Below, one piece after another: positions 1-62,592 of a stretch of DNA of 62,592 bases. A program made the position numbers and the translations under genes. The notes under the pieces are model-generated. The model was not told the DNA's origin. It made no database searches and saw nothing but the letters and a program-made list of their open reading frames with translations. Where the stretch lies: NCBI GenBank assembly GCA_945897825.1, contig CAMDGX010000014.1, positions 1-62,592 of the forward strand. The letters are read 5' to 3'. Positions within the stretch are counted from its first letter, which is position 1. The number at the start of each line of letters is the position of its first letter. Source of the stretch: Asaia bogorensis (GTDB taxonomy: Bacteria; Pseudomonadota; Alphaproteobacteria; Acetobacterales; Acetobacteraceae).

Positions 1-1069
1 TGGATTTCAGCGAATAGAACAGCTTGGGGCGGGTGGGGAGGGCGGCGAGCTTGTCGGTGATGGTGCCGATGACGCGCAGGTCGAGGATGTCGTCGGTGGC
101 GAAGAACTGGTGGCCGGGGTAGCGGGCGTGGAGGGCGACGATTTCGCGGTAGAGGCGCTCGGGGTTCTTGGCGCGGTAGTGGATGGAGTGGTTGAGCGAG
201 CAGAAGACGCAGTGCTGCTTCTGGCCCCACCAGCAGCCGCGGGAGCCTTCGAAGGGGATGAGCAGGGCGGCGCGGTGTTCGGGGGGCCAGGCGGCGAAGA
301 AGTCGTCGTAGTCGGGGTAGGGGAGGTCGTCCATGGCGGGTTCTGAGGCGACGCCGGCGTCGGCCTGGGGGGTGGCCTGGGTGGGGGTTGCGCGCCAGTA
401 GATGCCGGGGATGTCGATGTCCTGGCGGCCTTGCCGGAGTTCGCGGATGAGGCGGGGGAAGGCGATTTCGCCGGGGCCGACGACGACGGCGTTGAATTCG
501 GGGTAGCCGCGGAACATCGCCTCGCCCATGGGGGCGCTGCAGTTGGCGCCGCCGAGGACGAGGGTGATGTCGGGCAGGCGTTCGCGCAGGCGGCGGGCGA
601 GGGCGACGCAGGCCATTTGCTGCTGGAAGGTGCTGCTCAGGCCGACGATGCGGGGGTTGAGGCGGCAGATGCGCGCGGCGGCGGCTTCGACGACGGCTTC
701 GGCGATGGGCAGGGCTTTGTCGATCAGGCGGCGCAGCTCGATGCAGCGGCGGGGGCCGATGGTTTCGGCGGAGAGGGCGATGTAGTCGTCGATGGTGCCG
801 ACCGGGTCGACGAGGCGGGAGAACAGCCAGTCGCCGAGGGAGAGCTTGCCGAAGGCGTTGCCCATCAGGTCGTAGTCGCGCTGGCCGAGTTGCTGGAGGA
901 AGTCGACGATCGGGTATTCGACGCGCACGGCGATGTCGGCGTCGCGCAGGACCTGGGCGAGCATGGACAGGCCGATCGAGGGCATGTTGGCCGGGCCGAA
1001 GGGCATCATGACGAGGACGACTTCGGGGGCGGCGTCGCCCGGGGTCGTTACACTGACGTGTGCATCCAT
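1..1069 (-). CDS. RiPP maturation radical SAM protein 1 family (partial, 3' end outside window)
   Basis: The 356 visible residues hold an N-terminal B12-binding-like region followed by the start of a radical SAM domain. The motif EGSRGCWWGQKQHCVFCSLN puts Cys at residues 279, 287 and 290. This CX7CX2C spacing differs from the usual CX3CX2C and is, from memory, the hallmark of the RiPP-maturation radical SAM 1 family, which modifies ribosomal peptides beside NHLP/Nif11-type precursors. The start chosen is the ATG at 1069, giving MDAHVSVTTP. No precursor peptide gene is visible upstream: the next gene in that direction is an acyl-CoA synthetase 97 bp away, so any precursor should lie beyond the left edge. 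The family call is strong; the substrate is unknown. Confidence 0.8.
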   Translation of the reverse strand, partial: MDAHVSVTTPGDAAPEVVLVMMPFGPANMPSIGLSMLAQVLRDADIAVRVEYPIVDFLQQLGQRDYDLMGNAFGKLSLGDWLFSRLVDPVGTIDDYIALSAETIGPRRCIELRRLIDKALPIAEAVVEAAAARICRLNPRIVGLSSTFQQQMACVALARRLRERLPDITLVLGGANCSAPMGEAMFRGYPEFNAVVVGPGEIAFPRLIRELRQGRQDIDIPGIYWRATPTQATPQADAGVASEPAMDDLPYPDYDDFFAAWPPEHRAALLIPFEGSRGCWWGQKQHCVFCSLNHSIHYRAKNPERLYREIVALHARYPGHQFFATDDILDLRVIGTITDKLAALPTRPKLFYSLKS

Positions 1070-1166
1070 GACGATGGCGTTCCCCGTTTGTGCCGGGGAC
1101 GCATACGACAATCACAGGTGGTATGCAACGCGAAACAACAACCGATGGGCGGGTTTTCGGTTGTGG

Positions 1167-2918
1167 TCAGGCGCCGAGTTTCTCCAGGGTGGCGGCGTGG
1201 GTTTGGCGGACGACGTGGCGCTTGACCTTCTGGGTGGCGGTGAGCTGGCCGTTGTCGATGGTGAAGGCGGGCACGACGGCGTGGCGGCGGATGCGTTCGG
1301 TGACGGTGAGGCGCTTGTTCACGGCGTCGACGGCGGTGGCGACGGCGGCTTCGTCGTAGCCTTCGGCGGGGACGAGGAGGGCGGAGAGGGCGGCGCGGCC
1401 GTCGCCGAAAACCACCGACTGGGCGATGGCGGGCTGGGTGGCGAGCATGCCTTCGACGCGGGCGGGGGAGACGTTGTCGCCGCCGGCCAGGACGATGATG
1501 TCCTTCTTGCGGTCGGTGATGCGCAGGTAGCCGTCGGGCTCGACGACGCCGATGTCGCCGGTGTGGAGCCAGCCGTCGCGGATGGCGGCGGCGGTTTCCT
1601 CGGGGCGGCCCCAGTAGCCGTCCATGACCAGGTCGCCGCGGACGCAGATCTCGCCGTCCTCGGCGATGCGCAGGTCCACGCCCTCGAGGGGGGGGCCGAC
1701 GGTTTCGGTACGGATGCGCAGCGGGAGGTTGGCGGAGATGACGGGGCCGGCTTCGGTCTGGCCGTAGCCCTGGATCAGGCGCATGCCGAGGGCGAGGAAG
1801 AACTTGCCGACATCCGGGTCGAGGCGGGCGCCGCCGGAGATGGCGACGCGCAGGCGGCCGCCGAAGCGCGCGGCGACCTTGGCGCGGACGAGCTTGTCCA
1901 GCAGCTTGTCGAGCAGATACTCGTGGGGGAGGAGGCGCTTGCCCTCGATGCGCCTGGTGCCGAGTTCGACGGTTTTCTCGAACAGGCGGGCGCGCAGCTT
2001 CGGGGCGGTGCGGATGCCCTGGAGGATGCGGGCGCGCATGACCTCCAGCACGCGGGGGACCATGGTCATGATGGTGGGGCGGATGGTGGCCATGTCGGCG
2101 GCCAGGGTGTCGATGCCGCGGCCGTAGGCGATTTCGGCGCCGATGGAGAGCATGAAGAACTGGCCGGCGGTGTGTTCGTAGGAGTGGGAGAGGGGGAGGT
2201 AGGAGAGGTAGACGTCGTCCTGCAGGCCGATGGTTTGCAGGAGTTTGTAGGCGCCGCGGCAGTTGGACAGGATGGCGCGGTGGGGGAGCATGACGCCCTT
2301 GGGCGCGCCGCCGGTGCCGGAGGTGTAGATGAGGCAGGCGAGCGCGGTGCCGGGGATGAGGGCGGCTTCGGCCTCGATGTCGTCCGGGGGGGCGTCGTCG
2401 GCGGCGAGGTCGGCGAAGCGGACGGTGCGGGTTTCCGGATGGGTGTAGCCGGGGGCGGGGTCGTCGAGCATGACGAGGAGTTCGAGGGGGGCCGTGGCCT
2501 GGGGGTGGGTGGAGGCGGCGTAGGCGGCGACGATGCGGTTGGCGAGGTCCTGGTTGGAGACGATCGCGGCACGGGCGCCGCAGTCGCGCAGGACGTGGGC
2601 GTAGTCCTCGACGGTGTAGGTTGTGTAGGTGGGGACGGGGACGGCGCGGATGGCGAGCAGGGCCGTCTCGGCGATGGGGTATTCCGGGCGGTTCTCGGCG
2701 ACGATCAGGACGCGGTCGCCGGCGGCGACTCCCTGGGCGCGGAGGTTGCGCGCCAGGCTGGCGGCGCGGCGGGCGAAGGTTTGCCAGTCGATCGAGTGCC
2801 AGGTGCCGGCCTCATGGTGGCGGAGCATGGGGCGGGTGGGGGCCTGGCGGGCGCGGGCGAACATCATGGCAGCCAGATTGGGCCATGTGGGGTAGGTGGG
2901 CTCGCGGAACGGCGTCAC
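1167..2918 (-). CDS. AMP-dependent long-chain acyl-CoA synthetase (FadD-like)
   Basis: 583 residues; activates a fatty or other carboxylic acid to acyl-AMP and then acyl-CoA in the cytoplasm. The ATP/AMP loop YTSGTGGAPKG lies near residue 196, YGQTEAGP near 383 and the adenylate-domain hinge TDRKKDI near 466. Both domains of the ANL superfamily are complete. The start chosen is GTG at 2918, preceded by GGGAG at good spacing; an in-frame ATG 25 codons upstream would add an uncharacteristic Arg-rich extension. It could be the first gene of a unit with the radical SAM gene (97-bp gap). Substrate chain length cannot be read from the sequence. Confidence 0.9.
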   Translation of the reverse strand: MTPFREPTYPTWPNLAAMMFARARQAPTRPMLRHHEAGTWHSIDWQTFARRAASLARNLRAQGVAAGDRVLIVAENRPEYPIAETALLAIRAVPVPTYTTYTVEDYAHVLRDCGARAAIVSNQDLANRIVAAYAASTHPQATAPLELLVMLDDPAPGYTHPETRTVRFADLAADDAPPDDIEAEAALIPGTALACLIYTSGTGGAPKGVMLPHRAILSNCRGAYKLLQTIGLQDDVYLSYLPLSHSYEHTAGQFFMLSIGAEIAYGRGIDTLAADMATIRPTIMTMVPRVLEVMRARILQGIRTAPKLRARLFEKTVELGTRRIEGKRLLPHEYLLDKLLDKLVRAKVAARFGGRLRVAISGGARLDPDVGKFFLALGMRLIQGYGQTEAGPVISANLPLRIRTETVGPPLEGVDLRIAEDGEICVRGDLVMDGYWGRPEETAAAIRDGWLHTGDIGVVEPDGYLRITDRKKDIIVLAGGDNVSPARVEGMLATQPAIAQSVVFGDGRAALSALLVPAEGYDEAAVATAVDAVNKRLTVTERIRRHAVVPAFTIDNGQLTATQKVKRHVVRQTHAATLEKLGA

Positions 2919-3086
2919 GTTGTTCTCCCTGGACCCTGGTTGGGTTTCGCGCCGCTTGGATGGGCGCGTTGCTTGCAGGATCGGGATATACACCGCGGGG
3001 TGCGCGCGCCAAGGGGCGGGGTACCCTTTGCCCTTCCGGCGGCATCACCTACATGAAGGCGAGCCCCAGCACAGGATATCCCGCCC

Positions 3087-4877
3087 ATGCCCGACGGAAC
3101 CGCCGGCACGCTGCCCAGCTGGGACCTTCGCGACCTCTACCCCGCGCCGGATTCGCCGGAGCTGGCGGCCGACCTGGAGCGGGCGGCCGCCGATGCGCGC
3201 GCCTTCGAGGCGGGGCATGTCGGCCGGCTGGCGGCGCTGCCGGGGGCGGCGCTGGGGGCGGCGATCGGGGAGTACGAGCGGATCGAGGAGGTGCTGGGGC
3301 GGGTGATGAGCTACGCCCAGCTGCTGTTCAGCGGCGATTCGACCGATGCGGCGCTGGGCAAGTTCTACCAGTCGATGACCGAGCGGGTGACGGCGATCTC
3401 CTCCCATCTGATCTTCTTCACGCTGGAGCTGAACCGGCTGGACGAGGCAGCGCTGGAGGGCAAGCTGGCCGATCCGGCGGCGGCGCGGTGGCGGCCGTGG
3501 CTGCGCGACCTGCGGGTGTTCCGGCCGCACCAGCTGGACGACGCGCTGGAGAAGCTGCTGCACGAGAAGGAGGTGACGGGGCGCTCGGCGTGGTCGCGGC
3601 TGTTCGACGAGACGGTGGCGGGGATGAAGGTTCCCGTGCCCCTGGGGGACAAGGTCGAGGAGCTGACGGTGTCGGCGGCGCTGAACAAGTTGTCGGACCC
3701 TGACCGGAGCGTGCGCGAGGCCGCGGGGAAGGCTGTTGGGCTCGCGTTCGGGGAACGGGAAAAACTGTTCTCGCTGATCACCAACACGCTCGCCAAGGAC
3801 AAGGAGATCATCGACACTTGGCGGAAGTATCCGCGGCCGGGCTCGTCGCGCAACCGCGGCAACATGGTCGAGGACGAGGTGGTGGATGCGTTGGTGACGG
3901 CCGTGGTGGCGGATTTCCCGCGGCTGGCGCACCGGTATTACGCGATGAAGGCGAAGTGGCTCGGGCTGGAGAAGTTGCAGCATTGGGACCGCAACGCGCC
4001 GCTGCCGGGGGATGTGGACCGGGTCATTCCCTGGGAGGACGCCAAGCGGCAGGTGCTGGGCGCTTTTGGCGCATTCTCGCGGGAGCTGGCGGCGGTCGGC
4101 GGGGAGTTCTTCGACAAGCCGTGGATCGATGCGGGGCTGCGGCCGGGCAAGGCGGGCGGGGCGTTCGCGCATCCGACGGTGCCCGGCGTGCATCCCTATC
4201 TGCTGGTGAACTACCACGGCAAGTCGCGCGACGTGATGACGCTGGCGCATGAGCTGGGGCACGGGGTGCACCAGGTGCTGGCGGCGAAGCAGGGCTACCT
4301 GATGTCGTCCACCCCGCTGACGCTGGCGGAGACGGCGAGCGTGTTCGGCGAGATGCTGACCTTCCGGGCGCTGCTGGACGCCGAGACGGACCCGGCGCGG
4401 CGGCGGTTCATGCTCGCGGGCAAGGTGGAGGACATGCTGAACACGGTGGTGCGCCAGGTGGCGTTCTACCGGTTCGAGACGCTGCTGCATGACGAGCGCA
4501 AGCAGGGCGAGCTGGTGGCCGAGCGGATCGGCGAGATCTGGATGCAGGTGCAGACGGAGAGCCTGGGTCCGGCCTTCGAGTTCACGCCGGAATACCGGGT
4601 GTTCTGGAGCTATGTGCCGCATTTCATCCATTCGCCGTTCTACGTGTATGCCTATGCGTTCGGGGATTGCCTGGTGAACGCGCTGTATTCGGTCTACCAG
4701 TCGGGGCACGAGGGGTTCGAGGCAAAGTATCTCGACATGCTGCGCGCCGGTGGGACGCTGCGGCACAAGGATTTGCTGGCGCCGTTCGGGCTGGACGCGT
4801 CGGACCCCGGGTTCTGGACCAAGGGGCTCGATGTGATCGCCGGGTTCATCGACGAGCTTGAGCGGATGCCCGCATGA
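3087..4877 (+). CDS. pepF: Oligoendopeptidase F, M3 family metallopeptidase
   Basis: 596 residues, the usual length for PepF-type M3 peptidases, which cleave short peptides in the cytoplasm. The zinc motif HELGH (His388, Glu389, His392) is intact and is followed by the conserved region supplying the third Glu ligand. There is no signal peptide. The stop codon overlaps the start of the ABC1 kinase gene (ATGA at 4874-4877), so the two are translationally coupled. It diverges from the acyl-CoA synthetase across 168 bp that must hold both promoters; I could not pick out clear -35/-10 boxes there. Confidence 0.93.
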   Translation: MPDGTAGTLPSWDLRDLYPAPDSPELAADLERAAADARAFEAGHVGRLAALPGAALGAAIGEYERIEEVLGRVMSYAQLLFSGDSTDAALGKFYQSMTERVTAISSHLIFFTLELNRLDEAALEGKLADPAAARWRPWLRDLRVFRPHQLDDALEKLLHEKEVTGRSAWSRLFDETVAGMKVPVPLGDKVEELTVSAALNKLSDPDRSVREAAGKAVGLAFGEREKLFSLITNTLAKDKEIIDTWRKYPRPGSSRNRGNMVEDEVVDALVTAVVADFPRLAHRYYAMKAKWLGLEKLQHWDRNAPLPGDVDRVIPWEDAKRQVLGAFGAFSRELAAVGGEFFDKPWIDAGLRPGKAGGAFAHPTVPGVHPYLLVNYHGKSRDVMTLAHELGHGVHQVLAAKQGYLMSSTPLTLAETASVFGEMLTFRALLDAETDPARRRFMLAGKVEDMLNTVVRQVAFYRFETLLHDERKQGELVAERIGEIWMQVQTESLGPAFEFTPEYRVFWSYVPHFIHSPFYVYAYAFGDCLVNALYSVYQSGHEGFEAKYLDMLRAGGTLRHKDLLAPFGLDASDPGFWTKGLDVIAGFIDELERMPA

Positions 4878-6229
4878 GTGACCGCGAGGACAAGGGCTCG
4901 TTCCTCGGCGAGCTGCGGCGGATGGCGCGGACCTCGGGGGCGGTGGGCGGGATCGCGGCGCGGGTGGCTGGCGAGCGGCTGGGGATCAAGACCAACCGGG
5001 CCGGGCATGCCGAGGACCTCAAGACCATTCTCGGCGGGCTCAAGGGGCCGCTGATGAAGGTGGCGCAGTTCCTCTCCACCGTGCCGGATGCGTTGCCGGA
5101 GGAATACGCGGTCGAATTGTCGCAGCTTCAGGCGAACGCGCCGGCGATGGGCTGGGCCTTCGTGCGGCGGCGGATGCAGGGGGAGCTGGGGCCGGACTGG
5201 CAGTCGCGGTTCGCGACGTTCGGACAGGAGGCGGCGGCGGCGGCCTCGCTGGGGCAGGTGCATCGCGCGACGCTGACGGATGGGCGCGAGGTGGCCTGCA
5301 AGCTGCAGTATCCCGACATGCCGAGTACCGTCGAGGCCGACCTGCGCCAGCTGAAGATGGCCATGGCCGTCTATCACCGCATGGACGGGGCGATCCAGCA
5401 CGAGGACATCTATGCCGAGCTGAGCGAGCGGCTGCGCGAGGAGCTGGACTACACGCGCGAGGCGGCGCAGGCGCGGCTGTATTCCATCATGCTGGCCGAT
5501 GTGCCGCAGGTGCATGTGCCGGTGCCGGTGGCGGCGCTTTCGACCAAGCGGCTGCTGACCATGACCTGGCTCGACGGGCGGCCGCTGATGCAGCGGCTGG
5601 AGGAGGACCCGCCGCAGGAGGAACGCAACGCCATCGCCGAGGCGCTGTTCCGGGCGTGGTATGTGCCGTTCTACCGCTACGGCGTGATCCATGGCGACCC
5701 GCATCTGGGCAACTACCAGGTGCGGCCGGACGGGACGGTGAACCTGCTGGATTTCGGCGCGATCCGGGTGTTTCCGGCGCGGTTCTCACGCGGGGTGATC
5801 GAGCTGTACGAGGCGATCCGCGACGAGGACATGGAGAAGGCCGCCGAGGCCTATCGCAGCTGGGGGTTCGTCGACCTGTCGCGCGAGAAGATGGATGTGC
5901 TGAACGAGTGGGCGCGGTTCCTGTATGAGCCGCTGCTGGACGACCGGGTGCGGCCGATCACGCTGTCGGACGATCCGCAGTTCGGGCGGGAGGTGGCGCG
6001 GCGGGTGCACGCGGGGCTGAAGCGCACCGGCGGGGTGCGGCCGCCGCGGGAGTTCGTGCTGATGGACCGCTCGGCGATCGGGCTGGGGGGCGTGTTCCTG
6101 CGGCTGCGGGCGCAGCTGAACTGGTCGAAGCTCTATCGGGAACTGGTGGAGGGCTTCGACGCGGAGGCGGTGGCGGCGCGGCAGGCGGCGGCGTTGGCGG
6201 AGGCGGGGGTGCCTTCTCCAGGTAAGTAA
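4874..6229 (+). CDS. ABC1/UbiB-family atypical kinase
   Basis: 451 residues. ABC1/AarF/UbiB proteins are atypical kinase-fold ATPases linked to ubiquinone biosynthesis. Visible marks are the KxGQ-like segment LKGPLMKVAQFLS, with Ala where Gly is usual, an Ala-rich loop AAAAASLGQVH replacing the normal P-loop, the catalytic HGDPHLGN (His273) and LLDFGA as the metal-binding DFG equivalent. No C-terminal transmembrane pair of the kind seen in UbiB proper is evident, so it is closer to the shorter ABC1 group. Coupled to pepF by a 4-bp overlap. Repeat family A copy 1 begins 4 bp after its stop. Confidence 0.88.
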   Translation: MSDREDKGSFLGELRRMARTSGAVGGIAARVAGERLGIKTNRAGHAEDLKTILGGLKGPLMKVAQFLSTVPDALPEEYAVELSQLQANAPAMGWAFVRRRMQGELGPDWQSRFATFGQEAAAAASLGQVHRATLTDGREVACKLQYPDMPSTVEADLRQLKMAMAVYHRMDGAIQHEDIYAELSERLREELDYTREAAQARLYSIMLADVPQVHVPVPVAALSTKRLLTMTWLDGRPLMQRLEEDPPQEERNAIAEALFRAWYVPFYRYGVIHGDPHLGNYQVRPDGTVNLLDFGAIRVFPARFSRGVIELYEAIRDEDMEKAAEAYRSWGFVDLSREKMDVLNEWARFLYEPLLDDRVRPITLSDDPQFGREVARRVHAGLKRTGGVRPPREFVLMDRSAIGLGGVFLRLRAQLNWSKLYRELVEGFDAEAVAARQAAALAEAGVPSPGK

Positions 6230-6232
6230 GAG

Positions 6233-6349
6233 TCTTCTTTTTCTGAAGAAAAAGAAGCAAAAAGACTTTTGTCCATTTGCGCCGAGTCAGACCGTTTGAC
6301 GCCGTGCGAATGGAAGAAAGTTTTTTGGTTCTTTTTTTCAAAAAAGAAC
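6233..6349. repeat. Intergenic repeat family A, copy 1
   Basis: Left hairpin (CTTCTTTTTC/GAAAAAGAAG), CAAAAAGACTTTT, a diverged central stem, then GTTTTTTGG and right hairpin (GTTCTTTTTT/AAAAAAGAAC). Sits between the convergent ABC1 kinase and aldehyde dehydrogenase genes, 3 bp from the first stop codon. A bidirectional terminator role is possible. Confidence 0.9.
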
Positions 6350-6360
6350 GTTCTTTCTTC

Positions 6361-7491
6361 CTACCCGTAGAGCCACCGTATCACCCTTGCCGCCCACTGC
6401 TCCGCTGGCGGTTCTCGCCATGGCAGCACGAAGGGCCGGCGCCGGGCGACGATGGCCTGGGGCCGGGTCAGCGCCAGGAGGCCTTCGGCGCCGCGGGTGG
6501 TGCCGTGGCCGCTGCTGGCCGCGCCGCCGAAGGGCAGGCGGGGGTCGGCGGTGGGGAGGATCAGGTCGTTGATGACGACGCATCCGGCGCGCAGGCGGCG
6601 GGCGATGGCTTGGGCGTCGGCTTCCGGGCCCCAGATGGCGGCGCCGAGGGCGAAGGGCGAGTTGTTGGCGGCGGCAATGGCGGCCTCGGCGTCCGGCACT
6701 TCGTCCGCGGGCAGGGCGAGGGGGTGGGCGAGGGGGCCGACGGTGATCAGGCGGCGGGGGGCGATGCAGGTGCGGCCCTGGTTGAGCGCGAGCGCGCCGT
6801 CGAGGGCGATGGCCAGGGCGGCGAGGTCGGCACCGGGCAGGACGATGAGGGGGTCGTCGCCGGAGAGTTCGAGGATGGCGGGGATGAGGCGGGGGGCGAG
6901 GGCCTCGGCCACCGCGCGGCCGGTGGGTTCGGCGCCGGTGAGCACGACGAGGTCGGGGGCGGCGTCGATGGCGTCGTGGGCGGCCTGGTGCGTGTCGGGC
7001 AGGAGGGCGAGGAGGGGGGCGGGGAGCCCGGCGGTGACGAGCGCGTCGCGCAGGGCCTGCATCGGCGCGGCGCATCCGGGGGCGGGCTTGAGGGCGACCG
7101 CGTTGCCGGCGGCGAGCGCCTGCAGCGCGTGGATGCCGGGCAGCAGCAGCGGGTAGTTCGCGGGGGCGATCACCAGCACGAGGCCGTGCGGGATGCGGTG
7201 GACGCGCAGGCGCGTGCCCCAGAGCCACAGCGGCCGGGCGCCGGGCGGGCGGCTGGGCGCGAGCAGGGCGGGGGCTTGGCGTTCGAGGAAGCGGATGGCG
7301 GCGAGCAGCGGGAGGATCTCGGCGAGGAGCAGCTGGGCCTCGGCCATGCCCGGGCGGGCGATGGTGGCGGCCAGGGCCGGGGCGTTGCGCGCCAGGGCGC
7401 GGCGGGCGCGGGCGAGGATGGCGAGGCGGTCGCGCAGCGGGGTTTGCGCCCAGGCCGGCTGGGCCGCGCGGGCGGCGTCGATCGGGCTCAT
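6361..7491 (-). CDS. Compact aldehyde dehydrogenase of the carotenoid cluster (internal deletion)
   Basis: 376 residues against the usual 450-500. NAD-binding elements (PANYPLLLPGI, GNAVALKPAPG), the general-base Glu in ELSGDDP (about residue 209) and the catalytic Cys242 in NQGRTC are present with normal spacing. Between Cys242 and ANNSPFALGA only about 33 residues remain where relatives have about 100, and the EEIFGPV segment that holds the nicotinamide ribose is absent. The N-terminus is also short. By position it should oxidise a carotenoid aldehyde to the acid, as AldH does in staphyloxanthin synthesis; whether it is still active is open. The start ATG overlaps the glycosyltransferase stop (ATGA). 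Confidence 0.82.
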   Translation of the reverse strand: MSPIDAARAAQPAWAQTPLRDRLAILARARRALARNAPALAATIARPGMAEAQLLLAEILPLLAAIRFLERQAPALLAPSRPPGARPLWLWGTRLRVHRIPHGLVLVIAPANYPLLLPGIHALQALAAGNAVALKPAPGCAAPMQALRDALVTAGLPAPLLALLPDTHQAAHDAIDAAPDLVVLTGAEPTGRAVAEALAPRLIPAILELSGDDPLIVLPGADLAALAIALDGALALNQGRTCIAPRRLITVGPLAHPLALPADEVPDAEAAIAAANNSPFALGAAIWGPEADAQAIARRLRAGCVVINDLILPTADPRLPFGGAASSGHGTTRGAEGLLALTRPQAIVARRRPFVLPWREPPAEQWAARVIRWLYG

Positions 7492-8606
7492 GCCGCGTGG
7501 GTGCGGCCGCGCCAGGCGAGCGTGCGCGGTGGGCGGAGCAGCACGCGCCATTGCAGAGCGAGCAGGGCCGCGATGCCCGCGGGCCAGAGCAGCACGGCGA
7601 GCGGGCGCTGGCGGAAGCGGATGGCGACCAGCACGCGGGCGAGCACCAGCGCGGCGGTGGCGAGCGTGAGCGCCCAGGTGGCGGCTTCGGCCGGCAGCCT
7701 TGCCCAGGCGAGCGGCAGCACGGCGAAGGGGGCGAGCATGCCGCCGCCAAGCAGCAGGGTCCATATCGGCAAGGCGACGGGGGTCGCCATGCCGTCGCGG
7801 GCGTTCTTGGCCAGGCCGCGCCAGGTTTCGCCGAGGCCGCGATACATGCGGCAGGTGGCCAGCTTCGCGCCGTCGTGGATGTCGGTGGCGAGGCCGGCGC
7901 GGCGGAAGGCGCGGGGCAGGTGCAGGCCGTCATGCCAGGACGCGGCGATGGCGCGGTGGCCGCCGGCCTGGCGGTAGGCGGCGGCGTCGGCGGCGATCGC
8001 CTGGCCGCAGCCGGCACCGAAGGCGGGATGGCGAAAGCGTCGGGCCAGCCAGATCGGCAGCCATCCCATCAGCACGACGTGGATCAGCGGGATGAGCAGC
8101 GCCTCGCCGGGTGTCGGCGTGTGCTGCTGCGGGAAGAACGAGGCCAGCGCGACGCCGCTGCGGTGGACGCTTGCGGCCATGGCGGCGACGGCGTGCGGTT
8201 CGACGCGGACGTCGCAGTCGAGGAACAGCAGGATGCCGCCGCGCGCCTGGCGGGCGCCCTCGGCGCAGGCGTGCATCTTGCCGGCCCAGCCCGGCGGCAG
8301 CGGGGCGGCGGTGTGCAGGCGGATGCGGCGGTCGGCGCGGGCGGCGGCGAGGACGCGGGCTGCGGTGTCGTCGGTGGAGGCGTCGTCGACGACGATGATC
8401 TCGATCTCCGCGCCGGTGCTGGCCGACAGGGCGGCGAGGCAGGGCTCGATGGCGGAGGCCTCGTTGCGGGCCGGCAGGATCACCGAGACGAGCGGCAGGT
8501 CGGACGATGGCGGGGGCGGGGTGCGGAAGACGGCGAGGTTGGCCAGCGTGGTCGCGGCGGGGATGGCGGCCAGCGCGGCGGTGGCCCAGGCGAGGGCGCC
8601 GATCAT
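7488..8606 (-). CDS. Membrane glycosyltransferase family 2, CrtQ-like
   Basis: 372 residues. One N-terminal membrane segment, then a GT2 core with VSVILPARNE, VVDDASTDDT, the PPGWAGKMHAC motif shared with CrtQ (and with hopanoid HpnB), and DCDVR near residue 130 as the DxD metal site. Several hydrophobic segments follow at the C-terminus. CrtQ glucosylates the carotenoid carboxylate in C30 pathways; that role is inferred from the neighbours. Start overlaps the acyltransferase stop by ATGA, and its own stop overlaps the next start the same way, so three genes are coupled. An HpnB-like role in hopanoid synthesis is the main alternative. Confidence 0.85.
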   Translation of the reverse strand: MIGALAWATAALAAIPAATTLANLAVFRTPPPPSSDLPLVSVILPARNEASAIEPCLAALSASTGAEIEIIVVDDASTDDTAARVLAAARADRRIRLHTAAPLPPGWAGKMHACAEGARQARGGILLFLDCDVRVEPHAVAAMAASVHRSGVALASFFPQQHTPTPGEALLIPLIHVVLMGWLPIWLARRFRHPAFGAGCGQAIAADAAAYRQAGGHRAIAASWHDGLHLPRAFRRAGLATDIHDGAKLATCRMYRGLGETWRGLAKNARDGMATPVALPIWTLLLGGGMLAPFAVLPLAWARLPAEAATWALTLATAALVLARVLVAIRFRQRPLAVLLWPAGIAALLALQWRVLLRPPRTLAWRGRTHAA

Positions 8607-9373
8607 GGGCCGTGCTCCAGCCGGGCCGGTTGGCCGCGCAGCAGGGCGCGCAGGCGGCGCCACAGGTCGTAGGGGCCGCCGATGCCGGCGCTGCCGCCGA
8701 GCAGGGTCGCGAAGCGGGCGGGATCGCGGGCGATGGCATCCTCGGCCAGGCGCGCCATGGTGGCGGACAGCGCCGCGGTGAGGGCCGACTGCCAGTCGCC
8801 GACGGAGCGGGCGGGGTCGGCGGGCAGGGACGGGCCGAAGCGGGCCAGGGCCTCCGGGGTGCTCTCGTTCCAGAACGGGTATTCCAGCGCGAGCGGCAGG
8901 GCAGTGACGCCGGCGCGGCCGCGCAGCAGGTGGGCGACGCCGGGGCGCAGCACGGGGGCGCGGCGCACATCGCTGAAGTCGCCCTCGGCGGTCACCCACA
9001 GGACGGTGCGGCGCGCGCGCAGGATGGCGTCGCCGGCGCGCAGGAACAGGCGGGCGCCGGCCGGGCCTTCGGGAAGGCCGAAGATGCCGATGCGCTCCAG
9101 CACGCGGTAGCGCCCGAGCGCCTCGGCGGCCATCGGCCCGTAGCCGGCCCGGTCGGGGAACAGCGTGCTGTGGAGCAGGATGAAGAAGGCCGGGTCCCAC
9201 CAGGAGGGGTGGTTGGAGACGACGAGCAGGGCGTGATCCGGGTCCACCGCCGGGGGCGCGGCGGGGGCGAGGCGCACGGCGTGGAAGCGGCGTGCGAGGT
9301 GGCGGCGCATCACGCGCGTCATCAGCCGCACGGCGAGCGGGGAGCGGGCGGCGAGGGCCGGGTGGGGGGTCAT
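8603..9373 (-). CDS. PlsC-type acyltransferase, CrtO-like
   Basis: 256 residues of the 1-acylglycerol-phosphate acyltransferase fold. The catalytic HPSWWD (HX4D, His about residue 54) and the downstream TAEGD motif (about 128) are intact. In C30 carotenoid clusters an acyltransferase esterifies the sugar added by the glycosyltransferase (the CrtO role in staphyloxanthin), which fits its place directly upstream of the GT2 gene. It is separated from the desaturase genes upstream by repeat family A copy 2, so it may need its own promoter. A general phospholipid role cannot be excluded from sequence alone. Confidence 0.8.
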   Translation of the reverse strand: MTPHPALAARSPLAVRLMTRVMRRHLARRFHAVRLAPAAPPAVDPDHALLVVSNHPSWWDPAFFILLHSTLFPDRAGYGPMAAEALGRYRVLERIGIFGLPEGPAGARLFLRAGDAILRARRTVLWVTAEGDFSDVRRAPVLRPGVAHLLRGRAGVTALPLALEYPFWNESTPEALARFGPSLPADPARSVGDWQSALTAALSATMARLAEDAIARDPARFATLLGGSAGIGGPYDLWRRLRALLRGQPARLEHGP

Positions 9374-9393
9374 CGGGAGGGACGCGAGGAAGT

Positions 9394-9514
9394 TTCTTCT
9401 TTTTCTGAAGAAAAAGAAGCAAAAAGACTTTTTTCCATTTGCACCGCGTTCACCTTATTGAAGAGATGTGCAAATGGATGAAAAGTTTTTTGGTTCTTTT
9501 TTTCAAAAAAGAAC
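9394..9514. repeat. Intergenic repeat family A, copy 2
   Basis: Both T/A hairpins are intact; the central arms CCATTTGCAC and GTGCAAATGG pair. Lies inside the carotenoid gene run, and the stop codon of the second desaturase (9503-9505) is located within its right hairpin. Confidence 0.92.
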
Positions 9515-11092
9515 ATTCTTGCTTTCTTTCCTTTCCCCAGCGCCGAGGTCCTGATCCAGCGCATCGGCGGCGATCCAGCCGGACATCATCACCATCGGCA
9601 TGCCGGGGCCGGGATGGGCCGCGCCGCCGGCGAGGTAGAGGCCGGGGAGGTGGCGGCTGCGGTTGCCGGGCTTGAAGGCGCCGAGGAACCTGCCGTGGCT
9701 GGCCAGGCCGTAGATGGCGCCGTCGAGCACGCGGTAGCGGTCGTGGATGTCCTGCGGGGTGAGGGCGCGTTCGAAGACGATGCGGCTTTCGATGTCCTCC
9801 AGCCCGGCGGTGCGGGCGAGCTTGTCGAGGATGGTGCGGCGATAGCCGGGGAACATGGCGCGCCAGTCCTGGCCGGGGCGCAGATGGGGGGTGTGGACCA
9901 GGACGTAGAGCGCCTCGCCGCCCTCCGGGGCCACCGAGGGGTCGGTGCCGGACGGGGCGGCGAGGTAGCAGGTGGGGTCGGGGGCGGGTTCGCCGCGGCG
10001 GTAGATGGCGTCGAACTCGGCCTCGGCGTCGGCGGAGAAGACGAAGCTGTGGTGGGCCAGGTGGTCGTAGCGCCGGTTCAGGCCGAGATAGAGCACCACG
10101 CCGGAGCAGGCGGGCTCGTAGCGGCGGGAGCGGGCGAAGGCCTGGGCCGGCGGGCCGCCGACCAGCTCGCGGTAGGTGCGCACGGAGTCCATGTTCGACA
10201 CCACGGCCTCGACCGGGATGCGCTCCCCGGCCTCGGTGTGGATGGCGGCGACGCGGCCGTGCTCAGCCTCGATGCGGACGATCGGGCAGGAGGGGGTGAG
10301 GACCACGCCGAGCGAGGCGGCCAGGTTGGCCAGCGCCTCGGCCACCGCCCTGGTGCCGCCGCGCGGATACCACACGCCGCCATCGGTCTGCATGTGGGCG
10401 ATGGAGCACAGCACGGCCGGGGCGCCGAAGGGGGAGGAGCCGACATACTGCACGAAATGGTCGAGCATCTGCGCCACGCGGTGGTCGGGCACGTGGCGGC
10501 GGATGGTGCCGGCGACGGTCTGGCCCATGCGAAGGGCGAGCACGTCGGCCAGGGTGCCGGGGCGCATGTTGGCGCGCAGGTTGATGGTGTCGCGCAGGTC
10601 CTCGACGGGGCGCCAGAAGAAGAAGCGCTCGGAGATCTCGTGCAGCCGGCGGGAGAGGGCCATAAACCGCAGGTAGCCCTCGGCGTCGGTCTCGCTGCCG
10701 GTGTGGGCCCGGACGCGGCCGGCCATGGCCGCTTCGTTCTCGACCAGGTCGAGCGTGGTGCCGTCGTCGAAGAAGCAGCGCCATTGCGGGTCGAGGCGGA
10801 TGAGGTCGAGCGCGGTGTCCAGCTCGCGCCCGGCCTCGGCGAAGATGCGGCGCAGCACGGCGGGCACGGTGAGGATGGTGGGGCCCATGTCGAAGCGGAA
10901 GCCGGCCTCCTCCAGCACCGCGGCCTTGCCGCCGAACCAGGGGTTGGCGTCGAACAGGCGCACCTTGTGGCCGCGGGCCGCGAGCACGCAGGCGGCCGCG
11001 AGCCCGCCGAGGCCGCCGCCGATGACGGCGATTCCCTTGCGCGCGCCCAGGGCGGCGCCGCTGTTCTGTTCGCCGGTGACGGCGGGGGTCAT
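9503..11092 (-). CDS. Carotenoid desaturase/oxidase, CrtI/CrtN superfamily (CrtP-like by context)
   Basis: 529 residues. The N-terminal FAD dinucleotide-binding motif GGGLGGLAAACVLAARG and the C-terminal GGAAHPGPGMPM signature of phytoene-desaturase-like enzymes are present. Together with the adjacent paralog and the AldH, glycosyltransferase and acyltransferase genes, it probably acts as the terminal oxidase (CrtP role), making the aldehyde from a C30 polyene; a second desaturase is the alternative. ATG at 11092 overlaps the upstream gene's stop. The last residues (KESKNVLF) and the TGA come from repeat family A copy 2, so the C-terminus has been rewritten by the insertion or has run into it. 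Confidence 0.85.
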   Translation of the reverse strand: MTPAVTGEQNSGAALGARKGIAVIGGGLGGLAAACVLAARGHKVRLFDANPWFGGKAAVLEEAGFRFDMGPTILTVPAVLRRIFAEAGRELDTALDLIRLDPQWRCFFDDGTTLDLVENEAAMAGRVRAHTGSETDAEGYLRFMALSRRLHEISERFFFWRPVEDLRDTINLRANMRPGTLADVLALRMGQTVAGTIRRHVPDHRVAQMLDHFVQYVGSSPFGAPAVLCSIAHMQTDGGVWYPRGGTRAVAEALANLAASLGVVLTPSCPIVRIEAEHGRVAAIHTEAGERIPVEAVVSNMDSVRTYRELVGGPPAQAFARSRRYEPACSGVVLYLGLNRRYDHLAHHSFVFSADAEAEFDAIYRRGEPAPDPTCYLAAPSGTDPSVAPEGGEALYVLVHTPHLRPGQDWRAMFPGYRRTILDKLARTAGLEDIESRIVFERALTPQDIHDRYRVLDGAIYGLASHGRFLGAFKPGNRSRHLPGLYLAGGAAHPGPGMPMVMMSGWIAADALDQDLGAGERKESKNVLF

Positions 11093-12633
11093 GCGATCGT
11101 CTCGTTCACGGGGGTGGGCACGCGGCGCGCCGCGGGGCGGTAGGGGCGGGGGCGCAGGGAGAGGTCCTGCTCGATCAGCTCGGCGGAGATGCGCGCGGAC
11201 TGGAAGATGACGGGCAGGCCGCTGCCGGGATGGGTGCCGCCGCCGACGAGGTACATGCGGTCGAGATCCTCGAAGCGGTTGCGCGGGCGGCGGTGGAGCA
11301 TCTGGTCGAGCGAGTGGCGCAGGCTGAACGTGGCGCCGTTGTGGATGTTGTGCTGCTCGTCCCAGTCGAGCGGCGTGGTGATGCGCTCGGAGACGATGCG
11401 GGATTCGAGGTTCCGCAGGCCGAGGCGCTCGAGCTGGCGCAGGATGCGGGCGCGGTAGGGGGCGGGGTCGGACCAGTCGATGTGCGGCGAGCGGTGCGGC
11501 ACCGGGACGAGGACGTAGAGGGCGGAGTCGCCTTTGGGGGCCAGGCTGTCGTCGGTGACGGACGCGTTCTGGACGTAGAACGAGGGATTCTCGGTGAGCA
11601 CCCGGCCGGCCTCGATCTCGGCGATGTTGCGGGCGTAGTCGGTGGCGAGGTGGATGGTGTGGTGGGCCAGGCCGGGCAGCGTGCCGCGCAGGCCGAGATG
11701 CAGCATGAAGGTGGAGCAGGAGAAGCGCGCCCGGCCGATGCGGCGGTCGGACCAGCGGCGGCGGGCGGCGTTGGGCACCAGGCTGGTCATGGCGCGGGCG
11801 AAGTCGGCGTTCATCACGACGGCATCGGCCATGTGGGTGCCGCGGGCGGTGCGCACGCCGATGGCGCGGCGGCCGCGCAGCAGCACTTCCTCGACGGGTT
11901 CGCCGAGATGCAGCTTCACGCCCATGCGGGTGGCCGCCTCGGCCATCGCGGCCATGATGGCGCCGCAGCCGCCGCGGGGGTGGAAGACGCCGTACTCGTA
12001 TTCCAGGAACGACAGGATGGTGAACAGGCTGGGGCAACGGAACGGCGACATGCCGAGGTATTTCGACTGGAACGAGAACGCCATGCGGATGCGCGGGTCG
12101 CGGAAGTAGCGGTGCAGGTCGGCGTCCACGCTGCGCCAGGGGGTGAGCAGCGGCAGGGCGCTGCGCAGGTCCGGCGCCAGCAGGTCGGCGGGGCTGGCGA
12201 AGGCGCGGCGGAAGACCGGGCGGAAGGCGATGAACTTGCGCCGGTTATCGTCCATCAGGCGGCGGAAGCCGCTCGCGTCGGCGGGCGCGATGGCGGCGAT
12301 CTGGGCTTCCATGTGCTCGATGTCGGCGGTGGCGTCGATGCGGGCGCCGTCCTCGAACTGGACGCGGTACATCGGGTCGAGCCGGACCAGGTCGACCTCG
12401 CGGTCGAGGTCGAAGCCGCACAGGTGGAAGATCTCGCGCAGGGCCTCGGGGTAGAGGAAGAAGGTGGGGCCGGTGTCGAAGGTGAAGCCGGCATCGTGGA
12501 TGGAGGCGGTGCGGCCGCCGACATGGGGCTGGCGTTCCACCACGGTGACGTCGGCATCGAACCGGGCGAGCAGCATGGCGGCGGCCAACCCGCCGGGGCC
12601 CGCGCCGACGATGAGGATGCGCGGGCGGCTCAT
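11089..12633 (-). CDS. crtN: Diapophytoene desaturase-like protein, CrtN type
   Basis: 514 residues with an N-terminal FAD motif (GAGPGGLAAAMLLARF), the conserved GRTASIHDAGFTFDTGPT region and the C-terminal GGGTHPGSGLPVIF signature. The CrtI/CrtN superfamily desaturates phytoene or 4,4'-diapophytoene. The C30 assignment rests on the accompanying oxidase, glycosyltransferase, acyltransferase and aldehyde dehydrogenase. No CrtM or squalene-synthase-like gene lies in the window, so the C30 precursor must come from elsewhere, possibly the hopanoid HpnCDE route. Overlaps both neighbours by ATGA. A C40 CrtI or CrtD role is possible but less likely given the gene set. Confidence 0.8.
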   Translation of the reverse strand: MSRPRILIVGAGPGGLAAAMLLARFDADVTVVERQPHVGGRTASIHDAGFTFDTGPTFFLYPEALREIFHLCGFDLDREVDLVRLDPMYRVQFEDGARIDATADIEHMEAQIAAIAPADASGFRRLMDDNRRKFIAFRPVFRRAFASPADLLAPDLRSALPLLTPWRSVDADLHRYFRDPRIRMAFSFQSKYLGMSPFRCPSLFTILSFLEYEYGVFHPRGGCGAIMAAMAEAATRMGVKLHLGEPVEEVLLRGRRAIGVRTARGTHMADAVVMNADFARAMTSLVPNAARRRWSDRRIGRARFSCSTFMLHLGLRGTLPGLAHHTIHLATDYARNIAEIEAGRVLTENPSFYVQNASVTDDSLAPKGDSALYVLVPVPHRSPHIDWSDPAPYRARILRQLERLGLRNLESRIVSERITTPLDWDEQHNIHNGATFSLRHSLDQMLHRRPRNRFEDLDRMYLVGGGTHPGSGLPVIFQSARISAELIEQDLSLRPRPYRPAARRVPTPVNETIA

Positions 12634-13079
12634 GGGTAGACCAGCCGGATGCTGACGGCGCCGCCTGCCTGGGTGAGGATGAAGGCGGATTCCGCGTAGG
12701 TGGGCGGGCCGCGCCGGGGGGCGGGGTTGTTGGAGACGCCGACGCCCTCGCGCGGGATGCCGATGAAGTTGGTGTCGAGGGTGCCGTTGCCGTTCTCGTC
12801 GTGCACGACGGCTACGGCCATGGTGGCGGGGGGCAGGTCGAATTCGAAGCGCATGGCGCCGGGCTGGGCTGGGCGGAGCGCGGTGGCGATGCGCTCGCCG
12901 GCCGCGCAGTCGGGGAAGCTTCGGGAGCCGGAGAAGACGCAGACGGCAAGCTGGCCTTGGTCGTTGCGGACGTTCTCGACGGTGACCTGGAGCGGCACGG
13001 CGGCGGCAGGGAGGCTGGCGAGGCAGGCCAGCGCCAGCGTCGATCGGTGCAGTCCTTGCGCGATGCCCACGTGTGCCAT
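12630..13079 (-). CDS. Exported DUF2141-like protein at the head of the carotenoid operon
   Basis: 149 residues. A signal peptide ends near LASLPAAAVP, followed by a compact beta-rich domain with VENVRNDQGQLAVCVFSG, CAAG and HDENGNGTLDTNFIGIP, which match the DUF2141 family as I remember it. Function is unknown; the export signal suggests a periplasmic role. The stop overlaps crtN's start (ATGA), so it is translated with the pathway. The start is uncertain: ATG at 13079 sits only 1-2 bases after GGGAGG, while GTG at 13070 has a better spacing of about 10 bases; both give a signal peptide. Confidence 0.78.
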   Translation of the reverse strand: MAHVGIAQGLHRSTLALACLASLPAAAVPLQVTVENVRNDQGQLAVCVFSGSRSFPDCAAGERIATALRPAQPGAMRFEFDLPPATMAVAVVHDENGNGTLDTNFIGIPREGVGVSNNPAPRRGPPTYAESAFILTQAGGAVSIRLVYP

Positions 13080-13197
13080 GCCTCCCAGCAGTTCCAGGGG
13101 CGACATGAGGGCGGAGGAGAAACGCGCAAGAGTTGCAGTTGTATGCTGGCGATTTCGTGACCGATGTGATGCGGTCGAGACGGTTGCGGAAAGGATT

Positions 13198-14418
13198 TCA
13201 GGCGGCCGCCAGGACCTCCGGCGCGGGGCGGCGGTCGCGCGCGACGAGGAAGCCGATGACCGCGAGGTTGGCGATGTTGGCCAGGACCGCGATGGCGAAG
13301 CTGGGCGCGTAGGAGCCGTAGGCGTCGTAGACCAGGCCGCCCATCCAGCCGCCGGCGGCCATGCCGAGCAGACCACCGAACATGATGACCGGGATGCGCC
13401 AGGAAACCTCGGCGTTGGGGAACAGGGCGCGGGCGGCCAGGATGTAGTTCGGCACCAGGCCCGCGAAGCCCAGCCCGAAGGCGGCGGCGACGGCGAACAG
13501 GCCGATCTCGTCCTGGGTGACGAGGAACATCGCGAGCGCCGCAGCCTGGCAGGCCGAGCCGAGCAGGATGGCGCGCAGCCCGCCGATGCGGTCGGCCAGC
13601 CAGCCCCAGAACTGGCGGCTGACGAAGGCGCAGCCGAGCAGGAGCGAGAGCATCGCCGCCCCGCGGGTCGCGGAAATGCCGAGGTCGGTGCAGAAGCTGA
13701 CGAGGTGGACCATCGGCTGGGCCATCGGCACGCAGCAGAGGAAGATGCCGAGGCTGAGCAGGATCATCACCGTGTTGGGGCGCAGGCCGAGCACGCGCTC
13801 ACCAGGCGTGGGGTCCGCGCCGAGCGGGCCGGAGGCGGGGACGGAGGGCGGCGGTCGCAGCCAGATCAGTGCGATGGGCAGGGTGACGGCCACGACCACG
13901 GCGCCGAACGCCCAGGAGGTGACGCGCCAGCCCCAGACCTCGATGCCGCGCTCGAAGATGGTCGGCCAGATGGCGCCGGCGACGTACTGGCCGGAACTGA
14001 CCAGGGCAAGCGCCGTGCCGCGGCGGCGGTCGAACCAGCGGCTGATGTAGATCATGATCGGCGCGCCGATCGCGCCGTTGCCGAGCAGGCCGACCAGCAG
14101 GCCGAAGCCGAGCCACAGGCCCCATTGGCCGCCGAAGGTGCTGACGACCAGGCCCGCTGCGATGGCGCAGGCGCCCAGGATCGTCATGGCGCGCACACCG
14201 AAGCGGTCGGCCGCCCAGCCGAGCAGGATGCCGCCGATGCCGGCGCCGAAGCTTTGCAGGGCGGCGGCCAGGGCGGGGACGCTGCGCTGGGTGCCGAGGT
14301 CGGCGGCGATCGGCTTCAGCGCGACGACGAGGACCAGGGGCGTGCCGTGGATGACCGCGAGGATGGCCAGCACGGCCCAGGCGGTGTGCCATGAGGCGCG
14401 CGTCTCGATGCTGTGCAT
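13198..14418 (-). CDS. MFS transporter, monocarboxylate/oxalate-formate antiporter-like
   Basis: 406 residues with about 12 hydrophobic segments and the major facilitator loop signature GWAADRFGVR after the second helix, repeated in the second half as GWLADRIGGLR. The first helix region IHGTPLVLVVALKPIAADLG resembles the OFA/monocarboxylate branch. The substrate is not readable. It lies 118 bp upstream of the DUF2141 gene on the same strand but in what looks like a separate transcription unit; the gap has no obvious terminator. Confidence 0.85.
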   Translation of the reverse strand: MHSIETRASWHTAWAVLAILAVIHGTPLVLVVALKPIAADLGTQRSVPALAAALQSFGAGIGGILLGWAADRFGVRAMTILGACAIAAGLVVSTFGGQWGLWLGFGLLVGLLGNGAIGAPIMIYISRWFDRRRGTALALVSSGQYVAGAIWPTIFERGIEVWGWRVTSWAFGAVVVAVTLPIALIWLRPPPSVPASGPLGADPTPGERVLGLRPNTVMILLSLGIFLCCVPMAQPMVHLVSFCTDLGISATRGAAMLSLLLGCAFVSRQFWGWLADRIGGLRAILLGSACQAAALAMFLVTQDEIGLFAVAAAFGLGFAGLVPNYILAARALFPNAEVSWRIPVIMFGGLLGMAAGGWMGGLVYDAYGSYAPSFAIAVLANIANLAVIGFLVARDRRPAPEVLAAA

Positions 14419-14590
14419 CCGGTGTTCCCTGGCGTTTCCGGCGGTGCTTGCAGGGCCGCCGGGGATCTCCAGTAGAGCAAGGCCGGTGGCGGCGGAAGAG
14501 GGGGGCGGGTGGCCGCCAGGTCATCAAGCGTTAACGAATTCCCAACTACACCGGAGCGCCGCCCGAATCGCCGCTGGGGTTCATGGCGGC

Positions 14591-14815
14591 GTGACGGTGG
14601 TGGCCGCGATGGTGCGGCCAGGCCACGACCTGCTGCTGATGGTGTGCGTGATGCCGCTCTCGACGACCGATGAAGCCCGGGTGGCGGCGATGCCGCTGCC
14701 GATGGTGTTGCTGATGATGGATGTGCTGCAGGCGCGCGGGCGGCGCGAGGCGGTGGAGCGGCTGGTGGAGGAGCTCTATGCCCGGGCGGAGGGCGAGGCG
14801 CCGTCCTCCCGGTAG
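14591..14815 (+). CDS. Possible small hypothetical protein (74 aa)
   Basis: A GTG-initiated frame with ordinary amino-acid composition: a hydrophobic Met-rich middle (MPLPMVLLMMDVLQ) followed by a charged helix (RREAVERLVEELYARAE). It sits in the gap between the divergent MFS gene and the aminotransferase, whose 3' end it overlaps by 40 bp on the opposite strand. The ribosome binding site is weak. I do not recognise a family and cannot exclude a chance frame. Confidence 0.35.
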   Translation: MTVVAAMVRPGHDLLLMVCVMPLSTTDEARVAAMPLPMVLLMMDVLQARGRREAVERLVEELYARAEGEAPSSR

Positions 14816-15966
14816 GTTTCCAGGAAGGCTTCCAGGCGATCCATGGCGGTGTGCAGCAGGGCGGGTGCCTTGGCGTAGCAGAGGCGGACGTAGTGTTCGG
14901 AGCCTTTGCCGAAGCTGGTGCCCGGCGCCATGCCGATCTTGGCCTCGACCACGGCGCGCTTGCAGAACTGCAGCGTGTCGGTGACGCCCTCGACCGAGAA
15001 CATGGCGTAGAAGGCGCCTTCGCTGGGGATGTTGCGCACGCGCTTCATGCGGCCGAGGCGCTCGTTGACCACCTGCCGGCCGGCGTCGCAGCGGGCGGCG
15101 AAGGATTTGACGAAGTCCTCGCCCTCGTCGAGCGCCACGATGGCGGCGTGCTGGAGGAAGGCGGGGGCGCCGGAGGTGTTGAACTGGATCAGCTTCTCGA
15201 AGCTGTCCTTGTGGCCCTCGGGATAGACGATCCAGCCGAGGCGCCAGCCGGGCATGGCCCAGGCCTTGGAGAACGAGTTGGCGACAAACACCGGGTCGCC
15301 AGGCTTGGCAATCTCCAGGAAGGAAAAGGCGGCGTTCATGCCGTAGACGGTGCGGTGATAGACCTCGTCGGACAGGATGGCGGTGTTCCGCTCGCGGGCG
15401 AAGGCCAGCAGGAGCTCGGCCTGGTCGCGCGGGATCATCCAGCCGGTCGGGTTGCCGGGCGAGGCGAGGTAGATGACCTTGGTGCGCGCGTCGCACTGGG
15501 CCATCACCTGGTCGAGGTCGAGCTGCCAGCCGGCGTTGCCGGGGGTCATGGCGACTTCGCGCACCTCGGCGCCGTTGATCTGCATGGCGCGCAGGATGTT
15601 CGGCCAGGAGGGGGTGACGGCGACGACGTTGTCGCCCTGCTGCGCTGTGGCCTGGGCAATGAGCATGACGGCGGACATGCCCGACGCCGTCAGCGCGATG
15701 CGCGATTCCGGGATGTCGACGGCCCAGGTGCGCTTGAGGTAGCGGGAGATGGCGTCGCCCATGCCGGGGATGCCGCGGTTGGGCGTGTAGAAGGTGTGGC
15801 CCTCGGCGAGGGATTTCGCCGCGGCGTCGCGGATGAATTGCGGCGTGGGGACATCGGGCTCGCCGGCGAACATGCCGATGACATCGGGGTCGCCGTAGCC
15901 CATGCGCCAGACCTCGACGATCGGCGAGTCCTCGAGGGTCTCGATGGCGGGGCGGACGAGGGACAT
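14776..15966 (-). CDS. Class I/II PLP-dependent aminotransferase
   Basis: 396 residues, typical of the aspartate-aminotransferase fold. The PLP lysine lies in NSFSKAWAMPGWRLGW (Lys234), and SPGNPTG and the LSDEVYHRTVYG segment are conserved. It exchanges an amino group between an amino acid and a 2-oxo acid in the cytoplasm; substrate unknown. The start chosen is ATG at 15966, preceded by GGGAG at about 8 bases; a second ATG 7 codons upstream lacks such a site. The next gene upstream on the same strand is the membrane protein, 32 bp away, so they may be cotranscribed. Confidence 0.9.
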   Translation of the reverse strand: MSLVRPAIETLEDSPIVEVWRMGYGDPDVIGMFAGEPDVPTPQFIRDAAAKSLAEGHTFYTPNRGIPGMGDAISRYLKRTWAVDIPESRIALTASGMSAVMLIAQATAQQGDNVVAVTPSWPNILRAMQINGAEVREVAMTPGNAGWQLDLDQVMAQCDARTKVIYLASPGNPTGWMIPRDQAELLLAFARERNTAILSDEVYHRTVYGMNAAFSFLEIAKPGDPVFVANSFSKAWAMPGWRLGWIVYPEGHKDSFEKLIQFNTSGAPAFLQHAAIVALDEGEDFVKSFAARCDAGRQVVNERLGRMKRVRNIPSEGAFYAMFSVEGVTDTLQFCKRAVVEAKIGMAPGTSFGKGSEHYVRLCYAKAPALLHTAMDRLEAFLETYREDGASPSARA

Positions 15967-15998
15967 GGCGGGCGCTCCCGGGGGCATGGGGCGCGCAA

Positions 15999-17396
15999 TC
16001 AAGCGCGGCGGGCGTCGGCGGTCAACCGAGGCCGTGCCGCGCGCAGGTCGATGGCGGCGATCGCCAGGGCGATGGCGAGCAGCGGGATCATGCGGTTCTG
16101 GTAGCGGGATTCGCCGGCCGACAGGGCGCCGCCGAGGAAGGCGTTGGCGGCCAGGGCCAGGAACACGGTGGCCAGCACGATCCCGGCCGTGGTGCGGCGC
16201 CAAAGAACCGCGAGGACGAGCGCCGCCACCGAGGCCGCCAGCAGGAGGAAGCCCATCGGAACGTGCACCAGGTTCAGCGTGTCGAAGTGCAGCGCGTCCG
16301 TCTGCTGGCGGGATGCCATGAACCGGGCGGCTTCGTGCGCGAAATGGCGGTTGATCGTGATGACCACCGACCTTTCCTCCCCAAAGGGGTGCAGCCCCCA
16401 GCCGGTGGCGAAGTGGAAGAACTGCGCCACGGTCAGCTGGATCGCCATACCGAGGTGGCGCCAGGGGGAATCGGCGATGATGTCGCGCACCAGCTTCCCC
16501 GCCTCCGCGTTGAAGGCCAGCGGGCCGCCCAGGGCTGCGATGGTGCCGTTGAAGTCGAAGAAGAAGGCGTTGAGCTCGTTGGGCAGCTCGGCGCGATAGG
16601 CGCACAGGCCGTAGCTTGCGGTCTCGCAGGCGGTGGCGAGGAATTGCTGCGCGGTTCCCGACTGGACCAGGCGGCCGAGCAGGAGAACGGAGCTGACCGG
16701 CGAGAAGGTGAGGGTGCCGAGGGCGGCGTAGTTCACCGCGACGACCGCGGCGATGGCGGCGAGGCTGGTGGCGGCGACCAGCAGGATGGCGCGGCGCGGC
16801 ACGCGGGCGCCCATCAGGGCGGCGAGCACCAGGATGGCGATGCAGACGCCGATGGCCAGGGGAATATGGCCGAAATGGGCTGCCTGCGCGGCGAGGAGCA
16901 CCAGGGCGCAGGCCAGGCGCGCGACAGTGCCGAGCACCTGGTCGCGCAGCAGCAACAGCAGCAGGCACAGCACGAGGAGCGGGGCGAGGAAGTCGGGCGA
17001 GACCTGGCCGGTGCTCCAGGGCAGGCCGGTGGCGAACGCCAGCACGGCCAGCATCGCGATGCGGATCCCGCCGCGCCCCGCGAGGGTGTCGTCGGGCAGC
17101 AAGGCGGTGGCGCGTTCGATCACCCAGGCCGCGACGATGCATTGCGCGGCGACGATCGGCCAGAGCGTGAGGCCGAGATGGAAGGGCAGGATGAACAGCG
17201 AATAGAAGATCGGCCGGTCGGGGTAGTAGCGCTGTTCCAGCGCGGCGCGGATATAGGTGCCGCTGTCGGAGAACAGGATCGGGTAGCCGTTCCACAGCGC
17301 GGCCCAGGCAAGCACCAGGGCGGCCAGCGCGATGAAGCCCCAGGCATGGCGCTCGCCGGGACGGCGCAGGGTGTCGGCGCTGACGGAAGCCGGCAT
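15999..17396 (-). CDS. Polytopic membrane protein of unknown function
   Basis: 465 residues with roughly ten to twelve hydrophobic segments. A periplasmic-type loop near the N-terminus carries YPILFSDSGTYI, and an acidic residue after the first helix is reminiscent of GT-C lipid-linked glycosyltransferases, but I cannot assign a family with confidence. A loop around FHFATGWGLHPFGEERS precedes the last helices. It sits 32 bp upstream of the aminotransferase and 198 bp downstream of the GMC operon on the same strand. Confidence 0.75.
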   Translation of the reverse strand: MPASVSADTLRRPGERHAWGFIALAALVLAWAALWNGYPILFSDSGTYIRAALEQRYYPDRPIFYSLFILPFHLGLTLWPIVAAQCIVAAWVIERATALLPDDTLAGRGGIRIAMLAVLAFATGLPWSTGQVSPDFLAPLLVLCLLLLLLRDQVLGTVARLACALVLLAAQAAHFGHIPLAIGVCIAILVLAALMGARVPRRAILLVAATSLAAIAAVVAVNYAALGTLTFSPVSSVLLLGRLVQSGTAQQFLATACETASYGLCAYRAELPNELNAFFFDFNGTIAALGGPLAFNAEAGKLVRDIIADSPWRHLGMAIQLTVAQFFHFATGWGLHPFGEERSVVITINRHFAHEAARFMASRQQTDALHFDTLNLVHVPMGFLLLAASVAALVLAVLWRRTTAGIVLATVFLALAANAFLGGALSAGESRYQNRMIPLLAIALAIAAIDLRAARPRLTADARRA

Positions 17397-17541
17397 TGCG
17401 ACGATGCTCGTCCAACACTGTTGCCGGGCCGATCCTGACTCAGCCGCTCTCCTGGGCGCAATGGTTGTTGCGATGCCGCCGTCGAATCGGTGTCGTCACA
17501 TTTCCGTCAGGAAGCGCCGGGTGGGTGCGCTGGCTGGCCGC

Positions 17542-17575
17542 GCGGTGCCAGCCGGCCGGACCGCCGGGGCACCGC
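17542..17575 (-). terminator. Candidate terminator hairpin after the GMC operon
   Basis: Read on the minus strand, GCGGTGCC then CCGGC pairs with GCCGG then GGCACCGC around a 6-base loop, with a 2-base bulge. It begins 19 bp after the small-subunit stop codon. There is no T-run after it, so it may act as an mRNA 3' stabiliser rather than an intrinsic terminator. Confidence 0.45.
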
Positions 17576-17594
17576 ACGCGTGGCGGCGGGAGTG

Positions 17595-18074
17595 CTACGG
17601 GGCGTCGCGCCAGATCTTGCCCCGCTTGCGCACCGGGTCGAGCAGCGACCAGTCGCCCTGCGGCAGTTCGTGGCCCTTCGGGAAGGGCGGGCGCGGCTCC
17701 ATGCCCAAGGAGATCATCACGCGATCGTCGCGGTAATAGCACTGCAGGACGATGCGCGTGGTGAGCGTCAGGTTCATGCCGCCCTCGGCGCGCAGCGTGG
17801 CGCAGGCCTCGTCCTGCTTGGCGACCGGCAGGGCCGCGAAGTCGCCGCCGGCGATGCGGTCCAGCAGGGCGAGGGTGTCGTGCACGGCGGTGGCGTCGCG
17901 GCCGATGCTCTTGGCGATGTCGGCCTGGATCAGCGGGTCGTCGGCGCCGGGGACCTTGTACTCGTCGCTGGCGGGGATCATGCGGGCGCACATGGCGGCC
18001 AGGGTGCGCTTCTCCTGGTCGGAGAGGGTGGGGTCGCCCCAGGCGGGCGGGGGGTTGGCGAGGGTGTTGGACAT
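17595..18074 (-). CDS. Gluconate 2-dehydrogenase gamma-like small subunit, no Tat signal
   Basis: 159 residues. The segment TLSDQEKRTLAAMCARMIPA followed by GADDPLIQADI and a helical region ending TRIVLQCYYRD resembles the gluconate 2-dehydrogenase subunit 3 family, the partner of GMC-type FAD dehydrogenases. In characterised complexes this subunit carries a twin-arginine signal and takes the catalytic subunit across the membrane; here the N-terminus (MSNTLANPPPAWG) has none, so the complex is probably cytoplasmic. It is the last gene of the operon, 11 bp after the sixth dehydrogenase gene in transcription order, and is the only such subunit for six catalytic paralogs. Confidence 0.75.
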   Translation of the reverse strand: MSNTLANPPPAWGDPTLSDQEKRTLAAMCARMIPASDEYKVPGADDPLIQADIAKSIGRDATAVHDTLALLDRIAGGDFAALPVAKQDEACATLRAEGGMNLTLTTRIVLQCYYRDDRVMISLGMEPRPPFPKGHELPQGDWSLLDPVRKRGKIWRDAP

Positions 18075-18085
18075 GGGGGTGTTCC

Positions 18086-19696
18086 TCAGTCGAAGAGGGT
18101 GGCCAAACGCTGCTTCATCTGGTCGGCGATGTAGAGCGCGAGGGCCTGGATGGTGGAGGTGGGGTTGACGCCGCCGGAGGTGGTGAAGATGGAGCCGTCG
18201 ACGATGAACAGGTTGCGCACGTCGTGGGTGCGGCCCCAGCCGTTCACGACGGAGCGGGTGGGGTCGTCGCCCATGCGGGCGGTGCCGAGCAGGTGCCAGC
18301 CGCCGTTGAGGATCGGCCGCTCGACGCCGATGTCCCAGGCGCCGGCCTCGCGCAGCGCCTCGGTGGCGCGCGCGATGGCGTGGTCGAGCATGCGGTTCGA
18401 ATTCTCGCTGAGCGTGTAGTCGATCTTCGGCGCCGGGATGCCGTGGGCGTCCTTGAGGACAGGGTCGAGCGTGACGCGGTTGTGCGCTTCGGGCAGGTCC
18501 TCGCAGATGGCGGCGATGTTCATGCGGTGGTTGTGGAGCTTGCGGTAAACCGCATGGTGCTCCGCCCCCCAGGGCAGGCGGCCGAGGGCCATCGACTGCT
18601 GCGCTTCGAGAATGGCGCCGACGCCGCGGCCGAACTGCCAGGAATAGCCGCGCACGAAGCCGCGGGACTTGTCGGTTTCGTAGAACTCGTGGCTCCACAG
18701 CGACAGCGGCGGCCCGCGATTGCCGTCGGTCTCCTGGTCGAAGTAGCCCCAGATGCTGGCATAGGGGTGGAACATCAGGTTGCGGCCGACCTGGTCCGAT
18801 GAATTGGCCAGGCCGGTGGGGAAGCGCTCGGACTTGGAGTTCAGCAGGAGGCGGGCGGTGCCGATGCCGTTGGCGGCCAGGACGACGACATGGGCGGGCT
18901 GGAACTGCTCGATGCCGTCCTTGTCGTAGTAGATGACGCCGTTGGCCATGCCGGTTGCGGGATCGACGGTGATCTCGCGGACGCGCGAGCGGGTGCGCAG
19001 CTCGACGCCGGCGCGGATGGCCGCGGGCCAGTAGGTGATGTCGGTGCTGGCCTTGGCCCCCTGGGCGCAGCCGGCGATGCAGTGGCCGAGGTTGATGCAG
19101 GGGGCGCGGCCCTCGTATTCGCGCGTCGTCACCGCGCAGTCGCTCGGCCACCAGTGCCAGCCGAGGCGGTTCATCGCCTCGCCGAGCATGCGCCCGGAGC
19201 GGCCCATGGGGATGGGGTCCATCGGCGGGGTTTTCTGCGGCGGGTAGGCAGGGTCGCCGGCCATGCCCGAAACGCCGGTCATGCGGTCGTTCTCGGCGAA
19301 GAAGGGCTCGAGCTGGTGGTAGTCGACCGGCCAGTCATCGGCCACGCCATCGAGCGACTTCACCTTGAAGTCGGAGGGGTGCAGGCGCGGGTAGTGCGCG
19401 GCATACAGGATGGTGCTGCCGCCGACCGCATTGAAGTTCAGCACCTTGATCGGCGAGTTGTCGTCGTTGACCGGGTAGTCCGACCAGAGCTGCCGCCGGT
19501 TCGGCGAGGTGGCCATGTCGGCGAACTGCCGCGCCTCCCAGTCCCGCCCGGTGGAGGGGTAGTTGGCCGGGTTCTGCCAGTCGCCCTGCTCCAGGCAGAC
19601 GATGCGCATCTTGGTGTCGGCGAGCGACCAGGCCACGGCGGCACCGGAGGCTCCGGAGCCGATGATCAGGACGTCGACGGGGTCTTGGTGGGGCAT
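18086..19696 (-). CDS. GMC-family FAD dehydrogenase, paralog 1 (6th in transcription order)
   Basis: 536 residues. Rossmann FAD motif IIGSGASGAAVAWSLAD at the N-terminus, NAVGGST, a CINLGHCIAGC motif (Cys200, 206, 210: CX5CX3C) and the catalytic GGWHLLGTARMG followed by GVNPTSTIQALALYIAD, where the His and Asn form the GMC active-site pair. The Cys spacing equals that of the 3Fe-4S ligands in FAD-glucose dehydrogenase (Cys212/218/222 as I recall), so electrons probably leave through a cluster rather than to oxygen. No signal peptide. Directly followed by the gamma-like subunit, which suggests this member is its native partner. Substrate unknown. Confidence 0.9.
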   Translation of the reverse strand: MPHQDPVDVLIIGSGASGAAVAWSLADTKMRIVCLEQGDWQNPANYPSTGRDWEARQFADMATSPNRRQLWSDYPVNDDNSPIKVLNFNAVGGSTILYAAHYPRLHPSDFKVKSLDGVADDWPVDYHQLEPFFAENDRMTGVSGMAGDPAYPPQKTPPMDPIPMGRSGRMLGEAMNRLGWHWWPSDCAVTTREYEGRAPCINLGHCIAGCAQGAKASTDITYWPAAIRAGVELRTRSRVREITVDPATGMANGVIYYDKDGIEQFQPAHVVVLAANGIGTARLLLNSKSERFPTGLANSSDQVGRNLMFHPYASIWGYFDQETDGNRGPPLSLWSHEFYETDKSRGFVRGYSWQFGRGVGAILEAQQSMALGRLPWGAEHHAVYRKLHNHRMNIAAICEDLPEAHNRVTLDPVLKDAHGIPAPKIDYTLSENSNRMLDHAIARATEALREAGAWDIGVERPILNGGWHLLGTARMGDDPTRSVVNGWGRTHDVRNLFIVDGSIFTTSGGVNPTSTIQALALYIADQMKQRLATLFD

Positions 19697-19705
19697 CTTG
19701 TTTCC

Positions 19706-21304
19706 TCAGTCGAACAGCGTGTCGAGCCGCCGCTTCATCTGGTCGGCAATGTAGAGCGCGATGGCCTGTATGGTCGAGGTGGGGTTCACGCCGCCGCCGG
19801 TGACGAACACGGAGCCGTCGATGACGAACAGGTTCCTCACGTCGTGGCTGCGGCCCCATTCATTGACCACGCTGCGTTCCGGGTCGGTCCCCATGCGCGC
19901 AGTGCCGAGCAGGTGGCCGGGATAGTTCAGCACCTCGCGCGAGCAGGTGATGGTGTGCGCGCCGGCTTCGCGCATGATCTCGGTGGCGCGCGCGATGCCG
20001 TGCTCCATCATGCGCGCGGTGTTCGCACCCACGGTGTAGTCGATGCGCGGGGCGGGGATGCCGTGGCTGTCGGTGAGCGACGGGTCGAGGGTGATGCGGT
20101 TGTGCTCCTCGGGCAGGTCGTCGCAGGCGACGCCGACATGGAAGCGGCGCATGGCATAGCGGCGCATGGCGCCGTGGTGCGCCTCGCCCCAGGGGATGCG
20201 GCCGGACTCGACGCCGGCCATCGCCTCGCCCACCGGGCCGGGGCCGCGGCCGAACTGCAGCATGTAGCCGCGGACGAAATCGCGGCCGGGGTCGGTTTCG
20301 TAGAACTGCTTGGACCACAGCGAGACGATCGGCCCGCGCTGGCCGTCCATCTCGTCGTCGAACCAGCCCTGCACGACCGGCCAGGGATGCAGCATCAGGT
20401 TCCGCCCCACCAGGCCGGAGGAGTTGGCCAGGCCGTTGGGGAACCGGCCCGAGACGGAGTTGAGCAGCAGGCGGGGCGTACCGATGCCGTTGGCGGCCAT
20501 GACGACGACATGCGCGGGCTGGAACACCTCGCGCCCGTCGCGGTCGTAGTAGATCGCGCCCGAGGCCATGCCGTCCGCCCCGAGCGTGATCTCGCGCACC
20601 CGGCAATGGGTGCGCAGCTCGACGCCGGCGCGGATCGCCTGCGGCCAGTAGGTGATGTCGGTGCTGCCCTTCGCCCCCTGCGCGCAGCCGGGCAGGCAGT
20701 GGCCGAGATTGATACAGGGCGCGCGCCCTTCGTGTTCGACCGTGGCGATCGCCGCATCCGACGGCCACCAGTGCCAGCCCAGCCGGTTCATCGTCTCCGC
20801 CGCGCGCGTGCCGGAGCGGCCGAGCGGGATCGGCGGCAGCGGCGGGGCGTGGTTGGGGAAGGCGGGGTCACCGGCCAGGCCGGCCACGCCCATCACCTGA
20901 TCGTTCTGCGCGTAGAAAGGTTCCAGCATGCGGTAGTCGATCGGCCAGTCGGTCGCCACGCCGTCGAGCGATCGCACGCGGAAGTCGCTGGGGTGCAGGC
21001 GCGGGAAATGCGCGGCGTAGTGGACGGTGCCGCCGCCCACCGCATTGTAGGTGGCGATCTTGACGATCGAGGCGCGGTCGTTGACCGGGTAGTCGGCGGG
21101 AAGCTGGCGGCGGTTGGCCATGATGTCGGAATCGGCATAGCGCCGGGCTTCCCAGTCGCGGCCATTGGCGGGGTAGTCGGTCGGCTTCACCCAGTCGCCC
21201 TGCTCCAGGCAGACGATGCGCATCTTCGTCTCGGCCATCGACCAGGCGAACGCCGCCCCCGAGGCGCCCGAGCCGATGATGAGGATGTCGACGGGGTCGT
21301 TCAT
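19706..21304 (-). CDS. GMC-family FAD dehydrogenase, paralog 2
   Basis: 532 residues with the same architecture: FAD motif IIGSGASGAAFAWSM, CINLGHCLPGC cysteine triad, and the active site NYPGHLLGTARMG plus GVNPTSTIQAIALY. It is the most divergent around the active site: where four siblings have Trp before the catalytic His and one has Val, it has Gly. The early segment also differs (RYADSDIMANRRQL), and AYNAVGGGT-type residues replace FNGVGGGT. These changes suggest a different substrate. Spacing is 9 bp to paralog 1 and 5 bp from paralog 3. Confidence 0.9.
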   Translation of the reverse strand: MNDPVDILIIGSGASGAAFAWSMAETKMRIVCLEQGDWVKPTDYPANGRDWEARRYADSDIMANRRQLPADYPVNDRASIVKIATYNAVGGGTVHYAAHFPRLHPSDFRVRSLDGVATDWPIDYRMLEPFYAQNDQVMGVAGLAGDPAFPNHAPPLPPIPLGRSGTRAAETMNRLGWHWWPSDAAIATVEHEGRAPCINLGHCLPGCAQGAKGSTDITYWPQAIRAGVELRTHCRVREITLGADGMASGAIYYDRDGREVFQPAHVVVMAANGIGTPRLLLNSVSGRFPNGLANSSGLVGRNLMLHPWPVVQGWFDDEMDGQRGPIVSLWSKQFYETDPGRDFVRGYMLQFGRGPGPVGEAMAGVESGRIPWGEAHHGAMRRYAMRRFHVGVACDDLPEEHNRITLDPSLTDSHGIPAPRIDYTVGANTARMMEHGIARATEIMREAGAHTITCSREVLNYPGHLLGTARMGTDPERSVVNEWGRSHDVRNLFVIDGSVFVTGGGVNPTSTIQAIALYIADQMKRRLDTLFD

Positions 21305-21309
21305 GGGGC

Positions 21310-22914
21310 TCAATCGAACAAGTTGGCCAGGCGCTGCTTCATCGCGTCGGCGATGTAGAGCGCGAGGGCCTGGATGGTGCTGGTGGGGTTCACGCCGCCG
21401 GCCGAGGCGAACAGGCTGCCGTCGCAGATGAAGAGGTTGCGCACATCGTGCGTGCGGCCCCACTCGTTGACGACGGAGGTTCGCGGGTCGGCCCCCATGC
21501 GCGCCGTGCCGAGATTGTGCCAGCCGGAAAGCGGGATCGGGTTGACGGTCGAGATGTCGCGCGCGCCGGCGGTTTCCAGCAGCGTCGTGGCCTGCGCGAT
21601 GCCGTGGGCGATCATGCGCTGCGTGTTCTCGCCGATGGTGTAGTCGACCTTCGGGGCCGGGATGCCGTGGCTGTCCTTCAGCACGGGGTCGAGGGTCACG
21701 CGGTTGTGCGCCTCGGGCAGGTCGTCGGTGACGAGGGAGAGCGCGAGGCGGCGATGGTGTAGCTGGCGCATCACCGCGTGGTGGTTCGCACCCCAGGGCA
21801 GGCGGCCGTGGTCGAAGCTGGTGGTCGCCTCCACGACCGCGCCGACGCCGCGGCTGATCTGGAAGATGTAGCCGCGCTTGAAGTCGTTCGCGGGATCGGT
21901 CTCGTAGAACTGGTGGCTCCACAGCGACAGCGGCGGGCCGCGGTTGCCGTCGATCTCGTGATCGACATAGCCGTAGACCGAGACATAGGGGTGCAGCATC
22001 AGGTTGCGCCCGACCTGGTCGGACGAATTGGCCAGGCCGTTGGGGTGCTGTTCGCTGGCGGAATTCAGCAGCATCCGCGGCGTGCCGATGCCGTTGCACG
22101 CGACGATGACGACGTGGGCGGCCTGGAAGCACAGCTTGCCGGCTTCGTCGTAGTACTCGGCGCCGGTGGCCATGCCGTCAGGCCCGGTGGTGATGCGCTT
22201 CACGCGGCAATGGGTGCGCAGCTCCACGCCGGCGCGCAGCGCGAGCGGCCAGTAGGTGATGTCGGTGCTGGCCTTGGCACCCTGCGCGCAGCCGGGCGTG
22301 CAGTGCGCGAGGTTGATGCATTTCGCGCGGCCTTCGTAGTCCTCGGTGGCGATCGAGATGTCGGACGGCCACCAGTGCCAGCCGAGCTTGTTCAGCGCGG
22401 TGCCCCACGCGAGGCCGGAGCGGCCGAGATGGGGCGGGCGCATGATCGGCTTCTTGCCGGGCGGGTAGGCGGGATCGCCCTCCAGGCCCGAGACACCCAT
22501 CATGCGGTCGTTCTGTGCGTAGAACGGCGCCAGGGTGTCGTAGCTGACCGGCCAGTCCGCGCCGACGCCGTCGAGCGATTGCGTGCGGAAGTCGCTGGGG
22601 TGCAGGCGGGGGAAGTGGGCGGTGAACATGATGGTGCCGCCGCCGACGCCGTTGAAGTTCATGATCTTGATCGGCGAGGCGTCGTCGTTGATCGGGTAGT
22701 CCTCGGGGCGACCGCGGCGGTTCGGATTCGGCGAGAAGTCGGTGGTGACGCGCGCTTCCCAGTCGCGCCCGTTCGTGGGGTAGTCGGTGGGCTTCACCCA
22801 GCCGCCCTGTTCCAGGCAGACGATGCGCATCTTCGTCTCGGCGAGCGACCACGCCATGGCGGCCCCCGAGGCGCCGGCGCCGATGATCAGGATATCCGCG
22901 ATGTCGTCGGCCAC
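21310..22914 (-). CDS. GMC-family FAD dehydrogenase, paralog 3
   Basis: 534 residues; FAD motif IIGAGASGAAMAWSLAE, FNGVGGGT, CINLAHCTPGC triad and SGWHNLGTARMG with GGVNPTSTIQ. Translation most likely starts at GTG (22914), since no ATG lies in frame nearby and the alignment with siblings begins here. By eye it is closest to paralog 4: both share the DFSP.PNRR..PEDYPINDDASPIK and SYDxLxPxY blocks and GADPRTSVVNEWGRTH, pointing to a recent duplication. The gap to paralog 2 is 5 bp. Confidence 0.9.
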   Translation of the reverse strand: MADDIADILIIGAGASGAAMAWSLAETKMRIVCLEQGGWVKPTDYPTNGRDWEARVTTDFSPNPNRRGRPEDYPINDDASPIKIMNFNGVGGGTIMFTAHFPRLHPSDFRTQSLDGVGADWPVSYDTLAPFYAQNDRMMGVSGLEGDPAYPPGKKPIMRPPHLGRSGLAWGTALNKLGWHWWPSDISIATEDYEGRAKCINLAHCTPGCAQGAKASTDITYWPLALRAGVELRTHCRVKRITTGPDGMATGAEYYDEAGKLCFQAAHVVIVACNGIGTPRMLLNSASEQHPNGLANSSDQVGRNLMLHPYVSVYGYVDHEIDGNRGPPLSLWSHQFYETDPANDFKRGYIFQISRGVGAVVEATTSFDHGRLPWGANHHAVMRQLHHRRLALSLVTDDLPEAHNRVTLDPVLKDSHGIPAPKVDYTIGENTQRMIAHGIAQATTLLETAGARDISTVNPIPLSGWHNLGTARMGADPRTSVVNEWGRTHDVRNLFICDGSLFASAGGVNPTSTIQALALYIADAMKQRLANLFD

Positions 22915-22923
22915 GAGTGTTTC

Positions 22924-24528
22924 CTAGTCGAAAAGGGTGGCCAGGCGCTGCTTCATCTGCTCGGCGATGTAGAGTGCCAGGGCCTGGATGGTGGAGGTCG
23001 GGTTCACGGCCCCCGCGGAGGCGAACAGCGAGCCGTCGACGATGAACAGGTTGCGCACGTCGTGGGTGCGGCCCCATTCGTTCACCACCGAGGTGCGCGG
23101 ATCGGCGCCCATGCGCGCGGTGCCCAGGTTGTGCCAGCCGCCATACAGGATCGGGTTCTGCACGTTGATGTCGCGCGCGCCGATCGTCTCCAGCACGCGG
23201 CGCGCGTTGACGACGCCGTGGTCGATCATGCGCAGGCTGTTTTCGCCCATGCGGTATTCCACCTTCGGCGCAGGAATGCCGTGGCTGTCCGCCAGCCGGG
23301 GATCGAGGGTGACGCGGTTGTGCGCCTCCGGCAGGTCGTCGACCACGACGGAAAGGTTCAGGCGCCGATAGACCAGCTTGCGGTAGGTGTCATGGTGCGC
23401 CGCCCCCCAGGGCAGCCGCCCGGTCTCGTGGCTGGCGATCGCCTCGGCGACGGCGCCGATGCCGCGGCTGACCTGGAACATGTAGCCGCGCTTGAAATCC
23501 CGCGCCGGATCGGTCTCGTAGAACTCGTGGCTCCACAGGTTGAGCGGCGGGCCGCGGTTGCCGTCCACTTCCTGGTCCACGTAGCCGTAGATCTGGATAT
23601 ACGGATGGAACATCAGGTTGCGGCCAACCTGGTCCGACGAGTTGGCCAACCCGTTCGGGTGGCGCTCGCTGGCGGAGTTCAGCAGCAGGCGCGGCGTGCC
23701 GATGCCGTTGGCGGCCAGCACCACGACATGGGCGGCCTGGAAGCGCAGCTTATTTTCGGCATCGAAATACTCGACGCCGGTTGCCATGCCGTCCTCGCCG
23801 GTGACGATGCGTTTCACGCGGCAATGGGTGCGCAGCTCCACCCCGGCGCGCAGCGCGAGCGGCCAGTAGGTGATGTCGGTGCTGGCCTTCGCGCCCAGCG
23901 CGCAGCCCGGCGTGCAGTGGCCGAGATTGGCGCAGGCCGCGCGGCCTTCGTATTCCTCGGTGGCGATGGTGGCGTCGCTGGGCCACCAGTGCCAGCCGAG
24001 CTGGTTGAAGGCGCTCGCCCACAGCGCGCCGGAACGCCCAAGCGGCAGCGGCCTCATCGGCGGCTTCTTGTTCGGCGGATAGGCCGGGTCGCCGGCGAGG
24101 CCGGAGACGCCCATCATGCGGTCGTTGAGGTCGTAGTATGGCTCAAGCTGGTCGTAGCTCACCGGCCAGTCCTCGCCGACGCCGTCGAGCGATTGCGTGC
24201 GGAAGTCCGACGGATGCAGGCGCGGCCAATGCGCCGTGTACATCACCGTGCCGCCGCCGACGCCGTTGAAGTTCACCACCTTGATCGGCGAGGCATCGTC
24301 GTTGATCGGGTAGTCCTCGGGGCGCTGGCGCCGGTTGGGGCTGGGGGAGAAGTCGCCCATCGCGCGCGCTTCCCAGTCCCGCCCGGTGGACGGATACTCG
24401 GCCGGGTTCATCCAGCCGCCCTGCTCCAGGCAGACGATGCGCATCTTGGTGTCGGCCAGCGACCAAGCCATGGCGGCCCCGGAGGCCCCCGCGCCGATGA
24501 TGAGGACGTCGACGGTGTCGTCGGTCAC
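22924..24528 (-). CDS. GMC-family FAD dehydrogenase, paralog 4
   Basis: 534 residues; FAD motif IIGAGASGAAMAWSLAD, FNGVGGGT, the cysteine triad as CANLGHCTPGC (an Ala replaces Ile and CALGAK replaces CAQGAK) and GGWHNLGTARMG with GAVNPTSTIQ. GTG start at 24528; the stop is TAG, whereas paralogs 1, 2, 5 and 6 end in TGA. It pairs with paralog 3 in shared sequence blocks. Gaps of 9 and 10 bp to its neighbours place it inside one polycistronic message. Confidence 0.9.
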   Translation of the reverse strand: MTDDTVDVLIIGAGASGAAMAWSLADTKMRIVCLEQGGWMNPAEYPSTGRDWEARAMGDFSPSPNRRQRPEDYPINDDASPIKVVNFNGVGGGTVMYTAHWPRLHPSDFRTQSLDGVGEDWPVSYDQLEPYYDLNDRMMGVSGLAGDPAYPPNKKPPMRPLPLGRSGALWASAFNQLGWHWWPSDATIATEEYEGRAACANLGHCTPGCALGAKASTDITYWPLALRAGVELRTHCRVKRIVTGEDGMATGVEYFDAENKLRFQAAHVVVLAANGIGTPRLLLNSASERHPNGLANSSDQVGRNLMFHPYIQIYGYVDQEVDGNRGPPLNLWSHEFYETDPARDFKRGYMFQVSRGIGAVAEAIASHETGRLPWGAAHHDTYRKLVYRRLNLSVVVDDLPEAHNRVTLDPRLADSHGIPAPKVEYRMGENSLRMIDHGVVNARRVLETIGARDINVQNPILYGGWHNLGTARMGADPRTSVVNEWGRTHDVRNLFIVDGSLFASAGAVNPTSTIQALALYIAEQMKQRLATLFD

Positions 24529-24538
24529 GTTGCGTGTC

Positions 24539-26137
24539 CTAGTCGAAAAGGTTGCCGATGCGCTGCTTCATCTGATCGGCGATGTAGAGCGCGAGGGCCT
24601 GGATGGTGGGGGTCGGGTTGACGCCGGCGGAGGTGACGAACAACGAGCCGTCGATGACGAACAGGTTCCGAACGTCGTGCGCGCGGCCCCATTCGTTGAC
24701 GACGGAATGGCGCGGATCGGTGCCCATCCGGGCGGTGCCCATGAGGTGCCAGCCGCCATAGGGCAGCGGCCCTTCGCTCTCGACCTCGTAGGCGCCGGCG
24801 GCCTCCAGCACCTCGGTGCCGCGCGCGATGGCGAAGTCCATCATGCGGCGGCTGTTCTCGTTCAGCGCGTAGGCGATGCGCGGGGCCGGAATACCGTTGC
24901 TGTCGCGCAACACCGGATCGAGGGTGACGCGATTGTCTGGGTCGGGTAGGTCTTCCAGGATGGCGCCCAGGCCGGTGCCGCGGCGGTGGCGCTTCCGGTA
25001 GGCGGCGTGGTGGCCGGGGCCCCAGGGGATGGCGCCGGATTCGATGCCGTCCAGCGCCGTGGCGGCCGTGCCGCTGCCTCGGTTGAACTCCCAGATGAAG
25101 CCGCGCACGAAACCTCTCGTCGTGTCGGTTTCGTAGAATTCGTGGCTCCACATCGCGTTGTCGGGGCCGCGCTCGCCGTCGAGCTCCTCGTTGAACCAGC
25201 CCCAGATGCTGACATAGGGGTGGAACATCAGGTTGCGGCCGACCTGGTCTGACGAGTTGGCCAGGCCATTCGGAAAGCGCTCGGATGTGGAGTTGAGCAG
25301 CAGGCGCGGCGTGCCGATGCCGTTGCTGGCGAGCACGACGATGTGGGCGGGCTGGAAATGCTCCCGGCCCTCGGCGTCGTAGTAGATCGCGCCGTTGGCC
25401 ATGCCCTCCGGCCCGAGCGTGATCTCGCGCACGCGGCAGCGCGTGCGCAGTTCCACGCCGGCGCGGATGGCGGCGGGCCAGTAGGTGATGTCGGTGCTGC
25501 CCTTCGCCCCCTGCGCACAGCCGGCGGTGCACAGGCCGAGATTGATGCAGGGCGGGCGGCCTTCGTACGCCACCGAGGCGATGGTGCTGTCGCTCGGCCA
25601 CCAGTGCCAGCCCAGCTTGTTGAAGCCCCGGCCTAGAGTTTCGGACGCGCGGCCCATCGGCAGCGGCGGCATCGGCACCGTCTTGGGCGGATAGGCCGGG
25701 TCGCCGGCCAGGCCCGAGATGCCCATCATGCGGTCGTTGATGTCGTAGAACGGGGCCAGGGTGGCGTAGTCGATCGGCCAGTCGTCGGCCACGCCGTCGA
25801 GCGATTTCACCCGAAAGTCGCTGGGGTGGAAGCGCGGCGTGTGCGCGCCATACAGCACGGTGCCGCCGCCGACGCCGTTGAAGTTGGCGACCTTGATGCA
25901 GGAATCTTCCTCGTGGATCGGGTAGTCGGTGTCGCGCCGGCGGCGGTTCGGGCTGATTGCCCAGTCGCCGCCGTTGCGCGCCTCGGCGTCCCGCCGCGTG
26001 GCGGGGTAGGTGGCGGGGTTGTTCCAGTCGCCCTGTTCCAGGCAGACGATGCGCATCCGCGTCTCGGCCATCGACCAGGCGAAGGCGGCCCCGGAGGCGC
26101 CGGCGCCGATGATGAGGATGTCGACGGGGTCTGTCAT
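24539..26137 (-). CDS. GMC-family FAD dehydrogenase, paralog 5
   Basis: 532 residues; FAD motif IIGAGASGAAFAWSMAE, FNGVGGGT, CINLGLCTAGC triad and GGWHLMGTARMG with GVNPTPTIQALALY. The N-terminal quarter differs from the siblings (NNPATYPATRRDAEARNGGD; HEEDSCIKV with an extra Cys). The start is ATG at 26137, only 1 bp from the stop of paralog 6, so translation of the two is probably coupled. Confidence 0.9.
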   Translation of the reverse strand: MTDPVDILIIGAGASGAAFAWSMAETRMRIVCLEQGDWNNPATYPATRRDAEARNGGDWAISPNRRRRDTDYPIHEEDSCIKVANFNGVGGGTVLYGAHTPRFHPSDFRVKSLDGVADDWPIDYATLAPFYDINDRMMGISGLAGDPAYPPKTVPMPPLPMGRASETLGRGFNKLGWHWWPSDSTIASVAYEGRPPCINLGLCTAGCAQGAKGSTDITYWPAAIRAGVELRTRCRVREITLGPEGMANGAIYYDAEGREHFQPAHIVVLASNGIGTPRLLLNSTSERFPNGLANSSDQVGRNLMFHPYVSIWGWFNEELDGERGPDNAMWSHEFYETDTTRGFVRGFIWEFNRGSGTAATALDGIESGAIPWGPGHHAAYRKRHRRGTGLGAILEDLPDPDNRVTLDPVLRDSNGIPAPRIAYALNENSRRMMDFAIARGTEVLEAAGAYEVESEGPLPYGGWHLMGTARMGTDPRHSVVNEWGRAHDVRNLFVIDGSLFVTSAGVNPTPTIQALALYIADQMKQRIGNLFD

Positions 26138-26138
26138 G

Positions 26139-27737
26139 TCAGTCGAACAGGTTTGCCAGGCGCTGCTTGATCTGGTCGCACACGTAGAGCGACAGCGCCT
26201 GGATGGTGCGGGTGGGGTTGAGGCCGGCGGAGGTGACGAAGATGGAGCCGTCCACCACGAAGAGGTTCTTCACGTCGTGCGCGCGGCCCCATTCGTTCAC
26301 CACGCTGCGGGTGGGGTCGGTGCCCATGCGGGCGGTGCCCATCATGTGGACGCCGTTGGTGCGGATGGGCGCTTCGCTGACGATGGTGTGGGCGCCGGCG
26401 GCGTTCAGGATGTCGGTGCCGCGGGCCACCGCATGGTCGAGCATGCGTCGCGAGTTCTCGCTCAGTGTGTAGTCGATCCTCGGCGCCGGGATGCCGTGGC
26501 CGTCCTTCAGCACCGGATCGAGCGTGACGCGGTTGTGCAACTCGGGCAGGTCCTCGCAGATCGCGACCATGCCGGTGCGCCTTCCCGCGAACTTGCGCAT
26601 GGCGGTATGATGGCCCTCGCCCCAGGGCACCAGTCCGCCGGCCATGCCGAGCGAGGCGGTCATCACCGGGTTCTGGCCGCGCACCATCTCGAACGTGTAG
26701 CCGCGCAGGAAGCCTCGCGTCGCTTCGGTTTCGTAGAATTCCTGGCTCCACATCGTATTGCCGGGGCCGCGCCATCCGTCGGTGGGTTGGTCGAAGTAGC
26801 CGAAGATGGCGGCGTAGGGGTGGAACATCAGGTTGCGGCCGACGAGGCCGGAGGAGTTGGCGAGGCCGTTCGGGAAGCGCTCGGATTTCGAGTTCAGCAG
26901 GATGCGCGACGTGCCGATGGCGTTGCAGGCCATGATGACGATATGCGCGCCGATGAAGCACTCCTTCCCGTCGCGGTCGTAGTAGATGACGCCGTTCGCC
27001 ATGCCGTCTTCGCCGACCGTCACTTCGCGCACGCGAGCCCTTGTGCGCAGTTCGACGCCGGCGCGGATGGCGTGCGGCCAGTATGTGATGTCGGTGCTTG
27101 CCTTGGCCCCCTGCGCGCAGCCGGAGGTGCAGTGGGCGAGGTTGATGCAGCGGGCGCGGCCTTCGTAGTCCTCCGACGCGATGGCACTGTCACTGGGCCA
27201 CCAGTGCCAGCCGAGCTTGTTGATGGCACCCGCCAGGATCTCGCCGGAGCGGCCCAGCGGCAGGGGCGGCATCTGCGCTTCGTGCGGCGGGTAGGCGGGG
27301 TCGCCGGCCAGGCCCGACACGCCAGTGATGCGGTCGTTCTCGTCGTAGTAGGGGGCGAGGGTTTCGTAGTTGATCGGCCAGTCGTCGGCGATGCCGTCGA
27401 GCGATTTCACGCGGAAGTCGCTGGGATGGAAGCGCGGGAAATGGCCGGCATAAAGCACCGTGCCGCCGCCGACGCCGTTGAAGTTGCCGACCAGGATGGG
27501 GGAGTTGTCCTCGTTGATCGGGTAGTCGGTGTCTCTCGCGCGCCGATTGGGAGAGATGGCGAAGTCGCCCATCTGGCGCGCTTCCCAGTCGCGGCCGGAG
27601 GTGGGGTAGTCGGACGGGTTCATCCAGTCGCCCTGCTCGAGGCAGACGATGCGCATCTTCGTGTCGGCGAGGCTGTAGGCCGCCGCCCCGCCCGAGGCGC
27701 CGGCGCCGATGATCACCACGTCTGCGATGTCGGCCAT
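26139..27737 (-). CDS. GMC-family FAD dehydrogenase, paralog 6 (first gene of the operon)
   Basis: 532 residues; FAD motif IIGAGASGGAAAYSLAD, FNGVGGGT, CINLAHCTSGC triad and TNGVHMMGTARMG with GLNPTRTIQALSLYVCD, where the Trp before the catalytic His is Val. It is the promoter-proximal member; the promoter must lie in the 116 bp shared with the divergent aldo/keto reductase. A GGGAGC ribosome binding site precedes ATG 27737. Confidence 0.9.
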   Translation of the reverse strand: MADIADVVIIGAGASGGAAAYSLADTKMRIVCLEQGDWMNPSDYPTSGRDWEARQMGDFAISPNRRARDTDYPINEDNSPILVGNFNGVGGGTVLYAGHFPRFHPSDFRVKSLDGIADDWPINYETLAPYYDENDRITGVSGLAGDPAYPPHEAQMPPLPLGRSGEILAGAINKLGWHWWPSDSAIASEDYEGRARCINLAHCTSGCAQGAKASTDITYWPHAIRAGVELRTRARVREVTVGEDGMANGVIYYDRDGKECFIGAHIVIMACNAIGTSRILLNSKSERFPNGLANSSGLVGRNLMFHPYAAIFGYFDQPTDGWRGPGNTMWSQEFYETEATRGFLRGYTFEMVRGQNPVMTASLGMAGGLVPWGEGHHTAMRKFAGRRTGMVAICEDLPELHNRVTLDPVLKDGHGIPAPRIDYTLSENSRRMLDHAVARGTDILNAAGAHTIVSEAPIRTNGVHMMGTARMGTDPTRSVVNEWGRAHDVKNLFVVDGSIFVTSAGLNPTRTIQALSLYVCDQIKQRLANLFD

Positions 27738-27853
27738 GTCGGGCTCCCGGACTCTCCTGGCGCAGTCGATGCCGGGGCGGGGCGGATGTCAACGGTTGGC
27801 GCGGGGTGGGGCGGGGGATAGTCTGGTGACGGATCGCATCGAGGAGCCGAGGC

Positions 27854-28855
27854 ATGGAATACCGCCGGATGGGGCGCAGCGGGCTGAAGGTCTCGGAGAT
27901 CTGCCTGGGCACCATGACCTTCGGCCATGGGGCGGACGAGGGGGAGGCGGGGCGGATCCTGGATGCGTGCCTTGAGGCAGGGGTGAACTTTCTCGATACC
28001 GCCAATTCCTACAATGGCGGCGAGAGCGAGAGCATCCTGGGCGGGTTGCTGAAGGGGCGGCGGCGGCGCGTGGTGCTGGCGAGCAAGGTGTTCAACCCGA
28101 TGGGCACCGGGCCGAACGATTCCGGGGGCTCCCGGGCGCATATCATGACGGCCGTCGAGGACAGCCTGCGGCGGCTGTCGACCGACTATCTCGATCTCTA
28201 CTACCTGCACCATGTCGACCACGAGACGCCGATCGAGGAATCGGTGCGGGCGCTGGATGACCTCGTGCGGCAGGGGAAGATCCGCTACGCGGCGGTTTCT
28301 AACTACGAGGCGTGGCGGTTGATGGAATCGCTGTGGATCGCGGACAGCAAGGGGCTTTCGCGGTTCGAGTGCTACCAGCCGCAGTATTCGCTGGTGGTGC
28401 GGGATATCGAGCAGGAGATCGTGCCGGTCTGCGAGGCGAAGGGACTTGGCGTGGTGGTGTGGTCGCCGCTGGCGGGCGGGTATCTGACGGGCAAGTACCA
28501 GCCGGGCGAGGCGCGGGCGAGTGGTTCGCGCAGCGAGGAGGGCTGGGCGTTTCCGATGCGCTTCTTCCATCCGGACCATGCCAACGTGCTGGCGACCCTG
28601 CTGGAGGTGTCGGCGGAACTGGGCCGGGCGCCGGCGCAGGTGGCGCTGCGCTGGGTGCTGGACCAGGGGTTCGTGACGTCGGCGATCGTGGGGGCGCGGA
28701 CGCAGGCGCAGATCGAGGAGACGTTGCAGGCGGTGGGCTGGCGGTTGCCTGACGCGGCGCGGGCGCGGCTGGATGCGGTGTCGGCGCTGCCGCTGCGGTA
28801 TCCGCGGACGATGGAGGACGGGATGCGGGAGCGGCGGGCTTCGGCGGTAAGGTAG
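27854..28855 (+). CDS. Aldo/keto reductase
   Basis: 333 residues; an NADP(H)-dependent TIM-barrel oxidoreductase. The tetrad is visible: Asp and Tyr in FLDTANSY, Lys in LASKVF and His in YLHHVDH. The C-terminal cofactor segment SAIVGARTQAQIEE is typical of the YhdN/potassium-channel-beta-like AKR branch. Good ribosome binding site (GAGGAG then GAGG) before ATG. Divergent from the GMC operon across 116 bp, which suggests but does not prove shared regulation. Repeat family A copy 3 begins 5 bp after its stop. Confidence 0.9.
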   Translation: MEYRRMGRSGLKVSEICLGTMTFGHGADEGEAGRILDACLEAGVNFLDTANSYNGGESESILGGLLKGRRRRVVLASKVFNPMGTGPNDSGGSRAHIMTAVEDSLRRLSTDYLDLYYLHHVDHETPIEESVRALDDLVRQGKIRYAAVSNYEAWRLMESLWIADSKGLSRFECYQPQYSLVVRDIEQEIVPVCEAKGLGVVVWSPLAGGYLTGKYQPGEARASGSRSEEGWAFPMRFFHPDHANVLATLLEVSAELGRAPAQVALRWVLDQGFVTSAIVGARTQAQIEETLQAVGWRLPDAARARLDAVSALPLRYPRTMEDGMRERRASAVR

Positions 28856-28860
28856 GAAGA

Positions 28861-28978
28861 TTCTTCTTTTTCTGAAGAAAAAGAAGCAAAAAGACTTTTA
28901 TCCAATTGCATCGAGTTCGACATGTTGAGTGTGGCATAATGGATAGAAGTTTTTTGGTTCTTTTTTTCAAAAAAGAAC
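28861..28978. repeat. Intergenic repeat family A, copy 3
   Basis: Left and right T/A hairpins intact, central stem poorly conserved. Lies between two co-directional genes (aldo/keto reductase and TSUP permease), 5 bp after one stop and 10 bp before the next start. Confidence 0.9.
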
Positions 28979-28988
28979 ATTCTTGCTG

Positions 28989-29726
28989 ATGTCTCCCTTG
29001 CTGATCGGCGGCCTCACGTTGGTGATGCTAGGGACTGCCTTCCTGTCGGGTATTTTCGGCATGGCGGGCGGGATGATCCTGATGGGGGTGTTGCTGGCGG
29101 TGTTGCCGCTGCCGGCGGCGATGGCGTTGCATGCGGTGACGCAGATGGCGAGCAACGCGTGGCGGGCGGTGCTGTGGTGGAAGCATGTGCGGTGGCGGCC
29201 GGTGGGGTATTTCCTCGTGGGCAACTGCGCGGCGTTGGCGGTGTGGTCGGTGTTCCGGTGGGTGCCGGAGACGGCGGTGGCGCTGATCATGCTGGGGGTG
29301 ACGCCGTTCCTGTTCCGGTTGCTGCCGGCTTCGGTGAAGCCGAACCCGTTGAATCCCGGGCATGGGGCGGCGATGGGCGGGGTTTGCATGTCGTTGATGC
29401 TGGTGTGCGGGGTTTCCGGACCGTTGCTGGATACGTTCTTCCTGGGCGGCGGGATGGAACGGCGGCAGATCGTGGCGACGAAGGCGGTGTGCCAGGTGGC
29501 GGGGCATTTCTCGAAGCTGATTTACTTCGGGGCGCTGGTGGCGGATGCGGCGGCGTTGGATCCGGTGATGCTGGGGTTGGCGGTGGCGGCTTCGATGGCG
29601 GGGACGACGCTGGCGCGGCGGATCCTGGAGGGGATGACGGACCGGCAGTTCCGCACCTGGGCGGACCGGGTGATCACGGTGATTGCGGTGTATTATCTCG
29701 GGCAGGGGGTTTGGCTGCTGGTCTAG
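28989..29726 (+). CDS. TSUP (TauE/SafE) family membrane permease
   Basis: 245 residues with about seven or eight hydrophobic segments and the family-typical N-terminal FLSGIFGMAGGMILMGVLL, mirrored in the second half by the GVSGPLLDTFFLGGGMERRQIVATKA block. The family exports or takes up sulfur-containing organic anions; the substrate here is unknown. The start chosen is ATG 28989; a TTG lies two codons upstream. There is no Shine-Dalgarno sequence because repeat family A copy 3 occupies the leader, which is unusual. Confidence 0.87.
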   Translation: MSPLLIGGLTLVMLGTAFLSGIFGMAGGMILMGVLLAVLPLPAAMALHAVTQMASNAWRAVLWWKHVRWRPVGYFLVGNCAALAVWSVFRWVPETAVALIMLGVTPFLFRLLPASVKPNPLNPGHGAAMGGVCMSLMLVCGVSGPLLDTFFLGGGMERRQIVATKAVCQVAGHFSKLIYFGALVADAAALDPVMLGLAVAASMAGTTLARRILEGMTDRQFRTWADRVITVIAVYYLGQGVWLLV

Positions 29727-29736
29727 GAGGGTTGGA

Positions 29737-29979
29737 ATGTCGGTGACGTTGGAGCCGTTGATCGCGGATTTCGTGGCGTGGCTGGCGGCCGAGCCGCGGG
29801 AGTATGGCGAGGCGCTGGAGGCGTGGCGGACGAATTGTCCGCGGCTGACGGTGTGGGAGGAGGCGCGGGAGCGGGGGTTGGTGACGACGCGGCGGGACGG
29901 GGGCCGGACGTTGTGGTTGGAGCCGACCGCGGCGGGGCGGGCATTCCTGACGAAACGGTCCGATATAAGAACAAAATAG
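29737..29979 (+). CDS. Small hypothetical protein (80 aa)
   Basis: Begins at ATG 29737 with an excellent AGGAGG site 7 bases upstream that overlaps the TSUP stop codon, so it is cotranscribed with that gene. The sequence runs LIADFVAWLAAEP, then TVWEEARERGLVTTRRDGGR and LWLEPTAAGRAFLTKR, which looks like a small winged-helix-like fold with a basic wing. I do not recognise a named family. Confidence 0.72.
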   Translation: MSVTLEPLIADFVAWLAAEPREYGEALEAWRTNCPRLTVWEEARERGLVTTRRDGGRTLWLEPTAAGRAFLTKRSDIRTK

Positions 29980-30015
29980 CCGCCGCGGGACGGGGCGGTT
30001 CAGAGGCGGTTTTTT
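29980..30015 (+). terminator. Candidate intrinsic terminator
   Basis: CCGCC at 29980-29984, directly after the TAG stop, can pair with GGCGG at 30005-30009, which is followed by six T. An internal GGCGG gives an alternative stem. It would end the TSUP/80-aa transcript and overlaps the 3' end of the convergent gene. Confidence 0.5.
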
Positions 30016-30632
30016 CGGGCGTGGCGGGCCGCGGCGATGACGTAGGGCTGGAGGTTGAGCGAGGGGTCGGTGAGGGAAGGGGGCCGGTCGCGCCGCTGAC
30101 TTGAAGGGCGGGGCCGGGGCTTGCGCTGCGGGTGCGGGGGGAGACGGAGCCAGTCGGGCGGGCGGATGCCGAGGGCCTGGCAGAGCGGGCGGACCAGGCG
30201 GGTGGCGCGGGGGACTTCGGCCAGGAAGCGGCGGGACTCCGGGTGTTCCTGGAGCAGGCTGTGCAGCATGCCGGCGGTGGGGGCGAGTTCGCGGGCGCGG
30301 GCGCTGGCCCAGGCGAAGCCGCGCGGCAGGCGGGGGGAGTGCGGACGGGGCATGTGCGGGCGGGTGCGGTGGCGGGTGGGCTTGAGCGTGCCGGCGCGCC
30401 ATTGGTCGTGCAGCACCTGGATGCGCGCGGCGGTGCGCTGGATGCGGCGGATGAACAGGTTCCACAGGGCGACGGGCAGCCTGGGGAGGCGCTCGGGTTC
30501 GATGGCCGGGTGGTAGCAGCGCGTGCCGAGCCAGACGGGCTGGGGCGGGGACGCGATTCTCCGCCCGTAGGCGCCGAGGGCGCCGCACAGGGTGGTGATG
30601 ATCCAGGCCAGCCTTTCCGTGAATGATGACAT
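30000..30632 (-). CDS. Hypothetical protein (210 aa) with a leaderless-type promoter
   Basis: Starts MSSFTERLAWIITTL with one hydrophobic N-terminal segment, then PVWLGTRCYHPAIEPERLP, two helical blocks (LWNLFIRRIQRTAARIQVLH; LLQEHPESRRFLAEVPRATR) and a Pro/Arg-rich C-terminus ending VIAAARHARKNRL. I do not recognise a family. There is no ribosome binding site; instead a good -35/-10 promoter ends 7 bp before the ATG, so the mRNA is predicted to begin at or beside the start codon. The gene is convergent with the 80-aa gene and divergent from the ADP-ribosylglycohydrolase gene. Confidence 0.7.
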   Translation of the reverse strand: MSSFTERLAWIITTLCGALGAYGRRIASPPQPVWLGTRCYHPAIEPERLPRLPVALWNLFIRRIQRTAARIQVLHDQWRAGTLKPTRHRTRPHMPRPHSPRLPRGFAWASARARELAPTAGMLHSLLQEHPESRRFLAEVPRATRLVRPLCQALGIRPPDWLRLPPHPQRKPRPRPSSQRRDRPPSLTDPSLNLQPYVIAAARHARKNRL

Positions 30633-30639
30633 TGAAGGG

Positions 30640-30668
30640 AATATAACTAACTGTCGAGGGGATGGCAA
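30640..30668 (-). promoter_or_regulatory. Sigma-70-type promoter predicted to give a leaderless mRNA
   Basis: On the minus strand TTGCCA (30668-30663), a 17-bp spacer and TATATT (30645-30640) precede ATG 30632 by 7 bp. The arrangement is shared with the promoter of the 121-aa gene at 57884-58249 (22 of 30 bases identical). Confidence 0.65.
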
Positions 30669-30774
30669 GGGGGTGTGAGAAAAAATACTTTCAATCTTTC
30701 CGGCTTGCTGGCGTGCGGACGGTCGGCGCACGGTGCGATGGCGCATCATTGTGGGCGCTGTCGAGGAGGCTGGT

Positions 30775-31833
30775 GTGGAACAGGTCGCGCGGGTCCGGGG
30801 ATGCTTGCTGGGCGGGGCGGTGGGGGATGCGCTGGGGGCGGCGGTCGAGTTCATGGATCTGGAGGAGATCCGGGAGACGTTCGGGCCGGCGGGGTTGCGG
30901 GACTATGCTGTAGCCTATGGGCGGCGGGGGGCGATCACCGACGATACGCAGATGACGCTGTTCTCCGCCGAGGGATTGCTGCGAGCGTGGGTGCGGGGAT
31001 CGACGCGGGGGCTGGTGCACATCCCTGGGATGGTGAGGCTCGCCTATCTGCGCTGGCTGCTGACGCAAGGGATCGAGCCCGCGCCGGGCTTCAAGGAGGT
31101 GGGGCGCGATGGGTGGCTGTTCGGCGTGCGCGGCCTGCACAGCCAGCGCGCGCCTGGCGGCACCTGCCTGTCGGCGCTCGAGGTGGGATGCGACGGTCCC
31201 GAGGTGGCGGACAACAACAGCAAGGGGTGTGGCGCGGTGATGCGCGCGGCGCCGTTCGGGCTGTTTCCGGCGCTTGGCGATGTGGAGGCGGTGTTCGCGC
31301 TGGGGGTGGAGACCGGGGCGCTGACGCATGGGCATCCGAGCGGGTACCTCTCCGCGGGGCACCTGGCGGCGACGGTGGCGGGGTTGCGCGAGGGGATGGG
31401 GCTGCGGGATGCGTTGAACCAGGCGGACGCCCTGCTGGCCCGGCGGCCGGATCACATGGAGACGACGCGGGCGCTGGCGAAGGCGTATCGGCTGGCGGAC
31501 AAGGGGCCGCCTTCCGCGGAGGCGCTGGAGGGTCTGGGCGGCGGCTGGGTGGGGGAGGAGGCGCTGGCGATCGCGGTGTGCTGCGCGCTGACGGCTTCGG
31601 ACTTCGCGGAGGGCGTGCTTCGGGCGGTGAACCATTCCGGGGACAGCGACAGCACCGGGGCGATCTGCGGCAATCTGCTCGGGGCGCTGTGGGGGGAGCG
31701 GGCGATCCCGGCGGGGTGGCTGGAGGAACTGGAGCTGCGGGCGGAGATCGGGCGGCTGGCGGATGACCTGTTCGCGTGCGGGACGGGGGGGCGGGAGGCG
31801 GAGGCGATGGAGGGGGATTATCCGGGGTGGTAG
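30775..31833 (+). CDS. ADP-ribosylglycohydrolase family protein
   Basis: 352 residues. It contains GCLLGGAVGDALGAAVEF at the N-terminus, the metal-binding ITDDTQMTLFSAEGLL (about residue 55) and NHSGDSDSTGAICGNLLGA (about 290), the two dinuclear-magnesium motifs of DraG-type enzymes, which remove ADP-ribose from proteins, nucleic acids or small molecules. The start chosen is GTG 30775, 5 bp after GAGGAGG; a GTG 14 codons upstream lacks a site. No ADP-ribosyltransferase is nearby, so the target is unknown. Repeat family A copy 4 follows 9 bp after the stop. Confidence 0.9.
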   Translation: MEQVARVRGCLLGGAVGDALGAAVEFMDLEEIRETFGPAGLRDYAVAYGRRGAITDDTQMTLFSAEGLLRAWVRGSTRGLVHIPGMVRLAYLRWLLTQGIEPAPGFKEVGRDGWLFGVRGLHSQRAPGGTCLSALEVGCDGPEVADNNSKGCGAVMRAAPFGLFPALGDVEAVFALGVETGALTHGHPSGYLSAGHLAATVAGLREGMGLRDALNQADALLARRPDHMETTRALAKAYRLADKGPPSAEALEGLGGGWVGEEALAIAVCCALTASDFAEGVLRAVNHSGDSDSTGAICGNLLGALWGERAIPAGWLEELELRAEIGRLADDLFACGTGGREAEAMEGDYPGW

Positions 31834-31842
31834 GACGGAAGA

Positions 31843-31957
31843 TTCTTCTTTTTGTGAACAATAAGAAGCAAAAAAACTTTGTCCATGGCGCCGGGAGGTG
31901 GGGTCGGGACCCAAGAAAAGGATAAAAGTTTTTTGGTTCTTTTTTTCAAAAAAGAAC
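31843..31957. repeat. Intergenic repeat family A, copy 4
   Basis: Variant left hairpin (CTTCTTTTTGTGAAC...AATAAGAAG) with a mismatch; right hairpin intact; central region lacks the CCATTTGC arms. Sits between two convergent genes, 9 and 10 bp from their stop codons. Confidence 0.88.
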
Positions 31958-31967
31958 TGCTTGCTTC

Positions 31968-33326
31968 TTAGCACTCGGTGACATGCACGGCGAGGCCGCC
32001 TTGCGAAGTTTCCTTGTATTTGCTGTGCATGTCCATGCCGGTCTGGCGCATGGTGGCGATGACTTCGTCGAGGTGGACGCGGTGGATGCCGTCGCCGGAG
32101 AGGGCGAGGGAGGCGGCGGTGATGGCTTTGACGGCGCCCATGGCGTTGCGTTCGATGCAGGGGACCTGGACGAGGCCGCCGATGGGGTCGCAGGTCATGC
32201 CGAGGTGGTGTTCGAGGCCGATTTCGGCGGCGTTTTCGACCTGTTGCGGGGTGCCGCCCAGCGCGCTGGCGAGGCCGGCGGCGGCCATGGCGCAGGCGAC
32301 GCCAACTTCGCCCTGGCAGCCGACTTCGGCGCCGGAGATGGAGGCGTTGCGCTTGGCCAGTGAGCCGATGGCGGCGGCCGCGAGGAGGAAGTCGTCGGCG
32401 GCCTGGGGGCCGGCTTCGGGGTGGTAGGTGCGGAGGTAGCGCAGCAAGGCGGGGATGACGCCGGCGGCGCCGTTGGTCGGCGCGGTGACGACGCGGCCGC
32501 CGGCGGCGTTTTCCTCGTTCACGGCGATGGCCCAGAGGCTGGCGTGGTCCATCGCAGCGGTGGGCGTGGCGGCGTTGCGGCGGGCGCGTTCGGCGGCGCG
32601 TTCGGCCAGCGCTTTCGCGCGGCGGCGGACCTTGAGGCCGCCGGGGAGGATGCCTTCGCCTTGGAGGCCGCGATCGATGCAGGCTTCCATGGTGGATTGG
32701 ATGCGGGCGAGCTGGGCGCGGAGCTGGGGTTCCGGGCGCAGGGCGAGTTCGTTGGCGCGCTGGAGGGCGGCGATGGACAGGCCGGTGGCGTCGGCCATGG
32801 CGAGCATTTCGGCGGCGGTGGCGAAGGGGTGGGGGAGAGGGGGGCCGGATTGCTCGGCCTGGGTTTCGCCTTCGCGCAGGACGAAGCCGCCGCCGATGGA
32901 GAACCAGGTTTCGGCGCGCAGGGGGTGGCCGGCTTCGGTGAGCGCTTCGAATTTGAGGGTGTTGGGGTGGTGGGGGGTGGGGGTGATGCGGTCGAAGACG
33001 ATCTCGATTTCGATGCGGCCGAGGGTGGGGGTGTCGAGGGCGTTCGCGGCGCGGGCCTGGTCGGCGAGGGCGAAGACCTGGTCGGGTTCGGCGGTGGCGG
33101 GGTCTTGGCCGGCGAGGCCGGCGTAGATGGCAGTGTCGGTGGCGTGGCCTTTGCCGGTCCAGGCGAGGGAGCCCATGAGGGTGACGCGGAGCTTGGCGAC
33201 GCCGCCGGCGAGGGGGGCGGCGGCGTGCACGAAGCTGCTGGCGGCGCGCATGGGGCCGACGGTGTGGGAACTGCTGGGGCCGAGGCCCACGCGGAACAGG
33301 TCGAACACGCCGATCAGCTGGGTCAT
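31968..33326 (-). CDS. sdaA: L-serine dehydratase
   Basis: 452 residues, single-chain SdaA with beta and alpha domains in one protein. It deaminates L-serine to pyruvate using an oxygen-labile 4Fe-4S cluster. Visible: SSSHTVGPMRAA at the N-terminus, GCQGEVGVACAMAAAGL and CDPIGGLVQVPCIERN, which supply cluster cysteines, and a Cys-terminated tail (HVTEC), the feature that fills the active site in characterised enzymes. ATG 33326 follows GGAAAGAAG. It diverges from the CoA-transferase gene across 209 bp containing repeat copy 5. Confidence 0.95.
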   Translation of the reverse strand: MTQLIGVFDLFRVGLGPSSSHTVGPMRAASSFVHAAAPLAGGVAKLRVTLMGSLAWTGKGHATDTAIYAGLAGQDPATAEPDQVFALADQARAANALDTPTLGRIEIEIVFDRITPTPHHPNTLKFEALTEAGHPLRAETWFSIGGGFVLREGETQAEQSGPPLPHPFATAAEMLAMADATGLSIAALQRANELALRPEPQLRAQLARIQSTMEACIDRGLQGEGILPGGLKVRRRAKALAERAAERARRNAATPTAAMDHASLWAIAVNEENAAGGRVVTAPTNGAAGVIPALLRYLRTYHPEAGPQAADDFLLAAAAIGSLAKRNASISGAEVGCQGEVGVACAMAAAGLASALGGTPQQVENAAEIGLEHHLGMTCDPIGGLVQVPCIERNAMGAVKAITAASLALSGDGIHRVHLDEVIATMRQTGMDMHSKYKETSQGGLAVHVTEC

Positions 33327-33394
33327 GCGGCTTCTTTCCGGATGGAGGGGGGGAAGGTAGGGTATGGGGGTGGGTTTGGCGAGGGAAGGAAGGG

Positions 33395-33513
33395 TCTTCT
33401 TTTTCTGTAGAAAAAGAAGCAAAAAGACTTTTTATCCATTTGCACTGTGTGGTTCGCGTTGAACGCAGTGCAAAGTGGGGAAAGTTTTTTGGTTCTTTTT
33501 TTCAAAAAAGAAC
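33395..33513. repeat. Intergenic repeat family A, copy 5 (divergent promoter region)
   Basis: Both T/A hairpins are present and the centre carries CATTTGCACTG...CAGTGCAAA. It is the only copy not next to a stop codon: it lies between the divergent sdaA and CoA-transferase starts, 69 bp and 22 bp from them. Confidence 0.9.
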
Positions 33514-33535
33514 ATGCTTTCTAACGGAGGAATAG

Positions 33536-34645
33536 ATGTCGGGCATTCTGGCTGGCGTGAAGGTGATCGAGCTGGGCCAGGTGCTGGCGGGGCCGTTCGT
33601 GGGGGCGATCTTTGCCGATCTGGGGGCGGAGGTGGTGAAGGTGGAGCGGCCGGATGGGGGGGATGACGCCAGGCGGATGGGGCCGGATTTCCGGCATGGC
33701 GATGCGCTGACGTTCCACATCTTCAATCGGGGCAAGGTGTCGCGGACGATCGATCTGCAGTCGGCTGCGGGGAAGGCGGAGCTGGATGCGTTGGCGGCGG
33801 GGGCCGATGTGCTGGTGCATAATCTGCGGCCGGGGGTGCCGGAGGCGCTGGGGGTGGATGGGGCGAGCTTGTGCGCGCGGTTTCCGCGGCTGATCCATGG
33901 GGCGATCTCGGCGTTCGGGCATCTGGGGCCGATGGCGATGCGGCCGGGGTTCGAGCCGCTGTTGCAGGGGTTTTCCGGGTTGTCGAGCCTGAATGGCGGG
34001 GAGGGTGATCCGCCGATGCGGTCGGCGCCGTCGTTGTGCGACCAGGGGACGGCGATGTGGGTGGTGATCGGGGTGCTGGCGCTGTTGCATCGGCGGGCGC
34101 TGACCGGGCGGGGCGGGATGGTGCAGGGGAGCCTGCTGGAGACGGCGCTGATGTGGGCGGGGCAGAAGGCGGATGCGTTCGTGAATACGGGCGCGTTGCC
34201 GGAGCGGCATCGGAGCGGGCATCCGGGGCTTGCGCCGTATGAGGCGTTCGAGGCGGCGGATGGGCCGGTGCTGATCTGCGCGGGGAATGACCGGCTGTTC
34301 GCCAAGCTGGCGGAGGCGTGCGGGCGGGCGGATTGGGCGATTGATGCGCGGTTCGCCGGCAATCGGGGGCGGCTGGTGAACAAGGCGGCGCTGTTCGCGG
34401 AGCTTTGCCCGATTTTGGCGGCGCGGCCGCGGGCGCATTGGGTGGCGGTGCTGGAGGCGGTGGGGGTGCCGGTTTCGCCGATCAACACGCTGCCGGAGGC
34501 GCTGGCGGAGCCGCAGGTGCGGGCGCTGGGGATGATGCAGGCAGTGCCGGGGGAGGATTTCTCGCTGACGGGGCTGCCGATTTCGATCGATGGGGCGCGG
34601 CCGGCGATCAGGGGCGGGGCGCCGCGGCTGGGGGGCGGGGCGTAA
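33536..34645 (+). CDS. CaiB/BaiF family class III CoA-transferase
   Basis: 369 residues with the N-terminal GVKVIELGQVLAGPFVGAIFADLGAEVVKVE block, HNLRPGVPEALG, and ISAFGHLGP, which mark family III CoA-transferases moving CoA between carboxylic acids. Where the catalytic Asp is expected I read GSLLETAL, with Glu; I am unsure of that alignment. Strong ribosome binding site (GGAGG, 5-6 bases before ATG). The 22-bp gap to repeat copy 5 leaves little room for a promoter downstream of the repeat. Substrate unknown. Confidence 0.9.
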   Translation: MSGILAGVKVIELGQVLAGPFVGAIFADLGAEVVKVERPDGGDDARRMGPDFRHGDALTFHIFNRGKVSRTIDLQSAAGKAELDALAAGADVLVHNLRPGVPEALGVDGASLCARFPRLIHGAISAFGHLGPMAMRPGFEPLLQGFSGLSSLNGGEGDPPMRSAPSLCDQGTAMWVVIGVLALLHRRALTGRGGMVQGSLLETALMWAGQKADAFVNTGALPERHRSGHPGLAPYEAFEAADGPVLICAGNDRLFAKLAEACGRADWAIDARFAGNRGRLVNKAALFAELCPILAARPRAHWVAVLEAVGVPVSPINTLPEALAEPQVRALGMMQAVPGEDFSLTGLPISIDGARPAIRGGAPRLGGGA

Positions 34646-34679
34646 TCGCGATGTAACGACCTGGCGCTAGGCTGGGCGG

Positions 34680-35660
34680 ATGCATGGGTGGTTGGCACCG
34701 GTGATCGGGACCGCGCTGGGGTTGTCGCTCGCGGCGGCCGCGGCGGTTCTCGTGTTGCCCGAGAAGCCGGTGGTGGACATTGGGCCGCTGGTGCAGCGCG
34801 TGGCGGAGGTGGCGCGGATTGCGCTGGCGCCGGCGCCACCTGTCGCGGTGCCGCCTTCGGGCGCGATCCAGCAGGCGGCCTTGCCTGTGGTGGTCGCGCC
34901 GACCCGGCCGAAGGTTGAGGTGATGCCGCGGGTTGTTCCGGTGCCGGAGCCGAGCCTGCCCGCGCCTGTGCCGGAGGCGCCGTTCGGGATCGAGGGGTTG
35001 TTGCGGCCGTCGCCGGGGCAGGTTTCCAACGGGACAGGGTTCTTCGTCACCAGCCGGGGGACGTTGCTGACGGCCGAGCATGTGGTGCGGGGGTGCCGGG
35101 GGGTGCGGGTTCTGTCGGCGCATATGCGGCCGGAGAATGCGCAGGTTCTGGCGATGGATGCGGCGAACGACGTGGCGGTGCTGGAGGTGCCGGGGATGAC
35201 GTCGCCGGCCTGGCTGCCGGTGGCGCCGCCGTCGCGCGATGCGAGCCGGTTGTTCGTGCTGGGGTTCCCGGCCAACTCGCTGCCGGATACGCCGAACGAA
35301 ACCTGGGCGCGGCTGGCCAACGGCGCGTTTGGGCCGCAGGCGCCGGTAATCACCGATCCAACGCGGCTGGTGTGGTTCCGCAGCGGCGACGTGACGTTCG
35401 GCTATAGCGGCGGGCCGGTGGTGGACCTGGCGGGCGGGCGGGTGGTGGCGATGTCGAGCGCGATCTTCCGCGGGGTGCCGGGGGGGACGATGTATGGCGT
35501 GATGACGGAGGGGCTGGCGGTGGGCGCGGGAGCGGCGCCGATGGTGGCGCTGCTGTCGCGCTGGGCGGTGCGGGAAGGGGTGGTGCCGGCTTCGATGGGG
35601 GTGGAGTCGACGCTGGAATTGGCGCGGCGGGCGACGGTTCGGGTGGTTTGCAGCAGGTAG
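34680..35660 (+). CDS. Membrane-anchored trypsin-like serine protease
   Basis: 326 residues. N-terminal hydrophobic segment (APVIGTALGLSLAAAAAVLVL), a Pro/Val-rich linker to about residue 105, then a chymotrypsin-fold domain: GTGFFVTSRGTLLTAEHVV (His134), DAANDVAVLEV (Asp) and TFGYSGGPVVD (Ser). DegP-like in fold, but there is no PDZ domain, so it is a short periplasmic or secreted protease. It follows the CoA-transferase by 34 bp and is probably cotranscribed. Repeat family A copy 6 starts 6 bp after the stop. Confidence 0.87.
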   Translation: MHGWLAPVIGTALGLSLAAAAAVLVLPEKPVVDIGPLVQRVAEVARIALAPAPPVAVPPSGAIQQAALPVVVAPTRPKVEVMPRVVPVPEPSLPAPVPEAPFGIEGLLRPSPGQVSNGTGFFVTSRGTLLTAEHVVRGCRGVRVLSAHMRPENAQVLAMDAANDVAVLEVPGMTSPAWLPVAPPSRDASRLFVLGFPANSLPDTPNETWARLANGAFGPQAPVITDPTRLVWFRSGDVTFGYSGGPVVDLAGGRVVAMSSAIFRGVPGGTMYGVMTEGLAVGAGAAPMVALLSRWAVREGVVPASMGVESTLELARRATVRVVCSR

Positions 35661-35666
35661 GGAGGA

Positions 35667-35785
35667 TTCTTCTTTTTGTGAACAAAAAGAAGCAAAAAAA
35701 CTTTATCCGTTTATGCCGTGTGTGGGGGTTCGGGGACGGTGCAAATGGATGAAAGTTTTTTGGTTCTTTTTTTCAAAAAAAGAAC
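35667..35785. repeat. Intergenic repeat family A, copy 6
   Basis: Left hairpin variant with GTGAAC loop; right hairpin has one extra A. Between two convergent genes, 6 and 7 bp from their stop codons. Confidence 0.9.
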
Positions 35786-35792
35786 TTCTTCC

Positions 35793-36758
35793 TTAGATGC
35801 CTTCGATTTCTGCAATCGCGATGCCGCTTTCCCCTGCGACGGCATAGAGCAGGTATGTTCTGCCGTCTTCCTCGAAGATGGCCGGATCGCGCAGTTGGTT
35901 GACGTGGCCGTAGGCGGTGCTGCGGATGCTGGGGGTGACGGGGGCGTTGGCGCCTTCCCAGTTGTGTTCGGGGCGCAGGACGGTTTGGGCGGGGGATTCG
36001 CGCCAGGTGGTCCAGTCGCCTGAGGTGTCGATGGTGCTGTGGAGGATGGATTCCGGGGCGTCGCCGACCTGGGTCCAGAAGACGTGCAGCGTGGTGCCGC
36101 GCTGGAGCAGGGCGGCGTGGCGCATGTTGGGGTTGAAGAGGGTGGGGCCTTCCTGGAAGCCGGAGAGGCCGTCGTCGGAGCGGGAGATGACGCCGGGCAT
36201 GGCGAGCGCGTAGGTCATGCCGGCGTGGGGGAAGACGCGCATGTAGGTGCGGCCGACGAGCTCGGGGCGGGCCTGGAAGTGCAGGCCGTCCGGCGAGAGG
36301 GCGACGCGGGAGGCTTGTTCGCCGACGCCGGTGAGGCCGTGGAAATACATGACGATGCGGCGGCTGGCGTGGTCGACATGGACGTCGGGCGAGGCGATGT
36401 GGGGGGTGGTGGCTTCGGTGAGGACGTCGTGGGAGACGATCATGCCGATGCGCTTCATGCGGGCTTCGACGGCGGCGAGCTGTTCGGCGGTGGCGGGGGG
36501 TGGGGTGGTGGGGAAGAGGGAGTCATTCAGGTGCAGCGCGCCGGGGACGTGGACGGTCCAGGGGCCGGTGGGGGCGTTGGCGTAAGCGAGGCGAATGTAG
36601 CTGCCCTTGTGATCGGCGAAATAGAGGTAGTAGCGGCCGAGCGGGTTGGGGAGCCAGTCGGGGACGCGGATCAGGGAGGGGCCCTGGATATTGGGCCCGA
36701 GGCTGGGGTGCAGGTCCGGCGTGATGATCGGGCGGTCGAGCAGGCGGGTGATGCGCAT
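35793..36758 (-). CDS. GH43-like five-bladed beta-propeller protein
   Basis: 321 residues. Repeated blade-like segments: GPSLIRVPDW...YYLYFADHKG, ASPDVHVDH...IVMYFHGLTG, ALLQRGTTLHVFWTQVGD, and LRDPAIFEEDGRTYLLYAVAGESGIAIAE. The last matches the RDPxxFEEDGxxYLLY pattern of GH43/GH117-like propellers that act on plant or algal polysaccharides. There is no signal peptide, unlike most such hydrolases, so an intracellular or non-catalytic role is possible. Catalytic acids cannot be assigned by eye. Confidence 0.7.
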   Translation of the reverse strand: MRITRLLDRPIITPDLHPSLGPNIQGPSLIRVPDWLPNPLGRYYLYFADHKGSYIRLAYANAPTGPWTVHVPGALHLNDSLFPTTPPPATAEQLAAVEARMKRIGMIVSHDVLTEATTPHIASPDVHVDHASRRIVMYFHGLTGVGEQASRVALSPDGLHFQARPELVGRTYMRVFPHAGMTYALAMPGVISRSDDGLSGFQEGPTLFNPNMRHAALLQRGTTLHVFWTQVGDAPESILHSTIDTSGDWTTWRESPAQTVLRPEHNWEGANAPVTPSIRSTAYGHVNQLRDPAIFEEDGRTYLLYAVAGESGIAIAEIEGI

Positions 36759-36807
36759 GGGCGGCTCCTCTGCCCCAGCCTAGCCATGGATGCCGGGGCG
36801 AGGCCAG

Positions 36808-36845
36808 CCGACCGGATTGCCGGGGTGGGCCGGCAAGCCGATCGG
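36808..36845. terminator. Hairpin downstream of the PEP-CTERM gene
   Basis: Arms 36808-36823 and 36830-36845 pair at 14 of 16 positions around a 6-base loop. It starts 11 bp after the PEP-CTERM stop on the minus strand. No T-run, so terminator activity is tentative. Confidence 0.45.
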
Positions 36846-36856
36846 GTGGGGTTCGA

Positions 36857-37696
36857 TCAGCTTCGGCGGGCGCGGGCACCGAGGAGGCCGACAAGGCCCA
36901 GGCCCAGCAGGGCGAGGCTGGCTGGTTCCGGCGTGGGGGTGGCGTTGGTTTCGAGCTGGGCGTTGTCGAAGGCGAGGGTGGAGAATTCGTTGTAGCTGTA
37001 CCAGCCGTAGCGGTTGCCGCCGACGCCGCCGATCGCGTCGGCAGTGGCGATGGTCCAGGTGTTCACCAGAGCGTCGGCGGCGTTATAGATGCTGAGGTCG
37101 GCGGCCAGGGTGCCGAGATTGTCGTAGAAATGGGTTTCGAAGGTGTACCATCCGGTATCGGAGATGGCGATCGGGCTTCGGGCGGGGTTCTTGGCGAAGG
37201 CGCTGCCTGGTTGGGAGTTGTTGCTGGCGCTGATGACGAAGCGATCCGTATTGGCGCCGGGGCCGGTGCCGTCGTTGTAGAAGCCGGCGTTGAAGATGAA
37301 GTCGCGCAGGTGGGTGCCGAGCGCGTTGTTGATCGCCGAGGAGAAGTCGAACCTCGTGTTGTTGGCCCAGCCGCCGCCGACATCCAGGTAGATGTCGATG
37401 GAGGTGGTGTATTCCTGGAAGGCGGTCGGGACTGCGTTGCCGGCGCCGAAATTGTAGCCGCCCCAGGTCGTGAAGGTCGATCCGTTTGCCTTCGTGGCGT
37501 GGAATGCGCCGGTGGCCGAGGGGATGCCGCCGGTGCCGGAGGCGACGCGGTTGGTCGCCGACCAGCCGGCCGTATCGACCTCGAAGCCGTTGAAATAGAG
37601 GGTTGTGGCCGAAAGCGGCGACGCGATGGCGGTGGCCAGGACGAGACCGGCCGCGAGTGCGGCCATGGGGAGTCCGATGAGGTCATTCAGGCGCAT
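36857..37696 (-). CDS. Exported PEP-CTERM sorting-domain protein
   Basis: 279 residues: a signal peptide (LPMAALAAGLVLATAIASPLSA), a beta-sandwich-like body rich in Asn, Thr, Gly and aromatic residues (YFNGFEVDTAGW, RFDFSSAINNALG), and a C-terminal PEP-CTERM tripartite tail at about residues 255-279 (PTPEPASLALLGLGL then VGLLGARARRS). Such proteins are cut by an exosortase (XrtA/EpsH) and linked to exopolysaccharide or floc formation. No exosortase gene lies in the window. GGAG precedes ATG 37696. A sigma-54 promoter lies about 150 bp upstream. Confidence 0.88.
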   Translation of the reverse strand: MRLNDLIGLPMAALAAGLVLATAIASPLSATTLYFNGFEVDTAGWSATNRVASGTGGIPSATGAFHATKANGSTFTTWGGYNFGAGNAVPTAFQEYTTSIDIYLDVGGGWANNTRFDFSSAINNALGTHLRDFIFNAGFYNDGTGPGANTDRFVISASNNSQPGSAFAKNPARSPIAISDTGWYTFETHFYDNLGTLAADLSIYNAADALVNTWTIATADAIGGVGGNRYGWYSYNEFSTLAFDNAQLETNATPTPEPASLALLGLGLVGLLGARARRS

Positions 37697-37848
37697 GTGA
37701 CGTCTCCAGCATGTTTCTGCGTGTTGTCGACGGACGGGCCGAGTGGGGGGCCAAGATCGGAGGCCTTCGCGGCGAGACAGGGGTTTCCCGGGCATCTGCG
37801 TTCGTTCACGCGTGTTGATGTAAATTTAACGTGTGCAGGGTTGGTGCA

Positions 37849-37864
37849 AGCAAGATCGGTGCCA
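37849..37864 (-). promoter_or_regulatory. Sigma-54 (RpoN) promoter of the PEP-CTERM gene
   Basis: TGGCAC-N5-TTGCT on the minus strand is an exact match to the -24/-12 consensus (TGGCAC-N5-TTGCW), with 10 bp between GG and GC. Predicted start of transcription is near 37838, giving a leader of about 140 bases. PEP-CTERM genes under RpoN with the PrsK/PrsR system are known from other bacteria. Confidence 0.8.
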
Positions 37865-37924
37865 GCAAAATTACGCAACAATTCCAAACAATTGCACGGC
37901 ACGTCGCGCGATATGGAAAAAAAG

Positions 37925-37941
37925 TGTAAACAAATCTTACA
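37925..37941 (-). promoter_or_regulatory. Putative activator dyad TGT-N11-ACA, site 1
   Basis: TGTAAACAAATCTTACA is an inverted repeat with TGTAA/TTACA arms, about 90-100 bp upstream of the predicted sigma-54 start, where enhancer-binding activators usually bind. Confidence 0.45.
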
Positions 37942-37986
37942 TTTTCGCGAATCCCGTACAGATCCATGGCGCAATGGAATGCGTCA

Positions 37987-38003
37987 TGTTTCTATAGATT
38001 ACA
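37987..38003 (-). promoter_or_regulatory. Putative activator dyad TGT-N11-ACA, site 2
   Basis: TGTTTCTATAGATTACA has the same 17-bp TGT-N11-ACA frame as site 1 but weaker arms. Its centre is 62 bp from site 1, close to six helical turns, so both would face the same side of the DNA. Confidence 0.4.
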
Positions 38004-38199
38004 AAATGTTTCAAAATGAATCTGCCGGCTTGGGTCATGTCGGATTCCTTGCACCCCACTGCCGCCGCCCGGCCGTCAAGCGGGATGCCAGGGCGCAGGC
38101 ATGGCGCGGAGGGTGCCGCAGGCAGTGCCGCGCACCCGTCTGAATTGCCGAGCGGAGTGCGCGCCGCCATACTCCCGCGCCTCACGCCGGAGCTTTCCC

Positions 38200-39411
38200 A
38201 TGACCAAGACTGCCCCGCCCGCTTCGTCCGCGCTCGACACGCTGCGCCAGTGGCATCCTGAGTTCACCGCGATCCGGCGCGACATCCATGCGCATCCGGA
38301 GATCGGTTTCACCGAGACGCGGACGGCGGCGATCGTGGCGGAGCGGCTGAAGGAATACGGCATCGAGGTGCATACCGGAATCGGCGGCACCGGGGTGGTG
38401 GGGGTGTTGCGGCGCGGCAACGGGCAGGCCTCGATCGGGCTGCGGGCGGACATGGATGCGCTGCCGATCACCGAGGAGACGGGCAAGCCCTATGCCTCCA
38501 CGACGCCGGGGGTGATGCATGCCTGCGGGCATGACGGGCACACGACGATCCTGCTGGCCGCCGCGCGCTACCTGGCGCAGCACGGCGACTTCAACGGCAC
38601 CGTGAACTTCATCTTCCAGCCGGCGGAGGAGGGGCTGGGCGGCGCGCTGGCGATGCTGAAGGACGGGCTGCTGGAGCGGTTTCCGTGCAACTTCGTCTAT
38701 GGGCTGCACAACTCGCCGGCGATGCCGCTGGGCAAGTTCGCGATCCGGCCGGGGCCGGCGATGGCGTCGGGCGCGTTCTTCGACATCACCATCCGCGGGC
38801 GGGGCGCGCACGGGGCGCTGCCGGAGATGGGGATCGACCCGGTGCTGGTGGCCTGCCACGTGAACACGGCGCTGCAATCCATCGTGTCGCGCAACGTGCC
38901 GCCGGCCGAGACGGCGGTGGTGTCGGTGACGGTGATCCAGGGCGGGGACGCCTACAACGTGATTCCGGACAGCGCGGTGCTGCGCGGCACGGTGCGCACG
39001 GCGCTGCGCTCGACGATGGAGCTGGTGGAGGCGGCGATGAAGCGGATCGCGCCGGCGGTGGCTTCGGGGTTCGGGGCGACGGCGGAGGTGGATTTCCGGT
39101 TCATCTTCGCACCGCTGGTGAACGACGCGCAGGCGACGGACGATATCGTGGCGGCGGCGCGGGCGGTGGTGGGGGAGGACAATGTCTCGACCACCAACGG
39201 GTTCATCATGGCGTCGGAGGATTTCTCCTTCGTGATGGAGAAGGCGCCGGGGGCCTATATCAACCTCGGCAACGTGGCGCCGGGCGAGGCGGGGGCGACG
39301 GGGGTGCAGGTGCACAACCCCGGCTACGACTTCAACGACGAGGCCATTCCCTTTGGCGCGGCGATGTTCTGCGAGCTGACTCAGCGCAAGCTGCCCAAGG
39401 ACTTTGCCTGA
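38200..39411 (+). CDS. M20D family amidohydrolase, copy 1
   Basis: 403 residues; zinc-dependent hydrolase of the hippurate hydrolase/IAA-amino acid hydrolase group that removes an acyl group from an N-acylated amino compound. IRRDIHAHPEIGFTETRT, RADMDALPI, HACGHDGHT and FQPAEEG give the metal-binding Cys/His/Glu set, and SEDFS near the C-terminus completes it. ATG 38200 follows GGAG by 8 bases. TGATG overlaps the next gene's start. Paralogous to the gene at 40019-41173. Confidence 0.92.
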   Translation: MTKTAPPASSALDTLRQWHPEFTAIRRDIHAHPEIGFTETRTAAIVAERLKEYGIEVHTGIGGTGVVGVLRRGNGQASIGLRADMDALPITEETGKPYASTTPGVMHACGHDGHTTILLAAARYLAQHGDFNGTVNFIFQPAEEGLGGALAMLKDGLLERFPCNFVYGLHNSPAMPLGKFAIRPGPAMASGAFFDITIRGRGAHGALPEMGIDPVLVACHVNTALQSIVSRNVPPAETAVVSVTVIQGGDAYNVIPDSAVLRGTVRTALRSTMELVEAAMKRIAPAVASGFGATAEVDFRFIFAPLVNDAQATDDIVAAARAVVGEDNVSTTNGFIMASEDFSFVMEKAPGAYINLGNVAPGEAGATGVQVHNPGYDFNDEAIPFGAAMFCELTQRKLPKDFA

Positions 39412-39959
39412 TGGAAGCGGGGCTGCTGCGCGTGCTGCGGGCGGCCGAGACGGCGTCGCGCTGGCATGTGGCGCAGCGGCGCAAGGGCGATGCGCAGGAG
39501 CCCTACATCAACCATCTGCTGGAGGTGGCGCAGCTGGTGGGCGAGGCGACCGGCGGGCGGGATCCGGACCTGGTGGTGGCGGCGCTGCTGCATGACGCGA
39601 TCGAGGATTGCGAGATCCAGCCGGCGACGATCGAGGCCGAGTTCGGTTCGGATGTGCGAGTGCTGGTCCAGTCGGTGACGGACGACAAGACGCTGCCCAA
39701 GGCGACGCGCAAGCAGCTGCAGGTGGAGCGCGCGCCGGGCAAGCCGCGGCGGGCGAAGTTGCTGAAGCTCGCGGACAAGACCAGCAACCTGCGCGCCATG
39801 GCGGCGAGCCCGCCGGCGAACTGGCCGATGGCGCGGCGGCTCGAGTATGTCGCCTGGGCGCGGGCGGTGGTGGCAGGGGTGCGCGGCACCCATGCGGGGC
39901 TGGAGGCGCTGTTCGACGAGGCGGCGGAGGCGGCGGAGCGGGCGGCTTCCTCGCCCTAG
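39411..39959 (+). CDS. Small stand-alone HD-type hydrolase, MESH1/SpoT-hydrolase-like
   Basis: 182 residues. The order H (INHLLEV), HD (ALLHDAIED) and KLADKTSNLRAM matches the HD hydrolase domain of SpoT and of the small alarmone hydrolases (MESH1), which remove pyrophosphate from (p)ppGpp. No synthetase, TGS or ACT domain is attached. The ATG overlaps the M20D stop, so it is cotranslated with a catabolic gene and sits between two M20D paralogs. Whether its substrate is an alarmone or a pathway metabolite is open. Confidence 0.82.
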   Translation: MEAGLLRVLRAAETASRWHVAQRRKGDAQEPYINHLLEVAQLVGEATGGRDPDLVVAALLHDAIEDCEIQPATIEAEFGSDVRVLVQSVTDDKTLPKATRKQLQVERAPGKPRRAKLLKLADKTSNLRAMAASPPANWPMARRLEYVAWARAVVAGVRGTHAGLEALFDEAAEAAERAASSP

Positions 39960-40018
39960 GGTGCTGGACGGGGCCGCGCGCCCTGGCATACTCGGGGCCG
40001 AGCCAAGGGGACCCCGAC

Positions 40019-41173
40019 ATGAAGCCGATCGATGCCATCCGCACCTTCCACGATGAACTGACCGCCATCCGCCGCGATTTCCATGCGCATCCGGAGATCG
40101 GCATGGAGGAGACGCGCACCGCCGGGATCGTCGCGGCCAAGCTGCGCGAGTGGGGGGTTGAGGTGCACGAGGGCGTCGGGCGGACCGGCGTGGTCGGCAT
40201 CCTGCGCAACGGCGAGGGGCCGAGCGTGGGGCTGCGGGCGGACATGGACTGCCTGCCGATGGACGAGCAGACCAACCTCGACTACCGCAGCACCAATCCG
40301 GGCCGGATGCATGCCTGCGGGCATGACGGGCACACGACGATGCTGCTGGGGGCGGCGAAGTATCTCGCGCAGACGAAGAACTTCAAGGGCACGGTGACGT
40401 TCATCTTCCAGCCCGGCGAGGAGGGCATGGGCGGCGCGCTTGCGATGCTGGAGGACAGGCTGTTCGAGCGCTTCCCCTGCGATGCCATCTACGCCATGCA
40501 CAACCGGCCGGGCATGGCGGTGGGCGAGTTCGCCATCGCGCCGGGGCCGTCGGCGGCGGGCGGGGCGTTCTTCGATATCCATGTGACCGGGCGTGGTTCG
40601 CACGGGGCGCGGCCGGAGGCGAGCATCGATCCGGTGCTGGTGTGCAGCCACATCACCACGGCACTGCAGTCGATCGTCTCGCGCAACATCGCGCCGGCCG
40701 ACACGGCGGTGCTGAGCGTGACGAAGATCGTCGGCGGCGATGCGTACAACGTGATTCCGCAGACGGCGACGATGTCCGGCACCTGCCGCGCGTTCAAGCG
40801 CGAGGTGATGACGCAGATGGAAGAGGGGATGAAGCGGATCGCCAAGGGTGTCGCCGAAGGGTTCGGCGCGACGGCGGAGGTGGATTTCCGCTTCATCTTC
40901 GCTCCACTCATCAACGATCCCGCGCGCACCATGGAACTGGCCGATGCGGCGGCGGCCGTGGTGGGCGACGACAAGGTGGACCGCGCCAAGCCGCCGGGCA
41001 TGGGCAGCGAGGATTTCTCCTTCATGATGGAGAAGGTGCCGGGCGCCTATATCCAGGTGGGCAACGGCGAGTCCGCGCAGCTGCACAACCCGGCCTACAA
41101 CTTCAACGACGAGTGCACGCCCTATGGGTCGGCGCTGTACGCCTCGATTGTGGAACAGAAGCTGAAGGCGTGA
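40019..41173 (+). CDS. M20D family amidohydrolase, copy 2
   Basis: 384 residues, clearly paralogous to the copy at 38200-39411 along its whole length (shared HACGHDGHT, LQSIVSRN, GGDAYNVIP, GFGATAEVDFRFIFAPL). Metal ligands HACGHDGHT, FQPGEEG and SEDFS are conserved. Probably a hydrolase of N-acyl amino acids or amino sugars. ATG 40019 has AAGGGG about 9 bases upstream, 59 bp after the HD gene. The stop overlaps the GTG of nanE (GTGA), so the run from here to the kinase is coupled. Confidence 0.92.
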   Translation: MKPIDAIRTFHDELTAIRRDFHAHPEIGMEETRTAGIVAAKLREWGVEVHEGVGRTGVVGILRNGEGPSVGLRADMDCLPMDEQTNLDYRSTNPGRMHACGHDGHTTMLLGAAKYLAQTKNFKGTVTFIFQPGEEGMGGALAMLEDRLFERFPCDAIYAMHNRPGMAVGEFAIAPGPSAAGGAFFDIHVTGRGSHGARPEASIDPVLVCSHITTALQSIVSRNIAPADTAVLSVTKIVGGDAYNVIPQTATMSGTCRAFKREVMTQMEEGMKRIAKGVAEGFGATAEVDFRFIFAPLINDPARTMELADAAAAVVGDDKVDRAKPPGMGSEDFSFMMEKVPGAYIQVGNGESAQLHNPAYNFNDECTPYGSALYASIVEQKLKA

Positions 41174-41838
41174 GGCGGGTGATCGGGCGGGGCACCCTGG
41201 TGGTGTCCTGCCAGGCGCGCGAGGACAATCCGCTGCATGGCGCCGCGTTCATGCGGGCGATGGCGCTGGCGGCGGTGCAGGGCGGCGCGGGCGGCATCCG
41301 GGCTGAGGGGGCGAGCGATATCGCGGCGATCCGGGCTGTGGTCGATGTGCCGGTGATCGGGCTGCGCAAGCGGTGGCTGGCGGGATTCGATGTCTATATC
41401 ACGCCCGGCTTCGCCGACGCGGCGGCGATCGTAGCGGCCGGGTGCGATGTGGTGGCGCTGGATGCCACGCAGGGCACGCGCGACGGCGAGGATGTGGCGA
41501 CGCTGATCCCGAGGGTGAAGCGGGAACTGGGCGTGGCGGTGATGGCCGATATCGCGACGGTGGAGGAGGGCCTCGCGGCGGCGGCGATGGGGGCGGACTA
41601 TGTCGGCACCACGCTCGCTGGCTACACCAAAGCGCGGGCGGCGACCGAGGGGCCCGACCTGGAATTGCTGGCCGAGCTGGTGGCGCGCTGCCCGGTGCCG
41701 GTGGTGGCGGAGGGGCGGTTCGAGACGCCGGGGCAGGTGGCGCGGGCGTTCGAACTCGGCGCCTTCGCGGTAGTGGTGGGCACGGCGATCACCAATCCGC
41801 GCGAGATCACGCGGCGCTTTGCGGCGGCAGCGCCGTGA
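41170..41838 (+). CDS. nanE: N-acetylmannosamine-6-phosphate 2-epimerase
   Basis: 222 residues of the NanE TIM-barrel family: LVVSCQA near the start, GGIRAEGASDIAAIR, IGLRKR, ALDAT, MADIATVEEGLAAAAMGADY, VAEGRFETPGQVARAFELGA and GTAITNPREITRRF. It converts ManNAc-6-P to GlcNAc-6-P in sialic acid or ManNAc use. The GTG at 41170 overlaps the previous stop; a GTG three codons later (41179) is also possible. No NanA lyase is visible in the window. Confidence 0.92.
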   Translation: MRRVIGRGTLVVSCQAREDNPLHGAAFMRAMALAAVQGGAGGIRAEGASDIAAIRAVVDVPVIGLRKRWLAGFDVYITPGFADAAAIVAAGCDVVALDATQGTRDGEDVATLIPRVKRELGVAVMADIATVEEGLAAAAMGADYVGTTLAGYTKARAATEGPDLELLAELVARCPVPVVAEGRFETPGQVARAFELGAFAVVVGTAITNPREITRRFAAAAP

Positions 41839-42731
41839 ACTTTCTGGGCATCGATGCCGGCGGCACCGAGGTGCGCTGGGTGGTGTGCGACCGCGACGGC
41901 AACGGCGTGGCGCGCGGCGCGATGGCGCCGGTGACGGGGCATCTGTTCCTGGCCGAGGCGCGCGCGGGGTTCGAGGCGTTCGCCGGCGAGCTGGGTGCCG
42001 CGGTGGCCGATCTGCGGATCGGCGCGGCGGTGGCGGGGATCACCGGGCTGACCGGCGATTCGGCGGAGGCGGCGGCGGCGCGCGACATCCTGTCCGAGGC
42101 GCTGCGGCTCGATCCGGCGCGCATCGAGGTGCAGGACGATCTGTGGATCGGCTACCGCGCGGTGTTCCAGCCGGGGCAGGGGCATGTGGTGTATTCCGGA
42201 ACCGGATCGGTCGGGATGCACATGCGCGCCGACGGCACCGTGGTGCGGGTGGGTGGGCGCGGCATCCTGATCGACGATGCGGGCTCGGCCTTCGCGATCG
42301 GGCGCGCGGCGCTGAACGTGGTGTATCGGCGGATCGACCGCGGCGAGGACCCCGGTGCGTTGGGGGCGGCGTTGTTCGCGGCGGTGGGCGACGACAGCTG
42401 GAACACCATGCGCGCCCATGTGTATGGCGGCGGGCGCACGGCGGTGGCGCTGCTGGCCCTTGTGGTGGCCGAGGTGGGTGATGGCGATCCAGCTGCGCTG
42501 GAGATCATGCGCGAGGCGGGGCGGGAACTCGCCGTGCTGGCGGGCGCGCTGATTGCCCGCGAGGGGGAACGGGATATCGTGCTGCTCGGCCGTGCCGCGG
42601 GGTTGCATCCGGCGATTTCGCTGGCGATGGGCGAGGCATTGCCGGGCGTGGCGCTGCGCATGGCGGTGACGGATGCGGCGCTGGCGGCGGCGCGGCTGGC
42701 TTGCGAACGGGCGCGGCCCGGCGCAGGCTGA
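41835..42731 (+). CDS. BadF/BadG-type sugar kinase (N-acetylglucosamine kinase-like)
   Basis: 298 residues of the ASKHA fold: phosphate-1 motif FLGIDAGGTEVRWVVCD, VVYSGTGSVG (phosphate 2) and GRGILIDDAGSAFAIGR. This BadF/BadG/BcrA/BcrD branch includes GlcNAc kinases. GTG start overlapping nanE's stop by GTGA strongly implies a joint task: phosphorylate ManNAc (or GlcNAc), then epimerise the 6-phosphate. It is shorter than the usual 300-330 but has all motifs. Confidence 0.85.
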   Translation: MNFLGIDAGGTEVRWVVCDRDGNGVARGAMAPVTGHLFLAEARAGFEAFAGELGAAVADLRIGAAVAGITGLTGDSAEAAAARDILSEALRLDPARIEVQDDLWIGYRAVFQPGQGHVVYSGTGSVGMHMRADGTVVRVGGRGILIDDAGSAFAIGRAALNVVYRRIDRGEDPGALGAALFAAVGDDSWNTMRAHVYGGGRTAVALLALVVAEVGDGDPAALEIMREAGRELAVLAGALIAREGERDIVLLGRAAGLHPAISLAMGEALPGVALRMAVTDAALAAARLACERARPGAG

Positions 42732-42771
42732 TGGCTTCGAAATTCCACGACAGAAACGGCAGGTAAGCCCC

Positions 42772-44370
42772 ATGGACGGAAAACGCCCGGTTGTCTCCTC
42801 GGTGCACGGCATGGTTGCCGCGGCCCATCCGCTGGCCGCTGCGGCCGGCGCGCGCATTTTGGCGATGGGCGGCAACGCCTTCGACGCCGCGGCCGCCACG
42901 ACGGCGGCGCTGAACGTGGTGGAGCCGTACATGTCCGGCCTCGCCGGCCTCGGCTATGCCACCTGCTACATCGCCGCCGAACAGCGCGTGCGTTGCCTGA
43001 ACTACGCGCCGCGCATTCCGTCGAAGTTCCCGGCGGGCAAGTTTGCCGAGCGCGAGGAGATCCAGCGCCATCCGCTGGCCTCCGGCACGCCGGGCAACCT
43101 GGCCGGCTGGTGCGAGCTGGTGCGCGCGCACGGCAAGCTGTCGCTGGCCGAGGTATTCGCCCCGGCGATCGCCCTGGCGCGCGACGGCTTCCCGCTCGGG
43201 CGGTTCAACGTCGAGCTGACCAACCTCTCGTGCGTGCAGCTGGCCGACCATGCGCAGTATGCCGAGCTGAACCGCGTGTATGCCTTCGGGCGCGGCAAGG
43301 TGAAGCTGGGCGAGGTGCTGAAGCAGCCCGACCTCGCGGCGACCTACGAGGCGATCGTGGCGAACGGACCCGGCTATCTCTATGGCGGGCCGCTCGGCAA
43401 GAAGATGGCCGACTACCTGCAGTCGATCGGCGGCTGCATCACCGAGGCGGACCTCGCGGCGGTGAAGCCGGAATGGGTCGACCCGATCAGCGTCGATTAT
43501 CGCGGGCTGAAGGTGCACTCGATGTCGCCGCCGTCGGAGGCATTCCAGTGGCTGCTGACGCTGCGCATCCTGGAAGGGTTCGACCTGTCGCGCATGGAGC
43601 GCAACGGGGTTGACCACCTGGATACGGTGTTCCGCGCCATCCGCCTCGCCGCCGGGGTGCGCATCGCGCGCAACAACCCGAACCCGGCCGAGCTGGCCGA
43701 GATCCTGTCCGACGCGCATGTGGCCAAGCTGCGCGCGCGCGTCGCGGACGGCAAGCCGGTCGAGGGGCCGACCGAGCAGTTCGTGACGCCACAGCCGATC
43801 GACCTGAACAAGGAACACACCACCTCGCTGTCGATCGCCGACAAGTTCGGCAACGCGGTTTGCATCACCCAGTCGCTCGGCGCCGGCTTCGGCAACGGCA
43901 TCGTCGTTCCCGGCACCGGCGTGTGCATGAACAATTTTCTCTATTGGTCGGAAGTTGATACCGGCGGACGTGCGCCTCTCGTCGCGGGGGGCGAGATCGC
44001 GCTGTGCGTGTCGCCCAGCATCGGCACGCGCGACGGCAAGCTGGTGCTGTCGATCGGCACGCCGGGCAGCTACGGCATCATGCAGACGCAGGTGCAGGCG
44101 CTGGTGCAGTACGTCGATTTCGGCCTGGAGATCCAGGACGCCATCGCCGCGCCGCGCGGACGGCTGTGGGACGGCACCAAGATTGATGTCGAGGGCCGCA
44201 TCCGCGACGAGGTGATCGCCGCCCTGGTGCGGCGCGGGCACGGTGCGGTCAAGGCGCCGGACTTCACCATGCAGGTGGGCGGCATGCAGGCGGTGGCGAT
44301 CAACCCGGACAGCGGGGCGCTCACAGGTGCGGCCGACCCGCGGCGCGACAGCTACGCGGTGGCGCCCTGA
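42772..44370 (+). CDS. Gamma-glutamyltransferase family protein, copy 1
   Basis: 532 residues; an Ntn-hydrolase that self-cleaves before a catalytic Thr. SSVHGMVAAAHPLA, GGNAFDAAAATTAALNVVEPYMSG, SGTPGNLAGWCE, the nucleophile in EHTTSLSIAD (Thr350 or 351), and PSIGTRDGKLVLSIGTPGSYG are visible. No signal peptide, so unlike classical periplasmic GGT it is cytoplasmic. ATG 42772 follows AGGTAAG. 40 bp downstream of the kinase, it probably belongs to the same operon. The substrate may be gamma-glutamyl, cephalosporin-like or another amide. Confidence 0.9.
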   Translation: MDGKRPVVSSVHGMVAAAHPLAAAAGARILAMGGNAFDAAAATTAALNVVEPYMSGLAGLGYATCYIAAEQRVRCLNYAPRIPSKFPAGKFAEREEIQRHPLASGTPGNLAGWCELVRAHGKLSLAEVFAPAIALARDGFPLGRFNVELTNLSCVQLADHAQYAELNRVYAFGRGKVKLGEVLKQPDLAATYEAIVANGPGYLYGGPLGKKMADYLQSIGGCITEADLAAVKPEWVDPISVDYRGLKVHSMSPPSEAFQWLLTLRILEGFDLSRMERNGVDHLDTVFRAIRLAAGVRIARNNPNPAELAEILSDAHVAKLRARVADGKPVEGPTEQFVTPQPIDLNKEHTTSLSIADKFGNAVCITQSLGAGFGNGIVVPGTGVCMNNFLYWSEVDTGGRAPLVAGGEIALCVSPSIGTRDGKLVLSIGTPGSYGIMQTQVQALVQYVDFGLEIQDAIAAPRGRLWDGTKIDVEGRIRDEVIAALVRRGHGAVKAPDFTMQVGGMQAVAINPDSGALTGAADPRRDSYAVAP

Positions 44371-44386
44371 GGCGTGGCGAAGGAAG

Positions 44387-44480
44387 ATCGGGGGCGTTGC
44401 CCCCGAACCCCTACCAGGGGGCCGAGCCCCCTGGACCCGCGACCGCTGGCGGATGGGGTCTGAGGCCGCTGGCCTTTCTT
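44387..44480. repeat. Intergenic repeat family B, copy 1
   Basis: GGGGGCGTTGCCCCC hairpin, then CCAGGGGG CCGAG CCCCCTGG hairpin and a GGCCGCTGGCC stretch. It separates the two gamma-glutamyltransferase genes. Core GGGCCGAGCCC..TGGACC is shared with copies 2 and 3. Confidence 0.8.
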
Positions 44481-44502
44481 TCCAATGCACCGAGGATCAC
44501 CC

Positions 44503-46101
44503 ATGAGCGATAGCAGGCCGATCGTATCGTCGGTGCACGGCATCGTGGCCGCGGCGCATCCGTTGGCAGCATCGGCGGGCGCGCGGCTGCTGTGGCAGGG
44601 CGGCAACGCCTTCGACGCGGCGGTGGCGACGGCGGCAGCCCTCGGCGTGGTGGAGCCGTTCATGTCGGGCCTGGCAGGCAACGGCATGGCCACTGTCTAC
44701 ACCGCGCGGGAGAAGCGGGTGCGCACCCTGCAGTTCCGCGCCGGCGTGCCGCGCGGCTTTCCGGTGGGGCGGTTCACCAAGCGCGAGGAGTTGCAGCGCG
44801 GCGCGATGAGCGTCAGCGGCCCAGGCAACCTGGCCGGCTGGTGCGAACTGGTGGCCACGCGCGGCACGAAGACGCGGGGCGAGGTGTTCGCCCCGGCGAT
44901 CGCGCTGGCGCGGGATGGCTTCCCGATGACGGGCTACAACGCGGCCGGCACCAACATGTCGGCGCGCGGTCTGGCGGGGCAGCCTTCCTTCGACCTGTGG
45001 AACGACACCTATGCCGGCGGCTACGGCGAGGTGAGCGCCGGGCAGATGCTGCGCCAGCCGGACCTTGCCGCGACATTCGAGGCAATTGCCGCCGCGGGGC
45101 CGGGCCATCTGTATGGCGGCGCGCTCGGCCAGGCGATCGTGCGGCATGTGGGCGACCTGGGCGGCTGCCTGTCGATGCAGGATCTGCTGGACGCGCAGGC
45201 GGTCTGGGCCGACCCGACCGTGGCCTCCTATCGCGGGCTCGATGTGCATGTGCCGCCGGCGCCGAGCCAGTCTTTCCAGTTCCTGCTGGCGTTGCGCATC
45301 CTGGAGGGGTTCGACCTCGCGCGCATGGAGCGCAACGGCGTGGCGCATCTCGACACGATGTGGCGCGCGGTGCGGCTGGCGGCCGGGGAGCGCATCCGAG
45401 TCGGCCGGCCCTCGGCGCAGGCGATTGCCGAGTTGCTGGGCGACGCCAATGTGGAGCGGCTGCGCGCGCGGGTGATGGACGGCGTGCCCATCGACGGCCC
45501 GACCGAGCAGTGGATCGCCCCGCCGGCGGAAAGGCAGCCGGGGCAGCACACCACCTCGCTGTCGGTGTCCGACCGCTGGGGCAACGTGGTGTGCATCACG
45601 CAGTCGCTCGGCGCGCTGTATGGCAGCGGGGTGGTGGTGCCTGGCACCGGGGTGTGCCTGAACAACGCGCTGTTCTGGGGCGAACTCGATCCGCGCGGGC
45701 CGAACGCGCTGGTGCCTGGCGGGGCGCTGATGAGCGCGGTGTCGCCGAGCATCGCGCTGCGCGACGGCGCGCCCGTCCTCGCGCTCGGCACGCCGGGCAG
45801 CTACGGCATCACCCAGACGCAGGCCCAGGCGCTGGTGCAGCATGTCGATTTTGGCCTGGGCATCCAGGCGGCGATCGAGGCGCCGCGCGCCCGGCTGTGG
45901 GACGGGCGACGGGTGCAGGCGGAGGCGCGGTTCCGGCCGGATGTCCTGGCGGAGCTTGGCGCGCGCGGCCATGCGGTCGAGGCGCCGGCGGACTGGACGA
46001 TGGCAGTGGGCGGCATGCAGGGCATCGCGCTCGATCCCGAAAGCGGGGCGATGACCGGCGGGGCCGATCCGCGGCGCGAGGGGTATGTTGTTGCGGCTTG
46101 A
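44503..46101 (+). CDS. Gamma-glutamyltransferase family protein, copy 2
   Basis: 532 residues, exactly as long as copy 1 and collinear with it; the nucleophile motif QHTTSLSVSD falls at the same position (Thr350/351). Conserved: SSVHGIVAAAHPLA, GGNAFDAAVATAAALGVVEPFMSG, GTPGSYGITQTQAQALVQHVDFGL. No signal peptide. It arose by tandem duplication; diverged blocks around residues 150-180 and 270-300 suggest different substrates. GAGGA precedes ATG 44503. Repeat family A copy 7 follows 8 bp after the stop. Confidence 0.9.
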   Translation: MSDSRPIVSSVHGIVAAAHPLAASAGARLLWQGGNAFDAAVATAAALGVVEPFMSGLAGNGMATVYTAREKRVRTLQFRAGVPRGFPVGRFTKREELQRGAMSVSGPGNLAGWCELVATRGTKTRGEVFAPAIALARDGFPMTGYNAAGTNMSARGLAGQPSFDLWNDTYAGGYGEVSAGQMLRQPDLAATFEAIAAAGPGHLYGGALGQAIVRHVGDLGGCLSMQDLLDAQAVWADPTVASYRGLDVHVPPAPSQSFQFLLALRILEGFDLARMERNGVAHLDTMWRAVRLAAGERIRVGRPSAQAIAELLGDANVERLRARVMDGVPIDGPTEQWIAPPAERQPGQHTTSLSVSDRWGNVVCITQSLGALYGSGVVVPGTGVCLNNALFWGELDPRGPNALVPGGALMSAVSPSIALRDGAPVLALGTPGSYGITQTQAQALVQHVDFGLGIQAAIEAPRARLWDGRRVQAEARFRPDVLAELGARGHAVEAPADWTMAVGGMQGIALDPESGAMTGGADPRREGYVVAA

Positions 46102-46109
46102 GGAAGCAT

Positions 46110-46227
46110 GTTCTTTTTTGAAAAAAAGAACCAAAAAACTTTCCCCCCTTTGCACCCGGCAATCGACCCACGCACGGACTGAAATGGACAAAAGTCTTTT
46201 TGCTTCTTTTTCTTCAGAAAAAGAAGA
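46110..46227. repeat. Intergenic repeat family A, copy 7 (inverted orientation)
   Basis: The only copy in the reverse orientation: right hairpin first, then the TTTGCACC arm, then the left hairpin. Between two co-directional genes, 8 bp after the GGT stop and 27 bp before the MFS start. Confidence 0.9.
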
Positions 46228-46254
46228 TTCTTCCTTGCTTGCTTCGGCCCACCG

Positions 46255-47436
46255 ATGACCCCCCGCCCCGCCTCCCTGATGCTGCTGGCGCTCGGCACCA
46301 TGTCGGTGCAGCAGACGTTTGCCACGGTGGGACGCGGCCTGCCGCCAATCCTGGCGCCGGCTGTCGTGGCGGATCTCGGGCTCGATCCGGCGTTGCTCGG
46401 CGTCTATGTGGCGATCGGCGCGGTGGCGTCGCTGCTGTTCCAGCTTGGCTGCGGCAGCTACATCCTGCGCCATGGTGCGCTGCGCGTGAGCCAGGCGGCG
46501 CTGGCGTTCGTCGCGGCGGGGCTTGCGCTGTCCACCGTGGGGCCGCTGGCGCTGTGGGTGGTGGCGGCGATCATCGGCGGCGGTGGCTCGGCGATGTCCA
46601 CGCCGGCGAGTTCGCACCTGCTGGCGCGCTACACCGAGCCGCGGCTGATGCCGCTGGTATTCGCCATCAAGCAGACCGCGGTGCCGGTGGCGTTGCTGAT
46701 CGCCGGGCTGCTGGGGCCGTGGATGACGGGGCTGTGGGGCTGGCGCGGCGCGATGCTGGTGACGGCGGTCGCGTGCTTCCTGTTCGTGCTGATGCTGCAG
46801 CCGTATCGGCGGGAGTTCGATTCCGACCGCCAGCCCGGCTACCCGGTGAAGCTGGGCGATTTCGTCACGGTGATCGCCGCGGTGCTGCGGGCGCGGCCGC
46901 TGCGCACGCTGGGGCTGGCCTGCTTCGCCTTCAACGGGCTGCAGACGGTGTTCACCTCGTATTTCGTGCTGACGCTCACCTCGCTCGGCTACGGGCTGGA
47001 AGGCGCGGGGGCGATGTATTCGCTGGCGATGATCGTGGCGATTCCCGGGCGCATCTTCTGGGGGTGGGTGGCCGGCGGCTACGTGGCGCCGCGGCTGCTG
47101 ATGGCGTGGCTGGCGATCGGCATGGCGGCGGGGGCGGCCGCACTCGGCATGATCGGGCCGGACTGGCCGGTCTGGCTGACGGGGCTGGTGGCGGTGGCGC
47201 TGAGTGCGACGGTGATGTCGTGGCACGGGGTGGTGCTGAGCGAGTGCGTGCGGCTGGCGCCGCCGGGGATGTCGGGCGCGTCGACGGGCGGCGTGCTGTC
47301 GTTCGGGCAGCTTGGCGCGCTGATCCTGCCGCTGCTGTTCGCCGCGCTGCTGGGCTTCACCGGCGATCTCGGCATCGGCTACCTGGTGTGCGGCTTGCCG
47401 GGGTTGGTCGTGGGGGTGATGCTGCTGCGGCGATAG
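46255..47436 (+). CDS. MFS transporter
   Basis: 393 residues, about 12 hydrophobic segments (for example LYVAIGAVASLLFQLGCG, ALWVVAAIIGGGGSAM, GIGYLVCGLPGLVVGVMLL). The loop signature after helix 2 is weak (GCGSYILRHGALR). The substrate is unknown; by position it could import the substrate of the amidohydrolase/GGT enzymes. No ribosome binding site precedes ATG 46255 and the leader is occupied by repeat copy 7, as at the TSUP gene. Confidence 0.85.
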   Translation: MTPRPASLMLLALGTMSVQQTFATVGRGLPPILAPAVVADLGLDPALLGVYVAIGAVASLLFQLGCGSYILRHGALRVSQAALAFVAAGLALSTVGPLALWVVAAIIGGGGSAMSTPASSHLLARYTEPRLMPLVFAIKQTAVPVALLIAGLLGPWMTGLWGWRGAMLVTAVACFLFVLMLQPYRREFDSDRQPGYPVKLGDFVTVIAAVLRARPLRTLGLACFAFNGLQTVFTSYFVLTLTSLGYGLEGAGAMYSLAMIVAIPGRIFWGWVAGGYVAPRLLMAWLAIGMAAGAAALGMIGPDWPVWLTGLVAVALSATVMSWHGVVLSECVRLAPPGMSGASTGGVLSFGQLGALILPLLFAALLGFTGDLGIGYLVCGLPGLVVGVMLLRR

Positions 47437-47450
47437 TGCGGGAGGCGGGG

Positions 47451-48350
47451 ATGGCGGAGCGAGTGGGGTTCGTGGGGCCGGGGCTGATGGGCCATGGGGC
47501 GGCGAAGCACATCCTGCTGAAGGGGCACAAGCTCGCCGTTCTCGGCCATCGCAACCGGGTGCCGGTCGATGACCTGGTGGCGCGCGGGGCAGCCGAGGTG
47601 GCGGATATGGCGGCTCTGGCGGCGGCGAGCGACGTGATCCTGATGTTCCTGCCGGGCGCGCGCGAGGTGGAGGCGACGGTTGCCGCCCTGCTGCCGCATA
47701 TCCGCCCCGGCATGGTGGTGGCCGATGCCAGCACCGGCGACCCCGACACGACGCGCCGGCTCGGCGCGCTGCTGGCCGCGCGCGGGGCGGCGATGGTCGA
47801 CGCGCCGGTGGGGCGCACGCCGAAGGAGGCGGAGGAGGGACGGCTGTCGAGCATGCTCGGCGGCGACCCCGAAGCTGTCGCGCGGATCCGCCCGATCGTG
47901 GCGTGCTACGCGGACACCATCGTGGAATGCGGACCGCTCGGCGCGGCGCTGACGGTGAAGCTGGTGAACAATTTCGTCAGCTTCAGCAACGCGATGATCG
48001 TCGGCGAGGCCTTCGCCGCCGCCTCGCGCATGGGCGTGGACCTCGCCGCCCTGGCCGCGGTGATCGAGGCCGGCGGGTCGAACAGCGTGATGTTCTCCTG
48101 GATCGCGCCGTGGATCCGCGCCGGCGACGACAGCCTCGGCCGTGGCCGGCTGGGGATGGGGCAGGGGGTGCTGGAGGCCTACCGCTCCCTCGCCCACCAA
48201 TCCGGTGCGCCGACCGCGATGGTCGACGCCGCCAGCCGGACCATCGCCGCGATCGTGGCGGCCGGGCACGGCGCGCGCTTTGTGCCCACCCTGCCGGGGA
48301 TCATGGCCGAGATGGCCGGCGCGCCGTTCCGCGCGCTGGACACCCCGTAG
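47451..48350 (+). CDS. NAD(P)-dependent beta-hydroxyacid dehydrogenase (HIBADH/6PGDH-like)
   Basis: 299 residues. Rossmann motif GFVGPGLMGHGAAKH at the N-terminus (Pro replaces the more common Leu/Asn region), VILMFLPG, DASTGDPDTTRR, DAPVGRTPKEAEEG and the catalytic Lys in VKLVNNF (about residue 170). Oxidises a 3-hydroxy acid to the semialdehyde or runs in reverse. It is 14 bp behind the MFS gene with a good GGAGG site, so the two form an operon for transport and oxidation of one compound. Substrate not readable. Confidence 0.9.
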   Translation: MAERVGFVGPGLMGHGAAKHILLKGHKLAVLGHRNRVPVDDLVARGAAEVADMAALAAASDVILMFLPGAREVEATVAALLPHIRPGMVVADASTGDPDTTRRLGALLAARGAAMVDAPVGRTPKEAEEGRLSSMLGGDPEAVARIRPIVACYADTIVECGPLGAALTVKLVNNFVSFSNAMIVGEAFAAASRMGVDLAALAAVIEAGGSNSVMFSWIAPWIRAGDDSLGRGRLGMGQGVLEAYRSLAHQSGAPTAMVDAASRTIAAIVAAGHGARFVPTLPGIMAEMAGAPFRALDTP

Positions 48351-48362
48351 AAGCCCGGTTGA

Positions 48363-49499
48363 TCAGCCCTTTGAGGGCTCGATGAGGTATTTCGCCCCGG
48401 TGGCGCGGCGGCTGTAGGCGGCGATCGCCTCCGGGCGCAGCGCCTCGGCCAGCCCGACCGACGCCGAGTAGTGGCTGGCGAAGGTGGAGGTCAGCTCGGC
48501 GGCCACGCGCGCCTTCATGCGCGCGGCGGTCTCGGCGCCGAACTGCGCCAGGCGCGGCATCAGCAGCCAGCCGCCCAGGCCCCAGGCGCTGCCGAAGCTT
48601 CGGGTGAACTCGGTCGGGCGCGTATCCAGGCTGCCGTAGATGTAGACCTGCTTGTGCACGGAGGAGCCGTAGCGGCTGTAGGTGGTGGCGCGGCGAATGA
48701 TGGCCGCCTCCATCGCCGAGAGGATCTGCCCGGCCAGGCGCCCGCCGCCGGTGGCGTCGAAGCCCAGCGTGGCGCCGGTTTCCGCCAGCGCGTCGGTCAG
48801 CCGCTCGGTGAAGTCCGCCGCAGTGCTGTCCAGCACATGTACCGCCCCCTGGCCGCGCAGCAATGCGGCCTGCTCCGCGCTGCGCACGATGTTCACCAGC
48901 GCGATGCCGTCGGCCCGGCAGATGCGCACCAGCATCTGGCCGAGGTTGGAGGCGGCGGCAGTGTGCACCAGCGCCGTGTGGCCCTCGCGCCGCATCGTCT
49001 CGACCATGCCAAGTGCGGTGAGCGGATTGACGAAGCAGGAGGCGCCCTGGGCTGCGGTGGCGCCTTCGCCGAGCACCAGGCAGTCGGCCACCGGCAGGGT
49101 GCGGTACTGCGCATACATCGCGCCGCCGAACATGGCGACGGTGCGGCCGAGCAGGTGCGCCGCGCCCTCGCCCGCGGCGATCACCTCGCCGGCACCCTCG
49201 TTGCCCACGGGCAGGGACTGGTCGACGCGGGCCGCCAGCGCCGTCATGAACCGCTGCGCCACGGGGGCGGTGAGCGTGGGGCGCGACGCGCTGCCGCCGG
49301 TGCGCGCGGCCGAGAGGTCGGCCGGCCCAAGCAGCAGCCCGAGGTCGGACGGGTTGATCGGCGCCGCCCCGATGCGCACCAGCACCTCGCCCGCGGCGGG
49401 GGGAGCCACCGGCACCTCGGCCAGCGACAGTTCGATCTCGCCGCTGGAACGCAACAGCGAGCGGAGCTGGAGGCCGGTGTCGGGCAGGGATTCGCTCAT
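48363..49499 (-). CDS. MDR-family quinone oxidoreductase-like dehydrogenase
   Basis: 378 residues of the medium-chain dehydrogenase/reductase superfamily without zinc-binding cysteine clusters, so quinone-reductase-like. EVLVRIGAAPINPSDLG, PVGNEGAGEVIAAG, and the cofactor region TAAASNLGQMLVRICR, in which the usual GxxGxxG is degenerate, followed by GATLGFDATGGG. Complete at both ends; convergent with the hydroxyacid dehydrogenase gene (12-bp gap). Electron acceptor and substrate unknown. Confidence 0.87.
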   Translation of the reverse strand: MSESLPDTGLQLRSLLRSSGEIELSLAEVPVAPPAAGEVLVRIGAAPINPSDLGLLLGPADLSAARTGGSASRPTLTAPVAQRFMTALAARVDQSLPVGNEGAGEVIAAGEGAAHLLGRTVAMFGGAMYAQYRTLPVADCLVLGEGATAAQGASCFVNPLTALGMVETMRREGHTALVHTAAASNLGQMLVRICRADGIALVNIVRSAEQAALLRGQGAVHVLDSTAADFTERLTDALAETGATLGFDATGGGRLAGQILSAMEAAIIRRATTYSRYGSSVHKQVYIYGSLDTRPTEFTRSFGSAWGLGGWLLMPRLAQFGAETAARMKARVAAELTSTFASHYSASVGLAEALRPEAIAAYSRRATGAKYLIEPSKG

Positions 49500-49630
49500 C
49501 GTGGATTTCCTCCGATTGGGCCGCGGTCGGGATACCTAGCCGGGTCGCTGGCATGCGGCAAACGGACCGACCGGGATCGCGGGCGGGGGCGGGGCGTTTT
49601 CCGCATGGTTCACCATCCGGACGCCGAGCC

Positions 49631-51058
49631 GTGCCGCGAAACCCTGCCTCCGTCCTGCCCGCCTCGCCCTTCCGGCTGCAGCTCTCCCTCGCGGACGTGA
49701 TGGAGCACCGGACGTGGCGGCACGCGCGCGTCGTGGCGCTGGATGCGCTGGAGCGGGGCGAGAGCGTGGCCGTGCTTGGCCCGTCGGGCACCGGCAAGAC
49801 CCTGCTGTTGCGCAGCATCGGGCAGGCGCTGGAGGGGTTGGGCTGGACGGTCGCCACCGCCGGAGGCGGCGTCTGGCCGGACAATGCGGCGCAGGCCGGT
49901 GTGCTGCTCGTCGACGAGGCTGCGTCGCTGTCGGCGCAGGCGCTGGCCAAGCTGGGCGCGCTCCCATGCCCGTTCGTGCTGGCGGCCCTGCCCGGCTTCG
50001 CGCCCCACCTGTCCGGCCTGGCGCGGCCGATCGCCTGGGTGACGCTGGGGCCGCTGTCGGCGAAGGAGGTGGCGCGCGTGGTGGCGGCGCGGATGCGGGC
50101 CGCCGGGCGCGATCGGGACGTGTTCGAGGCCGCGGCGTTGCAGGCGCTGGCGCATCACTCCGGCGGGCGTCTGCGGCTGGTGCTGGTGCTCGCGGGGGCG
50201 GCGCTGTTCCTGGCCGACGACGAAGGCGTCGCACGGGTGACGGCCGGTCACGTGGCCGAGGCGGCCGCCATGCGGGCCGGGCCGGGTGAGCCGGCCGAGC
50301 ATGTGCCGCCGACGCCGGCCGAGCAGCCAGGCAACGGGCCGGCGGCGCGCGGGGCGGAGATGCGGGTCAGGCTCGACGGGGCGCGACCGGTGCGCCCCGC
50401 TGGGCCACGCGCGTCTCAATCGGGAACCTGGCTGCGCCGGACCACGGTCGCGCTCGTGGCAGCCGGGCTGGCGCTGGCCGCGCTGGCGGCGGTGGTGATG
50501 CCGCGGCTGGGGCAGGCACCGACGCCGCGGGTGGAAGCCCCGCAGACCATGGCGGTCGTGCCCCCGGCGACGCAACCGGTTGTGCCGGCTGTTCCCGCGC
50601 CGGAGGACATCGCCGCCGCCGAACCCACCCCGCCGGCACCCGAGCAGGCCCTTCCAGCGCCGCCGCCCGCGCCGCCGCTGGCCCCTCCGCCGGTCGCGCG
50701 CCGGGCTCCCGCTGTCGCGCGACCGGCGCCGCGCGCCGATGCGACCGATGCCGCACCCGTCCCGCCACGCGCGCAGTTGCCGCCCCTGGTGGAGGAGGCC
50801 TCGCCGGTGCCGCCGTCGCCATGGTGGGTGGAGCGGTCGACGCCGCCAGCGGCAACCCAGGCCACGCCGGAGCGGCGGATCGTGACGCGCGAACCCGCGA
50901 ACATCCGCGGGCAGCCGAGCATCGCGTCTCCCGTGGTGCGCATCACCTCGGCCGGGATGGTGCTGCGGGTGTTCGCCCAGCGCGGACCCTGGCTGCAGGT
51001 GGGCGACAGCGGCGCGTGGGGCTGGGTCCACTCGGCCGTCGTCCAGCTGGTGCCATAG
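49631..51058 (+). CDS. AAA-type ATPase fused to a transmembrane helix and SH3b domain (ExeA/GspA-like layout)
   Basis: 475 residues from GTG 49631; an ATG at 49553 would add 26 Arg-rich residues and nearly abut the divergent gene, so I prefer the GTG. Walker A GPSGTGKT near residue 49 and Walker B GVLLVDEA near 91, then an AAA lid. A single TM helix at about 268-294 (VALVAAGLALAALAAVVM), a Pro/Ala-rich periplasmic linker, and a C-terminal bacterial SH3 domain (REPANIRGQPSIAS...WLQVGDSGAWGWVH) that probably binds peptidoglycan. It resembles GspA/ExeA, which pair an ATPase with a PG-binding domain, but with SH3b instead. No secretion genes are adjacent. Confidence 0.8.
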   Translation: MPRNPASVLPASPFRLQLSLADVMEHRTWRHARVVALDALERGESVAVLGPSGTGKTLLLRSIGQALEGLGWTVATAGGGVWPDNAAQAGVLLVDEAASLSAQALAKLGALPCPFVLAALPGFAPHLSGLARPIAWVTLGPLSAKEVARVVAARMRAAGRDRDVFEAAALQALAHHSGGRLRLVLVLAGAALFLADDEGVARVTAGHVAEAAAMRAGPGEPAEHVPPTPAEQPGNGPAARGAEMRVRLDGARPVRPAGPRASQSGTWLRRTTVALVAAGLALAALAAVVMPRLGQAPTPRVEAPQTMAVVPPATQPVVPAVPAPEDIAAAEPTPPAPEQALPAPPPAPPLAPPPVARRAPAVARPAPRADATDAAPVPPRAQLPPLVEEASPVPPSPWWVERSTPPAATQATPERRIVTREPANIRGQPSIASPVVRITSAGMVLRVFAQRGPWLQVGDSGAWGWVHSAVVQLVP

Positions 51059-51087
51059 CGGCCGCTACCCGGCGGGCAGACGCAACG

Positions 51088-51771
51088 CTACAGCGGCGGG
51101 TCGCCGTAGGGGATGTGCACGACGCGGTGCACATAGATGCCGGGTGTCACGACCTGGTCCGGATCGATCCCGCCGAGTTCGACCACGTGCTGCGTCTGCG
51201 CAATGGTCAGCTTCGCCGCGGGCGCCATCACGGCGTTGAGGTTGCGCCCGGCGCGGCGGTAGGTGAGGTTGCCCCAGCGGTCGGCCTGCCAGGCTTCGAT
51301 CAGGGCCACGTCGGCGAAGATCGCCTTTTCCAGCACATAGGTGCGGCCGTCGATCTCGCGGTGCTCCTTGCCCTTTGCCAGCGGCGTGCCGACGGAGGTG
51401 GCGGTGAAGAAGGCAGGCACGCCGGAGCCGGCGGCGTGGATGCGCTCGGCCAGCGTGCCCTGGGGGACGAGCTCGAGTTCCGCCTTGCCGGCACGCAGCA
51501 GCGGCTCGAGCGGGATCGGGCCGCTCGGGCTGCGCGCCCAGGAGACAATGGCCTTGCGGATGCGGCCGGCGGCAACCAGCGCCCCAAGCGCATCGTCCGG
51601 CATGCCGGCGTGGATGCCGACGATGGTGAGGTCCTTGGCGCCTTGCTCAAGCAGGCCGGCGAGCAGGTGGCGCGGCTCGCCGGTGCCCGCGAAGCCACCC
51701 ATCAGGACCGTCGCGCCGTCGGGAATGCCGCTGAGGGCTTCGGCGACGGTGCGGACGATCTTGTCGATCAT
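51088..51771 (-). CDS. 3-oxoacid CoA-transferase alpha subunit, unpaired
   Basis: 227 residues of family I CoA-transferase subunit A: MGGFAGTGEPRHLLAGLLEQGAKDLTIVG, QGTLAERIHAAGSGVPAFFTATSVGT and IEAWQADRWGNLTYRRAGRNLN. The heterodimer needs a beta subunit carrying the catalytic Glu. None is adjacent: downstream is the ATPase fusion in convergent orientation and upstream, beyond repeat copy 8, lies the fadB gene. ATG 51771 follows AGGAACC. Its partner must be encoded elsewhere or it is a remnant. Confidence 0.87.
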   Translation of the reverse strand: MIDKIVRTVAEALSGIPDGATVLMGGFAGTGEPRHLLAGLLEQGAKDLTIVGIHAGMPDDALGALVAAGRIRKAIVSWARSPSGPIPLEPLLRAGKAELELVPQGTLAERIHAAGSGVPAFFTATSVGTPLAKGKEHREIDGRTYVLEKAIFADVALIEAWQADRWGNLTYRRAGRNLNAVMAPAAKLTIAQTQHVVELGGIDPDQVVTPGIYVHRVVHIPYGDPPL

Positions 51772-51795
51772 GGGGTGGTTCCTAAGGAAGGAAGA

Positions 51796-51916
51796 TTCTT
51801 CTTTTTCTGAAGAAAAAGAAGCAAAAAGACTTTTCATCCATTTGCACCGCGCCTGGCGTGTAGGGCGCGGTGCAAATGGACAGAAAGTTTTTTGGTTCTT
51901 TTTTTCAAAAAAGAAC
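51796..51916. repeat. Intergenic repeat family A, copy 8 (best-preserved)
   Basis: The most regular copy: arms CCATTTGCACCGCG and CGCGGTGCAAATGG form a perfect 14-bp central stem between the two T/A hairpins. Between two co-directional minus-strand genes; 4 bp from the FadB stop and 25 bp upstream of the CoA-transferase start. Confidence 0.93.
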
Positions 51917-51919
51917 CGC

Positions 51920-54037
<2,118 letters not shown>

Positions 54038-54113
54038 GGGCGTTTCCTGCCGTTTCTGCTTGAGTTCACTGGAGGGTATGGGATCGGGCGGGACGCGTCC
54101 AGGCGGCGCGGCG

Positions 54114-54926
54114 CTACCACCTGGTGCTGTGGTCGATGGCGTAAAGCTGGTTCTGCAGGGCGCGGGTTTCGCGGGCGGTGGCTTCGGCTTCGGTGATCTG
54201 GGGCGTGGCGACGGGTGTGTGGCCGTCCTTTGGCGCGTAGCCGATGGTGCGCCGTGTTGTTTCGATGTCCCAGCGCATGCCGGGGTTGTCGCTCATCAGG
54301 TTGAGCACGGCGCAGGGCACGTTCTCGGCGAGCACGGCGCGTTCCATCGCCAGGCAGAGGTCGCGGTTGGAGAGCCACATCTGCTGGCCCCAGAGGCCCC
54401 AGCCCATGTGCGGGCCGGGGAGGTTGTCGCCGGTCTGGCAGTAGCCGATGCGGAAGCTGATCGAGGAGACGCCGCGGTGGGTGGCGAAGGCGCGGCCGAT
54501 GTGCTCGCCGATCAGCTTGGAGACGCCGTAGGGGTTCACCGGGGCGGGCTCGTGCGTGGTGGTGAGCGGAAAGTCGGCGAAGCGGTGGCCGGCCATGGTC
54601 CAGTTGGAGCTGGCGAAGATGACCCGCTTGGCGCCGTGTCGGGCGGCGGCTTCATAGACGTTCTGGGTGAGGTCGATGTTGAGGCGCTGGATGGAGGCCC
54701 AGCTGGCGGACGGGCTGGGGTCGCCGGCGAGGTGGATGACCGCGTCGGCGCCGGCGAAGTGTTGCGCCCACGCATCGTCGTAGGTGGCGAGGTCGGCTTC
54801 GACGATCGAGGGATCGCCGCCGGCGGTGCGGTCGAGCAGGCGCAGGGTCCAGCCGAGGGCGCCGAAGTGGGCGCGCAGCTTGGTGCCGAGATTGCCGCGG
54901 GCGTCGGTGATGACGACGGTGGTCAT
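54114..54926 (-). CDS. SDR-type NAD-dependent dehydrogenase, uronate-dehydrogenase-like
   Basis: 270 residues of the extended SDR/epimerase superfamily, the length of NAD-dependent uronate dehydrogenases. N-terminal TDARGNLGTKLRAHFG replaces the classic GxxGxxG, then DAVIHLAGDPSP, IFASSNWTMAG and the catalytic YGVSK. WLSNRDLCLAMERA and the preceding IGYCQ...P block match the uronate dehydrogenase layout. Oxidation of a sugar acid to a lactone is the best guess. ATG 54926 overlaps the M28 peptidase stop, so the two are coupled, an odd functional pairing. Confidence 0.83.
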   Translation of the reverse strand: MTTVVITDARGNLGTKLRAHFGALGWTLRLLDRTAGGDPSIVEADLATYDDAWAQHFAGADAVIHLAGDPSPSASWASIQRLNIDLTQNVYEAAARHGAKRVIFASSNWTMAGHRFADFPLTTTHEPAPVNPYGVSKLIGEHIGRAFATHRGVSSISFRIGYCQTGDNLPGPHMGWGLWGQQMWLSNRDLCLAMERAVLAENVPCAVLNLMSDNPGMRWDIETTRRTIGYAPKDGHTPVATPQITEAEATARETRALQNQLYAIDHSTRW

Positions 54927-56578
54927 GCGGAGGCTCCTTCGAGCAGGGCGTTGGCGGTGCGCAGGGCGTGGGCGAGGCGGTTGGCGGCGCGGCGGGCGCT
55001 GACAGTGTGGAGGTGGGAGGCGTCGGTGCCCGGGGTGGTGGCGGCGAGGTCGCGCAGGGGTTGCAGGGCGGCCCAGTCGGGGATGGGCAGGGCGGCGTCG
55101 TGGTGGAAGCGGTCGGTGGTGGCGTAGTCGAGCGGGATCAGGATGCGGCAGAGGGCCATCAGGGTGGCGTCGGATTGATCGGGAGTGGCGCGCTGCATGA
55201 GTGTTTCGGTGGCGGACAGGAGTGGGGTGAGGTCGAGGCGGCCGGACAGGCGGGGGGCGAGCGGGGCGAGTTCGTCGTGCAGGGTGCGGGCGTGGGCGGC
55301 GATGTCGAGCGGGAGGATCGGGTCGGTCAGCAGTTTCATGACGGTGTGGACGATGATCTTCGTGTCGCGGACGAGGTTGGCTTCGTCGACCTTGTCGAGC
55401 AGGTCTTCCGGGGTGTGCCACCACCAGCCGAGCGCGTTGCGCAGGGGAAGGTCGGAGGGGGGCTGTTCGGAGAGGGTGCCGAACATGGAGGGGATGCCGA
55501 GGGCGGGGAGGGATTCGTCGGCGGAGCGGTTCTTGCGTTTTCCTGTGAGGGGTTGGCCGGTGCAGGTTTGGCCGGAATGCTCGGCGATGGCTTCGGTGGC
55601 GAGGGCGAGCAGGGGGGCCATGGCGGGGGCGTCGTGCAGCACGGTGGCGCCGGTGCCGCCGGTGGAGTCGACGTTGACGTGGGCGGCGCAGAGGCGGTCC
55701 AGCTCGTCCCAGTGGTTGTCGACATACCAGGCGGAGCCGGAGTAGCGGCCGTGGCTGTGGCCGGACCAGAAGCAGAGGCGCAGGCCGCGCTTCCAGTCGG
55801 CGCGGCAAGTGGCGGCGAGGCGGGCGGCTTCGAGCATGGTGGCGTTGGCGCTGCCGTTGTCCATGACGCCGTAGTGCCAGGTGTCGTGGTGGCCGCTGAG
55901 CAGGATGAAGGGGGTGTCGGGGGCGGCGTCGAGGGTGGCTTCGAGGATGGGGGTTTTGCGCCAGCTGGCGTCGATGGCGGCGTGGAGGGTGACGCGCGGG
56001 GTTTCGCCGCGGGCGAGGCGGTCACGCAGGGCGGTGCCGTCGGCGTTGCTGATGGTGCAGGCGACGGTGGCCGGGAGTTGGTGGATGGTGGTCGGGTCGG
56101 GGCTGCCCCAGACGGGGGAGATGCACATTTCGTGCAGGTGGTGGTGGGGCGAGATGTGGAGCTGGCCGGCGGCGCCGGCGTCGCGGGCGAGGGCGGCGAC
56201 GACGGGGGTGGCGATGCCTTCGGCCAGGATGATGCGGCCGCGCAGGTCGCGGCCGGCGAAGTCGGCTGGGGTGGCGCGGCCGACATAGACGAGCTCGGCG
56301 GTGAGGCCTTCCGGGGGGGACGGGCGGGCCATGGAGTGGGTGATGGCGGTGAGTGACACGCCGTCGACCTCCACGCGGGCCTTGCCGGGGAGGCTGATGT
56401 AGGCGTCGTGGTGGATGAGGCGGGTGCGGTAGCCGTATTCGTCGAGGCGGGCCTGGATATAGCGCAGGCTCTCGGCTTCGGCGGGCGTGCCGGAGAGCTT
56501 CACGTGGCGGGCGAAGGCGCGGCAATGGTCCATCAGCAGGGTGCCGGAGGTGGCGGCAGCGAGGGGCAGGTGGGTCAT
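54923..56578 (-). CDS. M28 family zinc aminopeptidase-like protein
   Basis: 551 residues with the M28 metal set: GHHDTWHYGVMDNGSANATM (His and bridging Asp), a Glu/Asp region at HVNVDSTGGTGA and the C-terminal WWHTPEDLLDKVD (last His ligand). A PA-like insert (ATPADFAGRDLRGRIILAEG) lies before the catalytic core. The family cleaves N-terminal residues from peptides or acts as folate- or glutamate-type hydrolases. No signal peptide. It diverges from the M20 peptidase gene across 83 bp. Confidence 0.88.
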   Translation of the reverse strand: MTHLPLAAATSGTLLMDHCRAFARHVKLSGTPAEAESLRYIQARLDEYGYRTRLIHHDAYISLPGKARVEVDGVSLTAITHSMARPSPPEGLTAELVYVGRATPADFAGRDLRGRIILAEGIATPVVAALARDAGAAGQLHISPHHHLHEMCISPVWGSPDPTTIHQLPATVACTISNADGTALRDRLARGETPRVTLHAAIDASWRKTPILEATLDAAPDTPFILLSGHHDTWHYGVMDNGSANATMLEAARLAATCRADWKRGLRLCFWSGHSHGRYSGSAWYVDNHWDELDRLCAAHVNVDSTGGTGATVLHDAPAMAPLLALATEAIAEHSGQTCTGQPLTGKRKNRSADESLPALGIPSMFGTLSEQPPSDLPLRNALGWWWHTPEDLLDKVDEANLVRDTKIIVHTVMKLLTDPILPLDIAAHARTLHDELAPLAPRLSGRLDLTPLLSATETLMQRATPDQSDATLMALCRILIPLDYATTDRFHHDAALPIPDWAALQPLRDLAATTPGTDASHLHTVSARRAANRLAHALRTANALLEGASA

Positions 56579-56661
56579 CTTCGGGTCCTTCGGCTGGCGG
56601 CGAAGGGTAGTGCCGGCGATGGCGGGAGGCTAGGGTCGGGCGGACGCAGACGGAGAGCGAC

Positions 56662-57804
56662 ATGAACGAGACTTCCTCCAACCGGCCGGTGCTGGATGCC
56701 GACGAGCTTTTGGCGGGCATTCGCGAATGGGTGGAGATCGAGAGCCCGACGACGGATGCGGTGGCGGTTAACCGGATGGTGGACAAGGTTCAGGCCGACT
56801 ACGCGGCGATCGGGGCGAAGATGGAGCGCATTCCTGGGCGGGACGGGTTTGGCGACCATTTGCTGGTGACCTCGCCCTGGGGTGGGGATGGGCCGGGGAT
56901 CCTGGTGTTGAGCCATCTGGATACCGTGCACGACATCGGGACGCTGGGGACGAAGCTGCCGTTCCGGGTGGAGGGCGACGTGGCCTATGGGCCGGGCATC
57001 TACGACATGAAGGGCGGGGCGCATTTGGCGTTCGCGGCGATGCGGCATCTGGCGCGGTTGGGGCGGGAGACTTCGTTGCCGATCCGGCACCTGTGCGTGT
57101 CGGAGGAGGAGGTCGGCAGCCCGACGTCGCGGGAGATCATCCTGCGCGAGGCGCGGCGGGCGAAATACGTGCTGGTGACGGAGCCGGCGCGGGAGGGCGG
57201 GCGGATCGTGACGGCGCGGAAGGGGACGGCGCGGTTCGAGTTGCACATCAAGGGGCGGGCGGCGCATTCGGGGGCGCGGCACGAGGATGGGCGCAGCGCG
57301 ATCAAGGAGCTGGCGCGGCAGATCCTCGATCTGGAGGGGATGACCGACTATTCCACGGGTGTCACGGTGAACGTGGGCGTGGTTTCCGGCGGCACGCGGT
57401 CGAACGTGGTGGCGGAGGAGGCGCGGGCGGAGGTCGACATGCGGGTGCCGAATCCCGAGATCGGGGACGCGGCGGTGGCGCGGGTGCTGGCGATCAAGGC
57501 CTACGACCCCGACGTGACGGTGACGGTGACCGGGGGGCTGAACCGGCCGGGCTACGAGAAGGGGGCGGCGATCGAGGCGCTGTTCCAGGAGGCGAAGCGG
57601 ATCGCGGCGGGGATCGGGTTCGAGCTGAAGGACCTCAAGACCGGGGGCGGATCGGACGGGAATTTCACGGCGGCGATCGCGCCGACGCTCGACGGGCTGG
57701 GGGTGGACGGGAAAGGGGCGCACTCGGACGAGGAACAGCTCTACGTGTCGTCCCTGGTGCCGCGGGCGCGGTTGTTGCTGGGGCTGTTCGAGGAACTGAA
57801 CTAG
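56662..57804 (+). CDS. M20 family metallopeptidase, carboxypeptidase G2-like
   Basis: 380 residues. Metal-binding set: LSHLDTVHD (His, Asp), GIYDMKGG (bridging Asp), CVSEEEVGS (Glu pair), TEPAREGG and the C-terminal GAHSDEEQLYV (His). The dimerisation domain segment KGTARFELHIKGRAAHSG is also present. Resembles glutamate carboxypeptidase (CPG2/ArgE group), which releases C-terminal glutamate or deacylates amino acids. ATG 56662 follows GGAGAG. With the neighbouring M28 gene it suggests use of peptides or folate-like conjugates. Confidence 0.92.
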   Translation: MNETSSNRPVLDADELLAGIREWVEIESPTTDAVAVNRMVDKVQADYAAIGAKMERIPGRDGFGDHLLVTSPWGGDGPGILVLSHLDTVHDIGTLGTKLPFRVEGDVAYGPGIYDMKGGAHLAFAAMRHLARLGRETSLPIRHLCVSEEEVGSPTSREIILREARRAKYVLVTEPAREGGRIVTARKGTARFELHIKGRAAHSGARHEDGRSAIKELARQILDLEGMTDYSTGVTVNVGVVSGGTRSNVVAEEARAEVDMRVPNPEIGDAAVARVLAIKAYDPDVTVTVTGGLNRPGYEKGAAIEALFQEAKRIAAGIGFELKDLKTGGGSDGNFTAAIAPTLDGLGVDGKGAHSDEEQLYVSSLVPRARLLLGLFEELN

Positions 57805-57883
57805 TTTTCATATCGTAATTATATAAGGCGTGCGTCGACGCCCTCCGGTGGGAGGGGGTTTTCGGCGCTGTGGGGATGCGGGG

Positions 57884-58249
57884 TCACGGCGGGGCACGCG
57901 CGGGTTGGGCGTGGACCTGCGGGCGCGGCGCGGGGGCGGATGCGCGCATGCCGCGGCCGGGGGCGCCGACGAGAATCCAATCGGGGACCAGGCCGAGCGC
58001 CACCACGGCGGCGTGTGGGGCGCGGCCGTAGATGTTGTAGTCCCGGGTGGGACGGAGGTCGGGCGTGGGGAGGTCGAGCGCGGCCGGCACGTGCAGGGAC
58101 GGGCGGCGGCGGGGGAACAGGCGCAACAAGAGCGCGAGAAGAAGAGCCTCCACGGCGGCGCGCAGCGTCGCGCGCACGGGTGCGCCGTCGGCCCGAAGGG
58201 CGCCGTGCGGATGACCCGGCCAGAGGGGGGTGGAGGATGTTAGGGGCAT
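57884..58249 (-). CDS. Hypothetical protein (121 aa) with a leaderless-type promoter
   Basis: A frame with balanced composition: a hydrophobic helix AVEALLLALLLRLFPRRR near residue 40, then RDYNIYGRAPHAAVVALGLV, PDWILVGAPGRG and a Pro/Ala tail. I do not recognise a family. There is no ribosome binding site; a TTGCCA-N17-TATAAA promoter ends 5 bp before the ATG, as at the 210-aa gene (30000-30632). Both proteins contain an ALG-x-(P)PDW stretch (ALGIRPPDW and ALGLVPDW), which might mean distant kinship. Confidence 0.6.
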   Translation of the reverse strand: MPLTSSTPLWPGHPHGALRADGAPVRATLRAAVEALLLALLLRLFPRRRPSLHVPAALDLPTPDLRPTRDYNIYGRAPHAAVVALGLVPDWILVGAPGRGMRASAPAPRPQVHAQPARAPP

Positions 58250-58254
58250 GCGGT

Positions 58255-58283
58255 TTTATATCTAACATTGGAGGAGGTGGCAA
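58255..58283 (-). promoter_or_regulatory. Sigma-70-type promoter predicted to give a leaderless mRNA
   Basis: On the minus strand TTGCCA (58283-58278), 17-bp spacer, TATAAA (58260-58255), 5 bp, then ATG 58249. Matches the promoter at 30640-30668 at 22 of 30 positions, including GTTAG just before the -10 box. Confidence 0.6.
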
Positions 58284-58389
58284 GAAAATTTCTCCGCAAA
58301 TTTCAGGAATGGTCAGCCAGGTGCCACCAGATTTCTATGACGGGAATTGCCAGAAGCGATAATATTCAATCATAAAAATGTGGCTTTGC

Positions 58390-58500
58390 CCCATACCACG
58401 CCAAGGGCCGAGCCCCTGGACCTCAATACACTCTTAATTATTGGGTTTCCAAAGGCCGCCGGCCTTTGGTGGGTCCAGGGCAAAGCCCTGGCCTTTTCTT
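58390..58500. repeat. Intergenic repeat family B, copy 2
   Basis: AGGGGCTCGG CCCTTGG-type hairpin on the left, an AAAGGCCGCCGGCCTTT palindrome in the middle and CCAGGGCAAAGCCCTGG hairpin on the right. Ends exactly at the stop codon of the TPR-glycosyltransferase gene. Confidence 0.82.
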
Positions 58501-59658
58501 TTAACTGTTGCGTACGAAGAGTTGCCCGGCGTTTTGGCCGATGTGTTGGTTTGGGGGCAGGGTTCCGAAGGGGGGGAAGGGGACGCTGCCGAGGCATCCG
58601 GTGAAGATGCTGTCGTGGATGAGGCAGTGGCCGCGGATGGCGGGCCAGACGGTTTCGGAGAGCAGGTCCTGGTCGATATGGTTGCCTTCGGTGCGCCAGC
58701 CGCGGCGGTTGGCGAACAGGGTGTCGACGTTGGGCAGGATGCCGCCGACGCCGCCCCACATGCCGGCCAGGAGCAGGTCGGTATGGGTGTAGTAGTCGCG
58801 CATGGCGTGGAAGTGGTAGCCGGAGGCGAGCCAGGCATCGACGGCGACGCGTTCCTTGACGGTGAGCAGGGAGTCGGCGTCGCGGATCAGGTAGCGGCGC
58901 ACGGTGGGGTCGCCGAGGACGGTGAAGCGCCAGAGCAGGCGGCGGTGGCCGGGCATGCCGGGGGGCAGCTCGTATTGGACGACCTGGGCGCCGCGGTTCT
59001 GCAGGTCGGCGCGGAAGGCGGCGGGGACCGAGGCGTCGAGGTGGACGCGGATGGTCCAGGCCGGGAAGAGGTGGTTCAGCAGTTTCAGGTTTTCGGCCAG
59101 CGGGGCGAAGTAGCGGTCGCTGTCGCCCCAGAGGCAGTAGGAGATGACGTTCTCGGCGCGGTTGTGCGGGTTGAAGGGCGGGGGGGCGGTGGTGGGGAGG
59201 GTGGCGAGGACCGGGTAGGCGGCGAACATGCGGTCTTTCGCTTCCAGCGCGGCGCGGCCGTATTGCACCGAGAGGTCGAGGCGGCCGAGGCGGCTGGCGG
59301 CATCGGCCAGGCAGTCGTGGGTGTTGGGGCTTTGGCTGCCGCATTCCAGGGCGCGCAGGCTGGCCTGCATGGCGCCGCCGTTGTCGCCGAGGGCGAGGAG
59401 GAGGACGCCGCGGTTTTCGTGGAGCTGGGGGGCTTCGGGGTGGCGGCGGAGGGCTTCGTCGATGACGGCGAGCGATTGGGGGAGGTCGCTTTGCTGGAAG
59501 AACAGGAGGGCGAGGAAGAGATGGTCGTCGGGCTGGGAGGCCGCCTGCTGGGCGAGGTGGGCCTGCTGGGCGGCGATGGCGGCGGCGAGGTCGCCGCGCG
59601 CGTGGGCGTCCAGCGCCACCTGGCGGAGGTCGGAGGGCGGGTTCAGCGGGGAGGACAT
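58501..59658 (-). CDS. TPR-repeat protein with glycosyltransferase-like C-terminal domain
   Basis: 385 residues. Residues about 1-150 form tetratricopeptide repeats (ALDAHARGDLAAAIAAQQAH; DEALRRHPEAPQLHENRGVL; RLGRLDLSVQYGRAALEA). From about 170 a second domain begins AENVISYCLWGDSDRYFAPL and includes YLIRDADSLLTVKER, where Asp-Ala-Asp is a DxD-like metal site, and DLLLAGMWGGVGG. This resembles glycosyltransferases of capsule or glycan clusters. No other glycan genes are nearby; the upstream neighbour (4-bp gap) is an aldo/keto reductase. Start ATG 59658 follows GAGCTC, a weak site. Confidence 0.78.
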   Translation of the reverse strand: MSSPLNPPSDLRQVALDAHARGDLAAAIAAQQAHLAQQAASQPDDHLFLALLFFQQSDLPQSLAVIDEALRRHPEAPQLHENRGVLLLALGDNGGAMQASLRALECGSQSPNTHDCLADAASRLGRLDLSVQYGRAALEAKDRMFAAYPVLATLPTTAPPPFNPHNRAENVISYCLWGDSDRYFAPLAENLKLLNHLFPAWTIRVHLDASVPAAFRADLQNRGAQVVQYELPPGMPGHRRLLWRFTVLGDPTVRRYLIRDADSLLTVKERVAVDAWLASGYHFHAMRDYYTHTDLLLAGMWGGVGGILPNVDTLFANRRGWRTEGNHIDQDLLSETVWPAIRGHCLIHDSIFTGCLGSVPFPPFGTLPPNQHIGQNAGQLFVRNS

Positions 59659-59662
59659 GAGC

Positions 59663-60688
59663 TCAGGTCGGGGTGGGGGCGCGGGGGTCCAGCAGGCCGA
59701 GGGTGCGCAGTTCGTCCCAGAGGGCGGCGGGGATGGGGTGGCGCATGAGGGCGAGGTTGCCCTTGAGCTCTTCCTGGGAGACGGCGCCGGGGATGATGGC
59801 GGCGACGGCGGGATGGGCGAGGGGGAATTGCAGGGCGGCGGCGGCGATGGGGACGCCGTGGCGGATGCAGACATCCTCGATGCGGGCGACGCGGTTCATG
59901 ACCCAGGCGGGCGCGTCGTTGTAGTCGTATTTGGCGCCTTGGCGGGCGCCGGTGGCGAGGACGCCGGAGTTGAGCGGGCCGCCGATGATGACGGCGACGT
60001 TGCGCTGTTGCGCGAGCGGCATGAAGTCGTCGAGCGCCTTCTGTTCGAGCAGGGTGTAGCGGCCGGCCAGCAGGACGCAGTCGAAGTCGCCGGCGCGGAC
60101 GAAGCGGGCGGACATGTCCGCTTCGTTCAGGCCGACGCCGATGGCGCCGATGACGCCCTGGCTGCGCAGGTCGACGAGGGCGCGGTGGGCGCCTTCCATG
60201 ACCTGGCGGAAGCGGTCTTCCAGGACGATGCGGTCGCCGGTGGTCCAGAAGTCGACGTCGTGGACGAGGGCGATGTCGACGCGGTCGAGGCCGGTGCGCA
60301 GGAGGGATTGCTCGAGGGAGCGGTGCACGCCGTCGTAGCTGTAGTCGAAGGTGGGGTAGTGGTTGAGGCCGCCGCGGCGCATGCCCTCGATGGTGGTGTT
60401 GCGCGGGACGGGGGTCATCCAGCGGCCGATCTTGGTGGAGATGACGAGGTCGTCGCGGGGGCGGTCGCGGAGCGCGGCGCCGAGGCGGAGTTCGGCGCGG
60501 CCATAGCCGTAGTAGGGCGAGGTGTCGAAGAGGCGGATGCCGGCGTCGTAGGCGGCGTTGATGGTGGCGACGGCGTCCTGCTCCGGGATGGTGGTGCGGA
60601 AGCCGGCCAGGGGGGCGGTGCCGAAGCCGAACTGGGTGACTCTGAGCGGGGTGCGGCCTAGGGGGCGGCGGGCGGTGGGGTCGGGCAT
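59663..60688 (-). CDS. Aldo/keto reductase, L-fucose/D-threo-aldose 1-dehydrogenase-like
   Basis: 341 residues. The catalytic tetrad is visible: Asp and Tyr in LFDTSPYYGYG, Lys in VISTKIGR and His in ALVHDVDFW. The long insert DYSYDGVHRSLEQSLLRTGL and the FFGFGTAPLAG-like start are typical of the galactose/fucose dehydrogenase and pyridoxal dehydrogenase branch (AKR15-like). Probably oxidises a sugar to its lactone. Repeat family A copy 9 lies 26 bp upstream of its start. Confidence 0.9.
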   Translation of the reverse strand: MPDPTARRPLGRTPLRVTQFGFGTAPLAGFRTTIPEQDAVATINAAYDAGIRLFDTSPYYGYGRAELRLGAALRDRPRDDLVISTKIGRWMTPVPRNTTIEGMRRGGLNHYPTFDYSYDGVHRSLEQSLLRTGLDRVDIALVHDVDFWTTGDRIVLEDRFRQVMEGAHRALVDLRSQGVIGAIGVGLNEADMSARFVRAGDFDCVLLAGRYTLLEQKALDDFMPLAQQRNVAVIIGGPLNSGVLATGARQGAKYDYNDAPAWVMNRVARIEDVCIRHGVPIAAAALQFPLAHPAVAAIIPGAVSQEELKGNLALMRHPIPAALWDELRTLGLLDPRAPTPT

Positions 60689-60713
60689 CTGGGGGTTTCC
60701 TTAGGAAGTAAGA

Positions 60714-60834
60714 TTCTTCTTTTTCTGAAGAAAAAGAAGCAAAAAGACTTTTTATCCATTTGCGCCGGGGATGGGGGTTCGGGCGGGGTGCAAATGGACA
60801 GAAAGTTTTTTGGTTCTTTTTTTCAAAAAAGAAC
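60714..60834. repeat. Intergenic repeat family A, copy 9
   Basis: Both T/A hairpins intact; CCATTTGCGCC...GGTGCAAATGG central stem with one mismatch. Between two co-directional minus-strand genes, 8 bp from the LDH2 stop. Confidence 0.92.
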
Positions 60835-60841
60835 GGCTTCC

Positions 60842-61897
60842 TTATGCTTCCAGGTTGATGTTCACGCCGAGGCTGCGGCCGGCTTCGAGGAGCTGGTTCC
60901 AGGTTTCGTTGTCGATGTAGATGCCTTCGGCGGTGCGTTTGGCGCGGGCGAGGCGTTCGGGGTCGCCGGCGACGAGGACGGGGAGGGTGGGGTCGATGGG
61001 CGGGGAGGATTTGACGAAGCCGACCATCTTGTCGATTTCGGCCTGGACGAAGGGCATGGTGGCGAGGCGGGTGGGGTCGAGGACGAAGGTGAGCCAGCCG
61101 TTGACGATGCCGTGGTCGGGCGGGGTTTCGCCGGGCATGACGCCGGCGCCGGCGACGGCACCCGCGAGGAGGTCGCAGATGAGGGCGAGGCCGGAGCCCT
61201 TGTGTTCGCCGAAGGGCAGGGCGGCGCCGATGGGATCTTCGTACATGACGCCGGGGTTGGTGGTGGGTTTTCCGTCGGCGTCGATGAGGGCGCCGGGGAC
61301 GACCTGGCGCTTGTCATTGTAGGCGACGCGGACTTTGCCGAGGGCGATGACGGAGGTGGCGAAGTCGAGGATGACGGGGGGGGTGGTGGCGGTGCCGGGG
61401 ACGGCGATGCAGATGGGGTTGGTGGTGTAGCGGCCGTGCTTGCCGCGGAAGGGGGCGACGCGGGGCTTGCCGCTGTAGCCGTTGACGAAGGAGATGGAGA
61501 CCAGTCCGGCGGCGGCGGCCATTTCGCCGTAGGTGCCGACACGGCCGATGTGGTGGACGTTGCGCAGGCCGTGGATGGCGATGCCGTGGGACTTGGCGGT
61601 GTCGATGCACCATTGCATGGCCTGGCGGGCGACGGTCTGGCCGAAGCAGTGCTTGCCGTCCCAGACGGCGAAGGGGGCGTTGTTCGTGACGATGGTGGGC
61701 TGGTGGTTGGGCTTGAGGTTGCCGTTCTTGAGCGACTTCACGTAGGGGGAGAGCATCACCACGCCGTGGCTGTCGTGGCCGGCGAGGTTGGCGCCGATGA
61801 GGTGGTCGGCGACGGTGTTGGCTTCGGATTCGTCGCTGCCGCCGGCGCGCAGGAGGGTGAGCGCGATGGTGCGGAGCTTTTCGTGCGGGATCATCAT
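60842..61897 (-). CDS. Malate/L-lactate dehydrogenase, LDH2/MDH2 family
   Basis: 351 residues of the type-2 malate/lactate/ureidoglycolate/sulfolactate dehydrogenase family: GHDSHGVVMLSPYVKSLKNG, VRNVHHIGRVGTYGEMAAAAG-like block with the catalytic His, SKGKPRVAPFRG-like and PFGEHKGSGLALICDLLAG near the C-terminus. NAD(P)-dependent 2-hydroxy acid oxidation in the cytoplasm; the exact acid is not readable. Start: ATG 61897; a second ATG follows immediately. It is flanked by both repeat families, copy A9 at its 3' end and copy B3 upstream. Confidence 0.9.
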   Translation of the reverse strand: MMIPHEKLRTIALTLLRAGGSDESEANTVADHLIGANLAGHDSHGVVMLSPYVKSLKNGNLKPNHQPTIVTNNAPFAVWDGKHCFGQTVARQAMQWCIDTAKSHGIAIHGLRNVHHIGRVGTYGEMAAAAGLVSISFVNGYSGKPRVAPFRGKHGRYTTNPICIAVPGTATTPPVILDFATSVIALGKVRVAYNDKRQVVPGALIDADGKPTTNPGVMYEDPIGAALPFGEHKGSGLALICDLLAGAVAGAGVMPGETPPDHGIVNGWLTFVLDPTRLATMPFVQAEIDKMVGFVKSSPPIDPTLPVLVAGDPERLARAKRTAEGIYIDNETWNQLLEAGRSLGVNINLEA

Positions 61898-61954
61898 GGA
61901 CGTGGGGTTCCCCTGGGTTGGGGGGATACCAATACGTCTTGGAAGGCGAAGCAA

Positions 61955-62069
61955 GTGGCGGGGCGCTGCCCCGCGCCCCGCCAGGGGCCGAGCCCCTGGA
62001 CCTCCTTCTTTTGATGGGAGGTCCAGGAACCTCAGGTTCCTGGCGGGTCCAGGGCAGAGCCCTGGCCTT
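61955..62069. repeat. Intergenic repeat family B, copy 3
   Basis: GGGGCGCTGCCCC hairpin, CCAGGGGCCGAGCCCCTGG hairpin, a CCAGGAACCTCAGGTTCCTGG palindrome (62031-62042 region) and CCAGGGCAGAGCCCTGG. Ends at the stop codon of the next gene on the minus strand. Confidence 0.85.
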
Positions 62070-62592
62070 CAGCTAGAGAACTTGCGGACCACGTTTTCGA
62101 GAAGCCGCGAGATCGGGCCGTCGAATTTTCCGTCACGCCAGAGGGAGCCGCAGAAGGTGATGGAGCCGACGGCGAAGACGGCGCCGCCGGATTGGGTGTC
62201 GAAGTAGGTGATTTCGCCGCGCATGAGGTCGGGTGCGTCTTCGCCGCTGATGGTGTTGGTGGCGCCGAGGAGTTCCTCGTGGACGGTGACGAAGGATTTG
62301 GGCGGGTCTTCGGAGCGGGCGAGGATGACGGTGTTTTCGGGGGTGCCGAGCATGGGGTCGGCGCGGTCGAGTTCGAAGCCGGCGGCACCACCGCCGGAGA
62401 GGCCGTAGTCGCCGACGATTTCCTCGTTGATGCCGGCGAAGACCCAGGCGAGTTCGCCTTCGTAGGAGGCGGGGAGGCGGCGGTAGTGGGTGCCTTCGAA
62501 CTTGCCCTGGCCGGAGAAGCCGACGCCGGCGAGTTGCTGGGGCGGGCGGCGGTTGCGGCGCCAGAGGCCGCCCATCTGGCCGTCGATGGCGT
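62069..62592 (-). CDS. N,N-dimethylformamidase-like large subunit, C-terminal part (5' end outside window)
   Basis: The frame is open to the right edge; 174 residues are visible. AIDGQMGGLWRRNRRPPQ, GVGFSGQGKFEGTHYRRLP, GDYGLSGGGAAGFELDRAD, GTPENTVILARSED and GGAVFAVGSITFCGSL match, from memory, the C-terminal region of the N,N-dimethylformamidase beta subunit family. Those enzymes hydrolyse dimethylformamide or related amides with an iron centre; many relatives have unknown substrates. The iron-binding part lies outside the window, so activity cannot be judged. Confidence 0.75.
   Translation of the reverse strand, partial: AIDGQMGGLWRRNRRPPQQLAGVGFSGQGKFEGTHYRRLPASYEGELAWVFAGINEEIVGDYGLSGGGAAGFELDRADPMLGTPENTVILARSEDPPKSFVTVHEELLGATNTISGEDAPDLMRGEITYFDTQSGGAVFAVGSITFCGSLWRDGKFDGPISRLLENVVRKFSS

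Follow-up and report, generated by a model that had tools for sequence, protein, structure and literature searches.

A genus-wide array of six GMC dehydrogenase genes from about five lineages ends in a single gamma-like subunit gene

In the window, the whole 62,592-nucleotide stretch of Asaia bogorensis DNA analyzed here, six intact GMC-family genes (532-536 codons) precede one 159-codon gene, S (Table 1). The order of transcription is G1-G2-G3-G4-G5-G6-S, with successive gaps of 1, 10, 9, 5, 9 and 11 bp. These coordinates bear out the preliminary description of six full-length, collinear genes, set 1-11 bp apart and ending in one small-subunit gene. All six chains exceed the Pfam cut-offs for both GMC_oxred_N and GMC_oxred_C, and they are 63-79% identical in pairs (79% for G3/G4, 63-71% for all others). 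A 465-aa protein without a Pfam match, an aminotransferase and an MFS transporter are encoded downstream of the array; among the genes flanking the locus on both sides, there is no gene for a multiheme cytochrome c subunit. An aldo/keto reductase homolog adjoins G1 in eight of nine genomes of the genus, the window included, with none on the contig of genome G002. In the list of open-reading frames, G5 appears as part of a longer frame, 22132-19706.

Table 1. Genes and sites of the array, which runs on the minus strand from 27737 down to 17595.
Feature	Position	Strand	Remarks
Promoter-like site TTGACA-N17-TCGACT	27764..27792	-	upstream of G1
G1, GMC dehydrogenase catalytic chain	26139..27737	-	532 aa; Val before catalytic His; nearest non-array row L065
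G2, GMC dehydrogenase catalytic chain	24539..26137	-	532 aa; nearest non-array rows L072, L175
G3, GMC dehydrogenase catalytic chain	22924..24528	-	534 aa; GTG start; one clade with G4
G4, GMC dehydrogenase catalytic chain	21310..22914	-	534 aa; GTG start; genus g89 has a counterpart in its three-gene array
G5, GMC dehydrogenase catalytic chain	19706..21304	-	532 aa; catalytic His preceded by Gly; His97
G6, GMC dehydrogenase catalytic chain	18086..19696	-	536 aa; lowest dN/dS among the six
S, gamma-like small subunit	17595..18074	-	159 aa; no signal peptide seen
Aldo/keto reductase gene	27854..28855	+	divergent, beside G1; possible functional partner

Whether relatives conserve the array was a question raised beforehand, and for the genus the answer is yes. 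All nine sampled genomes carry it in compatible order. It is complete on a single contig in four and divided between two contigs in another four, and the ninth has a five-gene array whose first gene is a G1/G2 chimera. S lies directly behind G6 in eight of the nine; in genome G001 the contig ends inside G6. Because the same array is found in nine separate assemblies, chance or misassembly is very unlikely. Two of four sampled genomes of the related genus g89 hold G4-G5-G6-S. This run of three GMC genes is the longest outside the genus among the loci of the best 80 of 570 relatives and in 27 fully scored family genomes; in two other surveys, that of g89 included, 5 or 3 candidates per genome were scored, and copy numbers from them are lower bounds.

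The catalytic residues are strongly conserved. GxGxxG is visible in all six chains, and 180 of 182 full-length rows show G[AS]G.[SA]G close to the N-terminus. Gly13, Cys 200/206/210, His468 and Asn511 (G6 numbering) are invariant in all 60 full-length rows of the genus, a set that leaves out fragments below 500 aligned residues. The alignment thus confirms that the FAD motif, the three cysteines and the catalytic His and Asn are intact throughout, as first described, and also that the residues adjoining the catalytic His differ: Val precedes it in G1, Trp in G2, G3, G4 and G6, and Gly in G5, with Phe or Trp among G4 orthologs. The N-terminal variability noted earlier falls around residues 50-80, where the six are more variable. 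Positions fixed within a group but differing between groups are enriched in the motif windows (Fisher p 0.001; windows picked post hoc). Every chain is under purifying selection, with dN/dS medians of 0.09-0.18 and single pairs up to 0.415 (only pairs with dS < 1.5). G6, with a median of 0.094, is the lowest of the six and the one chain modelled (AlphaFold, pLDDT 87); the top nine PDB matches of this model are FDH/GDH large subunits, with TM 0.85-0.88.

The small subunit required a more sensitive comparison. S scores 21.2 bits against PF13618 (Gluconate_2-dh3), below the cut-off of 23.4, so the term gamma-like rests on profile-profile comparison: an S alignment of 42 rows matches 11 gamma-family proteins in hhalign with a probability of 96 and E 4.4e-9. 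On that match the gamma-like identity proposed for S stands. PF13618 matches nine of 40 members of the S family at E <= 0.01, and a search of the bacterium's own genome with it found the window's S and missed a second S-like gene, which makes it a coarse probe for members of this family. At E <= 0.001 the S model had no match among PDB chains, the gamma chain of BcGDH (see below) included. The S profile found no relative among PDB sequences (best E 0.024); LEDGF/PSIP1, which accounts for most of these matches, was taken as chance. No Tat signal is seen on the window's S. Among 109 S homologs, some from duplicate contigs, RRx[FLIVM] occurs within the first 40 residues in 11 and a hydrophobic stretch in three; judged from the sequences, whose starts were automatically assigned, these are not read as signal peptides.

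Fructose dehydrogenase is a heterotrimer. The enzyme of Gluconobacter japonicus (7w2j, 8xcm, 9jqa) matches G6 best in structure (E 9e-52, TM 0.88, 27% identity); unlike the array, it is, by its PDB entry titles, a membrane-bound enzyme with heme c. The array is also like the gamma-alpha complex of Burkholderia cepacia FAD glucose dehydrogenase (BcGDH; 6a2u; PMC6719666, in excerpt). The alpha fold is that of G6 (Foldseek E 3e-47, TM 0.85), the catalytic His and Asn are in register, the array cysteines align with Cys212/218/222, which hold the [3Fe-4S] cluster of BcGDH and predict one here, and a gamma-like partner is encoded next door. Unlike BcGDH, the array has its one small-subunit gene preceded by six catalytic genes, its S lacks a Tat signal and no cytochrome gene lies beside it. 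The inter-subunit disulfide cysteine (Cys213) is replaced by Ile, Ala or Met in the 60 genus rows, and the FAD-linking His105 has a counterpart in G5 only (His97). Pairs of GMC and S genes in Bradyrhizobium, Reyranella, rhizobia and other Acetobacteraceae resemble the array, with chains mostly 65-79% identical to G6, whereas most of these loci hold one catalytic gene. In our best reading, the array resembles the catalytic-plus-gamma core of fructose/glucose dehydrogenase, without a Tat signal or an adjacent cytochrome gene.

The six genes had been described as a tandem array of paralogs. They are indeed collinear relatives, but a phylogeny with homologs places them in about five GMC lineages, and an AU test rejects monophyly of the array (p-AU 9.4e-6), which rules out simple tandem expansion. 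G3 and G4 together form one clade; G3 rows have no clade of their own and were assigned via best hit and position. Assembly would have brought together members of different GMC lineages, with a single G3/G4 duplication and, in the presumed direction of growth, an older G4-G5-G6-S unit as the probable starting point. It offers a clear case of a gene set put together from separate lineages rather than by simple duplication. The idea that recent tandem copies raise the amount of a single enzyme draws on the collinearity and similar length of the genes and on the close G3/G4 pair. It is contradicted for all members but G3/G4 by the rejected monophyly, by the lower identity of every other pair and by positions constant within groups and different between them, and we regard it as very improbable.

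A single operon had also been proposed, and in all nine genomes of the genus one promoter-like site stands ahead of the first array gene, always with a spacer of 17 nt. The pattern TTGACAN{15,19}YCGACT, derived from the array itself, has a single match in the 4.93 Mb genome; a consensus scan omits the site, TCGACT being a poor -10 hexamer. A single promoter upstream of G1 would drive one transcript, so that the six chains would be made together and draw on a common pool of S. Alternatively, the genes could form separate or segmentally regulated units, with terminators, attenuators or mRNA stabilizers at the junctions. Long hairpins do form in 18 junction spacers (106-244 bp) of six sister species and could interrupt the transcript there. 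However, the GMC genes are only 1-10 bp apart in the window's species and two others, and a scan of the window's array gave one promoter-like and one terminator-like match, not above shuffled sequences. We consider such segmentation improbable. Sub-threshold matches of the junction hairpins to one Rfam microRNA family (L163, one of five loci; best 38 bits against a gathering threshold of 87) were set aside as a palindrome artefact.

Taken together, these features point, with evenly balanced confidence, to a non-redundant set of cytoplasmic FAD/[3Fe-4S] dehydrogenases in which six catalytic chains would share one gamma-like chain. Six different catalytic genes with one small-subunit gene had been described, and each chain is kept over the genus in an array that ends in S. 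Each of the six would pair with S, have its own substrate preference and bind a [3Fe-4S] cluster via the conserved C-x5-C-x3-C loop. The conserved C-terminal tail of S would lie over the cluster, in the manner of the gamma subunit of B. cepacia glucose dehydrogenase, and the complexes would probably be located in the cytoplasm. Electrons would pass from FAD to [3Fe-4S] and on to an acceptor that we leave unnamed because no cytochrome gene adjoins the array.

A rather unlikely alternative, though one of some substance, is that S is dedicated to G6, and that the other five chains have no small subunit or use the one beside a seventh GMC gene (G7). G6 is the immediate neighbor of S and the most conserved member by dN/dS; it lies 8-9 bp after G5 and 11-13 bp before S, free of hairpins on both sides wherever seen. 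There are two S-like genes in the bacterium's own genome: S in the window and the one beside G7. The array S forms a clade of its own, and the tree does not indicate the GMC lineage from which it came. Among 77 loci outside the genus, an S-like gene shares the locus with GMC in 71 and none was found nearby in six; S was not detected in the loci of L072, L073 and L175. As L072 and L175 are the rows nearest G2, the G2 lineage may not require S, or may rely on S made elsewhere. Against a G6-dedicated S, all six chains retain the three-Cys loop, and S adjoins the rows nearest G1 (L065) and G5 (L062, L063, L067, L085, L087). Nor is a second small subunit available everywhere, since G7 was not found in three of the nine genus genomes and genome G005 (97% complete) has the six-gene array yet one S-like gene in all. 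Among the 11 inferred interface positions, 5 are conserved across the six, which is the background level of the whole protein (240 of 536). In 14 of 27 family genomes, GMC genes of the subfamily outnumber S genes (GMC counts include contig-end fragments), so the array is not the only setting with one S for several chains. This excess may reflect sharing or S-independent chains, and the GMC loci without S nearby suggest that some chains may need no S.

If the six chains do share S, we would tentatively go further and propose a modular flavoenzyme system in which chains of different ancestry compete for scarce S. S would then set total capacity, and relative chain levels the substrate profile; the junction hairpins of sister species would tune chain levels gene by gene. 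New chains would join at the 5' end and be lost through recombination between neighbors, and the wider family, with several GMC genes and one S in many genomes, would share S in trans. Six natural chains and their single partner gene would illustrate diversification of an enzyme complex through added catalytic subunits, and an array kept across a genus is possibly a way to make several enzymes from one common part. FAD glucose dehydrogenase with its gamma partner has been studied for glucose sensors (PMC9727119, in excerpt). The array would supply ready-made variants that lack a cytochrome partner, in which promiscuity of the small subunit is directly testable. We found no description of a bacterial array of six GMC genes and one small subunit in the open-access literature; three repeat strings had no match there.

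Likely substrates of the shared-subunit enzymes would be sugars, polyols or similar alcohols. A common substrate family, as first proposed, is a tentative idea, given that G5 alone matches the FAD-linking His and that relatives differ in gene context. Two plasmid relatives, among the closest, have genes for a sugar ABC transporter, a sugar-acid dehydratase-like protein and an aldehyde dehydrogenase as operon neighbors, and a 2-dehydro-3-deoxy-6-phosphogalactonate aldolase gene adjoins a 54% identical relative. These neighbors, and the sugars oxidized by the closest solved enzymes, argue against the same architecture acting on hydrophobic cyclic or terpenoid alcohols, which we hold to be a doubtful but reasonable alternative. 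In its favor, subfamily pairs of Bradyrhizobium are found near serine protease, FMO-like, P450 and alpha/beta hydrolase genes, not sugar genes (one representative annotated per neighbor family). Relatives of the array chains thus occur in both sugar-acid and monooxygenase contexts.

Six complete genes for GMC dehydrogenase catalytic chains (G1-G6 in transcription order) lie in series on the window's minus strand, from 27737 to 18086, with a gamma-like small-subunit gene (S) behind them. The gaps along the array are, in order, 1, 10, 9, 5, 9 and 11 bp; the chains share 63-79% pairwise protein identity and all six exceed both Pfam GMC cut-offs. The preliminary description, of six tandem GMC genes with one small-subunit gene, thus stands on complete open reading frames, Pfam matches and gaps of 1-11 bp. 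Because the gaps are this short, a single transcript is likely in the window species. Downstream of S is a gene for a 465-aa protein with no Pfam or NCBIfam match; its homologs near the array on three contigs of the genus are only ~41% identical. The window genome comprises 208 contigs (4.93 Mb), the window being contig C14. A seventh GMC gene of the same subfamily (G7), 70% identical to G6, is on contig C6, with a second S-like gene (47% identity to S) behind it. These two are the only S-like genes in the window genome at E <= 0.001. G7 was found in six of the nine genus genomes. More distant GMC genes in G005 and G002 fall outside the array subfamily.

Coordinates of the array and associated features (L, loci; C, contigs; three-digit G, genomes)
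Feature	Location	Strand	Remarks
Promoter-like site	window 27792-27764		upstream of G1; sole TTGACAN{15,19}YCGACT match in window genome
S	window, ends at 17595	minus	159 codons
465-aa protein gene	window 15999-17396
G7 and its own small subunit	L054 8777-10829
G1/G2 chimera of G002	L161 8926-10524		directly behind promoter-like site
Hairpin junctions	L055 7608-7851, 11066-11185, 12791-12923
Other loci with hairpin junctions	L160, L162, L163, L164, L165, L166, L167, L168, L169
More distant GMC gene	G005:C87:6974-8548		45% identical to G6
More distant GMC gene	G002:C296:3014-4597		43% identical to G6
AT-rich inverted repeat	window 9402-9510, 31860-31945, 35684-35772, 51813-51904, 60731-60822

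The array has been conserved, and its genes are under selection. Whether relatives keep it, a question raised in the preliminary description, can be answered yes: all nine genus genomes searched, the window genome included, have array genes, and a shorter array, G4-G5-G6-S, occurs in two of four sampled genomes of the related genus g89 (G096 and G198). G1-G6 occupy a single contig in unchanged order in the window genome (G000), G003, G005 and G006. All six genes are also found in G001, G004, G007 and G008, split into two compatible runs on two contigs, with some genes truncated by contig ends. The array of G002 has five genes, led by a chimera whose first ~90 bases are G1-like and whose remainder is G2-like. 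This chimera may have arisen by recombination or, as the G002 assembly is 68% complete, by assembly collapse. A TauE-like gene lies next to it, and an aldo/keto reductase was not found on the G002 array contig. S stands behind G6 in eight of the nine genomes; in G001 the contig stops within G6, and a search of that genome found no S-like gene. Three of the array contigs turn up again as records L080-L082, all of them metagenome assemblies.

Median dN/dS by group is 0.09-0.18. Across 60 full-length genus rows (8 G1, 9 G2, 7 G3, 10 G4, 11 G5, 10 G6 and 5 G7), Gly13, Cys200, Cys206, Cys210, His468 and Asn511 are invariant. Thirteen positions (72, 82, 97, 99, 207, 208, 326, 331, 395, 397, 469, 507 and 514) are fixed within every G1-G6 group and take at least three states between groups. 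Four cofactor or catalytic motif windows, picked after the fact, hold 7 of these 13 against 28 of the 209 remaining positions fixed within groups (Fisher p 0.001). Position 97 is His in all 11 G5 rows, Leu or Met in the other groups, and aligns with His105 of the B. cepacia glucose dehydrogenase. According to the study of that enzyme (PMC6719666), FAD is probably bound covalently to His105, Cys212, Cys218 and Cys222 carry a [3Fe-4S] cluster, a disulfide between Cys213 and Cys152 links the chain to the gamma subunit, and the gamma subunit has a twin-arginine signal. Given this bond and the restriction of His97 to G5, FAD may be covalently bound in G5 and not in the other chains.

Ahead of the first array gene, TTGACAN{15,19}YCGACT occurs in all nine genus genomes. 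In an alignment of eight of them, TTGACA-N17-TCGACT is kept upstream of G1 while much flanking sequence varies. The pattern matches 19 times in the genus, 10 of them away from the array, and a reversed-pattern control matches 13 times; the off-array matches are therefore at chance level. The site has a -10 hexamer that departs strongly from consensus and was not among the matches of a general promoter scan.

The enzyme type of the array is already known. A G6 model built from 67 aligned relatives (pLDDT 87) has fructose and glucose dehydrogenase large subunits as its best PDB matches. The S model (42 relatives, pLDDT 83) has no Foldseek match in the PDB at E <= 0.001; by profile comparison, S is probably homologous to the gamma family (probability 96, E 4.4e-9). 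We looked for a signal peptide in S and saw none. Of 109 S homologs, 11 show RRx[FLIVM] within the N-terminal 40 residues and 3 show a hydrophobic stretch, neither of which we take to be a signal. As no cytochrome gene adjoins the array, we infer cytoplasmic, two-chain enzymes.

In the family, a close G6 relative (E <= 1e-180) occurs in 33 of 249 genomes, spread over 15 of 102 genera. At class level, with a threshold of E <= 1e-150, 25 of 385 genomes have one, and the matches listed outside the array genus include no neighbouring pair. We surveyed the best 80 of 570 relatives in a collection with one genome per species: three loci were array contigs of the genus, and the other 77 comprised 63 GMC-S, three S-GMC, three GMC-GMC-S, two GMC-S-GMC and six GMC loci without a detected S. 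All candidates were scored in 27 family genomes outside the genus, where the longest GMC run was three, in g89.

Counted per locus, GMC and S genes generally stand at one to one; this does not hold when whole genomes are counted. GMC matches, which include some contig-end fragments, outnumber S matches in 14 of the 27 genomes (G012, G028, G135, G171, G213 and G245 among them) and equal them in 13; the ratio is five to one in G213 and G171 and three to one in G028 and G245. Several chains per S are therefore a wider family trait, with the six-gene array its extreme. The excess reflects either sharing of S in trans or chains that need no S. S adjoins the GMC gene in L065, nearest to G1, and in rows near G5; no S lies beside the GMC gene in L072 or L175, nearest to G2. 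At positions aligned to the reported interface, 5 of 11 are identical in all six chains, compared with 240 of 536 overall. Whether all six share S is close to an even call.

In the phylogeny of the six with homologs that the preliminary description proposed, here with 55 rows, groups G1, G2, G4, G5 and G6 have full or near-full support; G3 rows are unresolved with G4 inside one clade (100/100). G1 joins L065, from another genus (98/97), G2 joins L072 (95/83) and L175 (100/100), G5 groups with five non-array rows (100/100), and G6 falls in a 17-row clade that includes non-array rows (99/96). Constraining the 20 array rows to a single group lowers the log-likelihood by 247 units (p-AU 9.4e-6). 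The array is thus made up of about five lineages and one duplication, an unusual composition ahead of one partner gene. Array S genes group in a clade to themselves (92/90), and no partner lineage stands out as nearest. The g89 array, G4-G5-G6-S, suggests that these genes are the older core and that the array grew at its 5' end; loss in g89 would look the same.

Neighbouring genes hint at substrates. Among the four closest plasmid relatives, two (68 and 66% identical) are flanked on one side by a gene for a mandelate-racemase-type enzyme and on the other by sugar ABC transporter genes, and genes for an aldehyde dehydrogenase and for a GntR regulator are nearby; the third is in a record without annotation, and the fourth has a mandelate-racemase-type gene amid transposases. 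A Sulfitobacter relative (54%) shares its neighbourhood with genes for an aldehyde dehydrogenase and a sugar-acid dehydratase-like protein; two further neighbours bear the annotations 2-dehydro-3-deoxygalactonokinase and 2-dehydro-3-deoxy-6-phosphogalactonate aldolase. The aldolase scores above an NCBIfam cut-off; the resemblance of the dehydratase-like proteins to galactonate or arabinonate dehydratases is below cut-off, and no match at E <= 1e-20 was found for the annotated kinase. Bradyrhizobium relatives lie close to trypsin-like protease, FMO-like, P450 and alpha/beta hydrolase genes; the g89 array lies close to genes for a class-V aminotransferase, a TauD-type dioxygenase and a solute-binding protein. 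Sugars or polyols are a first guess at the array's substrates.

In G001, G003, G004, G006, G007 and G008, 18 junction spacers upstream of G5 (106-244 bp) fold into long hairpins (MFE -56 to -128 kcal/mol); the window, G002 and G005 have none at their junctions. No genus genome has one between G5 and G6, nor do the eight genomes showing the G6-S junction have one there; G004 has one behind S. The hairpins are built from short repeat units, which fall into at least four sequence types (CGCCAAG, ACAGAGG, AGAGGCGGAG and GGAGACGGCG), and one junction carries different types in different species. An exact 19-mer of the CGCCAAG type occurs at 16 sites in the nine genomes, six within array junctions. 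The G003 array has two CGCCAAG clusters and one CAGAGG cluster; in 288 kb from contigs C52 and C59 of this genome, chosen without regard to the repeat, there is no CGCCAAG cluster and the sole CAGAGG cluster is the array's own junction. Palindromic repeats appear to favour the array junctions.

Separately, an AT-rich inverted repeat (AAAAAGAAGCAAAAAGACTTT... / ...AAAGTTTTTTGGTTCTTTTTT) is dispersed through the window and occurs on contig C6 of the window genome too.
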